From a virus, in the IMG/VR virus record IMGVR_UViG_3300009183_000098, positions 1-62,836 of that record: DNA of 62,836 nt; one strand, 5' to 3'. The position numbers and the translations under genes are program-made. The notes beneath the pieces are model-generated. The model did no database searches. It worked only from the letters and a program-made list of their open reading frames with translations, and had not been told where the DNA came from. This document shows positions 1-62,836 of the stretch, in pieces (position 1 is the first letter of the stretch; the number at the start of each line of letters is the position of its first letter).

Positions 1-1
1 G

Positions 2-61
2 CAAGTCATCGTGGAAAACACGGTAGCAAAAAGATTACAAGAACTCGCAGGAATCATTTAA
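2..61 (+). CDS. 3' end of an upstream gene, possibly prohead scaffold gp22
   Basis: Only the last 19 codons are inside the window, ending with TAA 20 nt before the gp23 start. The visible C-terminus (ending VAKRLQELAGII) is a charged, probably helical tail. In T4-like phages the gene directly upstream of gp23 is the prohead core scaffold gp22, which is strongly helical, so that is the likeliest identity. This rests on position alone; too little sequence is present to recognise the family. Confidence 0.4.
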   Translation, partial: QVIVENTVAKRLQELAGII

Positions 62-81
62 TTTTTAAGGAGATATAAATT

Positions 82-1656
82 ATGTCAGATGTATCAGAAT
101 TTATCAACGAAGCGGGTAGTGCACACAAGCACGTTATCGAACAAACCCGTAAATTAGCAGGTAAGTGGGAAGGTTCAGGCCTCCTAGAAGGATTGAAGGG
201 CTATGAAAAGCAGGCTATGTCCGTGATGCTTGAAAACCAAGCAACGCAGCTGCTCTCAGAAAACAGTAAGACGAACGCAGCTGGAACCAGTGGCGAAAAC
301 TGGGCCGGTGTTGCGCTTCCATTAGTTCGTAAGGTGTTCGGTTCAATTGCTGCAAAGAACTTCGTGTCTGTGCAACCAATGAACTTACCTGCTGGACTTG
401 TGTTCTACATGGACTTCAAGTATGGTTCAACATCAAACGGTCAAACATCAGGACAGTCACTTTATGGTAGTGCATCAAACAGTACATTTGGTGGATTTGG
501 TAACCAAGCAGCAGGTGGTTTATACGGCGCAGGCCGATTTGGTTATTCATTAAATGACCAAATTACGTCTTCATTAGCCATTGCCACTGCATCGGTGTCG
601 TTCTCGGATGTGAATTACAACCAAGATTATGTGGCAACAGGCAGTCTTCGTAAGTTCACGGTCAGTGCAGGAGTATTGCCAAATGCTGACTTCTTAGCAG
701 TTCGTACATTCGTTCCAAGTGGATCGGTTGCAGATTTTGCTTCAGCGGTTCTTCCAGAATTTACTAAATATGACGGCACCAATGTCACATTTATCGTAAC
801 TACCACTTCAAACGCAGTATTAAACAGTGTTACATTCACGAAACAACCTGTCGATACAGCACGTGGCGATTTCGAAGACCGCGACGGTGCAACAAACCTC
901 AACATTCCAGAAATTGATTTGGAACTTCGTTCGGAAACCATCGTTGCCAAGACACGTAAGTTGAAGGCAGTATGGTCACCAGAACTTGCACAAGACTTGA
1001 ACGCATATCATTCAGTGGACGCTGAAGCAGAACTCACTTCAATGTTAAGTGACTATGTTGCAATGGAAATTGACCTTGAAATTCTTGATATGTTAATTGG
1101 CGCTGCACCATCAACCACAACAGAATATTGGTCAGCAGAAATTGGTTCAGTCTGGAACGGAAGTGCATTTGCCGCAAGTTCCTTTACGGGAACGGCATGG
1201 ACCAACATGACCTGGTTCCAAACGCTTGGTCAGAAGATGCAGAAGGTAAGCAACAAGATTCATCAGCTCACGATGCGAGGCGGTGCTAACTTCGCAGTCG
1301 TATCACCAACGGTTGCAACAATTCTTGAAACCATCCCTGGCTTTGCAGCTGGAACCGATGGCGACAAGATGGAATTCGCAGCCGGTGTCACGAAGATTGG
1401 TTCTTTCCAGAACCGCTTCACTGTATACAAGAACCCATACATGACAGAAAATGTGATGTTGATGGGCTTCCGTGGTAACCAATTCTTGGAAACGGGTGCA
1501 GTGTACGCACCATACATTCCATTAATCATGACACCACTTGTGTACGACCCACAAAATTTTACTCCTCGTCGCGGCGTGATGACGCGCTACGCGAAGAAAG
1601 TGGTTCGTCCAGAATTTTTTGGAAAAATCTACATCGACAAGCTCAACCTCGTATAA
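82..1656 (+). CDS. 23: Major capsid protein, gp23-like
   Basis: 524 aa, the usual size for T4 gp23 (521 aa). It forms the hexameric shell of the head. The segment from about residue 76 (LPLVRKVFG, then VSVQPMNLPAGLVFYM) is the recognisable gp23 core, and the C-terminal part has the expected PYIPLIMTPLVYDPQNF-like stretch. T4 gp23 is cut by the prohead protease to remove about 65 residues; an acidic LLSE at residues 57-60 could be the corresponding site, which is inference. An AAGGAGATATAAAT leader gives a strong ribosome-binding site before ATG 82. A strong intrinsic terminator follows at 1684, suggesting a highly expressed, separately ended transcript. Confidence 0.95.
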   Translation: MSDVSEFINEAGSAHKHVIEQTRKLAGKWEGSGLLEGLKGYEKQAMSVMLENQATQLLSENSKTNAAGTSGENWAGVALPLVRKVFGSIAAKNFVSVQPMNLPAGLVFYMDFKYGSTSNGQTSGQSLYGSASNSTFGGFGNQAAGGLYGAGRFGYSLNDQITSSLAIATASVSFSDVNYNQDYVATGSLRKFTVSAGVLPNADFLAVRTFVPSGSVADFASAVLPEFTKYDGTNVTFIVTTTSNAVLNSVTFTKQPVDTARGDFEDRDGATNLNIPEIDLELRSETIVAKTRKLKAVWSPELAQDLNAYHSVDAEAELTSMLSDYVAMEIDLEILDMLIGAAPSTTTEYWSAEIGSVWNGSAFAASSFTGTAWTNMTWFQTLGQKMQKVSNKIHQLTMRGGANFAVVSPTVATILETIPGFAAGTDGDKMEFAAGVTKIGSFQNRFTVYKNPYMTENVMLMGFRGNQFLETGAVYAPYIPLIMTPLVYDPQNFTPRRGVMTRYAKKVVRPEFFGKIYIDKLNLV

Positions 1657-1683
1657 TAGATTTTGTAACACGATTAATAAATT

Positions 1684-1708
1684 GGGTGACCTTCGGGTCA
1701 CCCTTTTT
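1684..1708 (+). terminator. Intrinsic terminator with UUCG tetraloop after gp23
   Basis: A perfect 8-bp stem GGGTGACC/GGTCACCC (1684-1691 with 1696-1703) closes a TTCG loop and is followed by five T (1704-1708). C(UUCG)G tetraloop hairpins are characteristic of T4-type phages. It lies 28 nt after the gp23 stop and insulates gp23 from the endonuclease genes. Confidence 0.9.
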
Positions 1709-1743
1709 ATTGCCTAAAATTACGTGTTTGAAAAATTTATTTA

Positions 1744-1751
1744 TATTTATA
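1744..1751 (+). promoter_or_regulatory. Late-promoter-like TATTTATA motif
   Basis: TATTTATA 22 nt before the HNH gene start, after the gp23 terminator. It is one of a set of matching motifs in short intergenic gaps of this window; a weak 5-bp inverted repeat (TACGT 1721-1725 with ACGTA 1756-1760) flanks it. Confidence 0.45.
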
Positions 1752-1772
1752 TCTAACGTATGTGGAGGAGTT

Positions 1773-2579
1773 ATGACTGAATATAAATTAAATTGTATTA
1801 CATGCGGTAATGAAGTTTTTTATCTATCTAAAAAAGGTATGTTATCTGCCAAAAATAAAAATACTCCATGTCCACACTGTCGAGGAAAGTCTCCACGAAA
1901 TATCAATGTGGGGGTGACGCAATGGAGTAAACAATGCCCGTCATGTAAGAAGACCAAATACTACTCTAGTAAGAGAAATTATACACGGGCAATAAAAACA
2001 AATTCAAATTGCCCAAAATGCCACCCAGGGCCATCCAAAGAAACTATTACAAAAATAATATCCACATTAAAGACTAAAAAATATCCCAACAGAGCGTCGA
2101 ATAGTCAGTTGGGTAAGCATTTGACATTTTATAGAAAATGCCCATCATGTAATAAAGAAATAGGATATTTTTCACAATATTCGTTAGATCGAGCAAATAA
2201 ACAATCTTCTGTGTGTAACTCATGTTCCTGTAAGATATATAAAAAGTCATGGATATATGTTATAAAAGATGATCATATTAAAAAGATGGCTGCAAGTAAA
2301 GCAGGATATGATACTTATGAATCTTATATGAACGACTTGGGTGCCCGCAAAAAATATTATGCGGCGGTTAGAAAAATTACTCGGCAACAAGACATTAGTA
2401 TATTAGAAAATTATGATAAATTACGAGGATTGTGCGGGGTTGAGGGCGCATATCAATTAGACCATATTATTTCAGTATCGGTTGGATATGAACAAAGCAT
2501 TTCCCCCGAAATATTGGGTAGCATATCTAATTTACAGATAATTCCGTGGAAGGATAACTTAATAAAATCTAATAAATAA
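1773..2579 (+). CDS. Free-standing HNH homing endonuclease with zinc-ribbon repeats
   Basis: 268 aa. A longer reading from 1686 would run through the gp23 terminator; ATG 1773 has an excellent GGAGGAG site 2 nt upstream and is preferred. The N-terminal two-thirds contains at least four CxxC pairs (CITCGN, CPHC, CPSCKK, CPKC, CPSCNK, CNSC), which look like tandem zinc ribbons for DNA binding. The C-terminal 45 residues carry an HNH core: YQLDHIISVS, then SNLQIIPWKDNLIKSNK with the expected second Asn and final Lys. It sits between gp23 and gp13 with a second endonuclease gene behind it, the usual place for intergenic homing genes of T4-like phages. Target unknown. Confidence 0.85.
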   Translation: MTEYKLNCITCGNEVFYLSKKGMLSAKNKNTPCPHCRGKSPRNINVGVTQWSKQCPSCKKTKYYSSKRNYTRAIKTNSNCPKCHPGPSKETITKIISTLKTKKYPNRASNSQLGKHLTFYRKCPSCNKEIGYFSQYSLDRANKQSSVCNSCSCKIYKKSWIYVIKDDHIKKMAASKAGYDTYESYMNDLGARKKYYAAVRKITRQQDISILENYDKLRGLCGVEGAYQLDHIISVSVGYEQSISPEILGSISNLQIIPWKDNLIKSNK

Positions 2580-2600
2580 CGATTAGATAAAAGGTTTTGA

Positions 2601-2608
2601 TATTTATA
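2601..2608 (+). promoter_or_regulatory. Late-promoter-like TGATATTTATA motif
   Basis: TATTTATA preceded by TGA, 29 nt before the GIY-YIG gene. A 6-bp inverted repeat (ATTAGA 2582-2587, TCTAAT 2618-2623) brackets it; the right arm ends directly before the AGAGGG ribosome-binding site. This is a weaker version of the hairpin arrangement seen at 47047 and 50632. Confidence 0.5.
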
Positions 2609-2637
2609 GTATATGACTCTAATAGAGGGCTTGTAAT

Positions 2638-3402
2638 ATGGGTAATTTTTATGTGTATGTACATTTACGAGCAGACGGAACGCCTTTTTATGTAGGAAAG
2701 GGCAAAGGTAACCGTGGCCACGAATTAAAAACTTCTAGAAGAAATTCTTTCTGGGTAAATGTTGCTAAAAAAGAATATGGGGATATTACAAAAGTTCCCG
2801 TAGAATTAATATATACCAATTTAACCGAAGATATGGCGCATGAATTGGAAATATTGACCATAAAAAAATATGGAAGACGAAACAATAATACTGGTATACT
2901 AACAAATCTTACAGATGGTGGTGAGGGGACTTCTGGGATAATAAGATCGGCAGAATATAGTCAGAATATTTCAAAAAGAATGTCGGGAAAAAATCACCCA
3001 TATTACAATAAAGTTGGACCTAACTTTGGTAAATCATGTTCTGAATTTACCAAACAAAAATTACGTGAAATTAATTTAGGTGATAAAAACCCTAACTTTG
3101 GAACGGTGCGAAGTTTAGAATCAAGAGTAAAAACTAGGCAGTCAAACATTAAAACTAACTCTGGTCGGTTAACAAAAAAACACAACGATAAAATGTCTAT
3201 GAGTCGGTCAGGTGGGAAAATTTATACAGTAATTTCTCCAAGTGGCCAAGAATTTACGTTTGTTAATCAAGCGTTATTTGCTAAAGAACATGACGTATCA
3301 CAACAATCATTGAGTAGGTTATTGAGAGGAGAACGTAAAAGTTATTTAGGTTGGACGGTAAAAGCTATAAATATTTCTGAGGAAAATCATGCAAAATCGT
3401 GA
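2638..3402 (+). CDS. GIY-YIG homing endonuclease with NUMOD3 and NUMOD1-type modules
   Basis: 254 aa. The catalytic domain is at the N-terminus: FYVYVHLRADGTPFYVGKGKGNR has the paired Tyr motifs (YVY, YVG) and the following Arg of GIY-YIG nucleases, and a Glu lies near residue 80 (HELEILTIKKYG). Two NUMOD3-like segments follow (KRMSGKNHPYYNK, REINLGDKNPNFGT). The C-terminus (VISPSGQEFTFVNQALFAKE, then SLSRLLRG) is a NUMOD1/IENR1-type helix-turn-helix. This architecture is typical of phage homing enzymes such as the T4 Seg family. The last 14 nt overlap the gp13 start, so the gene landed exactly against gp13 and the two may be translationally coupled. Confidence 0.92.
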   Translation: MGNFYVYVHLRADGTPFYVGKGKGNRGHELKTSRRNSFWVNVAKKEYGDITKVPVELIYTNLTEDMAHELEILTIKKYGRRNNNTGILTNLTDGGEGTSGIIRSAEYSQNISKRMSGKNHPYYNKVGPNFGKSCSEFTKQKLREINLGDKNPNFGTVRSLESRVKTRQSNIKTNSGRLTKKHNDKMSMSRSGGKIYTVISPSGQEFTFVNQALFAKEHDVSQQSLSRLLRGERKSYLGWTVKAINISEENHAKS

Positions 3403-4555
3403 ACCAATTATATTTGAAGAAAGTCCTGTAAATCCAGTTAATTTAACTGCGTTTGGGTTCTACGATTACGATGCGGAATTTCAAGCAGAAGCCCCACAAG
3501 TTGCTTCCTTTGTAGCAAGACGATTGGGATATCCTGTCGTAGATGTGGAACTTACCCACCGACAATTATATACCTGTCTAGAAGAAGCTATCACCACTTA
3601 TAGTAATCAAGTCAATCAATTTAATGCTCGGGAACACATGCTGTCATTACAAGGCATGAGTACATCTACGAATGTTACGCAACGAAATATTCTATCCACT
3701 CCACTCCCACAACTGGTAAAATTATCTGCTCAGTACGGCACAGAAGCAGACAGTGGTGGAAGTGTAACCGTAAAGAAGGGATTTGTTACTGCCTCTGCGT
3801 ATCAACAATCGTATGACCTCAAAACCTTATGGGCAGACCCAAAAGAAAGTGGGTCCGCAATTGAAATTCGTCGTATCTATCATCAGATGCCACCCGCAAT
3901 TGCACGATATTACGATCCATTTGCAACAACAGGTCTTGGATTAACAAATCTTATGAGTGAGTTTGGATTTGATGGATATTCTCCACCGGTAACTTTCGTG
4001 ATGATGCCTGCCTTCGAAGATTTACTACGTATTCAAGCAATTGAAATTAATGATATGATTCGTAAAAGTCAATATAGTTTCACGGTATCCAATAATATTA
4101 TACGATTTACACCAATTTTTACTAAAGACACAACCATCTGGTTTGATTATGTTGTGGTTAATGATAAACAAAGTGGAAACTCGTTATTACAATCGGGTTC
4201 AGAAAACAGTACGGTGTCCGATTTATCTAACATTCCATATGATAATATTCAATACAAGAATATCAATAGCATTGGACGAAATTGGGTATACCGTTATACA
4301 CTTGCCTTAGCAAAGGAAGTGTTGGGTAATATTCGTTCCAAATACGAAAATATTCCAATCCCCGATGCGCAAATACGAATGGATGGTGATACACTTCGTA
4401 GAGAATCTTCTCAAGAAAAGGATAACTTAATCAAAGAAATTCGGGAAACCTTAGAACAAACTGGTCATCAAGCACAGATGAAAAAACATATGGAAAACGC
4501 AGAAGCAATGCAGGCAATGTTCAAGTTCATTCCAGTACCTTTCTATATCTTATAA
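3389..4555 (+). CDS. 13: Neck protein, gp13-like
   Basis: 388 aa, longer than T4 gp13 (309 aa). In T4, gp13 and gp14 complete the head and form the neck that accepts the tail. The C-terminal third is the recognisable part: NWVYRYTLALAKEVLG, IRSKYENIPIPDAQIRMDG, then a charged helix (KEIRETLEQTGHQAQMKKH), all typical of gp13 from marine T4-like phages. The ATG at 3389 lies inside the 3' end of the GIY-YIG gene; GAGGAAAATC upstream supplies a ribosome-binding site. It is followed after 3 nt by the gp14-like gene, matching T4 gene order. Confidence 0.85.
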   Translation: MQNREPIIFEESPVNPVNLTAFGFYDYDAEFQAEAPQVASFVARRLGYPVVDVELTHRQLYTCLEEAITTYSNQVNQFNAREHMLSLQGMSTSTNVTQRNILSTPLPQLVKLSAQYGTEADSGGSVTVKKGFVTASAYQQSYDLKTLWADPKESGSAIEIRRIYHQMPPAIARYYDPFATTGLGLTNLMSEFGFDGYSPPVTFVMMPAFEDLLRIQAIEINDMIRKSQYSFTVSNNIIRFTPIFTKDTTIWFDYVVVNDKQSGNSLLQSGSENSTVSDLSNIPYDNIQYKNINSIGRNWVYRYTLALAKEVLGNIRSKYENIPIPDAQIRMDGDTLRRESSQEKDNLIKEIRETLEQTGHQAQMKKHMENAEAMQAMFKFIPVPFYIL

Positions 4556-4558
4556 TAT

Positions 4559-5017
4559 ATGCCAAGATTCGTATCAGAACGTGATTTTCTATTTTTTCAA
4601 CATATCAACCGAGAAGTTGTTGTTGATGTTGTTGATGTAGAAGTCATATTATATAAAATTATTCAAGATGTTGCCAATGTAAATATTTACGGGGAATCGG
4701 TTAGTAAAGCACGGTATCGTGGTATTAGTTTAAATGCATTAATAAAATATCCCAAAACGCAACCTGGGTCAGAAGGATTTGGATATGATACGACGCAGCC
4801 TGGCGTGGAGTTTCGATTTGTACGAAAATTACTACAAGACGTAGATGTATACCCAGAAGTTGGTGATATTATCCTATATAATGAAAATTATTACGAAATT
4901 GACAATACCAATGAAATTCAACTGATTGCGGGACGGCCAGATTACAATCACAATATCATTTGTGAAACACATTTGACTCGTAAAAGTAGTCTTAATATTG
5001 AGGAAACCCACACATGA
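4559..5017 (+). CDS. 14: Neck protein, gp14-like
   Basis: 152 aa, shorter than T4 gp14 (256 aa). It follows gp13 and overlaps the next gene by 4 nt (ATGA). The segment RFVRKLLQDVDVYPEVGDIILYNENYYEIDN is a beta-rich region like that of neck/head-closure proteins that plug the portal ring and join the tail. Identity is inferred from position and this segment; a generic head-tail connector is the alternative. Confidence 0.62.
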   Translation: MPRFVSERDFLFFQHINREVVVDVVDVEVILYKIIQDVANVNIYGESVSKARYRGISLNALIKYPKTQPGSEGFGYDTTQPGVEFRFVRKLLQDVDVYPEVGDIILYNENYYEIDNTNEIQLIAGRPDYNHNIICETHLTRKSSLNIEETHT

Positions 5018-5802
5018 GTACGCCTACATTTGACAGAAATCGTATTACAATGCCATCACGGTATAACCGTGGTATGGATAACAAAAATGTCACAGGCGTC
5101 AGTTCACCCGTGTCTGTGGGGTTATATACCGTTGACAACGCTATCTTAAAATATTTACAAACAAAGATTAAACCCGTAATAACTCAAGATGGTAAGCAAA
5201 TTCAAATTCCTGTCATCTATGGTAATCCAGAACGGTGGAAAAGTGCACAGCAAGACGGTAATATTCGTGATAAGAACGGAAAGATTCTATTACCTATTAT
5301 TATGATTAAACGCACTACCATGAAAAGAAATCAAATAGCATCTCCTGTGAACAAGTATCAACAATATACATTTAAGGCGGGATGGAATTCTAGAAATATT
5401 TACGATAAATTTACGGCACAAAATGGTATTACACCAAGTCAAATCTATCACACTACCATGATTCCAGATTATTATGACTTTACCTATGAAGCAATGATTT
5501 GGACAGAATATATGGAACAAATGAATGGTGTCGTTGAAAATATTTCATTTGAAAGTGATGAATATTGGGGAGAAGCAAACAATTATAAGTTTATCACCAA
5601 AATATCTCAGTTCGAACAATTGACGGACCTTCCTACAACAAATGATAGATTGGTTCGTAATAAATTTTCAATTGATGTGAAGGCATATATACTTCCGCAG
5701 AGTGCATTGGACAGAAACGGTAATAGAACAGCAACGACTCGGTTACAATATTCTCCAAAAAAAGTAGTATTTGACACAGAAATTCTTACGAATAATGTAT
5801 AA
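5014..5802 (+). CDS. 15: Tail sheath stabiliser/completion protein, gp15-like
   Basis: 262 aa, close to T4 gp15 (272 aa). gp15 forms the hexameric ring that ends the tail and binds the neck. Supporting features are IQIPVIYGNPERWKSAQQDG, the conserved LPIIMIKRTTMKRN strand and TMIPDYYDFTYEAMIWTEY, followed by the INKFSIDVKAYILP-like strand near the C-terminus. Order gp13-gp14-gp15 before gp18-gp19 agrees with T4. The start overlaps the gp14 stop (ATGA), implying coupled translation. Confidence 0.7.
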   Translation: MSTPTFDRNRITMPSRYNRGMDNKNVTGVSSPVSVGLYTVDNAILKYLQTKIKPVITQDGKQIQIPVIYGNPERWKSAQQDGNIRDKNGKILLPIIMIKRTTMKRNQIASPVNKYQQYTFKAGWNSRNIYDKFTAQNGITPSQIYHTTMIPDYYDFTYEAMIWTEYMEQMNGVVENISFESDEYWGEANNYKFITKISQFEQLTDLPTTNDRLVRNKFSIDVKAYILPQSALDRNGNRTATTRLQYSPKKVVFDTEILTNNV

Positions 5803-5827
5803 TAATAACTTTGGAAACGGTAGGTGA

Positions 5828-5835
5828 TATTTATT
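5828..5835 (+). promoter_or_regulatory. Late-promoter-like GATATTTATT motif
   Basis: TGATATTTATT in the 106-nt gap between the gp15-like gene and the small coiled-coil gene. It matches the recurrent motif except for the last base. Confidence 0.4.
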
Positions 5836-5908
5836 AATTAGATTATATAAGTTTCGATACGAAATTATATATGTATGATATATAACCGTTTTGTAAAATG
5901 AGGTAGGT

Positions 5909-6169
5909 ATGAAAAAAGTTACTGAGGCAGAATTATTAGAAATTCAAAAAATGCGGGAATCACTACTTGAAATTGTGGTTTCAATTGGAGAATTAACACT
6001 TAATAAATTTTTAATACAAACACAATTAGATAGTATTTCTGCAGATATTAATGCGCAGCAATCTGCGTTTATAGCTTTTAAAGAAAACGAAAGGGTTTTA
6101 TTTGAGAAGTTGCAACAGACATATGGAACTGGTAACATAGATATGGAAACCGGGGAAGTATCAGAATAA
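5909..6169 (+). CDS. Small coiled-coil protein, unknown function
   Basis: 86 aa, not recognised. Residues 1-75 show heptad-like spacing of Leu/Ile (LLEIQKMRESLLEIVV, LTLNKFLIQTQLDSI) and predict a long helical hairpin or coiled coil; the C-terminus is acidic (NIDMETGEVSE). It has its own upstream late motif and an AGGTAGGT ribosome-binding site and sits between the sheath stabiliser and sheath genes, so a virion or assembly role is plausible but not shown. Confidence 0.7.
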   Translation: MKKVTEAELLEIQKMRESLLEIVVSIGELTLNKFLIQTQLDSISADINAQQSAFIAFKENERVLFEKLQQTYGTGNIDMETGEVSE

Positions 6170-6192
6170 TATAACCCATTTGGAGGATTCGT

Positions 6193-8538
6193 ATGGCAAA
6201 TGAAAGAATTGTTTCCCCTGGCGTATTTACCAGAGAAAGGGATCTAAGTTTCCTAACTCAAGGTATTAGTGAAATCGGGGCGGCATTTATTGGACCAACA
6301 CCAAAAGGTCCAGCGTTTATCCCGGCCATAGTACGTGGTCAACAAGAATATGTTACCCGTTTTGGTGAAGCAGACACCAATCATTACACGGGATTGTCGG
6401 CAAAAAATTATCTCCGTGAATCTGGTGTGGCAACGGTGGTTCGTGTACTAGGAACTACCGGATATGACCCGACTACTACGAAGTCGGTAGTAATTTACGC
6501 AACAGGTTCGGCAGGTAGAAAAGTATATGCAGTATTACATCCTAGTAGTACAGGAAATACACTTACAAATGCATCGGCATCGGGAACTACCAGTAGTTTT
6601 AGTTTAGTAGTATCTGCTTCAGGCGGCACCAACATCAGTGCAAGTTCACTGAGTCCAACTGAGGGATCGTCCAACGCATTCCAAGATTATTTTGCTTCGA
6701 CGCCCAGTACAACAAAAAATTCATATATCTATGCAATTTTTCCTGAAGCAGTATCCGCTTCCCTTGGAACTAGCATTACATTCCAAGCAGTAACATCAAG
6801 TACCGCATTGAATTTTAACGGAGCAACCTATGGTAATTACAACCATGCGCACACCCCGTGGATTCAATCACAAACATTGGGTGGCAGTAAATTAGACCTA
6901 TTTAAGATTCATACACTCAGCGATGGCAATTCTTCAAACAAAGAAATTAAAGTATCATTTGCAAACATGAAGCCAAGTGGTGATACTGAATATAATTTTG
7001 GTACCTTTACGATGTTCGTTCGTCGCTATGATGATACGGATGCACGGTCAGAGGTATTAGAACAGTTTGATAATGTAAACCTTGATCCAGATAGTCCAAA
7101 TTATATTGCACGGTTAATTGGTAATAGTGCACCAACCGAAGATACCGTAACAGGTGAAATGTATTATCAAGGTGATTTCCCGAATAACTCACAGTATATT
7201 TGGGTGGAAATGACAGACACGCAGATTCCAGAAACAGCACTTCCATTTGGATTTGCGGCATATGAATCTACTATTTCCGCAGCATCAACAGAATTAACGG
7301 CTCCCGATTATGTAACAAGTCGTTGGCTTAACGGTGCAGTTGAAGGATACACCACTCAATCAATCGACAAGAAATACTATTACGGTTGGAATTTTGATGC
7401 AGGGAATGAAACTAATAATTCTTACCTTGGACCAATTCCATCGGGGTCAGTTACCATTGGCACGGCATTTACACTTGAAACATTGGTAGAAGTACCAAAG
7501 AGTACGGCACCGCTCTCGGCATCAATCTCATTGACGGATGCAGATAGTTTCATCTATCGTAAGTTCTCAGTGGCATTCCAAGGCGGATTTGATGGATTAA
7601 ATCCTGCACGTGACATTAATATGGGTGGCGATATCGTTGCTACCAATAGTCAAGGATTTAACCTATCTACGTCAGTATCGGCCGGATCGGTGTCCTACAA
7701 GAAAGCATTGGATGCCATCAGTAATCCCGACCAGTTTGACTTTAACTTGTTAGTACTTCCTGGTGTAATTTATGAACTACATTCATATGTTGCAACCTAT
7801 GCACTAACATTGTGTGAAGATCGTGGTGATGCATTCTATATCATGGATACCACACAATTAACGGCAACACTGGCAACTGCAACGGCAAAGGCTGGTGAAA
7901 TTGATAGTAATTACGCGGCCACGTACTATCCGTGGTTACGAGTCGTTGATACGAATACCAACAAGTTAATTTGGGTTCCACCCTCGGTGATTCTTCCAGA
8001 AATCTACGCTTACAACGACAATGTTGCAGCAGAATGGTTTGCTCCTGCTGGATTAAATCGCGGCGGTATTGCAAGTGCAGTTGGTGTCAAGGTTCGCTTA
8101 CCACAAGCAAGTCGTGATACACTCTACGAAGGAAAAGTTAATCCAATCGCGCAGTTCCCGGGGCAAGGTATCTGTGTGTGGGGTCAGAAAACATTACAAC
8201 GCCGTTCATCAGCACTAGATCGTGTGAATGTCCGTCGTTTGTTAATCGCGGTGAAGAAGTATATTGCAAGTTCGGCACGATACCTTGTGTTCGAACAGAA
8301 TGTTGAAGCAACGCGAAATCGTTTCTTGAACATTATCAACCCATACCTCGCAAGTGTACAAGAACAATCTGGACTGTATGCTTTCCGTGTGGTTATGGAC
8401 GAAACAAACAATACACCTGATGTGATTGATAGAAACATCCTATACGGACAACTCTATCTACAACCCACAAGAACAGCAGAAGTTATTATTCTTGACTTCA
8501 ATGTTCTCCCAACAGGTGCAACGTTCCCAACCGCGTAA
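6193..8538 (+). CDS. 18: Contractile tail sheath protein, gp18-like
   Basis: 781 aa, larger than T4 gp18 (659 aa), with the extra length in the surface-exposed middle region. The N-terminus (ERIVSPGVFTRERDLSF, IGAAFIGPTPKGPAF) and the C-terminal assembly domain (RLPQASRDTLYEGKVNPIAQFPGQG, VWGQKTLQRRSSALDRVNVRR, LLIAVKKYI) are hallmark sheath sequences. It polymerises around the tube and contracts to drive injection. GGAGGATTC precedes the ATG. A strong stem-loop follows 8 nt after the stop. Confidence 0.96.
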   Translation: MANERIVSPGVFTRERDLSFLTQGISEIGAAFIGPTPKGPAFIPAIVRGQQEYVTRFGEADTNHYTGLSAKNYLRESGVATVVRVLGTTGYDPTTTKSVVIYATGSAGRKVYAVLHPSSTGNTLTNASASGTTSSFSLVVSASGGTNISASSLSPTEGSSNAFQDYFASTPSTTKNSYIYAIFPEAVSASLGTSITFQAVTSSTALNFNGATYGNYNHAHTPWIQSQTLGGSKLDLFKIHTLSDGNSSNKEIKVSFANMKPSGDTEYNFGTFTMFVRRYDDTDARSEVLEQFDNVNLDPDSPNYIARLIGNSAPTEDTVTGEMYYQGDFPNNSQYIWVEMTDTQIPETALPFGFAAYESTISAASTELTAPDYVTSRWLNGAVEGYTTQSIDKKYYYGWNFDAGNETNNSYLGPIPSGSVTIGTAFTLETLVEVPKSTAPLSASISLTDADSFIYRKFSVAFQGGFDGLNPARDINMGGDIVATNSQGFNLSTSVSAGSVSYKKALDAISNPDQFDFNLLVLPGVIYELHSYVATYALTLCEDRGDAFYIMDTTQLTATLATATAKAGEIDSNYAATYYPWLRVVDTNTNKLIWVPPSVILPEIYAYNDNVAAEWFAPAGLNRGGIASAVGVKVRLPQASRDTLYEGKVNPIAQFPGQGICVWGQKTLQRRSSALDRVNVRRLLIAVKKYIASSARYLVFEQNVEATRNRFLNIINPYLASVQEQSGLYAFRVVMDETNNTPDVIDRNILYGQLYLQPTRTAEVIILDFNVLPTGATFPTA

Positions 8539-8545
8539 TGAGATA

Positions 8546-8569
8546 GTGGGGGGAGGAAACTCCCCCCAC
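8546..8569 (+). terminator. GAAA-tetraloop stem-loop after gp18
   Basis: A perfect 10-bp stem GTGGGGGGAG/CTCCCCCCAC (8546-8555 with 8560-8569) closes a GAAA loop. The following sequence is A/T-rich but lacks an immediate T run, so it may attenuate transcription or protect the gp18 mRNA 3' end rather than terminate fully. Confidence 0.7.
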
Positions 8570-8586
8570 AAATTCAATTTTAACAC

Positions 8587-8594
8587 TATTTATG
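8587..8594 (+). promoter_or_regulatory. Late-promoter-like TATTTATG motif
   Basis: ACTATTTATG 26 nt before the gp19 start, just after the gp18 stem-loop, so it would restart transcription for the tube gene. Confidence 0.4.
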
Positions 8595-8620
8595 ATTAGA
8601 TATCCTTTCGGAGATTATAC

Positions 8621-9109
8621 ATGGCAAACCTAGTATCAGAACAAGAGCTGTTCTTTACAGCATTTGAACCAAAGATGAAGAATCGGTTCGTCCTTTATAT
8701 GGACGGCGTTCCTTCCTATCTCGTAAAAAAAGTAGCACGACCAACTATTAAACAAGATGCAAAACCACTAGATCATATCAACGTGCAACGATATGTAAAA
8801 GGCAAGACTACATGGGGAAGTATGGCAATGGAATTGTACGATCCCATTGTTCCATCGGGCGCACAAGCAGTCATGGAATGGGTGCGTTTACATCACGAAT
8901 CGGTCACTGGCCGTGATGGATATCTTGAATTCTACAAGAAAGACTTGACGCTCAATGTTCTTGGCCCCGTTGGTGATAAGGTCGAAGAATGGATCATCAA
9001 GGGCGCACAAATTACTGAAGTTAATTTCGGTGATATGGATTGGTCAACGGATGAAGTAATGACATTCACACTTACCGTGCAAATGGATTATTGCGTACTC
9101 AATTATTGA
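8621..9109 (+). CDS. 19: Tail tube protein, gp19-like
   Basis: 162 aa, matching T4 gp19 (163 aa). It stacks as hexameric rings to form the inner tube. Recognisable segments are EPKMKNRFVLYMDGVPSYLV near the N-terminus, KVARPTIKQD, and a C-terminus rich in strands (ITEVNFGDMDWSTDEVMTF, TLTVQMDYCVLNY). Its position directly after gp18 is canonical. It lies between two stem-loops and has its own late motif, consistent with very high late expression. Confidence 0.95.
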   Translation: MANLVSEQELFFTAFEPKMKNRFVLYMDGVPSYLVKKVARPTIKQDAKPLDHINVQRYVKGKTTWGSMAMELYDPIVPSGAQAVMEWVRLHHESVTGRDGYLEFYKKDLTLNVLGPVGDKVEEWIIKGAQITEVNFGDMDWSTDEVMTFTLTVQMDYCVLNY

Positions 9110-9132
9110 TCTTGTTACAATAATAGATATAG

Positions 9133-9170
9133 AATCTCCACAGCGTTACGAATTACGCTGTGGAGATTTT
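9133..9170 (+). terminator. Intrinsic terminator after gp19
   Basis: A perfect 14-bp stem AATCTCCACAGCGT/ACGCTGTGGAGATT (9133-9146 with 9155-9168) with an 8-nt loop, ending in TTTT. It separates the tail tube gene from the fibre locus. Confidence 0.85.
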
Positions 9171-9214
9171 GTATATAAAGTCATATAAAAACACCCTATT
9201 AACATACTTTTTGA

Positions 9215-9222
9215 TATTTATA
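9215..9222 (+). promoter_or_regulatory. Late-promoter-like TTGATATTTATAG motif
   Basis: TATTTATA preceded by TTGA, 28 nt before the first gene of the fibre locus and right after the gp19 terminator, which makes it a credible start point for the fibre operon. Confidence 0.5.
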
Positions 9223-9250
9223 GAAGAGTATTCTTTATAATGAGAATTAT

Positions 9251-9601
9251 ATGGCAGACATTACAGATTTTCAAGTTGGGCAAGGTGAAACATTTAAAAT
9301 ACTCGTACAATTACAAAACCGTAGTAATAACAACACTCCATTGGATATTACTAATTATACATTCACCGGCCAATTACGAGAAAATTACACCACGGATGAA
9401 GTTGCCGCAACATTTTCGTTTGAAAAGGCAACCCCATATACATCCGGTAGTCTTTTTATAAAACTAGACCCCGCATCTACACTACAATTAACACAACGTA
9501 AATATGTGTATGATATCAATATTACTAGTGGATCAACAGGTCCAGTAGTTCGTCGCATCCTAGAGGGCGGATTAACGGTGCGACCAACGGTAACTAGATA
9601 A
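9251..9601 (+). CDS. Small beta-sandwich structural protein at the head of the fibre locus
   Basis: 116 aa. The sequence is all-beta: FQVGQGETFKILVQLQNRSN, LDITNYTFTGQLRENYTT, SLFIKLDPASTLQL, KYVYDINITSG. The pattern resembles the Ig-like N-terminal domain of baseplate-attached phage proteins (BppU-type), in which 'DITGYTFTGQIR' strands are typical. It starts the fibre operon, 3 nt before the 851-aa fibre, so it may be a virion adaptor. This is a fold-level guess. Confidence 0.6.
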   Translation: MADITDFQVGQGETFKILVQLQNRSNNNTPLDITNYTFTGQLRENYTTDEVAATFSFEKATPYTSGSLFIKLDPASTLQLTQRKYVYDINITSGSTGPVVRRILEGGLTVRPTVTR

Positions 9602-9604
9602 TAC

Positions 9605-12160
9605 ATGGGCAATATAAAGTTAGATATACCCGATATTACGGTTGTTGTTGAGAAAGGAACCGAATATCTCTCCACAGTAACGCCCAGTGAAATATATCAA
9701 ATATTGGTTAATACTGGAGACAACTATAATGTTGTTGTGGGTGACCCTGCTACTATTACGGTCAATGGATCGGGTAGTTATTTAACTGTTGCCGATTATG
9801 CCAGCACCGCAAGCTATGCGTTATTTGCACAATCAATCGTTGCCGGCGGCGCAGTAGTCTACGATACCATTTCTGCCTCTAACGCATATTTTGGTAATCT
9901 CACCGTATCACAATCTATCAGAGCCAATTTATTTACTGGGTCATTCGTTGGCAACCTCGTAGGAACCAGCAGTTGGGCAAGTAATGCAGTATCTAGTTCA
10001 TTTGCATTAACGGCAAGTTATGTGCCTGGTGCCGCAAGTACATGGGATGCTATAACAAATAAACCAACTGGATTAGTATCCAGTTCTGTTCAAATTAATA
10101 CTGGGTCGTTTAGTGGGTCATTTACTGGTAGATTAAGTGGGACAGGAAGTTGGGCAAATAATTCTATTTCCGCATCATACGCCCCAGTTGCAGTCGGCAC
10201 GGTCAGTAGTTCTGCGCAAGTCAATACGGGATCGTTTACTGGTTCATTTACCGGAGTACTTACGGGGGCATTGGTTGGGACTGCCAGTTGGGCAACGAGT
10301 GCATCGTATGTACTTCCGAGTGGACTCCCATCAGGAATAGTCTCCAGTTCCTCACAAGTCTCGTATACGGGACTTAGTAATGTTCCAAGTGGTATCGTGT
10401 CGAGTTCTTCTCAAATTAATACTGGGTCATTTACGGGGTCGTTTATTGGAACTCACAGTGGTTCCACATTTGGTACCGCAAGTTGGGCACAATCGGCCTC
10501 CTTTGCTCCAACTATACTTCCATCGGGAATCGTATCTAGTTCTGGTCAAGTATCTTATACTGGACTGTCCAATGTTCCTGCAAATATTGTATCTAGTTCA
10601 ACTCAAATTGTTGCGCTTGGATTTGCTACCACGGGGTCAAATTCATTTAATGGCAATCAAACTATAACAGGCTCTCTTATTCAAGGATTGGAGGGAAATA
10701 TAGCAACCGGAGAAAACTCCCATGCTGAAGGAAGTATTACTAAAGCAATAGGAAACTACTCCCATGCCGAAGGAGATAATACCCAAGCAAAAGGAGACTA
10801 CTCACATGCGGAAGGGCAGGAAACCATAGCATCGGGTTCATATTCACATGCAGAGGGTTATCAAACAATAGCATTAGCCAATCATCAACACGTACAGGGC
10901 CAATATAACGCTGTATCGTCCGTACCTGCCGCTTTTATTGTGGGTAATGGAACTGACGATAGTAATAGAAGTAATCTTATATATGCCGCAGGAAATGAAG
11001 TACATATAACTGGTTCACTGAAAGTTACTACCGGCATTACCGGTTCGTTATTTGGAACCAGTAGTCAAGCAGTAACAGCATCGTATGTATTACCTACCGG
11101 ATTGCCAGCAGGAACAGTGTCCGGTTCTGGACAAGTATCATACACGGGATTATCTAATATTCCATCGGGTATTGTATCTAGTTCTACTCAAGTTACTGCA
11201 CTGTTACCAACAGGAACCGTTTCTAGTTCTGTACAAATTAACACTGGTAGTTTTAGTGGAAGCATAACAACCTCCTCGTTTGCAATTACATCAAGTTTTG
11301 CAATATCGGCATCATTTGCACCCACTATACTACCGTCTGGTGTAGTATCCAGTTCTGCTCAAGTATCATACACTGGACTCTCTAATGTACCTGCAAATAT
11401 CGTATCTAGTTCGGGCCAAGTTACTGCATTCTTGCCAACGGGAATCGTATCCAGTTCGGTTCAAATTAACACGGGGTCGTTTACTGGGTCGTTTACTGGC
11501 ACCCATAGTGGTTCCATATTTGGAACGGCAAGTTTTGCAATCTCGGCGTCATTTGCGCCAATCATACTTCCGTCTGGTGTCGTATCTAGTTCTGGCCAAG
11601 TCTCCTATGCGGGACTCTCTAATGTACCGGCAAACATTGTATCTAGCTCAATTCAAGTATCATATACAGGACTCTCCAACATTCCATCGGGTATTGTTAG
11701 TAGTTCTGGTCAAGTTACCTCATTGTTGCCAAATGGAACCGTATCTAGTTCTACTCAAATTAATACCGGAAGTTTCACGGGGTCATTTACGGGAACCTTG
11801 ATTGGTACAGCAAGTTGGGCAAGTAACGCTATCTCCTCCTCGTTTGCCACCACGGCAAGTTACGCACTAAATGCAACCGCGACGTTACCGTCTGGACTTA
11901 TTTCAAGTTCTACGCAATTTACATCTCTTACGGCTCCGTTTACTGGTTCTTTCACGGGGTCATTTATCGGAACGCATAGTGGTTCCACGTTTGGCACAGC
12001 TAGTTATGCAACATCTGCAAGTGCGGCAACCTCAATTACCTTTACTCCGTTAACCGCGTCATTTGCTACCACAGCAAGTGCGGCAACATCTATCACATTT
12101 ACACCCGTTACTGCTTCATACGCACTAACAGCAAGTTTCATAGACGGTGGATTTTATTAA
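9605..12160 (+). CDS. Repetitive tail fibre protein with SHAEG trimeric head repeats
   Basis: 851 aa. After about 90 residues of N-terminal sequence the protein becomes a mosaic of short Ser/Thr/Gly units: GTSSWASNAVSSSFALTASY, GIVSSSSQVSYTGLSNVP, INTGSFTGSF. Residues about 360-435 contain a series of SHAEG units (GENSHAEGS, GNYSHAEGD, GDYSHAEGQ, GSYSHAEGY), the left-handed beta-roll of YadA-type trimeric adhesins, implying a trimeric fibre. The C-terminus ends in SxFATTASAATSITF units with no receptor domain. It shares its unit repertoire with the 1399-aa fibre downstream. Likely a distal or whisker-like fibre subunit. Confidence 0.82.
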   Translation: MGNIKLDIPDITVVVEKGTEYLSTVTPSEIYQILVNTGDNYNVVVGDPATITVNGSGSYLTVADYASTASYALFAQSIVAGGAVVYDTISASNAYFGNLTVSQSIRANLFTGSFVGNLVGTSSWASNAVSSSFALTASYVPGAASTWDAITNKPTGLVSSSVQINTGSFSGSFTGRLSGTGSWANNSISASYAPVAVGTVSSSAQVNTGSFTGSFTGVLTGALVGTASWATSASYVLPSGLPSGIVSSSSQVSYTGLSNVPSGIVSSSSQINTGSFTGSFIGTHSGSTFGTASWAQSASFAPTILPSGIVSSSGQVSYTGLSNVPANIVSSSTQIVALGFATTGSNSFNGNQTITGSLIQGLEGNIATGENSHAEGSITKAIGNYSHAEGDNTQAKGDYSHAEGQETIASGSYSHAEGYQTIALANHQHVQGQYNAVSSVPAAFIVGNGTDDSNRSNLIYAAGNEVHITGSLKVTTGITGSLFGTSSQAVTASYVLPTGLPAGTVSGSGQVSYTGLSNIPSGIVSSSTQVTALLPTGTVSSSVQINTGSFSGSITTSSFAITSSFAISASFAPTILPSGVVSSSAQVSYTGLSNVPANIVSSSGQVTAFLPTGIVSSSVQINTGSFTGSFTGTHSGSIFGTASFAISASFAPIILPSGVVSSSGQVSYAGLSNVPANIVSSSIQVSYTGLSNIPSGIVSSSGQVTSLLPNGTVSSSTQINTGSFTGSFTGTLIGTASWASNAISSSFATTASYALNATATLPSGLISSSTQFTSLTAPFTGSFTGSFIGTHSGSTFGTASYATSASAATSITFTPLTASFATTASAATSITFTPVTASYALTASFIDGGFY

Positions 12161-15100
12161 TAATGTTCAGTAAATTTCTCACAACACCCCACAAATAATG
12201 GTAAGTACCCAACTGATTGATATTTATTATAATACGATACTCTCTACGAGACAGTGTTATGGCAGATAAAATATTACATAAACGAAATTTAACATCTAAT
12301 ACAACTCCCACAACAGCATCATTAGATATTGGGGAATTGGCTATTAATGTTGCCGACGCAAAAATATTCGTTAAACAATCTGGCAGTAGTGGTCAGTTTG
12401 TACGGAGTATTCTTACATTAGATACCCCGAACACGGGTAGTATTAATTTATTAGGTAATATCACTGCATCGCAGTTATTTGGTACTGCATCAACCGCAAT
12501 TTCTGCCAGTTATGCACCAGTTCCAACGGGTACCGTATCCAGTTCTCAGCAAATAAATACAGGTTCTTTTACAGGTTCGTTTATTGGTATTCACAGTGGG
12601 TCATTGTTCGGTACGAGTAGTTGGGCAAGTAATGCTATTTCCTCTTCATTTGCCGCCACCGCATCAGCAGCAACATCCATCACGTTTACGCCGACAACAG
12701 CATCCTTTGCTACCACAGCATCCTATGCAGTAAATGCAATTACGACACTTCCTAGTGGACTTATTTCAAGTTCCACGCAGGTTACCGCAAGTTTGGTGGG
12801 TACAGCCATCAACCCCTCACTCGTATCAGCAAGTACCGTGAGTGCGTCTGCATTACACGTTACTACATTGGCTACTGTTAAGGGCCCATTGGAATTACAA
12901 AATACTTCTAGACCATCTCCGATTAATGCAAATTCGGCATATTGGTTTGTGAGTGGAGCAAATAATAATTTTGGAACGGATTTATATTATACCCACAATG
13001 GTGATACCAATCGCATGGATTGGTTTGAAGGAATGTTGGGGTCTAGTCTACTCTACGGCGGTATCGTCAGTTGGAGTGCGGCAAACATATACGTGTCCAG
13101 TGGGTCAGGATTAATTGTCAATCATAATATATCCACGGGGTCGGAAGCATCTCCGACAATTACCTATATACAATGGCCTAGTCAATCCGCTGTAATTTCT
13201 GGTATTAGTACACGGCAAGTTACCTATCTGTATCTTGATAACACGGGCACGATACAACAACAAACGACTCCATTTACTCCCGAGCAATATTATCAATATA
13301 TTCCCTTGGGAGCCGTTGGGCATTTTGATTATGCAAATGTTGCGGCATTTGGTGGAGCAGTTACTACCCATTATAATCAAATTCATCAAACAAACACCTT
13401 TATTGATGCGTTTGGACCATTAAAATTAAGTGGATATACCATCACTGCACAACCAGCATCATTACGATTAAGTGTTGGATTAGGCAAGGGATTTATTCAC
13501 GGGGGATTCTATAAGCAAAATCCAACACTTCCATCGGTAATTGATACTACTGCCGTAGCAACGGCAAGTATGGCACGGGTATATCGGTCTGGATCAAATG
13601 GTAATATAAAATTTGATACCAATGGGGGAGCAATGTATACCGTTGCAGACCCGTCATTATATGATAATGGGACCGGTATATTAGCAGCAGTGGGAAATTC
13701 CCAATGGACCATTCAACGAGTATTTACTGACCCCGTAACCAATACGTTGTATGTATACTATGGTCAAAATAAATATAATACGTATTTAAATGCGGTTGCC
13801 GCAATCAACACGGACCCCTTTACGGAAGGTGCCGCAACTCAAGAATTTACAATATTTGCAGGATATATAATTGCAAAAGGCAATGAAACTAACTTATCAA
13901 GTGCCGATAGCTCGGTTACTCAAGCAGGATTATTTCGAAATACTTCGGGTGCTAGTACAAGTGCAGGAGCAGCAACTACGGCATTAGAGCAACTCACCGA
14001 CGTTTCCATTATTTCTCCAAGCAATGGGCAAGCATTGGTATATAATGCAGGTGTCTGGAGTAATGCAGTCGCGGCAACTTCTTCGTTTGCTACCACGGCA
14101 TCTGCCGCAATGTCAATTACGTTTACTCCGCAGTCAGCATCTTTTGCAACCACCGCATCCTTTGCAGTATCGGCTTCATGGGCACCAACACAAGCTATGG
14201 GGTCAACCGCATGGGGAGATCTTACCGGCATTCCGGCAGGATTGGTTAGTAGTTCTACCCAAATTAATACCGGTTCGTTTAGTGGGTCGTTTGTAGGTAC
14301 TTTGACGGGAACAAGCAGTTGGGCAACGTCGGCGTCATATGTACTTCCATCGGGGTTACCGGCGGGAACCGTATCTAGTTCTGCTCAAGTATCGTATACT
14401 GGAATCTCCAATATACCCGTAAACATTGTATCCAGTTCTACGCAAGTTACATCTTTCCTACCTACGGGAACCGTATCTAGTTCTGGACAAATATCCTACA
14501 CAGGTCTATCCAATATACCAGTAAATATTGTATCCAGTTCTGCTCAAGTTACTGCGTTCTTACCTGCCGGAACGGTAAGTAGTTCTACGCAAATTAACAC
14601 AGGGTCGTTTACAGGGTCGTTTACTGGAACATTAATTGGAACATCCAGTTGGGCAAGTAATGCAATATCTAGTTCTTTTACTACCACATCAAGTTTTGCA
14701 ACATCTGCTTCCTTTGCCCCAACAATATTACCAACCGGAGTGGTATCTAGTTCTGGTCAAGTATCTTATACGGGACTTTCCAATATACCTGCAAACATTG
14801 TATCTAGTTCCGGTCAAGTTGCATCGTTCTTACCTGCCGGAACAATATCTAGTTCAGGACAAGTATCCTATACGGGACTCTCTAATATTCCATCGGGTAT
14901 TGTATCCAGTTCTACTCAAGTTACGGCGTTCTTACCAAATGGCACAGTCTCTAGTTCGGTCCAAATTAACACGGGTTCGTTTACGGGTTCGTTTATTGGA
15001 ACTCATAGCGGTTCTACATTTGGTACCGCATCAAATGCAATCTCCGCAAGTTTTGCAGTTTCTGCATCGTGGGCACCATCTTCTGCTGGTTCTGGCGTAA

Positions 15101-16030
15101 CATCTATCACTGTCAGTGACGGGTTAAGTGGTGGCGTTATTACAACAACCGGTATCATTAGTTTAAATACCGGCTCCGCACATTTCTTAGACGGGGTGAA
15201 GAAAAAAATAAACACCGAAGGAGTCATTAGTAGTTCTCAACAAATTAACACAGGGTCGTTTACAGGTTCGTTTACGGGAACATTCATTGGAACGAGTAGT
15301 GTAGCAACAACTGCTTCCTTTGCCCCAACCATACTTCCATCAGGAGTCGTATCTAGTTCCGGTCAAGTATCGTATACAGGACTCTCTAATGTACCCGCAA
15401 ACATTGTATCTAGTTCTACGCAAGTTACAGCGTTCTTGCCTACCGGAACGGTATCTAGTTCTGGTCAAGTATCTTATACAGGACTCTCCAATGTTCCATC
15501 GGGTATTGTTAGCAGTTCAAATCAATTTAATGCGTTGACCAATACATCCGCGTCATACGCCACTCGTACACCGTTAGGTACATCCTACGACAGTCGTTCA
15601 ATTACCTTCGTGGGCAATTCTCGTATTACCGACGATGGCACTGGCAACATTGATATTATTGCCGGAAGCCCTGCGTCTTATGCAGAAATAGGCAGTTTTA
15701 ATAATGAAAATTTCGTATATGTTGATAATTCCGGGACATACATCCAGACTAACTATACGACCAATCCAACACGGCTCTGGACTTTTGGTATGGACGGTAC
15801 ATTAACTGCTCCCGGCTTAATTATTGGAACAGCAAGTTGGGCAAGTAATGTAATATCTAGTTCATTTGCTACCACCGCATCCTATGCACTAAACGCAACA
15901 GCAACCGTACCTGCTGGTACTGTCTCTAGTTCCACACAATTTACCTCACTAACGGCACCGTTTACCGGCTCGTTTACGGGGTCATTCAAGGGTGATGGTA
16001 CTGGATTAACAGGAGTGACGGCAACCGCAT
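9950..16030 (+). repeat. Tandem and dispersed Ser/Thr/Gly coding repeats across two fibre genes
   Basis: Short coding units recur dozens of times in both fibre genes, for example GTATCTAGTTCTACTCAA (VSSSTQ), units encoding GSFTGSF, and units encoding SYTGLSN(I/V)P. Copies are near-identical at DNA level but differ mostly at third positions, so they are old enough to have drifted while still offering microhomology. They would allow length changes and module exchange between the two genes. Confidence 0.8.
12221..12228 (+). promoter_or_regulatory. Late-promoter-like TTGATATTTATT motif
   Basis: TTGATATTTATT 30 nt before the preferred start of the large fibre gene. Confidence 0.45.
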
Positions 16031-16458
16031 TCCCGTATGTTGGCGCAGCAGTTATTAGTGGGTCATTGACCATCACGGGCAGTAACGCATTAAGCATCAC
16101 GGGGTCTGCCACGATTGTGGGAGCATTTCAAGCAACCACCAAGAGTTTCAAAATTGACCATCAACGGTTGTTGGGCAAGAAACTTATCTATGGGGTATTG
16201 GAAGGACCAGAACACGGCGTATATGCGCGGGGACGGTTAACACAAAATAATATCATTCAATTACCAGAAGAATGGGAATGGTTAGTAGACCCCGATAGTA
16301 TTACCGTACAATTAACTCCAATTGGTACACAACAAATATTATATGTGCAAAACATTGAAAATAATACCGTAATTATTAATTCAAATACACCAATTGATTG
16401 TTTCTACTATGTACAAGCAACTCGTAAGGATGTTGACCCACTAACAACGGTGGAATAA
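12259..16458 (+). CDS. Large repetitive tail fibre with C-terminal attachment module
   Basis: 1399 aa from ATG 12259 (MADKILHKRNLTSNTTP); an in-frame ATG at 12217 lies in the promoter region and is rejected. The first 70 residues (SLDIGELAINVADAKIFVKQ) resemble the N-terminal module of Mtd-like and other fibre proteins. Residues about 90-200 and 620-1200 are the same SSSTQ/GSFTGSF/SWASNAISSSFA repeats as in the 851-aa fibre, interrupted by a non-repetitive domain (about 220-600). The last 110 residues (FKIDHQRLLGKKLIYGVLEGPEHGVYARG, split here as FKIDHQRLLGKK and GVLEGPEHGVYARG) form a module that ends many phage fibres and YadA-like proteins. Probably the main long fibre. Confidence 0.85.
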   Translation: MADKILHKRNLTSNTTPTTASLDIGELAINVADAKIFVKQSGSSGQFVRSILTLDTPNTGSINLLGNITASQLFGTASTAISASYAPVPTGTVSSSQQINTGSFTGSFIGIHSGSLFGTSSWASNAISSSFAATASAATSITFTPTTASFATTASYAVNAITTLPSGLISSSTQVTASLVGTAINPSLVSASTVSASALHVTTLATVKGPLELQNTSRPSPINANSAYWFVSGANNNFGTDLYYTHNGDTNRMDWFEGMLGSSLLYGGIVSWSAANIYVSSGSGLIVNHNISTGSEASPTITYIQWPSQSAVISGISTRQVTYLYLDNTGTIQQQTTPFTPEQYYQYIPLGAVGHFDYANVAAFGGAVTTHYNQIHQTNTFIDAFGPLKLSGYTITAQPASLRLSVGLGKGFIHGGFYKQNPTLPSVIDTTAVATASMARVYRSGSNGNIKFDTNGGAMYTVADPSLYDNGTGILAAVGNSQWTIQRVFTDPVTNTLYVYYGQNKYNTYLNAVAAINTDPFTEGAATQEFTIFAGYIIAKGNETNLSSADSSVTQAGLFRNTSGASTSAGAATTALEQLTDVSIISPSNGQALVYNAGVWSNAVAATSSFATTASAAMSITFTPQSASFATTASFAVSASWAPTQAMGSTAWGDLTGIPAGLVSSSTQINTGSFSGSFVGTLTGTSSWATSASYVLPSGLPAGTVSSSAQVSYTGISNIPVNIVSSSTQVTSFLPTGTVSSSGQISYTGLSNIPVNIVSSSAQVTAFLPAGTVSSSTQINTGSFTGSFTGTLIGTSSWASNAISSSFTTTSSFATSASFAPTILPTGVVSSSGQVSYTGLSNIPANIVSSSGQVASFLPAGTISSSGQVSYTGLSNIPSGIVSSSTQVTAFLPNGTVSSSVQINTGSFTGSFIGTHSGSTFGTASNAISASFAVSASWAPSSAGSGVTSITVSDGLSGGVITTTGIISLNTGSAHFLDGVKKKINTEGVISSSQQINTGSFTGSFTGTFIGTSSVATTASFAPTILPSGVVSSSGQVSYTGLSNVPANIVSSSTQVTAFLPTGTVSSSGQVSYTGLSNVPSGIVSSSNQFNALTNTSASYATRTPLGTSYDSRSITFVGNSRITDDGTGNIDIIAGSPASYAEIGSFNNENFVYVDNSGTYIQTNYTTNPTRLWTFGMDGTLTAPGLIIGTASWASNVISSSFATTASYALNATATVPAGTVSSSTQFTSLTAPFTGSFTGSFKGDGTGLTGVTATAFPYVGAAVISGSLTITGSNALSITGSATIVGAFQATTKSFKIDHQRLLGKKLIYGVLEGPEHGVYARGRLTQNNIIQLPEEWEWLVDPDSITVQLTPIGTQQILYVQNIENNTVIINSNTPIDCFYYVQATRKDVDPLTTVE

Positions 16459-16459
16459 G

Positions 16460-16525
16460 ATGCCAACCCTTGCAAATATAGTATCTGCCAGTTTCTTACA
16501 ACTTTACTACGAGAGTGCCGTCTAA
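16460..16525 (+). CDS. Possible 21-aa leader or fibre-gene remnant
   Basis: A 22-codon frame (MPTLANIVSASFLQLYYESAV) begins 2 nt after the large fibre stop and overlaps the next gene through TAATG. It could be a translational coupler or the decayed start of a fibre gene (SASF is the local fibre motif). There is no independent evidence that it is made. Confidence 0.25.
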   Translation: MPTLANIVSASFLQLYYESAV

Positions 16526-17223
16526 TGGGATACCTAAGCGCAGAGACACTCGATGTAAGTGGCGGTAGCGGGACATTTACTGTTCCGTCTGGCTGCACGT
16601 TTTTGCTGGTAAAGCTGGCCGTTAGCACAGGAGCAGTTCCTAGTTCTGTGACGCTTGGTGGGACTTCTGCCGCTACGGTTGCAACCACGGATAACGGAGA
16701 CTCTCTAGCTGTTGGCGTCTACTCAAGGGTATCGCCAGCGATTGGGTCGTTGGCCCTCGCATACAGTTCTGGCGCAACGTATGGTCAGGCAACACTTGAG
16801 TATTACGATAGCATTGATTCCGTGCGAGGAAGTGCAACAGCGGGCGGCAACTACGCCACATCGTTTTCACTTGGTGTGACATCTGTTGCTGCTGATTTAT
16901 GCTCAGATTTCATTGTCATCCAAGAAAACGCCACCGCAACGGCGGGTGGATCGCAGACGCTAATCTTGTCCAGCACGTTCGCTGTCACGCCAAAGATGTA
17001 CGCGGCGTCTCGGCAAACCGCGTCTGGTACAACCACCACATTTAGCTGGACGACAAATGGCGCAGGACAGCGACAGGCGCACATTGCGGTCGCGTTGATC
17101 CCTGCAGCGACCCCAATTCGACGAAGTGAGGCACGCATAGTATCTGTACCCGGCGCGGGAGCAAACACATTGTTTACGATTTCACAAACTCCTGTTGGAA
17201 ACCTTATAGTAGGAAGTCAATAA
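16525..17223 (+). CDS. Putative structural/adhesin protein with foreign base composition
   Basis: 232 aa, not assigned to a known family. It is Ala/Ser/Thr-rich with beta-strand alternation (TFTVPSGCTFLLVKLAV, ATVATTDNGDSLAVGVYSRV, DFIVIQENATATAGGS, QAHIAVALIPA). The first 15 residues (DVSGGSGTFTVPSG) look like the start of the glycine-rich protein at 18104 (TSSFTVPND), suggesting a related strand motif. Codons are markedly richer in G+C (GGC, GCG, GTC, CGC) than in the flanking fibre genes, indicating recent acquisition. It lacks the local SSSTQ repeats. Its position suggests an exchangeable tip or virion-surface protein. Confidence 0.65.
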   Translation: MGYLSAETLDVSGGSGTFTVPSGCTFLLVKLAVSTGAVPSSVTLGGTSAATVATTDNGDSLAVGVYSRVSPAIGSLALAYSSGATYGQATLEYYDSIDSVRGSATAGGNYATSFSLGVTSVAADLCSDFIVIQENATATAGGSQTLILSSTFAVTPKMYAASRQTASGTTTTFSWTTNGAGQRQAHIAVALIPAATPIRRSEARIVSVPGAGANTLFTISQTPVGNLIVGSQ

Positions 17224-17269
17224 TATGTCTACATCACCACACAGCGGAAACGATTCGGCATCTAATTGA

Positions 17270-17277
17270 TATGTATA
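17270..17277 (+). promoter_or_regulatory. Variant late motif GATATGTATA
   Basis: TTGATATGTATA 28 nt before a GTG start; one base differs from the TATTTATA motif. Confidence 0.3.
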
Positions 17278-17304
17278 TATACGAGCTTTTCATGAGGACT
17301 ACTA

Positions 17305-18102
17305 GTGCCAAATAATATTCTAATAACACCTGGAAGTGCGTCCATACAATTTAGTGGTTCCTTAGAAAATACTATCCGATTGCAAGTAAATCCTTCTGGA
17401 AATGTTGGATTCATTAGTGAATCTGTGTCATTACTTGATATTAACCGTCAAGGAATAATAATTACGGGTTCACTACGCATGAATTCTGGGGGTATTACGG
17501 GATCATTGTTTGGAACGAGTAGTGTTGCAACAACATCAAGTTTTGCAACAACATCATCTGCTGCAACGTCTATTACCTTTACTCCATCAACTGCATCATT
17601 TGCCACCACCGCAGCAACTGCATCATCATTCACAGGATATATTAATTTCCCGAATGGATTAGATGTTTCAGGATCACTTAATATATTGTCAGGCAGTATA
17701 AATGTAACGAATGGGGGTATAACAGGATCATTAACCTCCGGTTCTGTAACAAATATATCTCAATTAAGTATGTTAGTGTCTGGAACTATTACTGCAAGCG
17801 GCACGACTTCGGTAACATTAAATTTAAATACGGCAAATTATTTTTCTGTATCGGCGTCAGGAGCAGGAACCGTAACATGGGCAGTAACTAATCTACCTGT
17901 CACCGACCGTGCACAAACCTTTGTTATTGAATATACCAACGGTGGTATTAAAACAAATAATTGGTTTACCAATACTCGGTGGCCCGCAGGTATTGCCCCA
18001 TCACTAACATCAGCATCGGCAAATCCCGATATGCTTAGTTTTACCACCGACGATGCGGGTTCAAATTTGAGAGGGCTATTATTACAACGGGGTAGTGCCT
18101 AA
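17305..18102 (+). CDS. Short fibre protein sharing the local repeats
   Basis: 265 aa from GTG 17305, with GAGG 8 nt upstream; no in-frame ATG fits as well. The N-terminus (ILITPGSASIQFSGSLENTI) is followed by SSVATTSSFATTSSAATSITF repeats like those of the large fibres and a beta-rich C-terminal domain (TVTWAVTNLPVTDRAQTFVI, LSFTTDDAGSNLRG) of a type found at the end of phage fibres. It stops one base before the next ATG (TAAGATG). Probably a shorter fibre or tip protein in the same operon. Confidence 0.72.
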   Translation: MPNNILITPGSASIQFSGSLENTIRLQVNPSGNVGFISESVSLLDINRQGIIITGSLRMNSGGITGSLFGTSSVATTSSFATTSSAATSITFTPSTASFATTAATASSFTGYINFPNGLDVSGSLNILSGSINVTNGGITGSLTSGSVTNISQLSMLVSGTITASGTTSVTLNLNTANYFSVSASGAGTVTWAVTNLPVTDRAQTFVIEYTNGGIKTNNWFTNTRWPAGIAPSLTSASANPDMLSFTTDDAGSNLRGLLLQRGSA

Positions 18103-18103
18103 G

Positions 18104-18979
18104 ATGTCAACATTTCCAGCATTTTACTTAAAAGCATACGAACCAACAAGCGAATCCTTATTTACAACCGTGGGGACATCCTCCTTTACCGTACCGAATG
18201 ATGTCTACACCATTTCTGCGGTGTGTATTGGTGGCGGCGGTGGTGGTGGTGGAGCACTAAATACTAACGGTGGGGCTGGTGGTGGTGGTGGAGCATTATC
18301 ATATAACACATTTGCCGTAGTACCAAATACAATACTACAAGTAGTAGTAGGACAATCGGGGTCCGGTGGTGTGGCGGGAAACAACGCTGGCGGCACGGGG
18401 GGAGCATCGTGGGTCACCGGAAGTAACATTGTGTATGTTCGTGCAAATGGCGGCGGTGGTGGTGCGGGCGGCAATGCAACAACGGCAGGAATTGCTGGTG
18501 TACGTATATCTGGGTCTGGTGGAAATGGGGGGGCAGGAGGGACCAGTACGGGTACCGTTGCTGGCGGTGGCGGTGGCGCAGGAGGATATTCGGGAACTGG
18601 TGGAAACGGTGCTGCCGGTGCCGGTGCGGTTGGTACTGGTGGTGGTGGCGGGGGAGGAGGTGCATCTAATGCCGCCGGTGGTGCTGGTGGTGGTGGTGTA
18701 AATTTGTATGGGTCTGGTTCTAGTGGTGCGGCAGGAGCTACTACACCAACTGGTGGGGGCATAGGAAGTCCATCGGGTCCAGCAACGGCAGGTACAGCCC
18801 CTGCTGCTAACAATGGTGGGGCGGGTGGCACACCGGGTGGTGGTGGTGGTGGTGGAAACGATTCTGGCGTGAACCAATCTGGTGGGGCCGGGGGTCGTGG
18901 GGAATGTAGATTAATTTTTGGAGTGGGGCGAGCATATCCTCTCCAAGTAAATGCAACAGGGTCATTAAATCATGGGTAA
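18104..18979 (+). CDS. Glycine-rich tail-tip adhesin
   Basis: 291 aa from ATG 18104. After an FTTVGTSSFTVPNDVYTISAV strand pair, residues about 45-260 are very rich in Gly with runs of up to eight (GGGGGGGG, GGAGGGGGAL, GGGGGAGGYSG). This matches the phage glycine-rich domain in which polyglycine II helices pack together, known from gp38-type receptor-binding adhesins of T-even-like phages. Variable residues between the Gly runs would form the receptor-facing loops. It is followed by a tail assembly chaperone-like gene, the same pairing seen in fibre loci. The high G+C of this gene follows from GGN codons. Confidence 0.82.
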   Translation: MSTFPAFYLKAYEPTSESLFTTVGTSSFTVPNDVYTISAVCIGGGGGGGGALNTNGGAGGGGGALSYNTFAVVPNTILQVVVGQSGSGGVAGNNAGGTGGASWVTGSNIVYVRANGGGGGAGGNATTAGIAGVRISGSGGNGGAGGTSTGTVAGGGGGAGGYSGTGGNGAAGAGAVGTGGGGGGGGASNAAGGAGGGGVNLYGSGSSGAAGATTPTGGGIGSPSGPATAGTAPAANNGGAGGTPGGGGGGGNDSGVNQSGGAGGRGECRLIFGVGRAYPLQVNATGSLNHG

Positions 18980-18982
18980 TAT

Positions 18983-19453
18983 ATGAAATTTAGACATAAT
19001 GATACAGGACAGATTTTTAACAGTGACGGAGAATTACGATTAGCGTATTCCAATATTTCGTTTCCCGTCAACCTAGACCAAAATGCATTAGAATTTGCAA
19101 ATGTTAGTATTGTGATAGAGGTACCACCGCCAAATATAACCGAATTGCAACGAGTTGATTATAACGGAGTACAATTAATCAATGGCAATTGGAGTGATGT
19201 GTGGTCCATTCATCCTAAATATGATGATCTTACTGAGCAAGCAGCATGGGAAGTGGAATGCGTGGAAGGCCAATGGAGTACTATTCGTGGAGAGCGCGAT
19301 AGATTATTACTGCAATCTGATTGGACGCAATTAGTAGATTGCACACTATCCACCGAACAAAAAACATTGTGGGTAACCTATCGCCAAGATTTACGGGATG
19401 TACCGCAAACGCAAACCAATCCGTTGAATATTATTTGGCCGACGTTGCCATAA
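18983..19453 (+). CDS. Tail fibre assembly chaperone-like protein
   Basis: 156 aa. The C-terminal half has the clear signature WSTIRGERDRLLLQSDWTQLVDC, split as WSTIRGERDRLLLQ and SDWTQL, then TLWVTYRQDLRDVPQTQ and NIIWPTLP. This is the Phage_tail_APC type domain that accompanies fibre genes and helps fibres fold. The N-terminal part (FRHNDTGQIFNSDGELRLAYSN) resembles N-termini of such proteins. It starts 3 nt after the glycine-rich adhesin, which is its likely client. It may also be incorporated into the virion in some phages. Confidence 0.8.
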   Translation: MKFRHNDTGQIFNSDGELRLAYSNISFPVNLDQNALEFANVSIVIEVPPPNITELQRVDYNGVQLINGNWSDVWSIHPKYDDLTEQAAWEVECVEGQWSTIRGERDRLLLQSDWTQLVDCTLSTEQKTLWVTYRQDLRDVPQTQTNPLNIIWPTLP

Positions 19454-19501
19454 CTTTACTCGACGGTAAACCAGTATGGTAAACTAGTTATGTACAGGAC
19501 A

Positions 19502-19509
19502 TACTTATA
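19502..19509 (+). promoter_or_regulatory. Variant late motif TACTTATA
   Basis: ACATACTTATAAAG 14 nt before the 282-aa gene; the same TACTTATA variant occurs inside the hairpin at 50632-50677. Confidence 0.35.
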
Positions 19510-19522
19510 AAGAATATAATTT

Positions 19523-20371
19523 ATGGGATTAAAAGAATATATTAGATTAGGGGCAAATCTTTCACGGGGATCAATTACTACCCAAACCGATGCAATTGGA
19601 TCGGGCTCGGTAGAACTGGGTTCTGCGTATGCCTTACTTAGTATTCAAACTACTACCGCGTGTCGGTTAAGATTATACGATAATAGTCAAAGTTTAGATA
19701 ATGTGGCGGAAAAAAATAGAATATTTGGTAATACAAACATTTCCGCCTCGACGGCATTAATCGGTGATTTCACGATGAGTGCAGGAATATATACCATTGA
19801 TCCTATCGTATACGGTGTAGTTGATCCTGCAAATACAAAATTAACGTATTATCGGGTAGACAATACTGCATCAGCACAATATCCCGCATTGACGTTTACC
19901 AGATATTTATTAGAAGATGCAACGATAAGTACGAGTAATAGAGTATCATTGCCTAATATTACTGGAAGTTTAAGTGTCGGACAAATAATTAGTGGATCAA
20001 TTGCAAATGTTCAAATTCCAAAGACCTACTTATTAGTAAGTGCGTCATTAAATGCAACGACAACTGCGGCACGTGTAAGATTATATAGTATTCCTACCTC
20101 TATTAATGATGCTACAGAAAAAAATAGAGGATTTGTAACCGAATCGCAAATGAGCACGTTAATAGTCGATGCAATCATTACTGGTAGTGAAACAACCTAT
20201 TTTATTCCAAAAATTATTGGGGCAAACCTATCGGACATGGGAACGTCGTTGAATGTACTAACCATACCGGAAGGAACAAGTGAAATATATTATATTTTTC
20301 AAAGTATGGCAACAACAGGCGGAGCACAGAATATGACGGCATCATTACATGTCCTTTCGGTGGAAAATTAA
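19523..20371 (+). CDS. Duplicated-domain structural protein, unknown
   Basis: 282 aa, no known family recognised. It contains two copies of one domain: the first has AYALLSIQTTTACRLRLYDN followed by VAEKNRIFG, the second has TYLLVSASLNATTTAARVRLY followed by DATEKNRGF; each continues to a similar strand (YTIDPIVYGV, YFIPKIIGAN). This is an internal tandem duplication of about 130 residues. Composition (SAS, ITGS) is like the fibre proteins. Position between a fibre chaperone and small fibre-like proteins suggests a virion-surface role. Confidence 0.65.
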   Translation: MGLKEYIRLGANLSRGSITTQTDAIGSGSVELGSAYALLSIQTTTACRLRLYDNSQSLDNVAEKNRIFGNTNISASTALIGDFTMSAGIYTIDPIVYGVVDPANTKLTYYRVDNTASAQYPALTFTRYLLEDATISTSNRVSLPNITGSLSVGQIISGSIANVQIPKTYLLVSASLNATTTAARVRLYSIPTSINDATEKNRGFVTESQMSTLIVDAIITGSETTYFIPKIIGANLSDMGTSLNVLTIPEGTSEIYYIFQSMATTGGAQNMTASLHVLSVEN

Positions 20372-20611
20372 ATGTTATCTGTATATCCCTTTGGATCAGG
20401 TTCATTATATACCGCATCCTATGCAGTTAGTGCGTCACATGCAATTTCGGCAAGTTTCATTAAATCCGTATACTCTGCATCTACTGCCGGAATTGTATTA
20501 TTTCCACAATCCGGCTCTCGCGGAAAAAGTGTATGTACAATAACATATGCACAATATCTGTCATTACAAGCCGGGTCTGGGTCGGGCTATGTTGAAATCT
20601 GCAATTTTTAA
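20372..20611 (+). CDS. Small fibre-like protein 1
   Basis: 79 aa. It begins one base after the previous stop. The N-terminus (LSVYPFGSGSLYTASYAVSAS) has the pattern FPFG...SYAVSAS shared with the next two genes. The remainder (IVLFPQSGSRGKSVCTITY) is short and beta-like. Function unknown; it may be a cap or accessory subunit of the fibre complex. Confidence 0.55.
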   Translation: MLSVYPFGSGSLYTASYAVSASHAISASFIKSVYSASTAGIVLFPQSGSRGKSVCTITYAQYLSLQAGSGSGYVEICNF

Positions 20612-20624
20612 TTAGAGTATTCAT

Positions 20625-20813
20625 ATGACGATTCGTTTCTTTCCGTTGGGTATACCTTTTAGTAGTTCTTATGCAGCGAATGCAGGATACGCAACTACAT
20701 TGGCGGGACCAACACCCGCCTCCGCATCAGTTGCAGAGTTTTCAATTACATTTGTAGGTCCAACTGGGCCACCGGCAAAAACCGTAAACGTTTCTGGGTT
20801 TGGGTACGTATGA
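20625..20813 (+). CDS. Small fibre-like protein 2
   Basis: 62 aa. The start [20 protein letters not shown] is clearly related to the N-terminus of the Thr-Pro repeat protein that follows ([19 protein letters not shown]). The stop overlaps the next start (ATGA), so translation is coupled. Unknown function; likely a paralogue reduced to the N-terminal anchor plus a short tail. Confidence 0.55.
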
Positions 20814-21781
20814 GTACATTTTTTCCATTTGGCATTCCATCAACAAGTTCCTATGCGGTCACGGCAAGTCGTGTTCGTGATATAGATAATCCGGGGCTAG
20901 TTCCCGCATATGCGTTGACTGCTTCGTATGGCCAGGCGGGGACAACGGGAATTGCGTCTGCCTCATGTCCAAGTGGATATCTAGAAGTAAATTATACCTT
21001 AATTGCGGCAAAACCACGCAATTATTTTTTGTGTCATTTACCTGCGGCAACGCCGACGGCAACACCAACCGCTACACCAACCGCTACACCAACCGCTACA
21101 CCGACACAAACACCAACAGCAACTAAGACGGCAACACCAACCGCAACGCCCACGGTAACAAGAACAGCAACACCAACAGCAACGCCTCTAGCAGCAACAC
21201 CAACGGCGACGCCGACGGGAACACCAACGCGAACACCAACTGCTACACCTGGTGGCCCGACACCAACATTTACGGGAACACCAACACAAACACCCACTGC
21301 AACTAAAACAGCGACACCAACCGGAACACCAACAGCAACACCTCTACCTGGAGCCGCAACAGCAACGGCAACGGCAACGCCTCTAGCGGCAACACCAACA
21401 GCAACGCCTCTAGCAGCAACACCAACGGCAACGCCGACGGGAACACCTGCAAATCCAACACCAACGGCAACACCAACACCAACGGGAACGCCAACGGGAA
21501 CGCCTCTAAATCCAACACCAACGGCAACACCAACAGGAACGCCTCTAAATCCAACACCAACGGCAACACCAACAGGAACGCCTCTAGACCCAACGCCAAC
21601 GGCAACACTAACAGGAACACCAACGGCAACACCAACAATACCACTTATTACGTTATGCTGTGTAGTATCTGGTACCGGCGCGCCGCCCGGCGATCTTGCT
21701 GTATGTGAGACGGTGATTGCATACCAAGGAGAATCATGTGAAACATATGGTTACTCGGGTGCATGTCCACACGACTGTTAA
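20810..21781 (+). CDS. Mucin-like Thr-Pro repeat protein with Cys-rich C-terminus
   Basis: 323 aa. Residues 1-75 carry the FFPFGIP...SYAVTAS anchor shared with the two preceding genes. Residues about 80-277 are almost only Thr, Pro, Ala and Gly in [10 protein letters not shown] repeats, with short LAA, LNP and GGP spacers: an extended, proline-rich stalk dense in possible O-glycan sites. The last 45 residues hold six Cys (LCCVV, AVCETV, ESCETYG, GACPHDC), perhaps a small knotted or metal-bound tip. The gene lies directly before two GT60-like transferases, a family whose known members modify Thr or hydroxyproline; this makes it the obvious candidate acceptor, by inference. The gene is real rather than low-complexity noise: it is in the operon with ATGA coupling and has unique ends. 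Confidence 0.75.
21046..21641 (+). repeat. Thr-Pro coding tandem repeat
   Basis: About 600 bp of 12-18 bp units of the ACACCAACGGCAACG type, with larger nested repeats such as AACGCCTCTAAATCCAAC repeated three times near 21500-21600. Slippage would change stalk length in steps of a few residues without shifting frame. Confidence 0.85.
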
Positions 21782-21827
21782 TATCGTAGAATACAATATC
21801 TGAACCAACACATAAAGGGTTATATGA

Positions 21828-23084
21828 ATGAAAAATAAAATTTTTATACAAATTGCATCATACCGAGATCCGGAATTATTACCTACAATTCGTGATTGTA
21901 TTGCAAAAGCAAAATATCCAGATAGGTTAAGATTTGGAATTGCTTGGCAACATTCGGAAGAAGATCTATGGGATACGTTAGCTGAATTTAAATCTGACGA
22001 CCGGTTTAAAATATTAAACATTCCATTTAAAGAATCTAAAGGTGCGTGTTGGGCACGAAACAAAATACAACAATTATATAGTGGTGAACAGTATACATTG
22101 CAGTTAGACTCACATCATAGATTCGTGCAAAATTGGGATCTAGAATGTATTACTATGATTAAGCAACTTCAAAAAATGGGGCATTCTAAACCTCTACTAA
22201 CGAGTTATATTCCGTCGTTTAATCCGACAAACGACCCAGCGGAACGCGTACAGATTCCGTGGCAAATGAATTTTGATAGATTTATTCCAGAAGGCGCGGT
22301 ATTTTTTCTACCGGGAGGAATTGATGGCTATCAAACATTAAAGTGCCCAATACCTGCAAGATTTTATTCTGCGCACTTTGCATTTACATTGGGGATATTT
22401 GCAGAAGAAGTCAAACATGATCCTGAATATTATTTTCATGGAGAAGAAATCTCTATAGCAGCTCGTGCATATACGCATGGGTATGACTTATTTCATCCGC
22501 ATAAAATAATTGCTTGGCACGAATATACCAGAAATGGAAGAACCAAGCAATGGGACGACGACGCAAAGTGGGGAGAACGAAACAAAATTTCACATTTACG
22601 AAATAGAACATTATTTGGAATGGATAATGAAATTCAAAATATAGATTTTGGAATTTATGGATTTGGGTCGGTTAGGACGTTAGATGAATATGAAAGATAT
22701 GCGGGAATATCATTTAAACGTCGCGCAGTGCAGCAGTACACGGTTGATAATAAATTACCACCCAACCCACAATATACGTCAAACGAAGAATATGAAAAAT
22801 CTTGGCTTTATATTTTCAAACATTGCATTGATATAGGATTTAACGAAGTTCCAGAAACCGATTATGATACATGGGTTATTGCATTTGAAGATGAACAGGG
22901 AAATGAATTGTATAGGAAAGATGTTGACAAGGAAGAAATACAGAAATTGCAAAAAAATAGTGAAGACTATATTAAAATCTGGAGAGAATTTAATGCGAGT
23001 AAAACACCATATAAATATATTTTCTGGCCGCATTCTGAATCGAAGGGATGGATTAACCGCGCTGAGAGGATATTACCAAAATGA
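21828..23084 (+). CDS. GT60-type (GlcNAc-transferase family) glycosyltransferase 1
   Basis: 418 aa. The N-terminus IFIQIASYRDPELLPTI, then AKYPDRLRFGIAWQ, and KESKGACWARN are the signature of the PF11397 'GlcNAc' family (CAZy GT60). The metal-binding DSH (residues 94-96, LQLDSHHRF) and the downstream HGEEI (about 205) and GxGSxRTLDEYERYAGI region match. Characterised GT60 enzymes transfer GlcNAc from UDP-GlcNAc to Skp1 hydroxyproline in Dictyostelium or to Thr of mucins in trypanosomes. An extra C-terminal 110 residues are not assigned. It opens a seven-gene chain in which each start overlaps the previous stop. Confidence 0.85.
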   Translation: MKNKIFIQIASYRDPELLPTIRDCIAKAKYPDRLRFGIAWQHSEEDLWDTLAEFKSDDRFKILNIPFKESKGACWARNKIQQLYSGEQYTLQLDSHHRFVQNWDLECITMIKQLQKMGHSKPLLTSYIPSFNPTNDPAERVQIPWQMNFDRFIPEGAVFFLPGGIDGYQTLKCPIPARFYSAHFAFTLGIFAEEVKHDPEYYFHGEEISIAARAYTHGYDLFHPHKIIAWHEYTRNGRTKQWDDDAKWGERNKISHLRNRTLFGMDNEIQNIDFGIYGFGSVRTLDEYERYAGISFKRRAVQQYTVDNKLPPNPQYTSNEEYEKSWLYIFKHCIDIGFNEVPETDYDTWVIAFEDEQGNELYRKDVDKEEIQKLQKNSEDYIKIWREFNASKTPYKYIFWPHSESKGWINRAERILPK

Positions 23085-24013
23085 TATTTGATTCAAATAA
23101 TAAAATATTTGTAAATATAGCAAGTTATAGAGATCCTCTTTTGCCATATACAATAGAGTCTGTTGTAAAAAATGCAAAATATCCAGAAAATATAACATTA
23201 GGTATTTGCTGGCAACGCGGCGACGAAGAAATTGAACAACTACCGTCGCTTGGTACAACTTTAAAAGTTATTAAAGTTCCCGCAAAAGAATCTAAAGGCG
23301 CATGTTGGGCGCGTAGCTTAGCATTTGAATTGCACACAGACGAAAACTTTTTTTGGTTAATTGATTCTCACATGTCTGTAATTAAAAATTGGGATGAAAT
23401 TTTAATAGAACAATTTTATCAAACGAAAGATAGTAAAGCATTATTATCTTGTGCGGCATCTCAGTGGAATCCACCGGATGGTAACAATGAATGGGCTGGA
23501 GATTCTTCCAAACGAGCAGCTCCTAGAGCAACGGATTTTTATGGAAGTTTATTGTTGCAAATGTTTGATATTAGAGATAATATAGAACAACCTGAATTAA
23601 ATAGTTTTTTAACTGCATGTAATTTATTTGGTCCTAGTAGATGGATACAAGATGTTCCTTATGATCCAGATATGTTTTTTTTAGGTGAAGAAATTACTTT
23701 AGCGGTACGATCTTTCACACATGGATATAATCATTATGCTACAAGACAAACTATGGCATATCATAAACATGACCGAGGATACAGAAAAGTTTATTCAGAT
23801 GACAATTACAGAGAAATGGGTCATTTACAAAATATAAGTATTAAACGAGTGGAAAGTCTTTTGATGCAAACAAATGAAATTCCAATGGGAATTTATGGAA
23901 TTGGAAGTGAGCGAACGATTGAACAATATGAAAAATATGCGGGAATAAATTTTAAAACCAAAGAGGTATCTGAACGAGCAAGAACAGGAAGACCAGATAT
24001 TTCATATTTATGA
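23081..24013 (+). CDS. GT60-type glycosyltransferase 2
   Basis: 310 aa, a paralogue of the preceding enzyme: KIFVNIASYRDPLLPYTI, KESKGACWAR, LIDSHMSV with DSH at 95-97, LGEEITLAVRSFTHGYN, and GIGSERTIEQYEKYAGI. It lacks the C-terminal extension of GT60-1 and so is the more typical length. ATGA overlap with the gene before and after. Two different GT60 members side by side could act on different acceptor residues or successive sites of one acceptor. Confidence 0.85.
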   Translation: MIFDSNNKIFVNIASYRDPLLPYTIESVVKNAKYPENITLGICWQRGDEEIEQLPSLGTTLKVIKVPAKESKGACWARSLAFELHTDENFFWLIDSHMSVIKNWDEILIEQFYQTKDSKALLSCAASQWNPPDGNNEWAGDSSKRAAPRATDFYGSLLLQMFDIRDNIEQPELNSFLTACNLFGPSRWIQDVPYDPDMFFLGEEITLAVRSFTHGYNHYATRQTMAYHKHDRGYRKVYSDDNYREMGHLQNISIKRVESLLMQTNEIPMGIYGIGSERTIEQYEKYAGINFKTKEVSERARTGRPDISYL

Positions 24014-24660
24014 CAGTTAAATTATGTGCAGCAATCGTAGAAACACGTTTTTTCGAAGATATGTCAATTACGTTTCAAAACCATATACCATACCTACCGG
24101 AAAATACTGAATATTTTATATTTACTGATGATAAATATGTTAAAAATTATTCTTCTTTATTACCGAATGTGAATGTATTACCTGTAACTTTAGCAGATAG
24201 TACTGTACACGGATATAATATGTTATTAACACACGAAGGACAATTTTTTTGGGAACACTTTACTAGCTACGATAAAATTTTAATATTCCAAAGAGACACC
24301 GGCCTCTTGCGAAAAGGCATTGAAGAATTTTATGAATATGATTTTATAGGTGCGCCTTTACCCGTAAATAATCCAGTATATTACCCATTTTGTTGCAACG
24401 GCGGTCTTTCCCTCCGAACCCCACATATAATGTTGGAAGTATTAAAAAATCATAGGTGGATGTATGATAAGGGAGAGGATGTATTTTTTTGTGAAGTTAT
24501 GAAAAATTTTGGCATTGGAAAATTGGCTCCAAGAGAAGTTGCTAAAAAATTTAGCGTTGAAACAATTTTTGAACTCGGAACATTTGGGTATCATAAAGCT
24601 TGGGAATATTGCTCAAAGGAACAATTTCAAAAAATTAAAACCCAGTATAACATCTTATGA
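24010..24660 (+). CDS. DUF5672-like glycosyltransferase
   Basis: 216 aa. The pattern YDKILIFQRDTGLLRKGIEEF, split as YDKILIFQRDTGLL and IEEFYEYDFIGAPL, then CCNGGLSLRTPHIML and GEDVFFCEVM, ending FSVETIFELGTFGYHKAW, matches DUF5672 proteins, which sit in glycan clusters and have a GT-A-like layout (QRD in place of DxD, then NGGxSLR acceptor region). Donor and acceptor unknown. Coupled by ATGA on both sides. Confidence 0.78.
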   Translation: MTVKLCAAIVETRFFEDMSITFQNHIPYLPENTEYFIFTDDKYVKNYSSLLPNVNVLPVTLADSTVHGYNMLLTHEGQFFWEHFTSYDKILIFQRDTGLLRKGIEEFYEYDFIGAPLPVNNPVYYPFCCNGGLSLRTPHIMLEVLKNHRWMYDKGEDVFFCEVMKNFGIGKLAPREVAKKFSVETIFELGTFGYHKAWEYCSKEQFQKIKTQYNIL

Positions 24661-26141
24661 ACAAATTTTTAAATTTAATTATAATATCAAAAAACAGAGA
24701 CTTGCAAGCAAGCGCTTTGATGGAAACGTTTTTTTATTTCAATCAATCAAACTCGCCTGTGAGAATAACAATTTTATATGATGATGAAGAACATGAAAAT
24801 TGGGTTCATCGTGATGTAACATTTAAATTTAGAAGTGATTTTTCATATATCAATTTTGTTAAAGTTTCAAATATAGATATTAATATTGAAGACTATTTTG
24901 TTAATGACCAATATAATTTAGTCTTGCCAGATAACGCCATTTTTACAACAAACTTTGATTTAAAATATTTATATGAAGTTCATGATGATGGTGTATTAGA
25001 TCTATTTAAAGGATTAAATCGTCAGAAAAAAAGTTGTAATATAGAAGAAGTAGAAGAAAGATTTTTTAGTCAAGTTCATATGTGGACTAGAGACTTACAC
25101 ACGCATCTATTTAAAATACCAAACGGGACACATTGTTTTGAATCAGTGTCAGACAGTGGATACTTTAAATATTATGGTAAAATATTCATTCCAAGCGCGT
25201 CGTCGGCAGATATACTAGATAGAACGCACTATTTTTATCCAGTTTCACCGTGCTTTATAAATGCAATAAATACTGTCGCACGCATAGATTATTACGATGT
25301 AGAGCCATTGATTGAATATAACCCATATGCATTAGCTATCAGATATTTATGTGGGGAACACATTGATATAGATGATTTAAAAGATTTTTCTCCAAATAGT
25401 TTAATATATCAATACAAGTACAAGTTTAAAACAAAATTTAAAGTTCAAACATTCACTGATATAGTATCAAATGGATTTTATTTAAATTTAGAACACAGAG
25501 AAGATAGAAATGAAAATATTAAGCGTGAGATTGAAAATCTTCCAATTTCTATTTCAAGAATAAATGCACACGCTCCTGAAGATTCTGTTGTAGAACAACT
25601 GATCAATGAAAGTAATATTATTTTTACTGAAATAGACCTTAAAGTTGCTAAATCTAGGTTTGGATGTACCATGTCTCATCTAGAAGCTATTAAAAGAGCA
25701 AAAGATAATAATTGGGATAGTGTGTTGGTGCTGGAAGACGATTGCAAGTTTATTGATAGTAGATTGTTATCAATATTGGATAGAGCCGCATCGGAGCTAT
25801 CATATCTTCCAAAATGGGATATGTTATTTTTAGGGACAAATGCAATGGCGCCTATTATACAATGTAGCCCACATTTAGGAATATTAACCGGTGCATTTTG
25901 TGCACACGCGTACATTGTTTCGAAACATTTTTATGATACAATTTTAAATTTTGATTGGAAACAATATTTAATACTTGATCAATATTACCTAGATCTTCAG
26001 ATACGGAGTTCACACAATATATACACCGTATTACCACTGGTAGCTACTCAACGACCTTCTTACTCAAATATAACACAGCAACATGAAAATTATGAAGATG
26101 TGTTAATCAATTCCTATAAAAACTGGATAAACGTAATATGA
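24657..26141 (+). CDS. Two-domain glycosyltransferase with GT25-type C-terminal domain
   Basis: 494 aa. Residues about 272-490 are a GT25 domain (LPS galactosyltransferase/procollagen galactosyltransferase family): FYLNLEHREDRNENIK, FGCTMSHLEAI, SVLVLEDDCKF with EDD at 360-362, then LGTNA and AHAYIVSK. Residues 1-260 form a second domain (LNLIIISKNRDLQASALMET, PVRITILYDD) that may be a separate GT-A-like transferase with unclear catalytic residues. A bifunctional enzyme adding two sugars is possible. Coupled by ATGA on both sides. Confidence 0.8.
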   Translation: MNKFLNLIIISKNRDLQASALMETFFYFNQSNSPVRITILYDDEEHENWVHRDVTFKFRSDFSYINFVKVSNIDINIEDYFVNDQYNLVLPDNAIFTTNFDLKYLYEVHDDGVLDLFKGLNRQKKSCNIEEVEERFFSQVHMWTRDLHTHLFKIPNGTHCFESVSDSGYFKYYGKIFIPSASSADILDRTHYFYPVSPCFINAINTVARIDYYDVEPLIEYNPYALAIRYLCGEHIDIDDLKDFSPNSLIYQYKYKFKTKFKVQTFTDIVSNGFYLNLEHREDRNENIKREIENLPISISRINAHAPEDSVVEQLINESNIIFTEIDLKVAKSRFGCTMSHLEAIKRAKDNNWDSVLVLEDDCKFIDSRLLSILDRAASELSYLPKWDMLFLGTNAMAPIIQCSPHLGILTGAFCAHAYIVSKHFYDTILNFDWKQYLILDQYYLDLQIRSSHNIYTVLPLVATQRPSYSNITQQHENYEDVLINSYKNWINVI

Positions 26142-26899
26142 AATATGAAATATCTGAACAAATAGCTGAAGTTAAAAATTATTGCAATGAAAGTTCTGCT
26201 TTTTTTAAAACTTTCAAGGATGACGTTATCAGTAAGTTTATACAAGGAGGAGTTCCTTGGGAAATTCATAACCACCGAACGTTTTTGAAATACATTAATA
26301 AAGATTCTATTGTATTAGAAGGGGGTGCTCATATAGGAACACATACAATATTTTTTTCAAAATTAGTAAATCATGTATATTGTTTTGAACCATTAAAACA
26401 ATCAGCGCAATTACTACAAGAAAATTTACAGATTAATAACTGTGATAATGTAACAGTATACAATTGTGGTCTAAGTGATAAAAAATTATTTGATTCGTTT
26501 GGATTTATTCCATCGCACAATATTGGTGGGGCCGGAATGATAAATAATCCACTAGGAATACCCCTACATTTTGGAGGAACTGATCTATCGGAAGATGAAC
26601 GAGTTCCGATAGAACTTGTTTCTATTGATGAAATGTTTAATTTTGATAAATTGGATTTTATTAAGCTGGACGTTGAAGGATATGAACAAAATGTTATACT
26701 CGGTGCATATAATACAATTAAAAAATGTAAACCTGTGATTATGTTAGAAAATTGGGATGATCATTTTGGAAACGTTGATATAGATTCTACTTCAAATAAA
26801 TTTTCTATGTTACTTGACTTGGGATATGCAATTACACAAGTAAGTCATTGTGATTTTTTGTTTGTTCCAACAACCAATATACAATTGGAGTTATTATGA
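26138..26899 (+). CDS. FkbM-family methyltransferase
   Basis: 253 aa. SAM-binding motif I is VLEGGAHIGTHTIFFSKL (about 67-84), with CFEPL (motif II) and the FkbM signature FIKLDVEGYEQNVILGA near residue 180. FkbM enzymes O-methylate sugars and polyketides; here the neighbours argue for methylation of a glycan. Overlaps both neighbours by ATGA. Confidence 0.88.
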   Translation: MKYEISEQIAEVKNYCNESSAFFKTFKDDVISKFIQGGVPWEIHNHRTFLKYINKDSIVLEGGAHIGTHTIFFSKLVNHVYCFEPLKQSAQLLQENLQINNCDNVTVYNCGLSDKKLFDSFGFIPSHNIGGAGMINNPLGIPLHFGGTDLSEDERVPIELVSIDEMFNFDKLDFIKLDVEGYEQNVILGAYNTIKKCKPVIMLENWDDHFGNVDIDSTSNKFSMLLDLGYAITQVSHCDFLFVPTTNIQLELL

Positions 26900-27693
26900 T
26901 AACCATGAACATTCTTGGGCGTAAAGGAAAATTAGGAAACCAAATGTTTCAATATGCCATGTTGGTAGGAATTAACGATAAATCTGGGTACTCGGTTATA
27001 ATAGATGAGGACATTGATAGTAAGTCACATAATAATTTCTCCATAAGAAATATATTTGATATCAAAGTACCTCATTTTTACAATGAAGCGGGAATACATA
27101 CTAATAAAAAATATGTTGAAGAGCAATTTAATTTTGACAGATTCTTTCCTAAAAAAGTTACAGATAATATGGATTTCGATGGGCATTTCCAAACAGAAAA
27201 ATATTTTTCCCATTGCTCAGATCTTATTAGAAAAGAATTTACCTTTAAAAAAGATATAATTGAAAAAGCAACTACTATCCTATCACTTTTCAATAAAGAT
27301 CAGCCGATAGTATCAATACATGTACGTAGAGGAGATTATGTAGATTTACCAAATCACCACCCATTATGCTCACCTAAATATTATGCATCTGCTATAGAAT
27401 ATTTTAATAATCTAAACCCTCAGTTTATTGTTACTTCTGATGATATTGAATGGTGTAAGACAAATTTACATATCCCAAATGCTTACTATACTTCGAATGA
27501 ACAAGGCGTTGATATGTGTTTGATGAGTATGTCTGATCACAATATCATAGCCAATAGTACGTTTGGTTGGTGGGGTGCATGGCTAAACAATAATCCAGAT
27601 AAAATAGTAATTGCCCCGAAAATATGGTTTGGGCCGGCATATGCACACTTTGATACAAACGATCTTTATTGCGAAAATTGGGTACAATTATGA
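26896..27693 (+). CDS. GT11-family alpha-1,2-fucosyltransferase
   Basis: 265 aa. The hallmark HVRRGDY (142-148) binds GDP-fucose, and GRKGKLGNQMFQYA near the N-terminus and IANSTFGWWGAWLN near residue 215 are GT11 motifs I and III. Members add fucose in alpha-1,2 linkage, usually to galactose. A GT25-type galactosyltransferase just upstream could supply that galactose, which is inference. ATGA overlaps link it to both neighbours. ATG 26896 is kept because of that coupling; ATG 26905 is an alternative. Confidence 0.9.
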   Translation: MITMNILGRKGKLGNQMFQYAMLVGINDKSGYSVIIDEDIDSKSHNNFSIRNIFDIKVPHFYNEAGIHTNKKYVEEQFNFDRFFPKKVTDNMDFDGHFQTEKYFSHCSDLIRKEFTFKKDIIEKATTILSLFNKDQPIVSIHVRRGDYVDLPNHHPLCSPKYYASAIEYFNNLNPQFIVTSDDIEWCKTNLHIPNAYYTSNEQGVDMCLMSMSDHNIIANSTFGWWGAWLNNNPDKIVIAPKIWFGPAYAHFDTNDLYCENWVQL

Positions 27694-28433
27694 AAACAAG
27701 TATAAGTGATTATGATGAATATAAAAATTTCTGTCAACTTGCCGCGTCTGATGACCTTGTATTTTCTACGTTTAGACAGCACGCCCCGTATACCGCTATA
27801 TTAGAACATGTTTCTTATGAACTAGGGCAGAGGTATGCAGATTGGATCGGAAGTGCAGCTAATTTTACTGAAAAGCGTTTGGAAACTGCCAAATTAAATG
27901 ATGTTCACGGTGGAGCCACAATAGTTAAATATAACAGTACATTTAATGACATTTGTCCAAGCACATTGCGGTATTTAAAAGTTGCTTTAGAATTGGAACA
28001 ATTATTTGGTTCTTTAGACAATTTTAAAATTGTAGAAATTGGTGTAGGATATGGAGGCCAATGCAATTTGATCAGTAACTTATGGAACATAAATTCATAC
28101 ACACTAATTGATTTACAAGAACCTTTAAATTTGTCTAAAAAATTTTTAGAGAATGATGAAAAGAAATATTGGGCAACTTTAGATACATTAAATATCACTG
28201 ACTACGATTTAGTTATAAGTAATTATGCTTTCTCTGAATGTAGTAGGAATATTCAATTAAGTTATGTTGATGTTGTCTTGAATCGGTCACGACATGGATA
28301 TATAACATATAATAATATAAGCCATTTATTTAATGTAGATTCTTTAAGCAGAGAAGAATTTAAAAATGTAATAACATGCACAGAAATCCCAGAAATACCT
28401 GTTTCCGGCGATAATAGTATTTTTTATTGGTAA
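27690..28433 (+). CDS. Putative sugar O-methyltransferase
   Basis: 247 aa from ATG 27690, which overlaps the fucosyltransferase stop. STLRYLKVALELEQLFG then IVEIGVGYGGQCNLIS (motif I), SYTLIDLQEPL (motif II) and LVISNYAFSECSRNIQ match the 'putative sugar O-methyltransferase' family found in surface-glycan clusters. It is the last gene of the sugar operon; 30 nt follow before the next gene. With FkbM upstream, the glycan would carry two methylations or methylation on two residues. Confidence 0.82.
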   Translation: MKTSISDYDEYKNFCQLAASDDLVFSTFRQHAPYTAILEHVSYELGQRYADWIGSAANFTEKRLETAKLNDVHGGATIVKYNSTFNDICPSTLRYLKVALELEQLFGSLDNFKIVEIGVGYGGQCNLISNLWNINSYTLIDLQEPLNLSKKFLENDEKKYWATLDTLNITDYDLVISNYAFSECSRNIQLSYVDVVLNRSRHGYITYNNISHLFNVDSLSREEFKNVITCTEIPEIPVSGDNSIFYW

Positions 28434-28463
28434 TAAATTAACAACACTAACACAGAGAATTTT

Positions 28464-28718
28464 ATGAACAAAGAAGTTACATTAGAAGTACCATTAGCAC
28501 TACAACAATTGATTCAAACCAACAATCAATTACTACGGAAATATCAGAGTGAATTATTACAGCAGATCCAAGAATCCAATGCACAAATGATGCAGATTCT
28601 TCGACTGAGTGGAGAAGCAGGGTGGAAATTGGACATGGAACGTATGGTCTACGTTCGACCAAAAACTGAAGACGAAGAAGACGCCGTTGTCAATACGTCG
28701 GAGACTACAGAAGCATAA
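28464..28718 (+). CDS. Small acidic/helical protein, unknown
   Basis: 84 aa. Helical Gln/Leu-rich first half (LALQQLIQTNNQLLRKYQSELLQQ-type heptads) and an acidic tail (KTEDEEDAVVNTSETTEA). It overlaps the helicase start through TAATG, so it may be a partner of that enzyme. Not recognised. Confidence 0.6.
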   Translation: MNKEVTLEVPLALQQLIQTNNQLLRKYQSELLQQIQESNAQMMQILRLSGEAGWKLDMERMVYVRPKTEDEEDAVVNTSETTEA

Positions 28719-30595
28719 TGCATTCGTCATTAGACGAAGTATTGTTTACATGGGGTAAATATACGGGGCAGACATTGGGAAATGTACTGCGAACTGCCCC
28801 AACCTATTTACAATGGATTGTCTCCACGCCAGGATTGCCCACGGTTTGGGTGGAGGCATCGGCCCGAGCACTAAATGGTGGTGATGTAAGTGATCTATCA
28901 TTGCCCCGTGCAAAAACTGCATACAAACCTCAAACACAAGAAACACAAATAGGACCAATTACCATCGACTTAAAAGATGCAAAAACGGCCTATGTTGTTA
29001 TGCCCTATAACAAAACCTTGATGGAACAATTCAAGTATGAGATTGATGGCCGAAAATGGAATGGGGATGACAAAAGATGGGAATTTCCATCGGTACAATT
29101 ACCCAAGATGGTGAAGACATTTCCATCGGCAACACTATCTAGTACTGCCGAAAAACTGTTGACGAAACTGCAAGCTCGACGGGAAGAGTTAGATGAAATT
29201 CGTGAACAAGAAGATACAGATTTTCAAATACCAGGATTAAAATTAAACCTGTATGGCTACCAAAAAGTTGGCGTACAATTTATAGATAGAGCAGGTGGAA
29301 GGTGTCTAATTGCAGACGCTCCTGGTCTTGGGAAGACCGTACAGGCCATTGCTTATGCCCAACTACACAACTTGAAGGCCCTTATTGTATGTCCCCTTAG
29401 CGTGGTCGTGAACTGGCAACGCGAGGTCAAAAAGTTCACGGGGAAACCCGCAACCATCTGGGATAGTAAAACCTATGATGGACATCTTGATCATCAGTTC
29501 CACATAACGCATTACGATGCCGTTGCGAAGAACAATCATTGGTTGCGTAACCAAAACTTTGATTTGTTGGTCTGCGATGAAGCAACCTATTTGAAGAATC
29601 GTCAAACGATTCGGGCAAAAAGTGTATTGGGGTCATATAAAGAACGACGAAAGTTTCCGGGCATTAAAACGAAATATACCATATTTCTCACGGGAACGCC
29701 TGTCATGTCCCGTCCGATTGAAGCGTTCTCCTTATTGAACTTCTTAGACAAAGAACGATTTAATAACTTCATGCACTTCACGCAACGATATGGTGGCTGG
29801 AAAGGTGCGGCACCAATGAATCTGCAAGATTTACATGATCGCACGAAAGATTTGGTAATTCGACGAAAAAAGGACCAAGTATTGAAAGAATTGCCCAATA
29901 AGCAACGCAATGATTTATATGTCGAACTGACCAAAGATGAAAAGGGTGAGTATAACAAACTGTTGAAAGAAATGTTTGGGAAGTGGAAAATGGATGGTAG
30001 ACCTTCTATCCAACACATGCCGAAGTTGCAGGGATTCTTAATTGAAAAGAAATTACCACGATTAATTGAAATGATTGATGAATTTATTGACAACGATAGG
30101 TCTATACTCATTTTCAGTTGTTATATTAAACCCCTACAAGCATTGGCGCAACACTATGGTAATAAGGCGGCATTATTAACGGGTGAGATGAATAGAACCG
30201 TCCGACAAACATCCATTGATAGATTGATTGCTCAAGAAGCAAAGGTCGGATTGTTTAGTTTGCGAGCAGCAGGTATGGGTATTGATGGATTGCAAAAAGT
30301 CATTGATACGGTCGTTTTTATCGACATGGGTTGGTTACCCGCGGAACACGAACAAGCAGAAGATCGTACGCACCGAATCGGCCAAAAAGGACAAGTTCAA
30401 GTGTATTATATGATGTGCGAAGGCACCATTGACGAAAATATGCGAGATACCTTGAAAGAAAAGCAAGAGATTGCTGATATGATTGTCGATGGCGCATTAG
30501 TCACCCCAGACCGTAGTAAATCTATGTTTAAAGAATTTGTAAAACAAATTAATATTGAATATCGACAACAGTTTGAGACAGAAACCTTAGACTAA
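28718..30595 (+). CDS. SNF2-family helicase with HARP-like domain (SMARCAL1-type)
   Basis: 625 aa. Order: residues 1-35 VLFTWGKYTGQTLGNVL and YLQWIV, a small ExoX-C/DUF3820-like DNA-binding motif; about 85-125 FKYEIDGRKWNGDDKRWEFP, a HARP-like motif; then SF2 motor domains with Walker A DAPGLGKT, DEAT as the DExx box, LTGTPVMSRP (motif III), HFTQRYGG, and C-terminal FSLRAAGMGIDGLQ and EDRTHRIGQ (motif VI). SMARCAL1-type proteins anneal RPA-coated single strands and remodel forks; this suggests a role comparable to T4 UvsW. It is the only replication-type gene between the sugar operon and the baseplate genes. Confidence 0.88.
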   Translation: MHSSLDEVLFTWGKYTGQTLGNVLRTAPTYLQWIVSTPGLPTVWVEASARALNGGDVSDLSLPRAKTAYKPQTQETQIGPITIDLKDAKTAYVVMPYNKTLMEQFKYEIDGRKWNGDDKRWEFPSVQLPKMVKTFPSATLSSTAEKLLTKLQARREELDEIREQEDTDFQIPGLKLNLYGYQKVGVQFIDRAGGRCLIADAPGLGKTVQAIAYAQLHNLKALIVCPLSVVVNWQREVKKFTGKPATIWDSKTYDGHLDHQFHITHYDAVAKNNHWLRNQNFDLLVCDEATYLKNRQTIRAKSVLGSYKERRKFPGIKTKYTIFLTGTPVMSRPIEAFSLLNFLDKERFNNFMHFTQRYGGWKGAAPMNLQDLHDRTKDLVIRRKKDQVLKELPNKQRNDLYVELTKDEKGEYNKLLKEMFGKWKMDGRPSIQHMPKLQGFLIEKKLPRLIEMIDEFIDNDRSILIFSCYIKPLQALAQHYGNKAALLTGEMNRTVRQTSIDRLIAQEAKVGLFSLRAAGMGIDGLQKVIDTVVFIDMGWLPAEHEQAEDRTHRIGQKGQVQVYYMMCEGTIDENMRDTLKEKQEIADMIVDGALVTPDRSKSMFKEFVKQINIEYRQQFETETLD

Positions 30596-30598
30596 TGA

Positions 30599-30606
30599 TA
30601 TTTATA
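30599..30606 (+). promoter_or_regulatory. Late-promoter-like TGATATTTATATG motif
   Basis: TATTTATA preceded by TGA, 39 nt before the gp26-like gene, immediately after the helicase stop. It would start the baseplate/tape-measure transcript. Confidence 0.5.
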
Positions 30607-30645
30607 TGAAGTACGAGAACCACCAATACATAAAGAGGCTATACA

Positions 30646-31413
30646 ATGGCAGACCAACCAGTTACAGAAACAGTTGACATATTTCCCACGGAAACTATAG
30701 AGTTACCGTCTCGCGGAGTATTCTATCCAGAAGATAGTCCACTCCGCAGTGGACAAATTGAATTACGTTATATGACGGCAAAGCACGAAGATATTCTAAC
30801 TTCACAGAACTTAATTCAAAAGGGTGTTGTATTAGATAGATTGATTGACGCTTTAATTGCCACAAAGGGGGTGAAAGCGGCAGACTTGTTCTTAGGTGAC
30901 TTAAATGCAGTAATGGTTGCCGCAAGAATTTTGGGGTATGGGAAAGATTATGATGTGTCATTAGAATGCCCTTCGTGTGGGTCTACCGTGGAACAAATAA
31001 TAAACTTATCAGATCTTGAAACAGAAAACGCACCAGAATCTTCAGAAGCAAGTGAATTTACGTTAGTCCTTCCATTGTCTAAAGCAGAAATTACGTTGAA
31101 GTTGTTGACACGGGGTGATGAATTAGCAATTGATAAAGAATTAAAGGCATTGAAAAAAATCAGTTCTGATGTTGAATCGGAAAGTACTTCAAGATTAAAA
31201 GCAATGATTAAATCAGTAAATGGTGATACATCTAAAGGAAAGATTTGGGCATTTGTAGATAGTTTATTAGTTAAAGATGCACGATTTCTTCGTGAGCAGT
31301 ATCGTACTAAAGTACCTGATATTAATTTCAATGTCTCCGTGGATTGTAGTTGTGGTGCCGCACAGAAAGTGAGGTTGCCAATTGGCGTTAACTTTTTTTG
31401 GCCTGACGCCTGA
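30646..31413 (+). CDS. 26: Baseplate hub assembly protein, gp26-like (T4_baseplate family)
   Basis: 255 aa. ELPSRGVFYPEDSPLRSGQ, then IELRYMTAKHEDILTSQNL and IQKGVVLDRLIDALI are the recognisable start of the PF12322 family. A zinc-binding pair (CPSCGS near residue 108 and CSCGAAQ near residue 238) frames the middle domain, as in the T4-like relatives. It begins the baseplate/tape-measure block. Overlaps the next gene by 32 nt. Confidence 0.85.
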   Translation: MADQPVTETVDIFPTETIELPSRGVFYPEDSPLRSGQIELRYMTAKHEDILTSQNLIQKGVVLDRLIDALIATKGVKAADLFLGDLNAVMVAARILGYGKDYDVSLECPSCGSTVEQIINLSDLETENAPESSEASEFTLVLPLSKAEITLKLLTRGDELAIDKELKALKKISSDVESESTSRLKAMIKSVNGDTSKGKIWAFVDSLLVKDARFLREQYRTKVPDINFNVSVDCSCGAAQKVRLPIGVNFFWPDA

Positions 31414-31588
31414 ATATAAGGTCGATCTATTAAGAAATATCATGATTGTTGCACATTATTCAAAAGGTGCGTTTAGTGTAATGGACTTATACCAAATGCC
31501 GGTTTATCTTCGTAATTTCTATATGAAAGAATTTGGAAAGCTGAAAGAAGAAGAAAATAAACAAATGGAAAAGGCAAGCAAACGATGA
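31382..31588 (+). CDS. Small tail/hub assembly protein
   Basis: 68 aa from TTG 31382; GAGG lies 7 nt upstream. MYQMPVYLRNFYMKEFGKL-like sequence (DLYQMPVYLRNFYMKEF) and the Lys-rich tail (EEENKQMEKASK) are typical of the small protein that follows gp26 in marine T4-like phages. Its size and place before the tape measure are those of gp51-like or tail-assembly chaperone proteins. The exact role is uncertain. It overlaps the gp26-like gene by 32 nt and the next gene by ATGA. Confidence 0.65.
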   Translation: MALTFFGLTPEYKVDLLRNIMIVAHYSKGAFSVMDLYQMPVYLRNFYMKEFGKLKEEENKQMEKASKR

Positions 31589-31956
31589 TACTACTACGAA
31601 ATTTATTACAAGAAAATGATAGAGCATATAAAGGAATGTCTGTGTCTGGGAGTCCGTTGATTACCTTGGTGGGTGATCGACGGGCCTTCAAAGGTATGGG
31701 TGTTTCTGGGACTCCGTTGTATACCGTGGTGGGGAATAAACTGTATGCAGGGATGTCTGTATCTGGTGCACCATTGGCAACATTGGTTGGCGATCTTATT
31801 TTCAAAGGAATGTCAGTATCGGGCGCGCCAATGGCACGATTGGAACGGAATAGATCGTACAAAGGAATGGCAGTTTCGGGATCACCAATTGTTACAGTTC
31901 CTAGTGGAAACATCACAACGTTGTTTATTGCAACGTATCACGCTTTGGTCGAGTAA
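31585..31956 (+). CDS. Five-fold KGMxVSGxP repeat protein, unknown
   Basis: 123 aa made almost entirely of five repeats of about 20 residues: YKGMSVSGSPLITLVGD, FKGMGVSGTPLYTVVGN, YAGMSVSGAPLATLVGD, FKGMSVSGAPMARLERN, YKGMAVSGSPIVTVPSG. The spacing fits a small beta-solenoid or beta-prism, with VSGxP as a turn. It lies between the gp51-like gene and the tape measure, coupled upstream by ATGA and 4 nt from the tape measure. No known T4 counterpart comes to mind; a baseplate-hub or tube-tip component is a reasonable guess. Confidence 0.65.
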   Translation: MILLRNLLQENDRAYKGMSVSGSPLITLVGDRRAFKGMGVSGTPLYTVVGNKLYAGMSVSGAPLATLVGDLIFKGMSVSGAPMARLERNRSYKGMAVSGSPIVTVPSGNITTLFIATYHALVE

Positions 31957-31960
31957 TTAA

Positions 31961-34810
31961 ATGGCAGGATTTGATGATAGTGCACAGTATATTGAGGCAC
32001 AGAAATTAAAAGCAGAGCTTACTGCTGCTATGAACAGCGCAAGAAGTATGGCGAGTGCTATGCAGGGTGTTACTAGTGCGTTATCACAACATCAGACGGG
32101 TATACTAAAAGATGTAGCATCATTGATACAACGTCAAGCTCAATTTAATCAACAACGTCGATTAAAACAACAAGAAATGCAAATGACGGAACTTGAAATT
32201 TCTGCTGCAAAAAAACGTTTGCAAATTTCAAGACAAAGTACTCAGCAAATGGAAGATGCACTTGATGCTGCAGTGGCTGCTGGAGAAAGTGAAGAAAGAC
32301 TGTCGGCATTACGGGAAAGGTTTTATGCTGCTAAAGTCAAAGATGAATTAGCTGATCAAAATATCACAATTCGTTTGGCACAGGTTAAAAAAGATCAAGT
32401 CACACAACTAAAAAAACTGCCATATGCACAAATTGCAACGGCAGCTGCCGATTTAACAACGGCAATGAAAAATATTACACAACAGATTAATAAAACACAA
32501 GAACAGTTTGGTATTGCTGCAGGACAAGCTGCAAATCTCAAAGTAGACAATATCGTATCAAGTTTTAACAGTTATGTAGAATCGGCAAAATCTTTATTCA
32601 GCGGAAAACCAGAGTTCGGCGTTTCTGCCGAAATGATCGAAGGTGCGCAAGCCGCGTATCAAAATGAATTTGGTGGTATATTAACGACTGGCGCTGCCAA
32701 AGATTTGGCAATGCAAGCACGTACAATGGGTGTTACTGCGGAACAATTAACAAAAGCTCGTCGTGTATTCACGGCGCAGTCGTTAGGTAACGTTGCAGAA
32801 GCAAAAAAATCACAAGATAAATTTATTGCGGAATTTGCCAAGAAAGGATTGACATCAAAAGATGCAATGCAGGCTATCTCGCAATATTCAGAATTATTAG
32901 CACGTAATGGTACACGATTTGCACAATCATTCACTCGTGCTGCTGCAGACGCAAAGAAAATTGGAGTTGATTTAAATAAAGTTAGTCAGTTCGGTGATAG
33001 TCTCATTAGTGATTTTGAGGGATTCTTAGAAGGTCAAGCTGGGCTTGGGGCAATGGGATTCAACCTTGACTCAAATAGATTGGCACAGATTTCCGAAACT
33101 GGTAGTGATGCAGATTTATTTAATGAACTACGGTCGCAATTGGCCAGTACTGGAAAGGATATCACTAAACTTCGTAGATCAGAACGACTTGAATTAGAAT
33201 CGGCGTTTGGTATGAGTATCAGTGAAATGCAAAAATTGGCCGGTGAAACGCCTGACGGAGATACAAAAAGTCCAGAGGAATTGCAAGCAGATGCAAACGG
33301 ATTATTAACTCGACTTGCTGTGGGCATGGATTTAATGACCAAATTATTAAGTGCCATTTCAACGGGTGTATTGGCGTTGATTGCATTTAATACTGGAGTA
33401 ACTGCATTAGCAACAGGGGGTATAGCAGGAAGTATTGCTGCTGCATTACTTCCAATTGCTGCTGGTATTGCGACAATTGCCGCAGTGGTTGCGTTTTGGA
33501 AAATGGGTTCCAGTGAAATTGATAAAGGAAAAGAGTTATACAAATCTGGAGAAAAAGGGAAAGGCATCGCAGCTGGAGCACTAGGAGGGGGATTGATGGG
33601 AGGTGTCGCTGCAGCCGCTGGGTTGGCAATTGCAGGAGTTATTGCTGGCATGACCGGTGGCCTAGCAATACCTGTTATTGCCGGTCTGGCCCCAGCTATT
33701 ATGGGCGGTTCTATGGCTGCAGGCGCAGGACTCGGAGGTTATAGTGCTACGAAAGGTGATGACGTAGTATCCCAAACTGGCTATGGTAAACGTTCCTTGG
33801 TAACACCATCGGGTGTGATTGCATTAAATAATAAAGATAATATCATTGCGTATGCAGATGATTTAGACGGTACGAAAAAACTACCATATGGGTCTATTGC
33901 AAAGAAAGCCGTTGAAAAATACGAACAAATTGATGTATTTAAAAAACAAGTAAATGATACCTTTGCTCAATTAATTTCACCGTCTGGTGGATTTGGTCAA
34001 ATTTCAAAATTTCTTAACAAAGATTTGGGAGCTGCAGCCACTAATAAAGTGATGAGTGGAAAAGTTGGAGGGGCAATTGCTAAAGCCCAAGAACTGAAGG
34101 TAGGTGGCACTAGCGGATTACTTTCCATGGCGCAAAACAAGTTTGGTGATATCTTCGGTGGTAAGGCCGGTGGCGCAATGTCTAGTGTAAGTAATCTATT
34201 CACAGGTGGTGGTTCAACATCAAGTAATTTGATGAGTATGGCAACTAAGATTCCTGGCCTTGGTGGATTACTCGGAAAAGCTACGGGATTATTAGGTGGC
34301 GGTGGATTAAAAGGAGTGGCCGGAAGCTTACTTGGAAAAGTAGGATTGGGTAGTCTTGGCGGTAGTTTATTGGGCGGACCAATGGGATTGGCGGGTTCGT
34401 TGGCGGCACCATTACTCAAGAAAATTCCATTAGTTGGTGGTGCTCTTGCGTCAATTGCGGGTGGACCCGGTAAGTTGGTGGGTAGTGCATTGGGTAAGAT
34501 CGGTGGATTATTTGGGAAGAAGAAGGCTCCCGCAGTTTCTGCAATGGGCGCAATGATGCCTGACATGGGAAATATGATGTCGATGCTTCCATTCCTCTCT
34601 GGAGCACAATCTGCAGCAGCACAAGGTACTACACAACCACAAGCACAAATTTCAGTAGACACTTCTGGTATAGAAAAGCAACTGAATAATTTCATCAATG
34701 CACTCCAAGGTATACAGATTCATATGGATGGAGCAAAGGTTGGAAAAGCATTAGTAAATAGTAATGACGCCGCATCATCACTCGGCGTGTTCCGTGAACA
34801 GTCCCGTTAA
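31961..34810 (+). CDS. 29: Tape measure protein (gp29-like)
   Basis: 949 aa. The N-terminal third is helical and Gln/Ala-rich; a central Gly/Ala hydrophobic zone (about 470-590) contains membrane-like segments (LLTRLAVGMDLMTKLLSAIS, GVAAAAGLAIAGVIAGMTGG), and a conserved motif DDVVSQTGYGKRSLVTPSG with IALNNKDNIIAYADDL follows, as in tape measures of T4-like phages. The rest is Gly-rich (LLGKATGLLGGGG). It sets tail length and is ejected with DNA. Much longer than T4 gp29 (590 aa), implying a longer tail. Confidence 0.9.
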   Translation: MAGFDDSAQYIEAQKLKAELTAAMNSARSMASAMQGVTSALSQHQTGILKDVASLIQRQAQFNQQRRLKQQEMQMTELEISAAKKRLQISRQSTQQMEDALDAAVAAGESEERLSALRERFYAAKVKDELADQNITIRLAQVKKDQVTQLKKLPYAQIATAAADLTTAMKNITQQINKTQEQFGIAAGQAANLKVDNIVSSFNSYVESAKSLFSGKPEFGVSAEMIEGAQAAYQNEFGGILTTGAAKDLAMQARTMGVTAEQLTKARRVFTAQSLGNVAEAKKSQDKFIAEFAKKGLTSKDAMQAISQYSELLARNGTRFAQSFTRAAADAKKIGVDLNKVSQFGDSLISDFEGFLEGQAGLGAMGFNLDSNRLAQISETGSDADLFNELRSQLASTGKDITKLRRSERLELESAFGMSISEMQKLAGETPDGDTKSPEELQADANGLLTRLAVGMDLMTKLLSAISTGVLALIAFNTGVTALATGGIAGSIAAALLPIAAGIATIAAVVAFWKMGSSEIDKGKELYKSGEKGKGIAAGALGGGLMGGVAAAAGLAIAGVIAGMTGGLAIPVIAGLAPAIMGGSMAAGAGLGGYSATKGDDVVSQTGYGKRSLVTPSGVIALNNKDNIIAYADDLDGTKKLPYGSIAKKAVEKYEQIDVFKKQVNDTFAQLISPSGGFGQISKFLNKDLGAAATNKVMSGKVGGAIAKAQELKVGGTSGLLSMAQNKFGDIFGGKAGGAMSSVSNLFTGGGSTSSNLMSMATKIPGLGGLLGKATGLLGGGGLKGVAGSLLGKVGLGSLGGSLLGGPMGLAGSLAAPLLKKIPLVGGALASIAGGPGKLVGSALGKIGGLFGKKKAPAVSAMGAMMPDMGNMMSMLPFLSGAQSAAAQGTTQPQAQISVDTSGIEKQLNNFINALQGIQIHMDGAKVGKALVNSNDAASSLGVFREQSR

Positions 34811-34830
34811 ACTTTGTATGAGAAATACAC

Positions 34831-36768
34831 ATGGCATTTAAAAACTTAGAAAGTCGGTTTAACGAAAACGTCAATAAATTATATAGCGCCGGTACGTTGA
34901 AGTTTGAAAACGGAAAGCCAAGTAATGGAAGAAACGACGATCCATTGATAGTACGTAAACCCGGAAATGGATATTGGGGATTTGGAGAAAGCAGAAGTCT
35001 TCCTGTACGAAGTGCGCTAATCGACGTAAAACGACTAACTTTATTTACGTTAAGTAAAAGAGGATTATTATTTCTGGCAAAACAACAATTGTTACAAACG
35101 GGTAATACGTTCGAACATACCAGAATAATTAATCCTACATTTGCCATTGGGAATGCTGTTCCATTTTTACATATTAAACGAAATTTACGGCCACTTGCTA
35201 TCGGTGGAACGGTTGGCAAAGTATTATCCACGCTGGGTATTAGAAAAGATGATAAGCCAAATTCACCTGCCGATTTACGAAAAATTGCACAACTCCAGCA
35301 AGAAACCTACGACAAATATACTGGTGGTGCTGGATTAGTTAAAAGTTTAATAAAAAAAATACCCGTTATTGGACAAACTATATCAGCAATATCTGCAAAA
35401 CGAAGTGTTGGGGAAAATTTAAAATGGGATCGTAGTAGACCGGAACTCGGAAAAACTAATGCAGATTATTTCGTATATATATATGGAAATTTAACAGACG
35501 ATAAAGCTACCGCAGTTGCCAAAAAATTCATCAAAAAACTCACTGGAATATCTTTAGTCACATCAACCAGCAACGTCTACGGCGTTAAGGACTCAAGTGG
35601 AAATTATATAACATATTTGGCTTATAGTAATAATAAAAAAACATGGGATATATCAAATACGACGGATTATAACACATATAGAGCTAATAAATTTACAAAA
35701 TCTGTGCCGCCAAAAATATCCGATGCGGCGGAAAAATCTACACTAAAACTAGAAGAATACAAATCATCCGATCTACAAAAAATTGTAGATACGCAAGTAA
35801 AGAATTACGTAGCAACGTCTCAAAAATTGTCGGACGCAGAACGAACAATTCCCAGACCACAAGTGGGTACGGGTAAATTACCCGTTTCTGCAACCGGTAA
35901 AGCATTTGTTAGATATTTTTCCGCAGGAAATGTTGGACTTAGTACGGTAAACGAACAGGGTATACTGGATGGGAAGACTACTAACATGCAAGAAAAAGTG
36001 GCAGGATATAGAACTAATACTGCGTTTTCCACAAGTAAAACCACGAAAAAAATATCGTATATACAAGACGTTGCAAATCTACCAACAAAATCACCAACAG
36101 ATAAAAACTCTAAACCTGCTTACAGGGCAATCAACAGTAACTTTGATGATCCAATTGTAGTATCCTTTGCAATGGGCACTGATAGCCCAGTTCGGTTTCG
36201 GGCATTCATTAAAGATTTAAATCAAACAGCAACACCCGAATATAAATCATACCAATACATTGGTCGTATGGAAAAATTTGTTAATTATGTTGGGGTGCAA
36301 CGAGACATATCATTTAAACTGGGTGTAATTGCGTTTTCTAAAGACGAGTTAGATGGGTGCTGGGCACGTATTAATTATTTAACAGGATTGGTATTTCCAT
36401 ACGGATTCAATCGTGGAATTTTCCAACCGAACATTGTGCGATTAACCATCGGAGATGTATATACAGAACAACCTGGATATGTTACTTCGCTGAACACCAA
36501 TTTTAATGAGTTGGGGGAGTCATGGGAAATTGATGGCGGCCGCCAAGTTCCAATTGCTGCACAGATGGATATTAAATTTACCATAATTGAAAAAACGTCC
36601 AAGGTTGCCGATTCACCGTTTTATGGTATCACCGAAACAATATTTGAAGTTCCCTATCTTTCTAACGAAAAGGCTCCTGCAATAATTGCGGGCACGCAAG
36701 TGGTGGAAAATAGAAAACCACCAGTAATATCCAGTGCAAATATTAAATTACCAACCTCGGGTCGATAA
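34831..36768 (+). CDS. 48: Baseplate tail-tube cap/initiator, gp48-like
   Basis: 645 aa, larger than T4 gp48 (364 aa). The C-terminal domain is the informative part: SPVRFRAFIKDLNQTATPEYK, YQYIGRMEKFVNYVGVQRDIS, RINYLTGLVFPYG and FNELGESWEIDGGRQVPIAAQ. This beta-rich domain initiates tube assembly on the hub and precedes a LysM-like gp53 gene in contractile tails. N-terminal 30 residues (FKNLESRFNENVNKLYSAG) resemble the tail-initiator start. gp54 is the main alternative. Confidence 0.65.
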   Translation: MAFKNLESRFNENVNKLYSAGTLKFENGKPSNGRNDDPLIVRKPGNGYWGFGESRSLPVRSALIDVKRLTLFTLSKRGLLFLAKQQLLQTGNTFEHTRIINPTFAIGNAVPFLHIKRNLRPLAIGGTVGKVLSTLGIRKDDKPNSPADLRKIAQLQQETYDKYTGGAGLVKSLIKKIPVIGQTISAISAKRSVGENLKWDRSRPELGKTNADYFVYIYGNLTDDKATAVAKKFIKKLTGISLVTSTSNVYGVKDSSGNYITYLAYSNNKKTWDISNTTDYNTYRANKFTKSVPPKISDAAEKSTLKLEEYKSSDLQKIVDTQVKNYVATSQKLSDAERTIPRPQVGTGKLPVSATGKAFVRYFSAGNVGLSTVNEQGILDGKTTNMQEKVAGYRTNTAFSTSKTTKKISYIQDVANLPTKSPTDKNSKPAYRAINSNFDDPIVVSFAMGTDSPVRFRAFIKDLNQTATPEYKSYQYIGRMEKFVNYVGVQRDISFKLGVIAFSKDELDGCWARINYLTGLVFPYGFNRGIFQPNIVRLTIGDVYTEQPGYVTSLNTNFNELGESWEIDGGRQVPIAAQMDIKFTIIEKTSKVADSPFYGITETIFEVPYLSNEKAPAIIAGTQVVENRKPPVISSANIKLPTSGR

Positions 36769-36771
36769 CTT

Positions 36772-37035
36772 ATGCCACGCTATCAAAATAATATAATCGT
36801 AAAAAAAACAGATGAGGGCGCACGATATTATACGTCTGCAATTCCCACCGACCCTCTAGAAGAACAGATCGAATATAATTATAAGGCACGTATGGGTGAT
36901 AGGTGGGATACCATTGCTTACAAATATTTAGGATCGGCAACATTGTGGTATGTTGTCGCAAATGCGAATAATGGACTGAACGGCTCTATATTTATTAAGC
37001 CGGGAACAATTATCACGATACCTCAAAACTATTAA
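36772..37035 (+). CDS. 53: Baseplate wedge protein with LysM-like fold, gp53-like
   Basis: 87 aa. The second half, MGDRWDTIAYKYLGSATLWYVVANANN, written here as MGDRWDTIAYKYLG and LWYVVANANN, then FIKPGTIITIP, is the LysM-like module shared by gp53 and gpX-type tail proteins. It starts 3 nt after the gp48-like gene. In T4, gp53 locks the wedges into the baseplate ring. T4 gp53 is longer (196 aa); this protein is close to the LysM module alone. Confidence 0.7.
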   Translation: MPRYQNNIIVKKTDEGARYYTSAIPTDPLEEQIEYNYKARMGDRWDTIAYKYLGSATLWYVVANANNGLNGSIFIKPGTIITIPQNY

Positions 37036-37041
37036 AATACT

Positions 37042-40000
37042 ATGGCACATGATCAAGGGTCTTTTGACTACAAAGTAATAAATGAAAATATAAGTAAATT
37101 GTTGGATGCACGATCTGAACTGGATAATACGATTCAAGTTTCCATGCCGTTCATCAGAGCCACCACTACACTTCAATTACCCCAACTCGGCGCTGGTAAT
37201 ATTGGGTTTACTTTGGGGCTACATGCTATAGATGAAGATGTACGATATGAAGATATGTACGCATCAGTAGACGGTGAAATGCCATTAATTGGATATACGT
37301 ATACAGCAGACGGAAAACCTAAACGAGTATACGCAACCGATCCAAACGATCAAATAATATCAGATGTATTTGACACGCAAGGTCTATTATATAAAACAAC
37401 GAACTTTGTTAGAATTCCACCGCCGGGTATTACTAAAGCTACTGTTAGTAGAGCTAAGAACGGTGTGTTAGCAATGGCTACATTGGAAATTTCCGTCCCG
37501 TCACTTGTGCAACTGGAAAATCTACACCGAACATTTTTAGTTCCTGGTGTTGGTATGATTTTAGAATGGGGACAACAATTTGCCGCAGAGTTACAGCCAA
37601 GTTTAGGAGAATTACCGGACATATCTACAAATTTATTTCCGTGGCATGATCGTGCTAAACTTATGGAAATCTTAAATAAATTGGCAACTAGTCAATTAGG
37701 ACTAAAAGAAATTTTAGATGATTATGCGTATGCATCACAAGGTCAATATATGTGGATGTTTGGTCGTGTGGCAAATTTTAGTACTAAATCCAATTCCGAT
37801 GGATCATTTAATTGCACGGTAAAAATTGTAGGCCCGTCAGAAGATTCATTTGCATATTCCACACAAAACACAATAATTCCGTCAAAAGACTCCAGCACAG
37901 CGTATTTTTGTGCAGGCGATATCAATAGTGTTTCGTCATACTTCACAGAAACCGTTCCCGGCGTCAATTTCAAAACGTTGTTGGATGACACGTTAAAGGG
38001 TGGTCCTTGGCAACAACACGTACAAATTCTGGTAGGTGGAAATAAGAAAGCGGGAGAACCTACGGCAACAGAACAAAGCCCAGTTATAAGTCAAAATAGT
38101 TTTGCGGACGCAGAAGATGCATATTTCATAACATGGAGATTTTTTGTTAATGTAGTATTGAATAGTTCCAATAAAAATTACCCAGGACTGAAATATCTTT
38201 TTAGTACGATCATGAGCGATAAAGAACTGGAAAAAGTAGGATTACTACTGCCGTATGCAACTGGCGATGATCGAAAAAATACAACCGTAGACAAATTACA
38301 GTATATAAACGATCCAATGGAATCATATGTTGGTATGAATAAGTTTTTACGATCTATTGATCCGTCTACGTTAATTATTGTTAATGACAAGGCAGCACAA
38401 TTAGCACAGGCAAACCCACAGTATAATATACCAACTTCGGAAGTAAAATTTTTTGAGCCAACTACAGAAACAAAAAAGTTTTATGAACGTGGATTGTTTG
38501 AAGAGTCTACTAAAGCAGACGAAATAGCACAAGATCGTGGATTTTTAAGTTCCGGTGTGTGGTTAAACCACAAGGCAGTCGCGGAATGTATGTTAGGCAG
38601 TACTACCATCCTCCGCGGCATTGTAAGTTTATTGGAACGTATGAATCACGCAACATTAAACTATTGGAAATTAGCAATAGATTACGCAGAACCTATGAAA
38701 GGATCTGAACATTCATTTAATTACATGGTGGTAGATGCTAATTTCAGAGAAAGTTCTGATCGAGCGGTGTCAAAGTTTATAGATAACGTTCACACATTTA
38801 ACAAATATGTTCGTGTTGACAGTACTACGGGTAAATTGATAGGATCAGAATTAACTGAATGTTCTATTGATTTATCGTTACCGAAACGATTATTTACACA
38901 AATTGCTACGTTGGGATTGGTACAACCCGAAGATATGCAGAAAATTTCGGATGCCGGCAAGACCAAAGACGAGTTGGCAGAAGAAGCAGCTGCCGCAGAC
39001 AAACCCGTTACTGGACCGACCAAGCCACCAAAAATATCTGATCCAAATGATACCTTGCGGGAAATGTTTGCTACTACGATCTTGGCCGGTGGGTCAAAAG
39101 GAAATTACGATGACAATATCCAAGGTCCGGATATCACAATACTTCCAAAAACTGCTCGCGCAGCACAGTTGAAGGCAAGTGGAGTGTGTGGGAAAGCTAA
39201 CACACAGACTACCGCAAATACTGCTGGCGTTGGACAAAAGCCGGGTGCAATTGATCCTTCTGCAAATCTCAACGGTAAAAGTGCAGATGAATTAAAAAAA
39301 GAGCAAGAGAACGCAAAGAAAATATTAGAAACTGATGTATGTAAAAAATGTCAAACGTGTCCACCACCAAAAGCGCCACCAGTTACTACACAACCAACGA
39401 ATAAGAAATTATCCCAATTAACGATATCAGAAGTATTATCTGTACAAAAACCTGCTGGTACTGTTCTTGCAGTCGGTAAATATCAAGCAATTCCTGTTAC
39501 GTTTAAAGCGTGGATTTCGGCACAGAAAATTCCAACGGATACTATATTTGATAGTTCTGCGCAAGAAAAATTGGGTGATTGGTTAATTATTGGTAAACGA
39601 CCGAAGGTGGGAAGATTTGTTAATGGAGATGCATCTATAACAATAGAAGATGCGCAATTAGAATTAGCAAAAGAATTTGCATCAATCCCAGTTCCATATA
39701 AAGTTACTAGGCCCGCCGGAGCAGCATCAAAATCTGACCCAGGAGCTGTGCTTGAAGCAGGGCAATCATATTATTACGGAATAGCAGGAAATAAATCCAC
39801 GGCAAGTTCTGCAAAATATCAAGAAGCATTACGTATTGCCAGGCAGAATAAAAGTTTACAGTCGTTAAAAGAGTTTATTGCAAAGGGTGAAGGAAATTAT
39901 GACGCGTTGAATAGAGGTATTGCAGGAGATACTAGGTTAGACAGCACAGAATATTATGCAGCACTTAATCAACGTAAACTATCTACGCCCAGTACTACTA

Positions 40001-40614
40001 GTACTACCAAAGTGTGTAGTGACGATGCATATCTAGAAATTGCGCAATTAAAAAATAGTGGATTGCCATCATTTGACAATTTTTCACTACAAAATAAAAT
40101 TGATGCTGGGAAAAAAGAATGTGGTGAATGTATAAAAGCAATAACTCTACTAACACAAACTAATATAGTTATTGCAGCACAAGATAAGGCAACAAAAGCA
40201 GCAGAAAAAGCAATCAGAGATTTTCCTGGCATGAATAGAATATTTCGATATGTAGAAATATTTCCAGATATGATGGTTGCAGAAATTACAGATTCCGCCA
40301 ACGGTCAGTTTGCCAATGCATTTGGTGCATCTCCTGGTGCGTTATCAATATCGGGTGACATTGCTATGCCTGGTATAGCAGGATTGCGTGTAGGCGAATT
40401 ATTTTGGATTGATCGCATTCCTACCTTTTATAAGGCATACGGCGCATTTCAGATTATGGGCGTTGAAGATACTATTGGTAGAGATGGGTGGACGACTAAA
40501 GTACATTCAATCTTTAATTATTTGGGAACTAATTGGAAAGTAGCAATGGCGGAAAAATTTAGAATTGCTAAAGCTGCTCAATCACCAAGTATTACTGCGC
40601 CGCGGAGTATATAA
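37042..40614 (+). CDS. Giant baseplate hub protein with embedded, apparently permuted lysozyme domain
   Basis: 1190 aa. The N-terminal 620 residues (MPFIRATTTLQLPQLGAGNIG, KATVSRAKNGVLAMATLEIS, then VPGVGMILEWGQ) form a hub-like structural region, comparable in role to T4 gp27/gp5. A linker holds CKKCQTCPPPK (about 770-780). Residues about 788-985 are a muramidase-like domain: LTISEVLSVQ, AVGKYQAIPVTFKAW, FDSSAQEKLGDWL, GKRPKVGRF, LAKEFASIP, YYYGIAGNKS, and finally FIAKGEGNYDALNRGIAGDT with a candidate catalytic Glu at 950. In relatives this last segment comes first, so the domain looks circularly permuted. The final 130 residues (YVEIFPDMMVAEITD, GLRVGELFWIDRIPTFYKAY) are hub-like again. It would digest peptidoglycan during tail penetration. 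Confidence 0.78.
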   Translation: MAHDQGSFDYKVINENISKLLDARSELDNTIQVSMPFIRATTTLQLPQLGAGNIGFTLGLHAIDEDVRYEDMYASVDGEMPLIGYTYTADGKPKRVYATDPNDQIISDVFDTQGLLYKTTNFVRIPPPGITKATVSRAKNGVLAMATLEISVPSLVQLENLHRTFLVPGVGMILEWGQQFAAELQPSLGELPDISTNLFPWHDRAKLMEILNKLATSQLGLKEILDDYAYASQGQYMWMFGRVANFSTKSNSDGSFNCTVKIVGPSEDSFAYSTQNTIIPSKDSSTAYFCAGDINSVSSYFTETVPGVNFKTLLDDTLKGGPWQQHVQILVGGNKKAGEPTATEQSPVISQNSFADAEDAYFITWRFFVNVVLNSSNKNYPGLKYLFSTIMSDKELEKVGLLLPYATGDDRKNTTVDKLQYINDPMESYVGMNKFLRSIDPSTLIIVNDKAAQLAQANPQYNIPTSEVKFFEPTTETKKFYERGLFEESTKADEIAQDRGFLSSGVWLNHKAVAECMLGSTTILRGIVSLLERMNHATLNYWKLAIDYAEPMKGSEHSFNYMVVDANFRESSDRAVSKFIDNVHTFNKYVRVDSTTGKLIGSELTECSIDLSLPKRLFTQIATLGLVQPEDMQKISDAGKTKDELAEEAAAADKPVTGPTKPPKISDPNDTLREMFATTILAGGSKGNYDDNIQGPDITILPKTARAAQLKASGVCGKANTQTTANTAGVGQKPGAIDPSANLNGKSADELKKEQENAKKILETDVCKKCQTCPPPKAPPVTTQPTNKKLSQLTISEVLSVQKPAGTVLAVGKYQAIPVTFKAWISAQKIPTDTIFDSSAQEKLGDWLIIGKRPKVGRFVNGDASITIEDAQLELAKEFASIPVPYKVTRPAGAASKSDPGAVLEAGQSYYYGIAGNKSTASSAKYQEALRIARQNKSLQSLKEFIAKGEGNYDALNRGIAGDTRLDSTEYYAALNQRKLSTPSTTSTTKVCSDDAYLEIAQLKNSGLPSFDNFSLQNKIDAGKKECGECIKAITLLTQTNIVIAAQDKATKAAEKAIRDFPGMNRIFRYVEIFPDMMVAEITDSANGQFANAFGASPGALSISGDIAMPGIAGLRVGELFWIDRIPTFYKAYGAFQIMGVEDTIGRDGWTTKVHSIFNYLGTNWKVAMAEKFRIAKAAQSPSITAPRSI

Positions 40615-40616
40615 TA

Positions 40617-41024
40617 ATGATCGACACTGATTTATTACAGAAACTTTATAAGTCCGACGAACAACGATTAACCAATACTTTAGATAAAATGCCGTCGCAA
40701 GTATTACCCATCGTCACACAGTCAGATGCTAAAAATAAATTTATTATGCGGTATTTTGTACGACAGGTCACCGATAAAGATTTTATTGTTGAAGTAGATA
40801 ATAGTCAATATTACGAATTGAAAGAAAACCCACGGTTTGTTACGACAGAAATTAAATGGAAAATTGTTGGTAAAAAACAAAATATGACACTCTTAAACGG
40901 CGTAACAATTTTTGGGGTGGAGGATACAAACCGCGTAGTAGTTTCCGAGGCGGACTTGACTTTTGGGGGATTGTTGAAGTATATTACAAGTTATCTGGAG
41001 TATTGGTTCGCTGAAGAGGTGTAA
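40617..41024 (+). CDS. Unknown protein between hub and polymerase-like gene
   Basis: 135 aa, not recognised. N-terminus LLQKLYKSDEQRLTNTLDKM is helical; the centre is beta-rich with many charged residues (KFIMRYFVRQVTDKDFIVEV, FVTTEIKWKIVGKK); the end is helical (GGLLKYITSYLEYWFAEEV). It begins 2 nt after the hub stop and abuts the polymerase-like gene, so it may belong to either the baseplate or the replication unit. Confidence 0.6.
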   Translation: MIDTDLLQKLYKSDEQRLTNTLDKMPSQVLPIVTQSDAKNKFIMRYFVRQVTDKDFIVEVDNSQYYELKENPRFVTTEIKWKIVGKKQNMTLLNGVTIFGVEDTNRVVVSEADLTFGGLLKYITSYLEYWFAEEV

Positions 41025-42317
41025 ATGGTTATTAATAGTTATGAACAATATAACGAGTTAAAAACACGGATGGATCGGGAGATGCATATTTGCACACCGA
41101 TCTTTCGTGATTTATACTATCATGTCATGGAAAATGAATTGTTATGTGTATCTATAACATTCATGAACGGTGAATCATTTGTAGTATCTATTAGTCATGA
41201 GGATGCCCCACGATTTGAAATCCCAGTGGGTAATGCATCATGTTTTACGGCAAACTCTAAAGTAGTATCTACACAGTGTATTGATATTGCGGCAATTGCT
41301 TATATTCATCAATTGAATGTACCAGTAGTAAAAGACTTTTTTACTACATATATTACTGATACGCATAATATGTTTAATAATATGCGGAATGTGAATCGGA
41401 TCATTCCATTAACGACATGGGACAGTATTCTCACTAACTATAATACAGAATTATTACCCCTCGTAAGTCTATATGAACCATCTAGGCAATACACCTATAT
41501 GCACGAATTATTGACCACACTAAAGGATATAGAAAGTGCGGGATTGTGTGTAGATAGAACATTGCTGTCTCAACATTTTTCGTCTGATACAAATCGTGCG
41601 TTCAAAGATAACATGGTATATACGGAATATAATCCATATACTGCAACGGGTCGTCCAAGTAATAGATTTGGAGGGATAAACTTTGCCGCATTAAATAAGT
41701 CGGATGGTTCCCGTGATAGTTTTATTAGTAGATATCCGTTCGGATCATTGGTGCAAATGGATTTTGAAGCATATCATCTGCGATTGATGGCAAACGAATT
41801 GAGAGTCACATTACCGAGTGAACAATCTATTCATACGGAACTTGCCAAAATCTATTTTAATACATCAGATATTACGGAAGAAATGTATGCAGAAAGTAAA
41901 CGGCGAACGTTTGAAGTCATGTATGGAATGAGCAGAGAAACATATAATTTTGAATTATTTGAAAAGATTCATGAACATAGAAAACAATATGAACATACAA
42001 ATACCATCGAATTACCCAGTGGTATTGCGGTTGATGTGGGTATGCCGAATGCAAGTAAACTATTCAATTATTATGTACAATCGTTAGAGATGGTGAGAAC
42101 ATTACCGAAACTCACACGTATTATTGACCTCATAAAAAATACTACGAATCATTTGGTGTTGTATACATATGATAGTATATTGCTGGATATGCAATTCATG
42201 GATACTGAATTATTACAACAGATACAAGACATTTTAGAAGAAAACAAAAAATTCCCAGTCCGTATATATTCGGGAAATACATACGGTAATATTAAGGAGA
42301 TACATTTCCTAAAATAG
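41025..42317 (+). CDS. Small, degenerate family A DNA polymerase-like protein
   Basis: 430 aa. Residues 200-390 have the family A core: YNPYTATGRPSNRFGGINFA, SLVQMDFEAYHLRLMA with motif A Asp246, SKRRTFEVMYGM with the O-helix Lys292 and YG300-301, and LVLYTYDSILLDM with motif C Asp383. The usual HDE of motif C is YDS, and the first Arg of motif B is missing. The N-terminal 150 residues look like a shrunken 3'-5' exonuclease fold (LLCVSITFMNGESFVV) without clear catalytic residues; LLTTLKDIESAGLCVD matches the pol I palm entry. Both metal-binding Asp remain, so it may be active. It is additional to the family B replicase gp43 at 55699. Confidence 0.82.
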   Translation: MVINSYEQYNELKTRMDREMHICTPIFRDLYYHVMENELLCVSITFMNGESFVVSISHEDAPRFEIPVGNASCFTANSKVVSTQCIDIAAIAYIHQLNVPVVKDFFTTYITDTHNMFNNMRNVNRIIPLTTWDSILTNYNTELLPLVSLYEPSRQYTYMHELLTTLKDIESAGLCVDRTLLSQHFSSDTNRAFKDNMVYTEYNPYTATGRPSNRFGGINFAALNKSDGSRDSFISRYPFGSLVQMDFEAYHLRLMANELRVTLPSEQSIHTELAKIYFNTSDITEEMYAESKRRTFEVMYGMSRETYNFELFEKIHEHRKQYEHTNTIELPSGIAVDVGMPNASKLFNYYVQSLEMVRTLPKLTRIIDLIKNTTNHLVLYTYDSILLDMQFMDTELLQQIQDILEENKKFPVRIYSGNTYGNIKEIHFLK

Positions 42318-42334
42318 ATAACATTTACTGTAAT

Positions 42335-42363
42335 TTGACGGTAGTTTGACGGTTAAATATAAT
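42335..42363 (+). promoter_or_regulatory. Sigma70-type promoter, consensus -10
   Basis: TTGACG (42335-42340), 17 bp, TATAAT (42358-42363). The -35 lies in a direct repeat TTTGACGGT(A/T) (42334 and 42345). A late-like TATTTATA (42363-42370) starts on the last base of the -10, so early and late transcription could begin at nearly the same place. Confidence 0.75.
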
Positions 42364-42370
42364 ATTTATA
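42363..42370 (+). promoter_or_regulatory. Late-promoter-like TATTTATA motif overlapping an early promoter
   Basis: AATATTTATATGAAGG 33 nt before ATG 42404; it shares one base with the preceding TATAAT box. Confidence 0.4.
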
Positions 42371-42403
42371 TGAAGGTTGTTATACCTTTAATGGATGTTA
42401 CAT

Positions 42404-42802
42404 ATGAATAATGAAACGCAACTTCTTTGCACATTCACTTCCGTAGACGAACTAGAAAATACCATTGATATTATAAAAAATTCATATACCTTAGTATTCA
42501 ATAAATTATATTTACTAGAAAATATTGCGGATGCAAATCAATTAGTGTTAACATATAATATTACAAAAACAAATACCAATATAATGCCACCTGTATCCAC
42601 CATTTCGGTGCACAGAAAGAAACAAACGAATACGATTTACACAATTAATGCAATTAATAAATTGATTGAAATGAAAAATAATGGTATATTGGATAAATCA
42701 TTTAGAATTGATTGGAATGAATTACAAAATACCGTATTAGTTACGGCATATGGAAAATTGAAAGTGGTAAATACTAAATTATCAGATATCATCGAATTAT
42801 AA
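42404..42802 (+). CDS. Small unknown protein upstream of gp32
   Basis: 132 aa from ATG 42404 (MNNETQLLCTFTSVDELE); ATG 42395 would add three residues and neither has a clear ribosome-binding site. The protein is rich in Asn, Thr and Ile with alternating strands and helices (ELENTIDIIKNSYTLVFNKL, INAINKLIEMKNNG). The N-terminus TFTSVDELENTIDIIK is reminiscent of small phage regulators but no family is recognised. It has its own consensus promoter. Confidence 0.6.
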   Translation: MNNETQLLCTFTSVDELENTIDIIKNSYTLVFNKLYLLENIADANQLVLTYNITKTNTNIMPPVSTISVHRKKQTNTIYTINAINKLIEMKNNGILDKSFRIDWNELQNTVLVTAYGKLKVVNTKLSDIIEL

Positions 42803-42812
42803 TAGTTACCCC

Positions 42813-42853
42813 TTGACAAACTAAGGTCAGCCCACTACCTTTATAAAGTGGGC
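42813..42853 (+). promoter_or_regulatory. Probable early promoter with overlapping palindrome, before gp32
   Basis: TTGACA (42813-42818) and 17 bp further TACCTT, a poor -10. A stem GCCCACT/AGTGGGC (42830-42836 with 42847-42853) surrounds this -10 position. The ACCCCTTGAC context recurs at 59007 and the GCCCACTA arm at 43723. May need a phage activator or be an mRNA leader hairpin for gp32. Confidence 0.5.
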
Positions 42854-42901
42854 AATAAACTCACTAAACAAAACATTCTAAACTCTAAGAGGTACACACG
42901 T

Positions 42902-43699
42902 ATGGGAATTAACATCTCAGCACTCAAGTCTAAGCTCAATCAGTTCACTCGTCAGAACGACCGCAGTGATGCGCTCTGGAAGCCCACAGAAGGAAAGACA
43001 GTTATTCGTATTGTTCCGTGGAAGGATAATAAGGAAAATCCGTTCATCGAACTGTATTTTCATTATCTCGGCAATAAGACACATCTCTCTCCTACCTCAA
43101 ACGGCAATCGTGATCCTATCGTAGAATTTGCGGATGCATTGCAGGCGGGTGGTTCTAAGGATGATTGGCAGCAGGCACGTCCATTCCGTCCAAAGCTTCG
43201 TACATTCGTTCCTATCATTGTTCGTGGCGAAGAAGAGAAGGGCGTTCGTTTCATGTCATTCGGTAAGATCGTATACACGGAATTGTTGTCGATCATCTCT
43301 GATCCCGATTATGGCGATATTACCGATGTGCAGAACGGCCGTGACATTGTGGTAGAATATATTCCACAGGAAAAGAGTGATACAAACTTTGCAAAGACGA
43401 TGGTTCGTCCTAAGCCCAATCAGACGCCGTTGGCAGATTCTCCTGAGAAGATTCAGAAGTTTCTCACAGACCAGCCCGATGTCAAGGCAATTTTCAAGGA
43501 ACCCTCATACGAAGAATTGAAGGTTGCCCTTGAACGATATCTTGATCCCGATGCAGTAAAGACTGCTCCCGTTGCTGCTCCTGTGAAGGAAGCACCAATT
43601 GTCAATCCCACCTCCCCAACGGCAGTTAAGTCCGTGGAACTCAAGTCAAAGTCAGTCAAGGATATGGTTGACGAATTTGACGACGTATTTAATAACTAA
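42902..43699 (+). CDS. 32: Single-stranded DNA-binding protein, gp32-like
   Basis: 265 aa from ATG 42902 with AAGAGG upstream; a longer reading from 42848 overlaps the leader hairpin. MGINISALKSKLNQF then DALWKPTEGKTVIRIVPW and NPFIELYFHYLG are typical of the gp32 N-terminus and OB-fold core. The C-terminus is Pro/Ala-rich and ends acidic (DMVDEFDDVFNN), the tail that contacts replication partners. It coats single strands and organises the polymerase, helicase and recombinase encoded nearby. The zinc ligands of T4 gp32 are not evident. Codon use is more G+C-rich than in fibre and endonuclease genes. Confidence 0.9.
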   Translation: MGINISALKSKLNQFTRQNDRSDALWKPTEGKTVIRIVPWKDNKENPFIELYFHYLGNKTHLSPTSNGNRDPIVEFADALQAGGSKDDWQQARPFRPKLRTFVPIIVRGEEEKGVRFMSFGKIVYTELLSIISDPDYGDITDVQNGRDIVVEYIPQEKSDTNFAKTMVRPKPNQTPLADSPEKIQKFLTDQPDVKAIFKEPSYEELKVALERYLDPDAVKTAPVAAPVKEAPIVNPTSPTAVKSVELKSKSVKDMVDEFDDVFNN

Positions 43700-43705
43700 A
43701 ATCAC

Positions 43706-43747
43706 TTGACTTTACTTGGATGGCCCACTATATTACAATAGTGGGTC
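43706..43747 (+). promoter_or_regulatory. Sigma70-type promoter with palindromic operator-like hairpin, before uvsX
   Basis: TTGACT (43706-43711), 17 bp, TATATT (43729-43734). A 10-bp inverted repeat GGCCCACTAT/ATAGTGGGTC (43722-43731 with 43738-43747, one G-T pair) overlaps the -10 and start region, so it could be a repressor site or a 5' mRNA hairpin, or the terminator of gp32 (weak T tract). Confidence 0.72.
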
Positions 43748-43777
43748 ATTCACGTTATTATACTATAGGAAAATATT

Positions 43778-44920
43778 ATGGCAAAGGTAGATAAGAAGGT
43801 CATTCAAGAACCGGATCGTGATGAGCTTGCATCGCTTATTGCAGAGTCTTTGAATAAAATGAATAAAGATAGCGATCAAGTTGCATTTTTTCTTGATGGT
43901 CGTGAATCAACGCCCACCGACTTTACCGACTTTGTTTCTACGGGAGCAACGATGTTGGATGTCGCAATTAGCAACAGGCCGAACGGTGGAATTGCAGTTG
44001 GCCGTATCACCGAACTCACGGGATTAGAGGGGTCTGGGAAGTCGCTAATAGGGGCACAGTTGATTGCAAACACACAGTTAAGGGGTGGAGTAGGGGTTCT
44101 TATTGATACTGAAACTGCGGTCAATGCGGAGTTCTTTAAGGCAGTCGGTATTGATATGAATAAGTTGGTATATGTTCAGTTACAGACGGTTGAAGAAATC
44201 TTTGATGCAATCACTGTCATTATTGAAAGTGTTCGAAAAGATCCCAAGAAGCGAGATAAGATTGTTACCATCGTTGTAGACTCCGTTGCTGCCGCATCCA
44301 CGAAGAAAGAAATGGAAGCAGACTTCGGGAAGGATGGATATGCAACTGATAAGGCAATTATTATCAGTAAGGCAATGCGTAAGATTACGGGATTGTTGGG
44401 CCGTGAACGGATTGCTCTCGTCTTCACCAATCAGCTCCGTCAGAAGATGAATGCAATGGCGTTCTCTGACCCGTGGACGACTTCGGGTGGTAAGGCTATT
44501 GCATTCCACGCATCGACTCGTCTCCGCTTGTCGTTGCTCGGTAAGATTAGTAATTCCAGTGGTGATGTGATTGGTGTGAAGGTGAAGGCAAATGTTGTCA
44601 AGAATCGTCTTGGACCACCGCATCGCACGGCAGAATTTGAAATTTACTTTAATCGTGGCATTGACGATTTAGGTAGTTGGTTGAAGGTGATGAAGGAAAA
44701 TAAAATGGTCAAGCAGGCAGGGGCATGGTATGTATACGTTGACCCAGTTACGGAAGTGGAAACAAAGTTCCAATCAAAGGACTTTCAAGCGTTCCTAGAC
44801 GAAGACCCTATTCGGAAGCAAGTACTCTACAGTGAGATTTGTGATTCACTGATTATGAAGTACCAGAGTGAATTTGATCCTGAAGATGTGAGTATTTCGG
44901 CGGCAACCGAAGATGAATAA
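43778..44920 (+). CDS. uvsX: RecA-like recombinase, UvsX
   Basis: 380 aa, near T4 UvsX (391 aa). Walker A is TGLEGSGKSLIGAQ near residue 85; Walker B IVTIVVDSVAAAS near residue 165; an L2-type region TTSGGKAIAFHAS lies near residue 235. It forms ATP-dependent filaments for strand invasion, which starts recombination-dependent replication in T4-like phages. The last 8 nt overlap the next gene. Own promoter at 43706. Confidence 0.93.
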   Translation: MAKVDKKVIQEPDRDELASLIAESLNKMNKDSDQVAFFLDGRESTPTDFTDFVSTGATMLDVAISNRPNGGIAVGRITELTGLEGSGKSLIGAQLIANTQLRGGVGVLIDTETAVNAEFFKAVGIDMNKLVYVQLQTVEEIFDAITVIIESVRKDPKKRDKIVTIVVDSVAAASTKKEMEADFGKDGYATDKAIIISKAMRKITGLLGRERIALVFTNQLRQKMNAMAFSDPWTTSGGKAIAFHASTRLRLSLLGKISNSSGDVIGVKVKANVVKNRLGPPHRTAEFEIYFNRGIDDLGSWLKVMKENKMVKQAGAWYVYVDPVTEVETKFQSKDFQAFLDEDPIRKQVLYSEICDSLIMKYQSEFDPEDVSISAATEDE

Positions 44921-45227
44921 TCCAGAAGATATTGTGCAGATGGCAATTGCCTCTGTTAAAGAGGTTTATACTAGCCATGAATCATCTATATTACTACAAG
45001 AGTTTGAATTGAAACTTCGTAGGCAGATAATGCAAGCAGAGTCGCAGGTTCAGTTGAAACCAGTCGGACCCGTAAAGCGTGACGGGGAGGCATCAGTAAC
45101 AATCCGTGCCTCTCCTTCACACACCTACACAATTAATCCACCAAACTTGATGGGCAAGTGGACGCCAGGCGGCACAAGCGGCCGCGACTGGCATGACGCT
45201 ATTAAACCAGACATTTTACATGGCTAA
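44913..45227 (+). CDS. Unknown small protein between uvsX and the flap nuclease
   Basis: 104 aa. N-terminus is helical (EDIVQMAIASVKEVYTSHES, LQEFELKLRRQIMQAESQ), C-terminus Pro/Gly-rich (INPPNLMGKWTPGG). Not recognised. Overlaps uvsX by 8 nt and the nuclease gene by 8 nt, so it belongs to the replication operon and might be a recombination accessory factor. Confidence 0.65.
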   Translation: MNNPEDIVQMAIASVKEVYTSHESSILLQEFELKLRRQIMQAESQVQLKPVGPVKRDGEASVTIRASPSHTYTINPPNLMGKWTPGGTSGRDWHDAIKPDILHG

Positions 45228-46272
45228 TCTGCAAGATATTTTTCACAATATGAAGTTTGAAGAAGACCCGCAAGGCATGACGTATAATAGTCGGGTATTG
45301 TTAATCGACGCGATGAATTTATTCATACGTTCATATTCAGCAGTGCCTTCAATGGACGACGATGGAAACCACATTGGGGGTATGATTGGATTCTTTAAGA
45401 GTTTAGGTCTTGCTATTCGCACGTTTAAGCCCACCCGGACCATCATTGTTTTTGATGGAAAGGGTGGGAGCCAAAGTCGTAGAAAGATTTATCAGCAGTA
45501 TAAGGCAAATCGTAAACCTCCGGTTCGATTGAATCGGAGCTATGATTTAACGACGGATGAACAAGAAAAAGAAAATATGAAGTGGCAGTTGGTATCATTG
45601 GTTGAAATGCTGGAATGTTTGCCCGTTACTATTTTTGCATTGGACAATGTAGAAGCAGATGATGTGATTGCCTATCTATCGCAATTGATTACAGCAGACG
45701 GTGGAGATAGTATTATTTATTCCACCGATAAGGATTTCTTTCAACTTGCCGCAGAAAATATCAAAATCTATAATCCCATCAAAAAGAAAACATTTAGTGA
45801 CCAAGTAATCTTGGAAGATTATGGCATTCATCCAAAACACTTTCATTTCTTCCGTGCGTTAGATGGGGATAAGAGTGATAATATTGATGGAGTAAAGGGC
45901 GTTGGGGAAACTAATCTGAAAAAGTATCTTCCAGAAATTGCTGACCCAACTGCAGAAATTTCGGTAGACATGATTCGCAATAAATATGCAAATATAAAGA
46001 AGGTTCCTAAGATGATTGAGAACATTCTGAATAATGAAGATATAATTGAACGAAATATTACATTAATGAATCTCCACGAAAGTATTATGTCGATTGATGC
46101 TAAAATGAAGGTAGTCAATAGATTTCAGACGACATCGACATCATTGCGGAAGGTAGACTTGACAAAGTTGATGATGAAGTCTAGATTACTACAAGCATTC
46201 CCCAACTACGACAGTTGGTTATCGCAGAATTTCATTCCTCTTAGCAGGTTTAATAATGACACCACAGTATGA
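45220..46272 (+). CDS. rnh: 5'-3' exonuclease/RNase H, FEN1-like (T4 Rnh type)
   Basis: 350 aa from ATG 45220 (an in-frame ATG at 45193 is possible). Acidic metal ligands appear in order: VLLIDAMNLFIRSY, VFDGKGGSQSRRKIYQQYK, ALDNVEADDVIAYL, IYSTDKDFFQLA, and the helix-hairpin-helix GDKSDNIDGVKGVGETNLKK. It would remove RNA primers and flaps on the lagging strand. It overlaps gp41 by 17 nt. Confidence 0.9.
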   Translation: MANLQDIFHNMKFEEDPQGMTYNSRVLLIDAMNLFIRSYSAVPSMDDDGNHIGGMIGFFKSLGLAIRTFKPTRTIIVFDGKGGSQSRRKIYQQYKANRKPPVRLNRSYDLTTDEQEKENMKWQLVSLVEMLECLPVTIFALDNVEADDVIAYLSQLITADGGDSIIYSTDKDFFQLAAENIKIYNPIKKKTFSDQVILEDYGIHPKHFHFFRALDGDKSDNIDGVKGVGETNLKKYLPEIADPTAEISVDMIRNKYANIKKVPKMIENILNNEDIIERNITLMNLHESIMSIDAKMKVVNRFQTTSTSLRKVDLTKLMMKSRLLQAFPNYDSWLSQNFIPLSRFNNDTTV

Positions 46273-47041
46273 TACGACAGTAGACAATCTTGCAAAATAC
46301 GGACCAACATTTCAGGCAAAAGTATTAGCAAGTTTGTTGTCGTCCACAGAGTTTTTGCAGCAATCACTGGATGTATTAAATCCTAAATTCTTTGAATCAA
46401 ATGCAGGACAATGGATCGTTGATACGACGATTGATTATTTTGCCGATTATAAGTCATTACCAACCTTGGAAGTTTTCAAGGTTAAGTTGGATACGGTGAA
46501 TGATGATGTATTGAAGATTGCCATCAAGGATCAACTACGATCTGCGTTTCAACGAAAGAACGACGAGGATCTGCAATATATCCGTGATAGTTTTCTCGAC
46601 TTTGCAAAGAACCAAGCAATTAAATCTGCTATCATTCGTTCCGTTGATTTGTTGCAGATTGGTCAATATGGTGAAATTAAGAATTTAATTGATGGGGCAA
46701 TGAAAGCAGGACAGCCTCGTAACATTGGACATAATTGGAGAGATGATATTGGCATTAGACTCTCGGGCATTTCTCGTATCGTCGTTCCAACTGGATGGGA
46801 TTCTATTGACCAGTTGATTGGGGGAGGATTAGGTGCCGGTGAACTCGGTGTTATTGCTGCACCCTCTGGCATTGGCAAATGCGTTGACGGTGACACTGAA
46901 ATTGATATTGAGTATGAAGAGTTTTGTATTGAATTGGACGGTCAAGAAGTCTGGTTTGCTGCATGGGATACTATTAATATTGGCAACAGAGAAGTGCGCG
47001 GATGGGAGTTAGTAGCCATTTTAAAAATAGCAGTATCATAA
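46256..47041 (+). CDS. 41: Replicative helicase gp41, N-terminal half fused to N-intein
   Basis: 261 aa: 208 residues of helicase (DnaB/gp41 N-terminal domain, then GWDSIDQLIGGGLGAGELGV and the P-loop APSGIGK) followed directly by a 53-residue N-intein beginning CVDGDTEI at 46880, a textbook block A with the nucleophilic Cys. The polypeptide stops soon after. The intein insertion point is inside the Walker A loop between GK and S, so neither half is a working ATPase alone. The rest is encoded 1 kb downstream. The N-intein lacks block B, which is on the other half, so the split lies unusually early in the intein. Trans-splicing is expected from known gp41 split inteins. Confidence 0.92.
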   Translation: MTPQYDTTVDNLAKYGPTFQAKVLASLLSSTEFLQQSLDVLNPKFFESNAGQWIVDTTIDYFADYKSLPTLEVFKVKLDTVNDDVLKIAIKDQLRSAFQRKNDEDLQYIRDSFLDFAKNQAIKSAIIRSVDLLQIGQYGEIKNLIDGAMKAGQPRNIGHNWRDDIGIRLSGISRIVVPTGWDSIDQLIGGGLGAGELGVIAAPSGIGKCVDGDTEIDIEYEEFCIELDGQEVWFAAWDTINIGNREVRGWELVAILKIAVS

Positions 47042-47046
47042 TTACA

Positions 47047-47095
47047 CTTTCGGGAGTTGGTAAGACTATTTATTAATGTAACCAATTCCCGAAGG
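47047..47095 (+). promoter_or_regulatory. RBS-sequestering hairpin enclosing a late-promoter-like motif
   Basis: CTTTCGGGAGTTGGT (47047-47061) can pair with ACCAATTCCCGAAGG (47081-47095): 15 bp with two G-T pairs. The right arm includes AAGG of the AAGGAG ribosome-binding site (47092-47097) of the endonuclease gene at 47104. The 19-nt loop holds ACTATTTATT (motif 47067-47074). A transcript started from that motif would begin near the right arm and lack the left arm, freeing the RBS; read-through mRNA from gp41 would hide it. Confidence 0.8.
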
Positions 47096-47103
47096 AGTAA
47101 TAT

Positions 47104-48126
47104 ATGTTAGAATGTAAAGTTTGCGGCAGACAGTTTGTAAAAAATAATATTATTTCACATATAAAACATAAGCATAATATTACCGGCGAAGAGTATAAAT
47201 CTCAATATAATTCACCGGTTCTGATACAGTCAGATGAAACAAAAATGAAATTATCCAACGCCGTAAAAAATAATAGTTATTATTCAGTTCAATATTGGAT
47301 AAATAAGGGGATGACTGAAGAAGACGCGACCATACATATCCATGAACTAGGTAAAAAAAATTCCATGCGAAGGATTGAATATTGGGTAGCAAAAGGATAT
47401 ACTGAGTCTGAAGCTCGTGACAAAGTAAAATCTTTACAATCATCGGTAGGAAAACTTCAGCGGAGTTCAAAGCATAAGTGGATTGCAGAAGGATATTCTC
47501 AAGAAGATGCTACTAAAATTGCGTCGGAACATCTTCAACAAAAATCAACATTTCATATAAGATATTGGATGGATAGGCACGGCATGACCGAAGATGAGGC
47601 CAAAGGTCGCATATCCAGTATACAAAAAGATTTGTCTAGTAGATCAAGTAAATTTTTAGGTAAAAAGCGAACCGAAGAGTCAAAACAAAAAATATCTGAG
47701 CCTATAAAAACTCTCATAAAAAAGATTGGCGTTGATAATTGGATATCGCATTTCGGAGATTTTGATAACGGAAGAAGTTTCTTAGAAGAAGAAATCTTTC
47801 AATATGTAAAAACTAAAAATTGTTCTGCAAAACATAATTTGATGATAGGTAGATATAATGTTGACATTGTTGTAGAGAATAAACTTATAGAGGTATTTGG
47901 TGATTATTGGCACGCTAATCCATTGTTGTATGAAGAGGCAGATACAATAATTTATCCAGGTGACGCCAGAATTTTGGTTAGTGACAAATGGAATTCCGAT
48001 AGAATAAGACTTGAATATTTAAAAACAGTTGGGTATGATGTTCTTGTTGTATGGGAAAGTGATTGGCGTAAAAATTTAGAAAAAACACAACAAACTATAT
48101 TGGACTTTTTATATGATATCAAATAG
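47104..48126 (+). CDS. EDxHD (VSR-like) homing endonuclease inside fractured gp41
   Basis: 340 aa. N-terminus is a C2H2-like finger (CKVCGRQFVKNNIISHIKHKH). Four related repeats follow (YWINKGMTEEDA, YWVAKGYTESEA, KWIAEGYSQEDA, YWMDRHGMTEDEA), then a NUMOD3-like helix (LGKKRTEESKQKISEP). The C-terminal nuclease has YNVDIVVENKLIEVFGDYWHANP, the E-x-D-x-x-H pattern of the EDxHD/very-short-patch-repair-like family, and ends LKTVGYDVLVVWESDW. This family was first described from endonuclease genes lodged between halves of split-intein genes. It overlaps the C-intein gene by 14 nt. Confidence 0.9.
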   Translation: MLECKVCGRQFVKNNIISHIKHKHNITGEEYKSQYNSPVLIQSDETKMKLSNAVKNNSYYSVQYWINKGMTEEDATIHIHELGKKNSMRRIEYWVAKGYTESEARDKVKSLQSSVGKLQRSSKHKWIAEGYSQEDATKIASEHLQQKSTFHIRYWMDRHGMTEDEAKGRISSIQKDLSSRSSKFLGKKRTEESKQKISEPIKTLIKKIGVDNWISHFGDFDNGRSFLEEEIFQYVKTKNCSAKHNLMIGRYNVDIVVENKLIEVFGDYWHANPLLYEEADTIIYPGDARILVSDKWNSDRIRLEYLKTVGYDVLVVWESDWRKNLEKTQQTILDFLYDIK

Positions 48127-49285
48127 CAGGATGGTTAAAAAAACCACATCAATGAAAGACATGTTTGACAAATTGGGAATCCCTGAAAAGGAGCATGCAT
48201 ATCTGGAACCTAATTTTACTGTAAAGGTACGGGGTGACAAGGGATATTACCCAATCAGAAAATTTTTTAGGACACATGCACAAAATAGTGCAACAGTTAT
48301 ACTCAGTAATGGGATGTCACTGAAGTGTGGACATGATCATCAAGTATATACAGATCGTGGTTGGGTAAAATCATGTGATTTACAGCCAACGGATGTTATC
48401 CACACCGACCAAGGAATTGCATCGCCGATAAACTGTGTAGTGGATGATACAGTAAAACCGTTGTATGATATCTCTGTGGAGGAAGTTCATTCATACTATT
48501 CAAACAACATTCTCTCTCATAACTCATGGGCGCTTGCTACGATTGGTGCAAATGCAGCAAAAGCGGGAAAACGTGTGGTGTATTATACTTTGGAGTTGAA
48601 CGAAAATTATGTTGGACTTCGGTATGATACGATTTTTACAGGAATTGAACCTGGTAATGTTCCGCAACACCCGCAGCAGGTTCGTGATGCAGTTGATGGG
48701 GTGACGGGTGATATTATCATTAAATATTATCCCGCACGATCCATTACCGTTCATACCATTCGGGCACATCTCGACCATTTGATTAGTAATAAACTCAAGC
48801 CAGATTTAATGCTAATTGATTATGCAGACCTTATGCGTTCTACTGACCGTATAGATGCTCGACATCAAGAACTGGGGGCAATTTATGAAGAAATTCGTGG
48901 TATGTCTGGTGAGATGGCCATTCCATGTTGGACTGCTTCACAAACACAACGCAGTAGTATTCAAGATGAAGTAATTCAGGCCGATAAGATTGCTGAATCC
49001 TATCAGAAAATTATGACCGCTGACTTAGTGATTTCACTGTCGCGGAAACTGGAAGATAAGGCAAATCATACTGGCCGAGCGCACGTTATGAAAAATCGGT
49101 TTGGCGTCGATGGTGTAACACTACCTGTATATATGAATACTGGTCTTGGAAAGATTGAAATTTACGATGAAAATTCTTCCAAGGGCATTCTGTTGAAGAA
49201 GCAAATGCAGGCGGGGGAGGGAATGTTAAAAAAGACTCTTGCAAAGAAATTATCTGAACTCCACGATGATTTTTCGGAAGAGTGA
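48113..49285 (+). CDS. 41: C-intein fused to C-terminal half of gp41 helicase
   Basis: Up to 390 aa. Residues to 137 (nt 48113-48523) are C-intein: GMSLKCGHDHQVYTDRGWV (block B), DLQPTDVI, PLYDISVEEVHSYYSNNILSHN (blocks F and G, ending His-Asn). The extein starts with Ser at 48524: SWALATIGANAAKAGKRVVY, VVYYTLELNEN, LMLIDYADLMR (Walker B), TASQTQRSS, which completes the gp41/DnaB ATPase domain (253 aa). Starts at 48131 or 48152 are also possible; none has a good RBS, so translation may depend on coupling to the endonuclease gene. Combined exteins give 461 aa, close to T4 gp41 (475 aa). The C-intein is far longer than the 35-45 aa of ordinary split inteins. Confidence 0.9.
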   Translation: MISNSRMVKKTTSMKDMFDKLGIPEKEHAYLEPNFTVKVRGDKGYYPIRKFFRTHAQNSATVILSNGMSLKCGHDHQVYTDRGWVKSCDLQPTDVIHTDQGIASPINCVVDDTVKPLYDISVEEVHSYYSNNILSHNSWALATIGANAAKAGKRVVYYTLELNENYVGLRYDTIFTGIEPGNVPQHPQQVRDAVDGVTGDIIIKYYPARSITVHTIRAHLDHLISNKLKPDLMLIDYADLMRSTDRIDARHQELGAIYEEIRGMSGEMAIPCWTASQTQRSSIQDEVIQADKIAESYQKIMTADLVISLSRKLEDKANHTGRAHVMKNRFGVDGVTLPVYMNTGLGKIEIYDENSSKGILLKKQMQAGEGMLKKTLAKKLSELHDDFSEE

Positions 49286-49335
49286 GTGATAATTATTAGA
49301 ACCAATGAACCTAAACCGCTCGGAGATAGCCCGAA

Positions 49336-50619
49336 ATGCAGCTAGAATCAAAATTATTGTCGGCCATTACGACTTTTATGAAGTACAGCAAGTACCTGCC
49401 AGACAAACAGCGCAGAGAAACCTGGACAGAGTTAGTAGATAGAAATAAGAACATGCATCTAGAGAAGTTCCCTCAGTTGAAAGAGGAAATTGATGCCGTG
49501 TATAAATTTGTATATGATAAGAAAATTCTCCCATCTATGCGTTCCTTACAGTTTGCGGGAAAGCCAGTTGATTTAAACAATACTCGTTTATACAATTGTT
49601 GCTTTCTTCCTGTAGACCACAGTGACGCATTCAGTGAAATCATGTTCCTATTATTGTCGGGAACTGGTGTGGGATATTCCGTGCAACGCCAGCACGTAGA
49701 AAAGCTCCCAGAAATTAATAAACCAACTCGTACTCGCCGTTACCTTGTTGCCGATAGCATCGAAGGGTGGGCGGATGCCGTAAAGGTGTTAGTGACTGCT
49801 TACATGAAAGGAAAGGCATATCCGTTGTTTGATTTCCGTGACATTCGTCCAAAGGGTGCAATGTTGATTACGGCGGGTGGGAAGGCGCCCGGTGCTGAAC
49901 CATTAAAGGATTGTTTGCATAATATTCAAAAGGTATTAGACCGCAAGGCAAACGGTGAACAACTCACCACACTGGAAGTGCATGACATTATGTGTTATAT
50001 CGCAGATGCAGTATTGTCGGGCGGTATTCGTCGGTCAGCAATGATTGCGTTGTTTGACCTTGACGATGATGATATGCTGACCTGTAAGTTCGGCAACTGG
50101 TGGGAGAACGAAGCACAACGTGGTCGTGCAAATAACTCTGCGGTGATTGTTCGTCACAAAATTGAAAAGGAAATTTTCCTTGATCTCTGGAAGAAGATTG
50201 AATTGAGTGGTTCTGGCGAACCCGGATTCTTCTTTACGAATGATGCGGCATGGGGATTAAATCCATGTTTAACAGGAGATTCTCTAATTACAGTCAAAGA
50301 CCATGACACAACTACGGATGGAGTAACAATTGCGGAAGGCGGAGTATATCAAATTCCGTTAAAGCAACTCGTAGAACTTTATGAAACAAGTACGTTGCCA
50401 CCCATGTTACTTTCATATAATACAGAGTTGAAGCAGTTGGAGTGGGATATGTTAGACAACGCAGCTCTTACTCGCGAGAAGGCGTCCATTATTGAGTTGA
50501 CACTTGATAATGGCGAGACTCTCAAACTTACTCCTGACCATAAGGTATTTACCGAAAATCGTGGTTGGATAGAGGCAGCCCAACTGACAGACGAAGATAT
50601 TTTGGTAACTATTAAATAA
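49336..50619 (+). CDS. nrdJ: Class II ribonucleotide reductase, N-terminal half fused to N-intein
   Basis: 427 aa: 310 residues of reductase then a 117-residue N-intein starting CLTGDSLITV at 50266. The extein has LPSMRSLQFAGKPVDLNNTR, NCCFLPVD, LLLSGTGVGYSVQ, SGGIRRSAMIALFD, typical of monomeric adenosylcobalamin-dependent reductases (L. leichmannii type), rather than T4 NrdA. The intein ends with block B (LTLDNGETLKLTPDHKVFTENRGW) written here as LKLTPDHKVFT, a normal split position. Insertion is between GLNP and the Cys of the NPCAEI active-site motif. Known NrdA-2/NrdJ-1 split inteins have the same CL(T/V)G start and the same kind of site. Confidence 0.88.
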   Translation: MQLESKLLSAITTFMKYSKYLPDKQRRETWTELVDRNKNMHLEKFPQLKEEIDAVYKFVYDKKILPSMRSLQFAGKPVDLNNTRLYNCCFLPVDHSDAFSEIMFLLLSGTGVGYSVQRQHVEKLPEINKPTRTRRYLVADSIEGWADAVKVLVTAYMKGKAYPLFDFRDIRPKGAMLITAGGKAPGAEPLKDCLHNIQKVLDRKANGEQLTTLEVHDIMCYIADAVLSGGIRRSAMIALFDLDDDDMLTCKFGNWWENEAQRGRANNSAVIVRHKIEKEIFLDLWKKIELSGSGEPGFFFTNDAAWGLNPCLTGDSLITVKDHDTTTDGVTIAEGGVYQIPLKQLVELYETSTLPPMLLSYNTELKQLEWDMLDNAALTREKASIIELTLDNGETLKLTPDHKVFTENRGWIEAAQLTDEDILVTIK

Positions 50620-50631
50620 CATATGGATTGT

Positions 50632-50677
50632 TTCCCCACAATAGACACTACTTATATGTAGAACCTATTGTGGGGAA
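50632..50677 (+). promoter_or_regulatory. RBS-sequestering hairpin enclosing a late-promoter-like motif
   Basis: A perfect 13-bp inverted repeat TTCCCCACAATAG/CTATTGTGGGGAA (50632-50644 with 50665-50677). The right arm contains the GGGGAA ribosome-binding site of the endonuclease gene starting at 50682. The 20-nt loop contains CTACTTATATG (motif 50649-50656). Same logic as at 47047: only transcripts begun within the loop would expose the RBS. Confidence 0.8.
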
Positions 50678-50681
50678 CGCT

Positions 50682-51488
50682 ATGTTAGATTTAAACACTT
50701 TGTATCGCAAGTTTATAGACCTAGAAGGATGTTCCGATATTCGTAAAGAGTGGCAACCTGAATACCGAGAATTTTTTAAAGAACAGTATAAATTATATGG
50801 GAACGGTGCGAGAGGATTTGTAAAGAAATTCTTTGTCAGAAATAAATTAAAAGAGTTATATAAAAATGATTGGGAGTTTTTTAACTCATATATAAAAGCA
50901 AAATATGATAGTGGTATAGGACTGAAATTGCTAGCAAGAGAATTGAAAATTTCCTATACTAAAATGAGAAGATTAATGGAGTATCTGGAATTTCCCATCA
51001 GAACAGGTCGTAATGTAGTTACAGAACATTTATGTGCAGTTCGGCATACCAATGCAGTAATTCAAGGCGGTTGGAGAAATAAGAAAACGAAAAATAAAAA
51101 TACAGAGCGAGGTGTGCAAGGTTACTTTTTCAATCAATCTAAGCAACAATATGTATGGTTGCGGTCAACATACGAAGTTATTTTAGCAAAGTGGTTGGAT
51201 AAGAATTGCATGGATTGGGCAGTGGAATCTCACCAATGGATGATAGGAACACAATCATACAGACCAGATTTTTTTATTTACGAAAATAGTGAACTTGTAA
51301 AGATAATAGAAGTTAAAGGATATTATAAAAATAGATTGTGGAAGTTTGAAGAATTAAAAAAAGAACCATCTCTCCAAAATGTTGAGTTTTGCTTAATAGA
51401 CAACATAACTCCGTTTTTGGATGGAAATACATACTTAGGAGAATTAAAATGGTGGAAACAAAACAGATTATTAAAGCTAGAATCGTAA
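50682..51488 (+). CDS. PD-(D/E)xK-type homing endonuclease inside fractured reductase gene
   Basis: 268 aa from ATG 50682; a longer reading from 50628 would cross the hairpin. N-terminal half is helical with a probable helix-turn-helix (GIGLKLLARELKISYTKMRR). The C-terminal half contains STYEVILAKWLDKN, YRPDFFIYENSELVKIIEVKG and LWKFEEL: the spaced Asp...Glu-x-Lys of a restriction-like fold, different from the EDxHD enzyme in gp41. Its 3' end overlaps the C-intein gene by 40 nt. Presumably spreads the split-intein locus by cutting intein-free alleles. Confidence 0.82.
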   Translation: MLDLNTLYRKFIDLEGCSDIRKEWQPEYREFFKEQYKLYGNGARGFVKKFFVRNKLKELYKNDWEFFNSYIKAKYDSGIGLKLLARELKISYTKMRRLMEYLEFPIRTGRNVVTEHLCAVRHTNAVIQGGWRNKKTKNKNTERGVQGYFFNQSKQQYVWLRSTYEVILAKWLDKNCMDWAVESHQWMIGTQSYRPDFFIYENSELVKIIEVKGYYKNRLWKFEELKKEPSLQNVEFCLIDNITPFLDGNTYLGELKWWKQNRLLKLES

Positions 51489-52498
51489 AAAAGACGGTCA
51501 GAGAAAATGAAGATGTATATGATTTGACAGTAAGAAAGAATCATAACTTTTTTGCAAACGGATTGTTGGTGCATAATTGCGCAGAAATCAGCCTCCGTCC
51601 ATTCCAATTCTGTAACCTCTGTGAAATTAATGCATCCGACATTGTTGACCAAGACGATTATAATGCACGGGCAAGAGCCGCAGCATTCATCGGCACATTG
51701 CAGGCAAGTTACACCAATTTCCATTATCTTCGTGATATCTGGAAGCGGACCACCGAACGTGAAGCATTGATTGGTGTCGGTATGACAGGCATTGCGTCTG
51801 GGGCAGTATTGAAATTGGATATGAAGGAAGCAGCAAATGTGGTGAAGGCAGAAAACGAACGAGTGGCCGGCATGATTGGTATTAATAAGGCTGCACGAAC
51901 AACGACCGTTAAGCCAAGTGGTACTTCGTCACTGGTGTTGGGTTCCTCGTCGGGCATTCATGCATGGCATAATGAATATTATATTCGTCGTATCCGTGTG
52001 GGTAAGAACGAAAGTATTTATACATACCTGCTGATTAATCATCCAGAACTGTTGGAAGACGAATACTTCAAGCCAAATCAACAGGCTGTTATCTCGGTTC
52101 CACAGAAGGCTCCAGTAGGGGCGGTAACTCGTCAGGAATCGGCTCTAGACTTACTTGCCCGTGTCAGTAAGGTATGGAAGGAGTGGGTGAAGCCCGGCCA
52201 TCGTAAGGGTGAAAATAAGAACAATGTATCGGTTACCGTGACGATTAAGCCAAACGAATGGGAAGAAGTTGGAGAATGGATGTGGACAAATAAAGAAAAT
52301 TTTACCGCATTAAGTGTTCTTCCGCATTCGGAGCATACCTACATTCAGGCGCCGTTCGAAGACATCACTCCAGAACATTACGAAGAATTGGTGGGGCATC
52401 TTCACAATATTGATTTAAGTCAAGTCGTTGAACTTGACGATACTACTGATTTATCTGGCGAACTTGCGTGTGGCGGCGGTGGGTGCGAAGTGATATGA
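51449..52498 (+). CDS. nrdJ: C-intein fused to C-terminal half of class II ribonucleotide reductase
   Basis: 349 aa from ATG 51449, with AGGAG 7 nt upstream. Residues 1-43 are a compact C-intein (IIKARIVKKTVRENEDVYDL, then NHNFFANGLLVHN). The extein begins with Cys at 51578: CAEISLRPFQFCNLCEINAS, TVKPSGTSSLVLGSSSGIH, and ends LACGGGGCEVI, the C-terminal redox Cys pair that passes electrons from thioredoxin. Two thioredoxins are encoded 2 kb downstream. Combined exteins are 616 aa. Codon use in the extein is G+C-richer than in the intein and endonuclease parts. Confidence 0.9.
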   Translation: MVETKQIIKARIVKKTVRENEDVYDLTVRKNHNFFANGLLVHNCAEISLRPFQFCNLCEINASDIVDQDDYNARARAAAFIGTLQASYTNFHYLRDIWKRTTEREALIGVGMTGIASGAVLKLDMKEAANVVKAENERVAGMIGINKAARTTTVKPSGTSSLVLGSSSGIHAWHNEYYIRRIRVGKNESIYTYLLINHPELLEDEYFKPNQQAVISVPQKAPVGAVTRQESALDLLARVSKVWKEWVKPGHRKGENKNNVSVTVTIKPNEWEEVGEWMWTNKENFTALSVLPHSEHTYIQAPFEDITPEHYEELVGHLHNIDLSQVVELDDTTDLSGELACGGGGCEVI

Positions 52499-53208
52499 AG
52501 TTAAAAGATTTGGTCACCATTGTTATTCCTTGCAAAAACGAAGAAAAATATATCGGACACTTGTTGGGAGATTTATTTCTCTCGGTGGAAATTGGAGAAG
52601 TAAGAATTATTATTGCCGATGCAAATTCTACGGACAACACCCGAAATATTATCAAAGATTGGTCATATGGATTGAACATTGAGATAATCCAAGGTGGTTC
52701 GGTTTCTGAAGGAAGAAACAATGGTGCCAAATTAGTTACTACTCCATATATTTTATTTCTTGATGCGGATGTTCGGTTCTTTTCACCGAGCGCCATATAT
52801 GATGCTGTTCAATGTATCCATCGAGAAAATTTAGATTTAGTTACACTGAGTCCGAAAAACTATGGAACTGAGTGGAGAGCATCTATTCTATTCTATCTGT
52901 TTAGTCTATGTAATAAAGTCATGACAAAGTTTACACCGTTTGCTATTGGTGCATTTTTCTTGACTCGTCGTAGTATGTTTGAAGTATTCGGGGGATTTCC
53001 AAATAAGTATGATACCTCCGAAGATTATATTTTAAGTAAACGGTACGATGCAAAGAAATTTAAAATTGTAGACCATCAGTTTGGTCAAGACGAACGCCGA
53101 TTTAAAAAGTTAGGTTATTTGGGAATGATGTGGTATATGACAGTAAACTTCTTCAACCGAAATAACCTAGCACATTTTGAAAAAGCTAAGGTTAATTATT
53201 GGAGTTAA
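52495..53208 (+). CDS. GT2-family glycosyltransferase
   Basis: 237 aa from ATG 52495, overlapping the reductase stop. VTIVIPCKNEEKYIGHLLG, IIIADANSTDNT, GRNNGAKLVTTPYILFLDADV (DAD as DxD) and SEDYILSKR (ED motif) are classic GT2 features. A 3' hydrophobic stretch is short, so it is likely cytosolic or peripheral. It stands apart from the sugar operon at 21.8-28.4 kb, next to a membrane protein and an LpxH-like gene, so it may act on host lipid-linked sugars. Acceptor unknown. Confidence 0.82.
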   Translation: MKLKDLVTIVIPCKNEEKYIGHLLGDLFLSVEIGEVRIIIADANSTDNTRNIIKDWSYGLNIEIIQGGSVSEGRNNGAKLVTTPYILFLDADVRFFSPSAIYDAVQCIHRENLDLVTLSPKNYGTEWRASILFYLFSLCNKVMTKFTPFAIGAFFLTRRSMFEVFGGFPNKYDTSEDYILSKRYDAKKFKIVDHQFGQDERRFKKLGYLGMMWYMTVNFFNRNNLAHFEKAKVNYWS

Positions 53209-53474
53209 TGATGCAACTATTTTTTATTTTTCTGTTTCAAATAATTTTTAATGTATTAAAAGTTTGGGAAATAAAATATACTTATCAACATAGAATTTTT
53301 CCTTTATTAATCAATTCAATTTTCATAAATTTAACATCCTTAGCAACAACATTTATATCTGTTACTAGTTTACTTGATGGCAAATGGTCTGTAATTTTCT
53401 TTTATGTAATAGGAAGCGTTATAGGAAAGTATATTGGAATGACAATACACACACATATAAATAAGGTAAACTAA
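53208..53474 (+). CDS. Small membrane protein, 2-3 transmembrane segments
   Basis: 88 aa from ATG 53208 (TAATG overlap; ATG 53211 is equally good). Hydrophobic segments: LFFIFLFQIIFNVLKV, LLINSIFINLTSLATTFISV and WSVIFFYVIGSVIGKYIGM. The last resembles the membrane part of DUF2179/DUF5698-like proteins. Between GT2 and LpxH-like genes; a membrane partner for one of them or a lysis/superinfection protein are both possible. Confidence 0.6.
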   Translation: MMQLFFIFLFQIIFNVLKVWEIKYTYQHRIFPLLINSIFINLTSLATTFISVTSLLDGKWSVIFFYVIGSVIGKYIGMTIHTHINKVN

Positions 53475-53476
53475 CT

Positions 53477-54205
53477 ATGACACGATATAAGGCAATAATT
53501 GTATCCGATGTACATTTAGGAACAGACAATAGTAAAGCAGCAGAATTTTTAGAATTTTTAAACACACACCACACAGACATTCTAATTATTAATGGAGATT
53601 TTGTGGATGGGTGGGCATTGTCCCGTGGCGTTCGGTGGCGAGCAAAACATACGAAGGTAATTTCCAAAGTGTTGGATATCTCCAGAAAAATACCTGTAGT
53701 ATGGATTCGTGGAAACCATGATGAATTTTTACATGAGTTTATGCACATGCATTTGGGTAAACTTCAAGTAGAAGAAAATTACATCTTAGATTTAGGTGAA
53801 GGAAAAAGATATTTTATTTTCCACGGAGATATTCTAGATGTATTTGTTTCTAAATGGAAATGGATTGCAAAAATAGGTGGGCAAGGGTATGACTTAGCAT
53901 TAAAATTAAATACATGGTACAATAAGTGGAGAAAGTGGAGAAAGTTACCATATTACTCCATCTCCAAAGATATTAAGAAGGGTGTGAAGGCAGCAGTAAA
54001 CTACATCACAGATTTTGAAGTGACGGCAACAAAACTTGCAAAACAACATAATTGTGATGGTGTCATCTGTGGACATATTCACCAACCAGAAAATAGACAA
54101 ATTGCAGGAGTACATTATCTGAATTCTGGTGATTGGGTAGAGAGTTTAACCGCAATTGTAATAGACCATAATAATAATATAAGCATAAAGGAGTTTCACA
54201 AATGA
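53477..54205 (+). CDS. LpxH-like metallophosphoesterase
   Basis: 242 aa. Calcineurin-type metal motifs in order: IIVSDVHLGTDNS (D11, H13), INGDFVDGW, WIRGNHDE, FHGD and CGHIHQPE. Spacing and the helical insert (KWIAKIGGQGYDLALKLNTW) match UDP-2,3-diacylglucosamine pyrophosphatases (LpxH) and close relatives. LpxH hydrolyses UDP-diacylglucosamine in lipid A synthesis; the phage role is unknown (envelope change or another phosphoester). Overlaps thioredoxin by ATGA. Confidence 0.85.
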   Translation: MTRYKAIIVSDVHLGTDNSKAAEFLEFLNTHHTDILIINGDFVDGWALSRGVRWRAKHTKVISKVLDISRKIPVVWIRGNHDEFLHEFMHMHLGKLQVEENYILDLGEGKRYFIFHGDILDVFVSKWKWIAKIGGQGYDLALKLNTWYNKWRKWRKLPYYSISKDIKKGVKAAVNYITDFEVTATKLAKQHNCDGVICGHIHQPENRQIAGVHYLNSGDWVESLTAIVIDHNNNISIKEFHK

Positions 54206-54471
54206 TTACCGTTACTAAATTTAGTTCAAAAACTTGTGGCCCATGTCGCGCTCTAGCTCCTGTATTTCGGGAACTAGAGGACATGACCCTTGATGCAACA
54301 TTTATCTCAGTCGATGTAGAAGAGAAGCCGTCTATTGCACAGTTATATTCTATTCGGACTGTTCCCACCGTTATCATTGAAAAGGATAATGTACTAATTG
54401 AAAAATTTGTAGGACTACAAAGTAAACAAAAGTATATTACCGCTATTAATGCTGCGAGAGATGGGGCGTAA
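54202..54471 (+). CDS. trx: Thioredoxin
   Basis: 89 aa. VTKFSSKTCGPCRALAPVFREL has the WCGPC-type active site as TCGPC (Cys 12 and 15), and the cis-Pro motif RTVPTVII is present. Short for thioredoxin but complete for the minimal fold. Likely electron donor for the class II reductase encoded just upstream. Confidence 0.88.
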   Translation: MITVTKFSSKTCGPCRALAPVFRELEDMTLDATFISVDVEEKPSIAQLYSIRTVPTVIIEKDNVLIEKFVGLQSKQKYITAINAARDGA

Positions 54472-54838
54472 AAAGGAAGTAAAAAAGGAAAAAAGTTCAT
54501 TGAATGCAATTGAACAAAAAATGATGAGTGTATTGCATTCAATGAATCTTTCGTATGAGTCTCAAGCAACAATTGATAATTATAATGTTGACTTTTTGAT
54601 TGACGGGAAGTATATTATAGAATGTTATGGAGATTACTGGCATTGTAATCCGTCCCGATATGCCGGCGAGTATTACAATCGTGGGAAGAAAAAAACCGCG
54701 GCAGAAATCTGGAAACGTGATGAAAAACGAAAGCGTGAACTAGAGCAATTGGGATATAAAGTATTATATTTCTGGGAACACGAGATCAATAATAATATTA
54801 AAGATATAAAAGCCGCATTAAAACGATATATTACGTGA
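54461..54838 (+). CDS. Small EDxHD/VSR-like endonuclease
   Basis: 125 aa from ATG 54461 with GAGAG adjacent; ATG 54449 is less likely. Core: NYNVDFLIDGKYIIECYGDYWHCNP, quoted as IIECYGDYWHCNP (E, D, H), then KRKRELEQLGYKVLYFWEHEI. It is the nuclease domain alone, matching the C-terminus of the enzyme at 47104, without finger or repeats. It lies between two thioredoxin genes and overlaps the first by 11 nt, so it is probably a homing or repair-type insertion. Confidence 0.82.
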   Translation: MGRKKEVKKEKSSLNAIEQKMMSVLHSMNLSYESQATIDNYNVDFLIDGKYIIECYGDYWHCNPSRYAGEYYNRGKKKTAAEIWKRDEKRKRELEQLGYKVLYFWEHEINNNIKDIKAALKRYIT

Positions 54839-54845
54839 GGACAAG

Positions 54846-55223
54846 ATGATTACAGAAATTACGATACGTGAGATGACAACAGGTGTCCCACTGGAAACAT
54901 ATAATGATATATATGTTATTATGTTTTATGGAGAAACCTGTGGTCCGTGTAAAGCAACGATGCCTAATTATGAAACTGTTGCCAATTTTTATAAAGAAAA
55001 AGGCGCACACATTAAATTCTTTAAAATAAACGCATGGGAACCCACGGAACAACAAAGTTATTGTAAAGAGACATGGGGAATACAGGGAGTTCCACATTTC
55101 AAAGTATTTTGTCGTAGTGAGCAAGTAATTGAAAAGGTCGGTGGCGCCGACGAAGCAGGAATGCGAGAATTCATTCAAGATGCAATATACGAAACACTAA
55201 AAAGATTTCAGGAGAAGATGTAA
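54846..55223 (+). CDS. Thioredoxin-like protein
   Basis: 125 aa. VIMFYGETCGPCKATMPNYE has the CGPC active site, and GIQGVPHFKVF supplies the cis-Pro. It is longer than, and clearly different from, the thioredoxin at 54202, so the two are not a recent duplication. Could serve the reductase or another target. Directly abuts dut. Confidence 0.82.
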   Translation: MITEITIREMTTGVPLETYNDIYVIMFYGETCGPCKATMPNYETVANFYKEKGAHIKFFKINAWEPTEQQSYCKETWGIQGVPHFKVFCRSEQVIEKVGGADEAGMREFIQDAIYETLKRFQEKM

Positions 55224-55643
55224 ATGAAAGTTAAACGGTTATCAGAAAATTCAGTACTGCCACATAAGGCACACGCAGGTGATTTGGGCTATGATTTGTA
55301 TGCATCAGAGGAAGTAGTTTTGATGGCAGGACAGACAAAGTTAGTATCTACGGGCATTGCCATCCAGTTCCCAGAGGGATATGGTGGATTACTTCGGGAC
55401 CGTTCATCAGTTGCTACCAAACGAAATTTATTTGTGGTCGCCGGTGTAATTGACAATGGATATATCGGAGAAATAATGATTGCCTTACATAACTCCACGG
55501 ATGGATACGAACGCATTACAGTCGGAGAAAAAATTGCTCAATTAATTCTTATTCCAACCGTAAACTTTACCGCAGAAGAAGTAGATGAATTAGTGTCAGC
55601 AGATGAACGAGGAACTGGTGGATTTGGTTCAACGGGGACTTGA
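55224..55643 (+). CDS. dut: dUTPase
   Basis: 139 aa, normal for trimeric dUTPases. Motifs 1-5 in order: AGDLGYDLYA, GLLRDRSSVA, VIDNGYIGEI, GEKIAQLIL, RGTGGFGSTG. It hydrolyses dUTP to dUMP, keeping uracil out of DNA and supplying dTMP precursor. The stop codon overlaps the -35 box of the DNA polymerase promoter. Confidence 0.95.
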   Translation: MKVKRLSENSVLPHKAHAGDLGYDLYASEEVVLMAGQTKLVSTGIAIQFPEGYGGLLRDRSSVATKRNLFVVAGVIDNGYIGEIMIALHNSTDGYERITVGEKIAQLILIPTVNFTAEEVDELVSADERGTGGFGSTGT

Positions 55644-55668
55644 CATAAGTACCGGATTGATATATACT
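55640..55668 (+). promoter_or_regulatory. Sigma70-type promoter for DNA polymerase
   Basis: TTGACA (55640-55645), 17 bp, TATACT (55663-55668), 31 nt before the gp43 ATG. The -35 overlaps the dut stop codon. Confidence 0.8.
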
Positions 55669-55698
55669 TAAGATAGTTCTTCTCATTTAAGAGGTTAC

Positions 55699-58224
55699 AT
55701 GGCGTATCAAAATATTTTTATAGATTCAACATCCGACGAACAAACAGTATATATCTGGGATGATGCACAGGGACTTATTACCCTACCATTGTCAGAATTT
55801 AATTATGCATACGTCCGTGACCCGAAAGGAAAGTATATCAGTATGACGGGAGAACGCCTCAGTAAAACGAGGCGTTTCATCCGTGGTAACCCCAACGTAT
55901 TTGAAAGTGACCTTCCAAAAGAAACTCGCGTTCTTACGGATTTGTATTTGAATGAAGATATGCCGTCAGAAGGGAATATTATATTGTTTTTTGACATTGA
56001 GGTGTCAATGGAAAATGGTATTCCTAATACACAAAAACCAAATAATGAAATCACTTCTATTGCATTTTGTGATAATATTACCAATGAATATAGTGTATTA
56101 GTATTGGATAAATCTGGTGTATATGAAAATGTAACAAAGAATGGAGCAGCGGTTTATTTCTTTCAAACAGAAATGGATCTTCTTCATGCGTTTGTTAATC
56201 AGTACGAACAAATTACACCAACGATTATTACGGGGTGGAACAGTAATGGATTTGACGTACCGTATCTATATAATCGTATAAAGCAGATTTGTGGAGCCAG
56301 TATTGCCAATCGGCTTAGTCCTATCGGTAAAGTAAAATACTCTGATAGATTGGAACGTTATCGCGTTGCTGGCGTAAGCTCGCTAGATTACTTGGATTTA
56401 TATAAGAAATATACATATACTCAGCAACCTAACTATCGTCTTGATACAATTGGGCGATTGGAAGTAGGAATGGGTAAAGTAGATTATGATGGGTCTTTGG
56501 ACGATTTGTTTCGCGATGACCTAGAAAAATTTATTGAGTATAATTTGCAAGACGTTCGTATCATTGTTGATTTGGATAAAAAGCTAAAGCTTATCGACTT
56601 GGTTCGTGGTATCTGTCATCTTGGCCACGTACCATATGAAGATTATCCAATGGCATCACGCGTACTTGAGGGCACGATTGTTACCTATCTACATCGAAAA
56701 GGAATTATTGTTTCTGACAAACCAAAGGATAGTAAAGAAAAAATGGAAGCACTAGACCGCGGTGAAGAAGGATTTGTGGGCGCTTATGTACAAGAACCAG
56801 TTCCTGGATTATATGATTGGGTATATTCACTCGACTTACAATCACTGTACCCAAGTATCATTATGAGTTTGAATATCTCTCCAGAGACAAAGGTTGCTAA
56901 GGTATTGAACTTTGACATGGAAAAACATTTACGTAAAGAAATTGTTGCCTATGTGGTTCAAGAAATTGGCGATGAGATGACAGTGGAACTAGAGCATGAT
57001 GCCTTTGTTAATTTCTTAAAGGAAAATAATCTTACGATGGCATCGAACGGCGTGTTGTATAATACAGTAACGAAGGGTATTATCCCCGAAGTTTTAAATG
57101 AATGGTTTGCCAAACGTGTGGAGTATAAGAATCTCATGAAGAAGTATACTACAGAGGGTGATAAGGTGCAAGCAGCCTATTATGACCAACGCCAACATAT
57201 TCAGAAGATTTTCTTGAACTCATTGTATGGTGTGTTGGGGTTACCCGTGTTTCGTTTCTATGACGTTGACAATGCGGCCGCAGTAACATTGACGGGGCAA
57301 GATGTTATTAAGACTACTGCTAAGTTTATTAATAAAAAATATGAAAAGGTAACGGGTGAACAGAAAGACCATTGTGTATATGTTGATACTGACTCCGTAT
57401 ACTTTCCAGCAAAACCATTGTTTGTTGAAGGAAGTGCTGATGACCTTGCTTCCACGATTGGTATTGCCTATGACATGGAAAATACGTTGAATACATTCTA
57501 TGATTCTATGGCAAAGCGTATGTTCAATTGTGATGACCATAAGTTCCACATTAAGGGAGAAAGTGTCGCCAAGACGGGATTCTGGGTAGCTAAGAAGCGA
57601 TATGCACTAGATAAGGTATATGATTTGGAAACCCGCCAGAATGTCAGTAAACTCGTTGTAAAGGGATTGGATGTCGTAAGATCATCTTTTCCCAAAGCAT
57701 TTCGGGAATTCATGACGCAGATGTTGAAAGATATTTTGGGCAGAGTAGATAAGAACGAATTAGACGAGAAGATTCTTGCGTTAAAAACTTCATTGAAGAC
57801 TCGTCATTATTTAGAAGTTGCACGAAATACTTCGGCAAATAATATCAGTCAGTTTGCCGCAGGAGAGGGGGGTGGAGGAATCAACCGATTCAAGAAAGGA
57901 ACTCCTGCGCATATTAAAGCAGCAATCGTATACAATAGATTATTGACGCACTTTGGCATTAATAAACAATATGCGACTATCGCAGACGGGGAAAAGATTA
58001 AATACATGATGCTAAAACCAAATGATTTAAGAATAGAATCGTTAGCAGTAAAGGGTTATAACGATCCTCCACAAATTATGGATATGGTTACGGAATATAT
58101 TGACACTGATGCATTATTTGATAACGAATTGCGAAATAAACTACAAGATTTCTATACTGCACTTGGATATGGTATCTTACCAACCGATAAAAATTTAAAC
58201 GCATCGAACTTTTTCAGCTTCTGA
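55699..58224 (+). CDS. 43: Family B replicative DNA polymerase, gp43
   Basis: 841 aa (T4 gp43 is 898 aa). Exonuclease motif I IILFFDIEVSMENG near residue 100; motif II WNSNGFDVPYLYNRI; motif III YNLQDVRIIVDL; polymerase motif A SLDLQSLYPSIIMSLN; motif B IQKIFLNSLYGVLGLP; motif C YVDTDSVYFP. All catalytic acids for synthesis and proofreading are visible. No intein or intron interrupts it. Driven by a consensus early promoter and followed by an endonuclease gene. Confidence 0.97.
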   Translation: MAYQNIFIDSTSDEQTVYIWDDAQGLITLPLSEFNYAYVRDPKGKYISMTGERLSKTRRFIRGNPNVFESDLPKETRVLTDLYLNEDMPSEGNIILFFDIEVSMENGIPNTQKPNNEITSIAFCDNITNEYSVLVLDKSGVYENVTKNGAAVYFFQTEMDLLHAFVNQYEQITPTIITGWNSNGFDVPYLYNRIKQICGASIANRLSPIGKVKYSDRLERYRVAGVSSLDYLDLYKKYTYTQQPNYRLDTIGRLEVGMGKVDYDGSLDDLFRDDLEKFIEYNLQDVRIIVDLDKKLKLIDLVRGICHLGHVPYEDYPMASRVLEGTIVTYLHRKGIIVSDKPKDSKEKMEALDRGEEGFVGAYVQEPVPGLYDWVYSLDLQSLYPSIIMSLNISPETKVAKVLNFDMEKHLRKEIVAYVVQEIGDEMTVELEHDAFVNFLKENNLTMASNGVLYNTVTKGIIPEVLNEWFAKRVEYKNLMKKYTTEGDKVQAAYYDQRQHIQKIFLNSLYGVLGLPVFRFYDVDNAAAVTLTGQDVIKTTAKFINKKYEKVTGEQKDHCVYVDTDSVYFPAKPLFVEGSADDLASTIGIAYDMENTLNTFYDSMAKRMFNCDDHKFHIKGESVAKTGFWVAKKRYALDKVYDLETRQNVSKLVVKGLDVVRSSFPKAFREFMTQMLKDILGRVDKNELDEKILALKTSLKTRHYLEVARNTSANNISQFAAGEGGGGINRFKKGTPAHIKAAIVYNRLLTHFGINKQYATIADGEKIKYMMLKPNDLRIESLAVKGYNDPPQIMDMVTEYIDTDALFDNELRNKLQDFYTALGYGILPTDKNLNASNFFSF

Positions 58225-58228
58225 TAGA

Positions 58229-58236
58229 TATTTATA
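58229..58236 (+). promoter_or_regulatory. Late-promoter-like GATATTTATA motif with start-codon inverted repeat
   Basis: AGATATTTATAATGG. ATAATGG (58234-58240) can pair with CCATTAT (58260-58266), which includes the first two bases of the endonuclease start codon at 58265. The left arm overlaps the promoter, so late transcripts would lack much of it. Confidence 0.5.
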
Positions 58237-58264
58237 ATGGGAACAAGATTAAAGGAGAACCATT

Positions 58265-58984
58265 ATGTATACAAGAAACTGTCCACAGTGCGATGAGATT
58301 ATTACCTATAAAAACAAATATTATTATAATGAATGTAATAAACTTAGTAGAGTGTGTCGCAAATGTGGAGATATAAATGCCAGTAAAAGTAAATGGAGTA
58401 ATCCAGAAATACGACAAAAAATGTTAAAGGCAAAAAAATTTACAGGTAGACAACATACAAAAGAGACTCGTCAAAAAATGTCAATTGCTAAATTGGGTGA
58501 GAAACATCCTATGTATGGTAAAACAATTAATGAAAATACACGTAACGCATTATCAATTGCAAATAAGAATAAAGTTTATACAGAAGAATATAGAAATAAC
58601 TTAAGTTTATCTGGGAAAAACAGAGTTTTTACCGAGACACATAAAGAAAATATATCTAATTCATTACGTAAATATGTTGCATCGTGTTACCCAAGTGGGC
58701 CCAGATATAATAAACGTGCGTGTATAATATTTGAAGAAATAAATAAAGAACTTGGTTGGTCTGGGCGCCATGCAGAAAATGGTGGTGAATTTTTAATAAA
58801 AGAGTTAGGTTATTGGGTGGATTTCTATGAACCTAATTTAAATATTATTATTGAATTTGATGAAAAGAATCATAAATATAAACGTAACCATGATCTGATT
58901 CGGCAAAAAAGAATAATAGATTTATTAGGATGTAAATTTTATAGAATATCAGAAGGAGATGAATGGAGAATGATAATAACTTAA
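58265..58984 (+). CDS. Homing endonuclease with zinc ribbon, NUMOD3 and EDxHD-type nuclease
   Basis: 239 aa. N-terminal zinc ribbon (NCPQCDE, CRKCGD), then NUMOD3-like repeats (GRQHTKETRQKMSIAKLGEK, YGKTINENTRNALS), then a nuclease YWVDFYEPNLNIIIEFDEKNH with E, D and H, followed by IIDLLGCKFYRI. It sits directly after gp43, with its own late motif; polymerase genes are common homing targets. Confidence 0.85.
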   Translation: MYTRNCPQCDEIITYKNKYYYNECNKLSRVCRKCGDINASKSKWSNPEIRQKMLKAKKFTGRQHTKETRQKMSIAKLGEKHPMYGKTINENTRNALSIANKNKVYTEEYRNNLSLSGKNRVFTETHKENISNSLRKYVASCYPSGPRYNKRACIIFEEINKELGWSGRHAENGGEFLIKELGYWVDFYEPNLNIIIEFDEKNHKYKRNHDLIRQKRIIDLLGCKFYRISEGDEWRMIIT

Positions 58985-59010
58985 TGCCAATAAATAATGT
59001 ATAATACCCC

Positions 59011-59039
59011 TTGACTTTTGGGGTGGAATAGGTTATATT
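59011..59039 (+). promoter_or_regulatory. Sigma70-type promoter for the ligase operon
   Basis: TTGACT (59011-59016), 17 bp, TATATT (59034-59039), 29 nt before the first small gene. GGTTATA/TATACC around the -10 form an imperfect palindrome. Confidence 0.75.
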
Positions 59040-59067
59040 ACTAGTATACCACAACCGAGGTCAAAAT

Positions 59068-59199
59068 ATGTGTAAGTACTGTATCAAATACTTTAAGCTG
59101 CTCTCCCGCCATTGCACGGCATATTCCTATGGTGAATGTGATTGTCCGAAGTGTCAAGGCATGTGTACCTGTGAATCTAACAACCAGCGGTATATCTAA
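59068..59199 (+). CDS. 43-aa Cys-rich zinc-ribbon microprotein
   Basis: Sequence starts MCKYCIKYFKLLSRHC and continues with ECDCPKCQGMCTC. Nine Cys in 43 residues, arranged as CxxC and CxCxxC pairs, suggest one or two zinc sites. It is the first gene after the promoter at 59011 and its stop abuts the next start. Unknown role; small DNA- or RNA polymerase-binding proteins of phages can look like this. Confidence 0.6.
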   Translation: MCKYCIKYFKLLSRHCTAYSYGECDCPKCQGMCTCESNNQRYI

Positions 59200-59301
59200 A
59201 TGATTGATGACTCTATGGATGAATACTGGGGATTGATGGTGTTTGGTGTAGGCCTTCTTTTGATGGGGATGGGTAAACTTTTTAAGCGGTGGTTTCGATG
59301 A
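59200..59301 (+). CDS. 33-aa single-pass membrane microprotein
   Basis: MIDDSMDEYWGLMVFGVGLL then LMGMGKLFKRWFR: acidic N-terminus, one hydrophobic helix, basic C-terminus, so the orientation would be N-out. Starts one base after the previous stop and overlaps the ligase start by ATGA. Its place in a coupled operon supports translation. Function unknown. Confidence 0.55.
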   Translation: MIDDSMDEYWGLMVFGVGLLLMGMGKLFKRWFR

Positions 59302-60458
59302 AAAATCTTAAGTCTAGCGATTGGCTAATTTCCGAAAATAAGGCCGGTAACCGTAAGTTCTGGCGGTTGCACATCCTTCAAGACGATTCCGCATATGACG
59401 AGGGGCGCCGTGCTGCCACCATCAATTTCTATACACAGACCGAATGGTATCAGTTGACCAAGACGGGCCGTGAAACGAAGAAGCAACAGTCTGAACCGTA
59501 CTTTGCCGCACCGACTAACGTTGGCCGAGCAAACGAACGCAACAGTGAAGCACAGGCGTTCTTTGAGTTCGATGCCATTATCAAGAAGCAGTTGGATGCG
59601 GGATTCTATCGGGAAGGTGAGAAGGTCGATAGTTGGCCGATGCCGATGTTGGCACACAAGTTCAAGGACCATATGAATAAGGTGGAATGGCCGTCGTACA
59701 TTCAGCCCAAGTTGAATGGCATGCGTATGTTGTTCAACGGCACGGAAGCACGCAGTCGGGGTAACAAAGAAATTATTCCCGAAGTGATTCAGCATTTGCA
59801 GTTTGATACGGGTGGATTCATGCTTGATGGCGAACTGATGCTTCCGAATAATCAGTTGTTGCAGGAAAGTATGAAGGCTATCAAGAAGTATCGTCCAGAA
59901 CTGTCTCCGCTACTCATGTATCATGTGTATGACATCGTGGACAATGAACTTCCATACGCCATGCGCCAGCAGATTATTGTTGACTTGATGCATAACGCCC
60001 CACCGAATGTCGTCATGGTGAAGACGGTGGAATGTATGGATGAAACGGAAGTTTATGAGCAGCACACGCAGTTTGTGTCAGACGGGTACGAAGGCACAAT
60101 GATTCGTAATCCGTCGATGGAATATGAAATTGGAAAACGTTCCTATTCACTACTTAAACTAAAGGATTTTGTTGATGCAGAATATCGTATTGTCGGATTT
60201 GAGGGAGGGAATGGTTCTTTTGAAAAATCCATTATATTTATATGTGATGCTGGTAATGGAAATACATTCAAGGTAGTCCCGGAAGGCCCCATACAATATA
60301 AACAACAGTTGTGGCTGGATAGACACTCCTTGATGAATGGCTGGCTCACCGTTAGGTACCAAGAATTAAGTCGCGATTGCGTCCCAATCTTTCCAGTTGG
60401 GGTATCAATACGTGACTTTGGAGATTTTTATGTGGATACGAAACTGCCCCAAGTGTGA
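59298..60458 (+). CDS. ATP-dependent DNA ligase with replaced 3' end
   Basis: 386 aa from ATG 59298. Nucleotidyl transferase motifs: IQPKLNGMRM with the AMP-binding Lys138 (KxNG rather than KxDG), FMLDGELML (motif III), YEGTMIRNP (motif IV), LLKLKDF (motif V). The OB domain (EYRIVGFEGGNGSFEK, LTVRYQELSRDCVPIFPVGV) completes it. Codons are G+C-rich up to about 60120 and AT-rich from about 60150. The AT-rich 3' part has a second, G+C-rich homologue at 61151-61396, beyond the HNH gene. This indicates that an endonuclease gene brought a new 3' end with it. The first 100 residues are unlike typical ligases (HILQDDSAYDEGRRAATINF is WGR-like). Confidence 0.9.
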   Translation: MKNLKSSDWLISENKAGNRKFWRLHILQDDSAYDEGRRAATINFYTQTEWYQLTKTGRETKKQQSEPYFAAPTNVGRANERNSEAQAFFEFDAIIKKQLDAGFYREGEKVDSWPMPMLAHKFKDHMNKVEWPSYIQPKLNGMRMLFNGTEARSRGNKEIIPEVIQHLQFDTGGFMLDGELMLPNNQLLQESMKAIKKYRPELSPLLMYHVYDIVDNELPYAMRQQIIVDLMHNAPPNVVMVKTVECMDETEVYEQHTQFVSDGYEGTMIRNPSMEYEIGKRSYSLLKLKDFVDAEYRIVGFEGGNGSFEKSIIFICDAGNGNTFKVVPEGPIQYKQQLWLDRHSLMNGWLTVRYQELSRDCVPIFPVGVSIRDFGDFYVDTKLPQV

Positions 60459-61149
60459 TACAGAACTACATTACACAAAGAAAAATTCTTTTAACAAAGC
60501 AACTAGATTAAAAACGAACTGTCTCAGCTGTTCAAATAGACAAAATCGCTCAGAGTACAGTCAACGATTAGCAACTAGTGCAATTGTTAAAAAACGATTA
60601 TATTTAGCAGAAACAGAATTTGTACAAGGTACAATTTTTGGAGATAGAACGGTAGTTTCATCAAAAATATTTACGGGGCTGGAACTGGGATTTAAAACAG
60701 GAAACACATGGTATGTACAAGTTATGTGTAAGTGTGGAAAACTTGATTGGGTGCGTATACATTCTCTACGACAACATTCTGGAAAATCTTGTATACGGTG
60801 CTGCCAATCACTAGGCAGAAGTCCAACTTTCAAGGGGCACGAAGATATGCCAGGCAGAATCATGAGCAGAATCAAAGGTAGTGCACAGGCAAGAACTCAT
60901 ACTAAAGGTAGTATAAACTTCACAGCAAAATATATTTATGAATTATTCCATAGCCAAAATTGTAAATGTAAATTTACTAATATGCCATTGGATTGGTCAA
61001 CTGCTTCATTAGATAGAATTGATTCCACCCGGGGATACGAAATGGGAAATGTGCAATGGGTGCATAAAAAAGTTAATCTAATGAAATTGGATATGACAGA
61101 CACGGAGTTTGTTAATTGGTGTAAACTTATAGTAGGTAATTTAATATGA
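60430..61149 (+). CDS. HNH homing endonuclease inserted in the ligase 3' region
   Basis: 239 aa from ATG 60430 (MWIRNCPKCDTELHY), overlapping the ligase stop by 29 nt. N-terminal zinc ribbon (NCPKCDT, NCLSCSN) and a second Cys cluster (CKCGK, CIRCC). The C-terminal HNH core is CKFTNMPLDWSTASLDRIDS then GYEMGNVQWVHKKVNLMK. The same core recurs in the enzyme at 61448, so the two are paralogues. Direct contact with the ligase 3' end and the displaced ligase remnant after it mark this as a completed homing event. Confidence 0.88.
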   Translation: MWIRNCPKCDTELHYTKKNSFNKATRLKTNCLSCSNRQNRSEYSQRLATSAIVKKRLYLAETEFVQGTIFGDRTVVSSKIFTGLELGFKTGNTWYVQVMCKCGKLDWVRIHSLRQHSGKSCIRCCQSLGRSPTFKGHEDMPGRIMSRIKGSAQARTHTKGSINFTAKYIYELFHSQNCKCKFTNMPLDWSTASLDRIDSTRGYEMGNVQWVHKKVNLMKLDMTDTEFVNWCKLIVGNLI

Positions 61150-61150
61150 T

Positions 61151-61396
61151 ATGGTTAATATTATTAACGGCGCTGGAAGTGACAAGGGCCTTGCTATTTT
61201 CATCTTGGAAACAGATGCAGGTAACCGTTTCAATTGCCGCCCAGAAGGCACTCAGAGCAGTCGAGCGGAACTATATGTCAGTCGTAAGGAATTGGTGAAC
61301 AAGCTCCTGACAGTTAGGTATCAAGAATTGTCAAGAGATAATATCCCGATTTTCCCTGTGGGAGTGAGTATTAGAGATTTGGAAGATTTCTCTTAG
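61151..61396 (+). pseudogene. Displaced original 3' end of the DNA ligase gene
   Basis: 81 codons homologous to the ligase C-terminus: LAIFILETDAGNRFNCRPEG against SIIFICDAGNGNTFKVVPEG, and LLTVRYQELSRDNIPIFPVG against LTVRYQELSRDCVPIFPVG, ending VSIRDLEDFS. It has the G+C-rich codons of the main ligase body. It begins just where the replaced ligase segment begins (VNIINGAGSDKG corresponds to VGFEGGNGSFEK). An ATG at 61151 gives an open frame, so a free OB fragment could still be made, but no RBS is evident. Confidence 0.82.
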
Positions 61397-61403
61397 TCCA
61401 CAC

Positions 61404-61449
61404 TATTTATATACAGTCAGTAAACTTCCTATTTACGGAGTCTGTATAT
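61404..61449 (+). promoter_or_regulatory. Late motif with RBS/start-codon hairpin before the second HNH gene
   Basis: ACTATTTATA (motif 61404-61411). ATATACAG (61409-61416) pairs with CTGTATAT (61442-61449), which includes AT of the start codon, and GTAAA/TTTAC (61420-61424 with 61432-61436) nest inside; the GGAG RBS (61437-61440) is in the internal loop. The outer left arm lies in the promoter-to-start interval, so late transcripts would not carry it. Confidence 0.6.
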
Positions 61450-62089
61450 GCCCAGAATGTCTCAATTACAATGGTGGTTAGAAAAAGAACCTGATTTAGA
61501 AAAAGCAAAAAAATTATGGAAGCAGCACCAACAATCCATAGCAGATAAACGAGCACAGAAAGTAAAAGAAAAATTTGAATTAATATCTAACTGGGGAAAT
61601 TGGGAAGTTTTACATCCAATCGTTTATAAACAAGAAAAAATGCCAGCAGGAAGAATAAGAAATCTTGTTAAAGTAAAATGTAAATGTGGAAAAGAAGATT
61701 TTATCGATAGAGCTAATTTAATGTCAGGAAGGTCAAACTCCTGTAGAGGTTGTTATCATCGTGGCAGTTTGAATAGTAGATGGAATGGCCACGGTGATAT
61801 GCCTGGGGATGTATATCATAGAATTAGTAGTTCTGCCAAAAATAGAAATATTGAGCTAAACGTTACTAGAGAACAATTACATAACTTATTACACAAACAA
61901 AATTTCAAATGTGCATTAACAGGACAATCTCTGAACTGGAAAACTGCATCATTGGACAGAATAGATTCAAATAAAGCATATGATATTGATAATATTCAAT
62001 GGATGCTTAGTGAAGTCAATTATATGAAACGTGTATTAACACAAGATAGATTTATTGAACTATGTAGATTGGTGGCAGAAAATAATTAA
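61448..62089 (+). CDS. HNH homing endonuclease, paralogue of the ligase-inserted enzyme
   Basis: 213 aa. The middle has a Cys cluster (VKCKCGKEDF, SCRGCYH) and the C-terminal HNH core CALTGQSLNWKTASLDRIDS then AYDIDNIQWMLSEVNYMKR, sharing TASLDRIDS and the spacing with the enzyme at 60430. The shared HGDMPGDVYHRISSSAKNR region corresponds to HEDMPGRIMSRIKGSAQAR in the paralogue. The N-terminal 50 residues are a different, Lys-rich helix. Separated from the ligase remnant by its own promoter/hairpin. Confidence 0.88.
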   Translation: MPRMSQLQWWLEKEPDLEKAKKLWKQHQQSIADKRAQKVKEKFELISNWGNWEVLHPIVYKQEKMPAGRIRNLVKVKCKCGKEDFIDRANLMSGRSNSCRGCYHRGSLNSRWNGHGDMPGDVYHRISSSAKNRNIELNVTREQLHNLLHKQNFKCALTGQSLNWKTASLDRIDSNKAYDIDNIQWMLSEVNYMKRVLTQDRFIELCRLVAENN

Positions 62090-62096
62090 AAAATAC

Positions 62097-62219
62097 GGCA
62101 CCACAGTCGGGCGGGACGACGGTAGGAGTGGACGGGTTGCTACCCCAATGTTATGACCACACTATGCTAGCCAAGGACTTAGAGAAATCTATGTGGGGTT
62201 CGAATCCCCCGATGCCACT
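62097..62219 (+). ncRNA. tRNA-like element of uncertain type
   Basis: GGGGTTCGAATCCCC (62195-62209) is an ideal tRNA T-arm, followed by GATGCCAC. GTCG/CGAC (62106-62109 with 62117-62120) with a GG-containing 7-nt loop could be a D-arm and GGCA/TGCC could close an acceptor, but this gives about 120 nt with mismatches in the acceptor and no clear anticodon arm. It may be a decayed, long-variable-arm or interrupted tRNA, or a mimic. It fills the 141-nt gap before the endolysin. Confidence 0.3.
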
Positions 62220-62230
62220 AGGAGGAATAT

Positions 62231-62737
62231 ATGCTAAAAATGTTATTGATGGCACAATTGTTGGCACCAACATTATTAAACAAGCCATTATCTGTAAAGA
62301 AAACACTAAGAGGTGCCACTAATTATATTGTATTACATTATGATGATGGTGGTTCATATAAATCGACAAGACGAATATTAATTAAAAAAAGAAATAGTTA
62401 TCATTATTATATTCAACGTGACGGTACTATTATTAAATTAATTGACCCCAAGTATGAAGCCTCCCATGCAGGTATTTCGTATTATAAAGGAATGGTTCGA
62501 TTAAATAAATATAGTATTGGTATTTGTTTACAAAATGATCCACCGCAAGCATATACAGAAAAACAATATAATAGTGCAGGATGGCTTATAAAACAATTAC
62601 AGTTACGATATAAGGATTCTACATCGAAAGTAATCATTGGACATTCTGATATTGCAATTCCCAGAGGAAGAAAAATTGACCCCGGACCGCATTTCAATTG
62701 GGAAAAACTACGCATCAATATTAATAAATGGAGATAG
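62231..62737 (+). CDS. N-acetylmuramoyl-L-alanine amidase (Amidase_2), probable endolysin
   Basis: 168 aa with AGGAGG 7 nt before the ATG. YIVLHYDDG (zinc His), SYHYYIQRDGTIIKLID, ASHAGISYYKG, YSIGICLQN, KVIIGHSDIAIPRG and IDPGPHFNWEKL (second zinc His region and catalytic Lys area) define the AmpD/Amidase_2 fold. It cleaves the amide between MurNAc and L-Ala. The N-terminal LLMAQLLAPTLL is mildly hydrophobic but lacks a clear signal peptide. T4 itself uses a lysozyme, so this is a different lysis solution. No holin is seen nearby. Confidence 0.88.
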   Translation: MLKMLLMAQLLAPTLLNKPLSVKKTLRGATNYIVLHYDDGGSYKSTRRILIKKRNSYHYYIQRDGTIIKLIDPKYEASHAGISYYKGMVRLNKYSIGICLQNDPPQAYTEKQYNSAGWLIKQLQLRYKDSTSKVIIGHSDIAIPRGRKIDPGPHFNWEKLRININKWR

Positions 62738-62739
62738 AT

Positions 62740-62836
62740 ATGGGAATGTTCGATGAAATCAGAGTAGAACAACTACTACCAGGTAATACAGAAATTACTG
62801 ATGAATGGCATCAAACAAAGTCATTCGATAATGTAA
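62740..62836 (+). CDS. Partial small phage protein of the MFDEI type, runs off the window
   Basis: 32 codons are visible (MGMFDEIRVEQLLPGNTEI, then DEWHQTKSFDNV). The start MFDEIR, a short LPG segment and FQTK-like HQTKSFDN are typical of a common small hypothetical protein of tailed phages. It starts 2 nt after the amidase stop. Confidence 0.6.
   Translation, partial: MGMFDEIRVEQLLPGNTEITDEWHQTKSFDNV

What the first reader, a model, noticed from the sequence alone, without database searches (positions are those of the whole stretch)
39403..39996. Circularly permuted lysozyme domain inside the hub protein
Seen: within the 1190-aa hub, segments LTISEVLSVQ, AVGKYQAIPVTFK, FDSSAQEKL, LAKEFASIP and YYYGIAGNKS are followed by FIAKGEGNYDALNRG. 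From knowledge of this muramidase type, the E-G-x-Y-N-x-x-NRG segment carrying the catalytic Glu is normally N-terminal to LT(I/L)xEV and GRYQ/GKYQ. Here it is C-terminal, at residue 950, and a KLS sequence occurs at both junctions (789-791 and near 983), as expected of a permutation by tandem duplication and trimming. The new termini are joined to hub sequence, so permutation may be what lets the enzyme sit in a loop of the hub.
Basis: partly seen in the sequence, partly recalled or inferred. Interest (0 to 1): 0.85.

Follow-up and report, generated by a model that had tools for sequence, protein, structure and literature searches.

The report
Naturally circularly permuted phage tail lysozyme
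A cell-wall-cutting enzyme built into a phage tail protein has its two ends re-cut so that the piece carrying the catalytic residue comes last instead of first, and this rearranged version arose once and has since been swapped between the tail proteins of different phages.

Summary
In the 1190-aa tail protein (37042-40614), a profile of canonical-order lysozymes matches in two swapped pieces: model positions 38-166 at residues 785-936 (110 bits), then positions 3-36 at 936-969 (27 bits). Rotating the domain restores one continuous match (143 bits; best shuffle 123). All 21 residues invariant in 13 canonical relatives are kept, including putative catalytic Glu950. AlphaFold2 gives a compact fold (pLDDT 87, pTM 0.83). 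Six distinct IMG/VR proteins are permuted; almost all surveyed relatives (30 automatically, 3 undecided) have canonical order. Permuted sequences form one clade (100/99), so the permutation probably arose once from the canonical form.

The second KLS exists only in this window, so it is not a duplication scar. Permutation is not needed for insertion: canonical versions also sit inside long proteins.

Related tail proteins carry DUF2272/CHAP, VanY/M15 or SLT hydrolases in the same slot, and the permuted cassette can be far more conserved (65%) than its carrier (29%): it moves between hubs. Activity, the hub assignment and any advantage of permutation are inferred. New variant of a known kind.

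The parts
37042..40614 (+). Tail/baseplate hub-like protein, 1190 aa, carrying the permuted lysozyme
   Evidence: Open reading frame. Lies after a tape-measure-like ORF (31961-34810) and an 87-aa gpX/LysM-like baseplate protein (36772-37035); a similar gene order is seen in Flavobacterium phage immuto. No PHROG, Pfam or PDB match to known hubs outside the lysozyme; hhalign to T4 gp27 negative.
39394..39849 (+). Block A (aa 785-936): LTISEV-GKYQ-...-EFASIP-...-YYYGIAGNK, the part that is C-terminal in canonical relatives
   Evidence: HMM positions 38-166, 110 bits; 39-42% identity to the nearest canonical relatives
39850..39861 (+). Short linker (aa 937-940, KSLQ) joining the former C-terminus to the former N-terminus
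   Evidence: Between the two HMM hits and between predicted helices 143-156 and 160-170 of the model
39862..39957 (+). Block B (aa 941-972): SLKEFIAKGEGNYDALNRGIAGDT..., the segment with the putative catalytic Glu, N-terminal in canonical relatives
   Evidence: HMM positions 2-33, 23.8 bits; 3-36, 26.7 bits
39889..39891 (+). Codon of Glu950, putative catalytic acid, aligned to the SEG glutamate of lambda R
   Evidence: Invariant in 13 canonical and all 6 permuted sequences; hhalign column with lambda R
39946..39981 (+). Short C-terminal helix found only in permuted members (S/P-x-x-Y-Y/L-x-A-L/I), replacing the canonical GGIxxLTG loop
   Evidence: Alignment; AF2 helix 189-200 with low confidence
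39340..39360 (+). CKKCQTC (aa 767-773) framing the cassette on the N side
   Evidence: CxxC on both sides of the slot in 14 of 16 fused relatives, absent in split hub L102
40120..40131 (+). CGEC (aa 1027-1030) framing the cassette on the C side, about 40 aa before the C-terminal domain
40243..40611 (+). C-terminal domain (aa about 1068-1190) that resumes after the cassette
   Evidence: 85-87% identical in close relatives; present after every cassette type

Best explanation
Residues about 789-980 are one lysozyme-fold domain of the phage family seen in Syn19, S-CAM7, Celeribacter phage P12053L and standalone phage muramidases, distantly like lambda R. It is naturally circularly permuted: its old N- and C-termini are fused through a very short linker, and it has been re-opened in the loop after the NRG-AGDT segment. 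The halves fold together so that Glu950 (former first helix) sits in the cleft built with GKYQ and the following segments, and the domain cuts the glycan strands of peptidoglycan during tail penetration. It occupies an exchangeable enzyme slot of a large tail protein, most likely the baseplate hub. The permutation arose once from the canonical order and the permuted cassette has since been swapped between distantly related hubs. Shown: swapped order, single copy of each half, conserved key residues, monophyly, slot exchange. Predicted: the fold. Inferred: enzymatic activity, the hub assignment, use at cell entry, and any benefit of the new tether point near the active-site cleft.
For: Two non-collinear HMM hits and the rotation peak; pairwise BLASTP with swapped halves; 21 of 21 canonical invariant residues retained in window, L005, L006 and L033; AF2 pLDDT 87.4, pTM 0.83, secondary-structure order equal to the canonical model rotated, from an alignment in which only the six permuted rows join the halves. 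Foldseek against BFVD matches the family (P12053L, Syn19, S-CAM7) over about 150-165 of 202 columns at TMq 0.57-0.61, as a sequential aligner would give for a permuted domain. The canonical model matches the cyanophage A-1(L) hub 8kea (prob 1.00, TMq 0.58), whose authors name a lysozyme domain (PMC10966104). Order survey: 6 permuted, 30 canonical by the automatic rule, 3 undecided. Permuted clade 100/99. Slot content varies: DUF2272 in L016, VanY in L025, SLT in L020; cassette identity exceeds carrier identity (65% against 29% for L067, 52% against 29% for L009); the hub tree needs 4 changes of state, with 3 forced by starred branches.
Against: No activity data. The hub assignment is by gene order and architecture; profile comparison with T4 gp27 was negative. 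No coordinates were available to measure the Glu950 geometry or the distance between new termini. L009 lacks the N and G of the NRG segment, so not every permuted copy need be active. The canonical AF2 model was weak around the Glu loop (pLDDT below 50 at 19-35). The permuted model found nothing convincing in PDB.
Confidence: 0.86

Rival explanations
1. Permuted, but the halves complete each other between neighbouring subunits of a trimeric hub (domain swapping): block B of one chain docks on block A of the next.
For: Hubs of known contractile phages such as A-1(L) are trimers (PMC10966104).
Against: The linker between A and B is only about 4 residues and joins two confidently predicted helices (pTM 0.83 as a monomer), which favours closure within one chain; the split-ORF relatives L009 and L067 keep A and B together in one polypeptide.
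Confidence: 0.08
2. The domain is correctly folded and permuted but no longer an enzyme; it serves as a structural or glycan-binding module of the tail.
For: L009 has lost the conserved N and G of the NRG segment; for the A-1(L) hub the passages read report activity for the endoglucanase and peptidase domains rather than the lysozyme domain (PMC10966104).
Against: All family-invariant residues, including E950, are kept in the window, L005, L006 and L033; the same slot otherwise holds recognisable peptidoglycan hydrolases.
Confidence: 0.12
3. No permutation: block A is a truncated lysozyme and the EGNYDALNRG stretch is an unrelated look-alike.
For: Block B alone scores only 24-27 bits.
Against: Restoring it in front lifts the score by 29 bits, more than any of 500 shuffles; it keeps E, N and G of the family; six distinct proteins down to 51% identity share it at the same place.
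Confidence: 0.03
4. The permuted order is the ancestral one and canonical lysozymes are derived.
For: The tree is unrooted (drawn at the midpoint).
Against: Canonical order is shared by lambda R (collinear hhalign) and nearly all surveyed members from unrelated phages, while the permuted ones form one clade on a long stem.
Confidence: 0.03
5. Assembly artefact.
For: The data are metagenomic contigs.
Against: The same order in one open frame is seen in contigs of several separate IMG/VR data sets at 51-95% identity.
Confidence: 0.01

Closest known systems
Cyanophage and roseophage lysozyme family (Syn19 YP_004323852, S-CAM7 late control gene D protein, Celeribacter phage P12053L gp40; PHROG 37890)
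   Same: Homologous: 27-42% identity over block A, same EGxYxSxNRG, GKYQ, EFAS and YxGxxGN motifs, often inside long proteins of the tail region
   Different: Canonical order, Glu segment first; no C-terminal Y-Y-x-A-L helix
Lambda R endolysin (GH104 type)
   Same: Collinear profile alignment of E-G, GRYQ and WASL with the canonical family, P 3.5e-4; the record note of the Rhizobium phage Paso relative reports HHpred 99% to 1AM7
   Different: Distant (hhalign probability 37% against the single sequence), canonical order, lysis enzyme and not a tail part
A-1(L) hub gp15 (PDB 8KEA; PMC10966104)
   Same: Trimeric baseplate hub with built-in lysozyme and other hydrolase domains; the canonical model matches it
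   Different: Several hydrolases in one chain; order of that lysozyme domain not examined here beyond the Foldseek match
T4 gp5/gp27 tail lysozyme (from general knowledge)
   Same: Works like it: a muramidase carried by the central baseplate opens peptidoglycan at entry
   Different: T4 gp5 lysozyme is on a separate chain and has the canonical T4-type fold; the hub profile shows no similarity to gp27
Flavobacterium phage immuto hub-like protein (VanY at C-terminus)
   Same: Distant relative of the N-terminal hub part (30% over aa 82-267), similar gene order, also carries a peptidoglycan hydrolase
   Different: Hydrolase is appended at the C-terminus, not inserted before the last domain

Membership tests
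Natural circular permutation | Two homologous blocks in swapped linear order relative to relatives | tested here: met
Natural circular permutation | Blocks together cover the whole domain once, with nothing missing or doubled | tested here: met
   HMM 32/38-166 plus 2/3-33/36; one copy of each
Natural circular permutation | Same three-dimensional fold as the canonical form | tested here: inconclusive
   Confident model, same order of helices after rotation, block A matches canonical structures; no permutation-aware superposition possible without coordinates
Phage lysozyme family (Syn19/S-CAM7/P12053L type) | Residues invariant in canonical members: E, N, G, Q, VG-YQ, P, T, Q, KR, A, A, E, AS, G, Y, N | tested here: met
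   21 of 21 in the window
Phage lysozyme family (Syn19/S-CAM7/P12053L type) | Linear order Glu segment, LTxxEV, GKYQ | tested here: not met
   Permuted; it is a permuted homologue, not an ordinary member
GH104 / lambda R | Significant sequence relationship | tested here: inconclusive
   hhalign P 3.5e-4, probability 37% with a single lambda sequence
GH104 / lambda R | Lytic transglycosylase activity | not testable with these tools
   needs enzyme assay
gp27-like baseplate hub | Sequence or profile similarity to T4 gp27 | tested here: not met
   hhalign E 0.58; no PDB hit
gp27-like baseplate hub | Gene position in the tail module next to baseplate genes | tested here: met
   Next to a gpX/LysM-like baseplate gene and after the tape-measure-like ORF; similar order in immuto

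The most novel reading that the evidence does not exclude
The permutation is functional: by moving the tether from the outer ends of the enzyme to the loop beside its catalytic cleft, it lets the cassette be held closed or shielded in the assembled hub and released on contraction, and this advantage explains why only the permuted form of this lysozyme was found in this slot and why it has spread between hubs.
Probability: 0.2. Interest if true: 0.75.

Novelty: new variant of a known kind. Interest (0 to 1): 0.58.

Why it matters
No naturally permuted member of the lysozyme-like phage muramidases was found in the paper library searched (open-licence papers only). Here canonical relatives and several permuted homologues exist side by side, so the effect of permutation on folding, stability and activity can be tested on natural pairs. 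The exchangeable enzyme slot framed by cysteine pairs shows how phages swap wall-cutting enzymes in their tails.

Tried and rejected
KLS as a duplication scar: rejected, private to this window. A second Glu segment before residue 788: none. Permutation required for insertion: rejected by canonical internal copies and by permuted copies that start an ORF. Pfam on hub and cassette: nothing above cut-off. PDB by sequence: no true match; the antibody hits are chance matches to a short EW-S-Y-G-YY stretch. Foldseek PDB with the permuted model: nothing convincing. Scan of the genome collection for permuted relatives: none. Hub against T4 gp27: negative. Literature for permuted phage lysozymes: nothing found; most hits for 'circularly permuted' concern phage genomes.

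Full report
What was checked. The hub-like ORF is 37042-40614 (1190 aa). Relatives of aa 788-938 in public phage records carry the E-G-x-x-x-S-x-N-x-G segment before the LTxxEV/GKYQ part (Syn19, P12053L, Sf-CH1b, S-CAM7), whereas the window carries it after.

Is it a permutation? A profile HMM was built from 14 canonical-order relatives. Against the native hub it gives two hits in swapped order: HMM 38-166 at aa 785-936 (110.4 bits) and HMM 3-36 at aa 936-969 (26.7 bits). Rotating the domain through all start points (steps of four residues) gives a peak at SLQSLKEF... with one continuous alignment (143.2 bits; native 114.3). Controls: 500 shuffles of the moved piece reach at most 123.3 bits and other 45-residue pieces of the hub at most 121.0. 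L005, L009 and L033 behave the same; L067 shows the two swapped hits but no clear rotation peak, perhaps because the piece tested carried extra tail residues. BLASTP against a single canonical protein shows both swapped segments. After rotation, all 21 positions invariant in 13 canonical sequences are conserved in the window: E950, N957, G959, Q802, V811, G812, Y814, Q815, P818, T820, Q841, K852, R853, A871, A876, E878, A880, S881, G907, Y911, N917.

Fold. AlphaFold2 on an alignment in which only the six permuted rows connect the two halves (canonical relatives entered as separate half fragments) gives pLDDT 87.4 and pTM 0.83. The helix before the moved junction (143-156) and the Glu helix (160-170) are separated by three residues, so the old termini must be adjacent. 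The canonical member L011 gives the same main helices in unrotated order (pLDDT 77) and matches the A-1(L) baseplate hub 8KEA (probability 1.00), in which a lysozyme domain was named (PMC10966104). The permuted model finds canonical family members in BFVD over about three quarters of its length and nothing convincing in PDB, which fits an aligner bound to sequence order.

Distribution and polarity. A six-frame survey of all loci fetched by then finds six distinct permuted proteins (window, L005, L006, L009, L033, L067). The automatic rule labels 30 distinct proteins canonical; three more (L057, L059, L120) match block A or part of the model only, and the fragments L010 and L065 are too short to call. 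L009 was scored 'A only' by the rule because its second hit runs from HMM 4 to 57, but that hit lies after block A, so it is permuted too. A tree of block A puts the permuted sequences in one clade (100/99). Lambda R aligns collinearly with the canonical order. The permuted form is therefore most likely derived, once.

The slot. In relatives of the same tail protein (46-91% identity in the N-terminal part) the same place, between an upstream CxxC and a downstream CxxC (14 of 16 fused hubs), holds other hydrolases: DUF2272 (L016, whose hub part is 86% identical to the window's), VanY (L025) and SLT (L020) by Pfam. M15-like (L018, L019, L030, L078, L081, L083, L096) and CHAP-like (L080, L101) enzymes are assigned by motif only. 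The permuted cassette of L067 is 65% identical to the window's while the carriers are 29% identical; for L009 it is 52% against 29%. The hub tree needs four changes of cassette state, at least three forced by well-supported branches, with the DUF2272 hub L016 nested among permuted ones. The cassette therefore moves between carriers. In L009 and L067 the hub is split: the N-part ends in a stop (TAA, or TAATAA) and a second ORF in the same frame starts at once with the permuted lysozyme, followed by the C-terminal domain.

Mechanism. Most likely the domain is an entry muramidase carried by the baseplate hub. The permutation places the tether in the loop next to the catalytic segment instead of at the enzyme's outer ends. 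Whether this matters functionally is unknown; simple insertion does not require it, since canonical relatives are also internal.

What is not shown. Enzyme activity; the hub assignment beyond gene order and architecture (hhalign to T4 gp27 negative); the route of permutation (no tandem intermediate seen); absence of earlier description outside the searched open-licence papers. The phage itself is a contractile-tailed T4-like virus (sheath) whose capsid protein is closest to Flavobacterium phage immuto, an uncultured phage and Microcystis phage Mel-JY01 (51-56%); the host is not known.

Noticed in passing
window 39340-39360 and 40120-40131; relatives: The enzyme slot is framed by CxxC motifs on both sides in 14 of 16 fused hubs, whatever enzyme is inserted, and they are absent from the split hub L102; possibly a zinc or disulfide clamp at the base of the insert.
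   Followed up: partly
L016, L018, L019, L020, L025, L030, L078, L080, L081, L083, L096, L101: The same slot carries unrelated peptidoglycan hydrolases (DUF2272/CHAP-like, VanY/M15-like, SLT) in relatives, even between hubs 86% identical: a natural cassette-exchange site.
   Followed up: yes
L009:5960-6000 and L102:8010-8035: In two relatives the hub is cut into two ORFs in the same frame by one or two in-frame TAA codons, with an ATG directly after, at the start of the permuted lysozyme.
   Followed up: partly
L009:6480-6540: This permuted copy has lost the conserved N and G of the NRG segment while keeping the Glu, so it may have altered activity.
   Followed up: no
window 41025-42317: A 430-aa ORF resembles family A DNA polymerase (PF00476, E 2e-7, below cut-off) although a T4-like DNA polymerase is at 55699-58224; compact, with YDS where HDE is usual by eye. 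A similar ORF is in L009 (7658-8968).
   Followed up: no
L071:4582-8967: A 1462-aa ORF in a 306-kb contig has a canonical lysozyme of this family and, by eye, a second lysozyme-like stretch and an M15-like HIHV motif.
   Followed up: no
L111:3255-6071: The immuto hub-like protein carries VanY at its C-terminus instead of inside, so enzyme position in these hubs is variable.
   Followed up: partly
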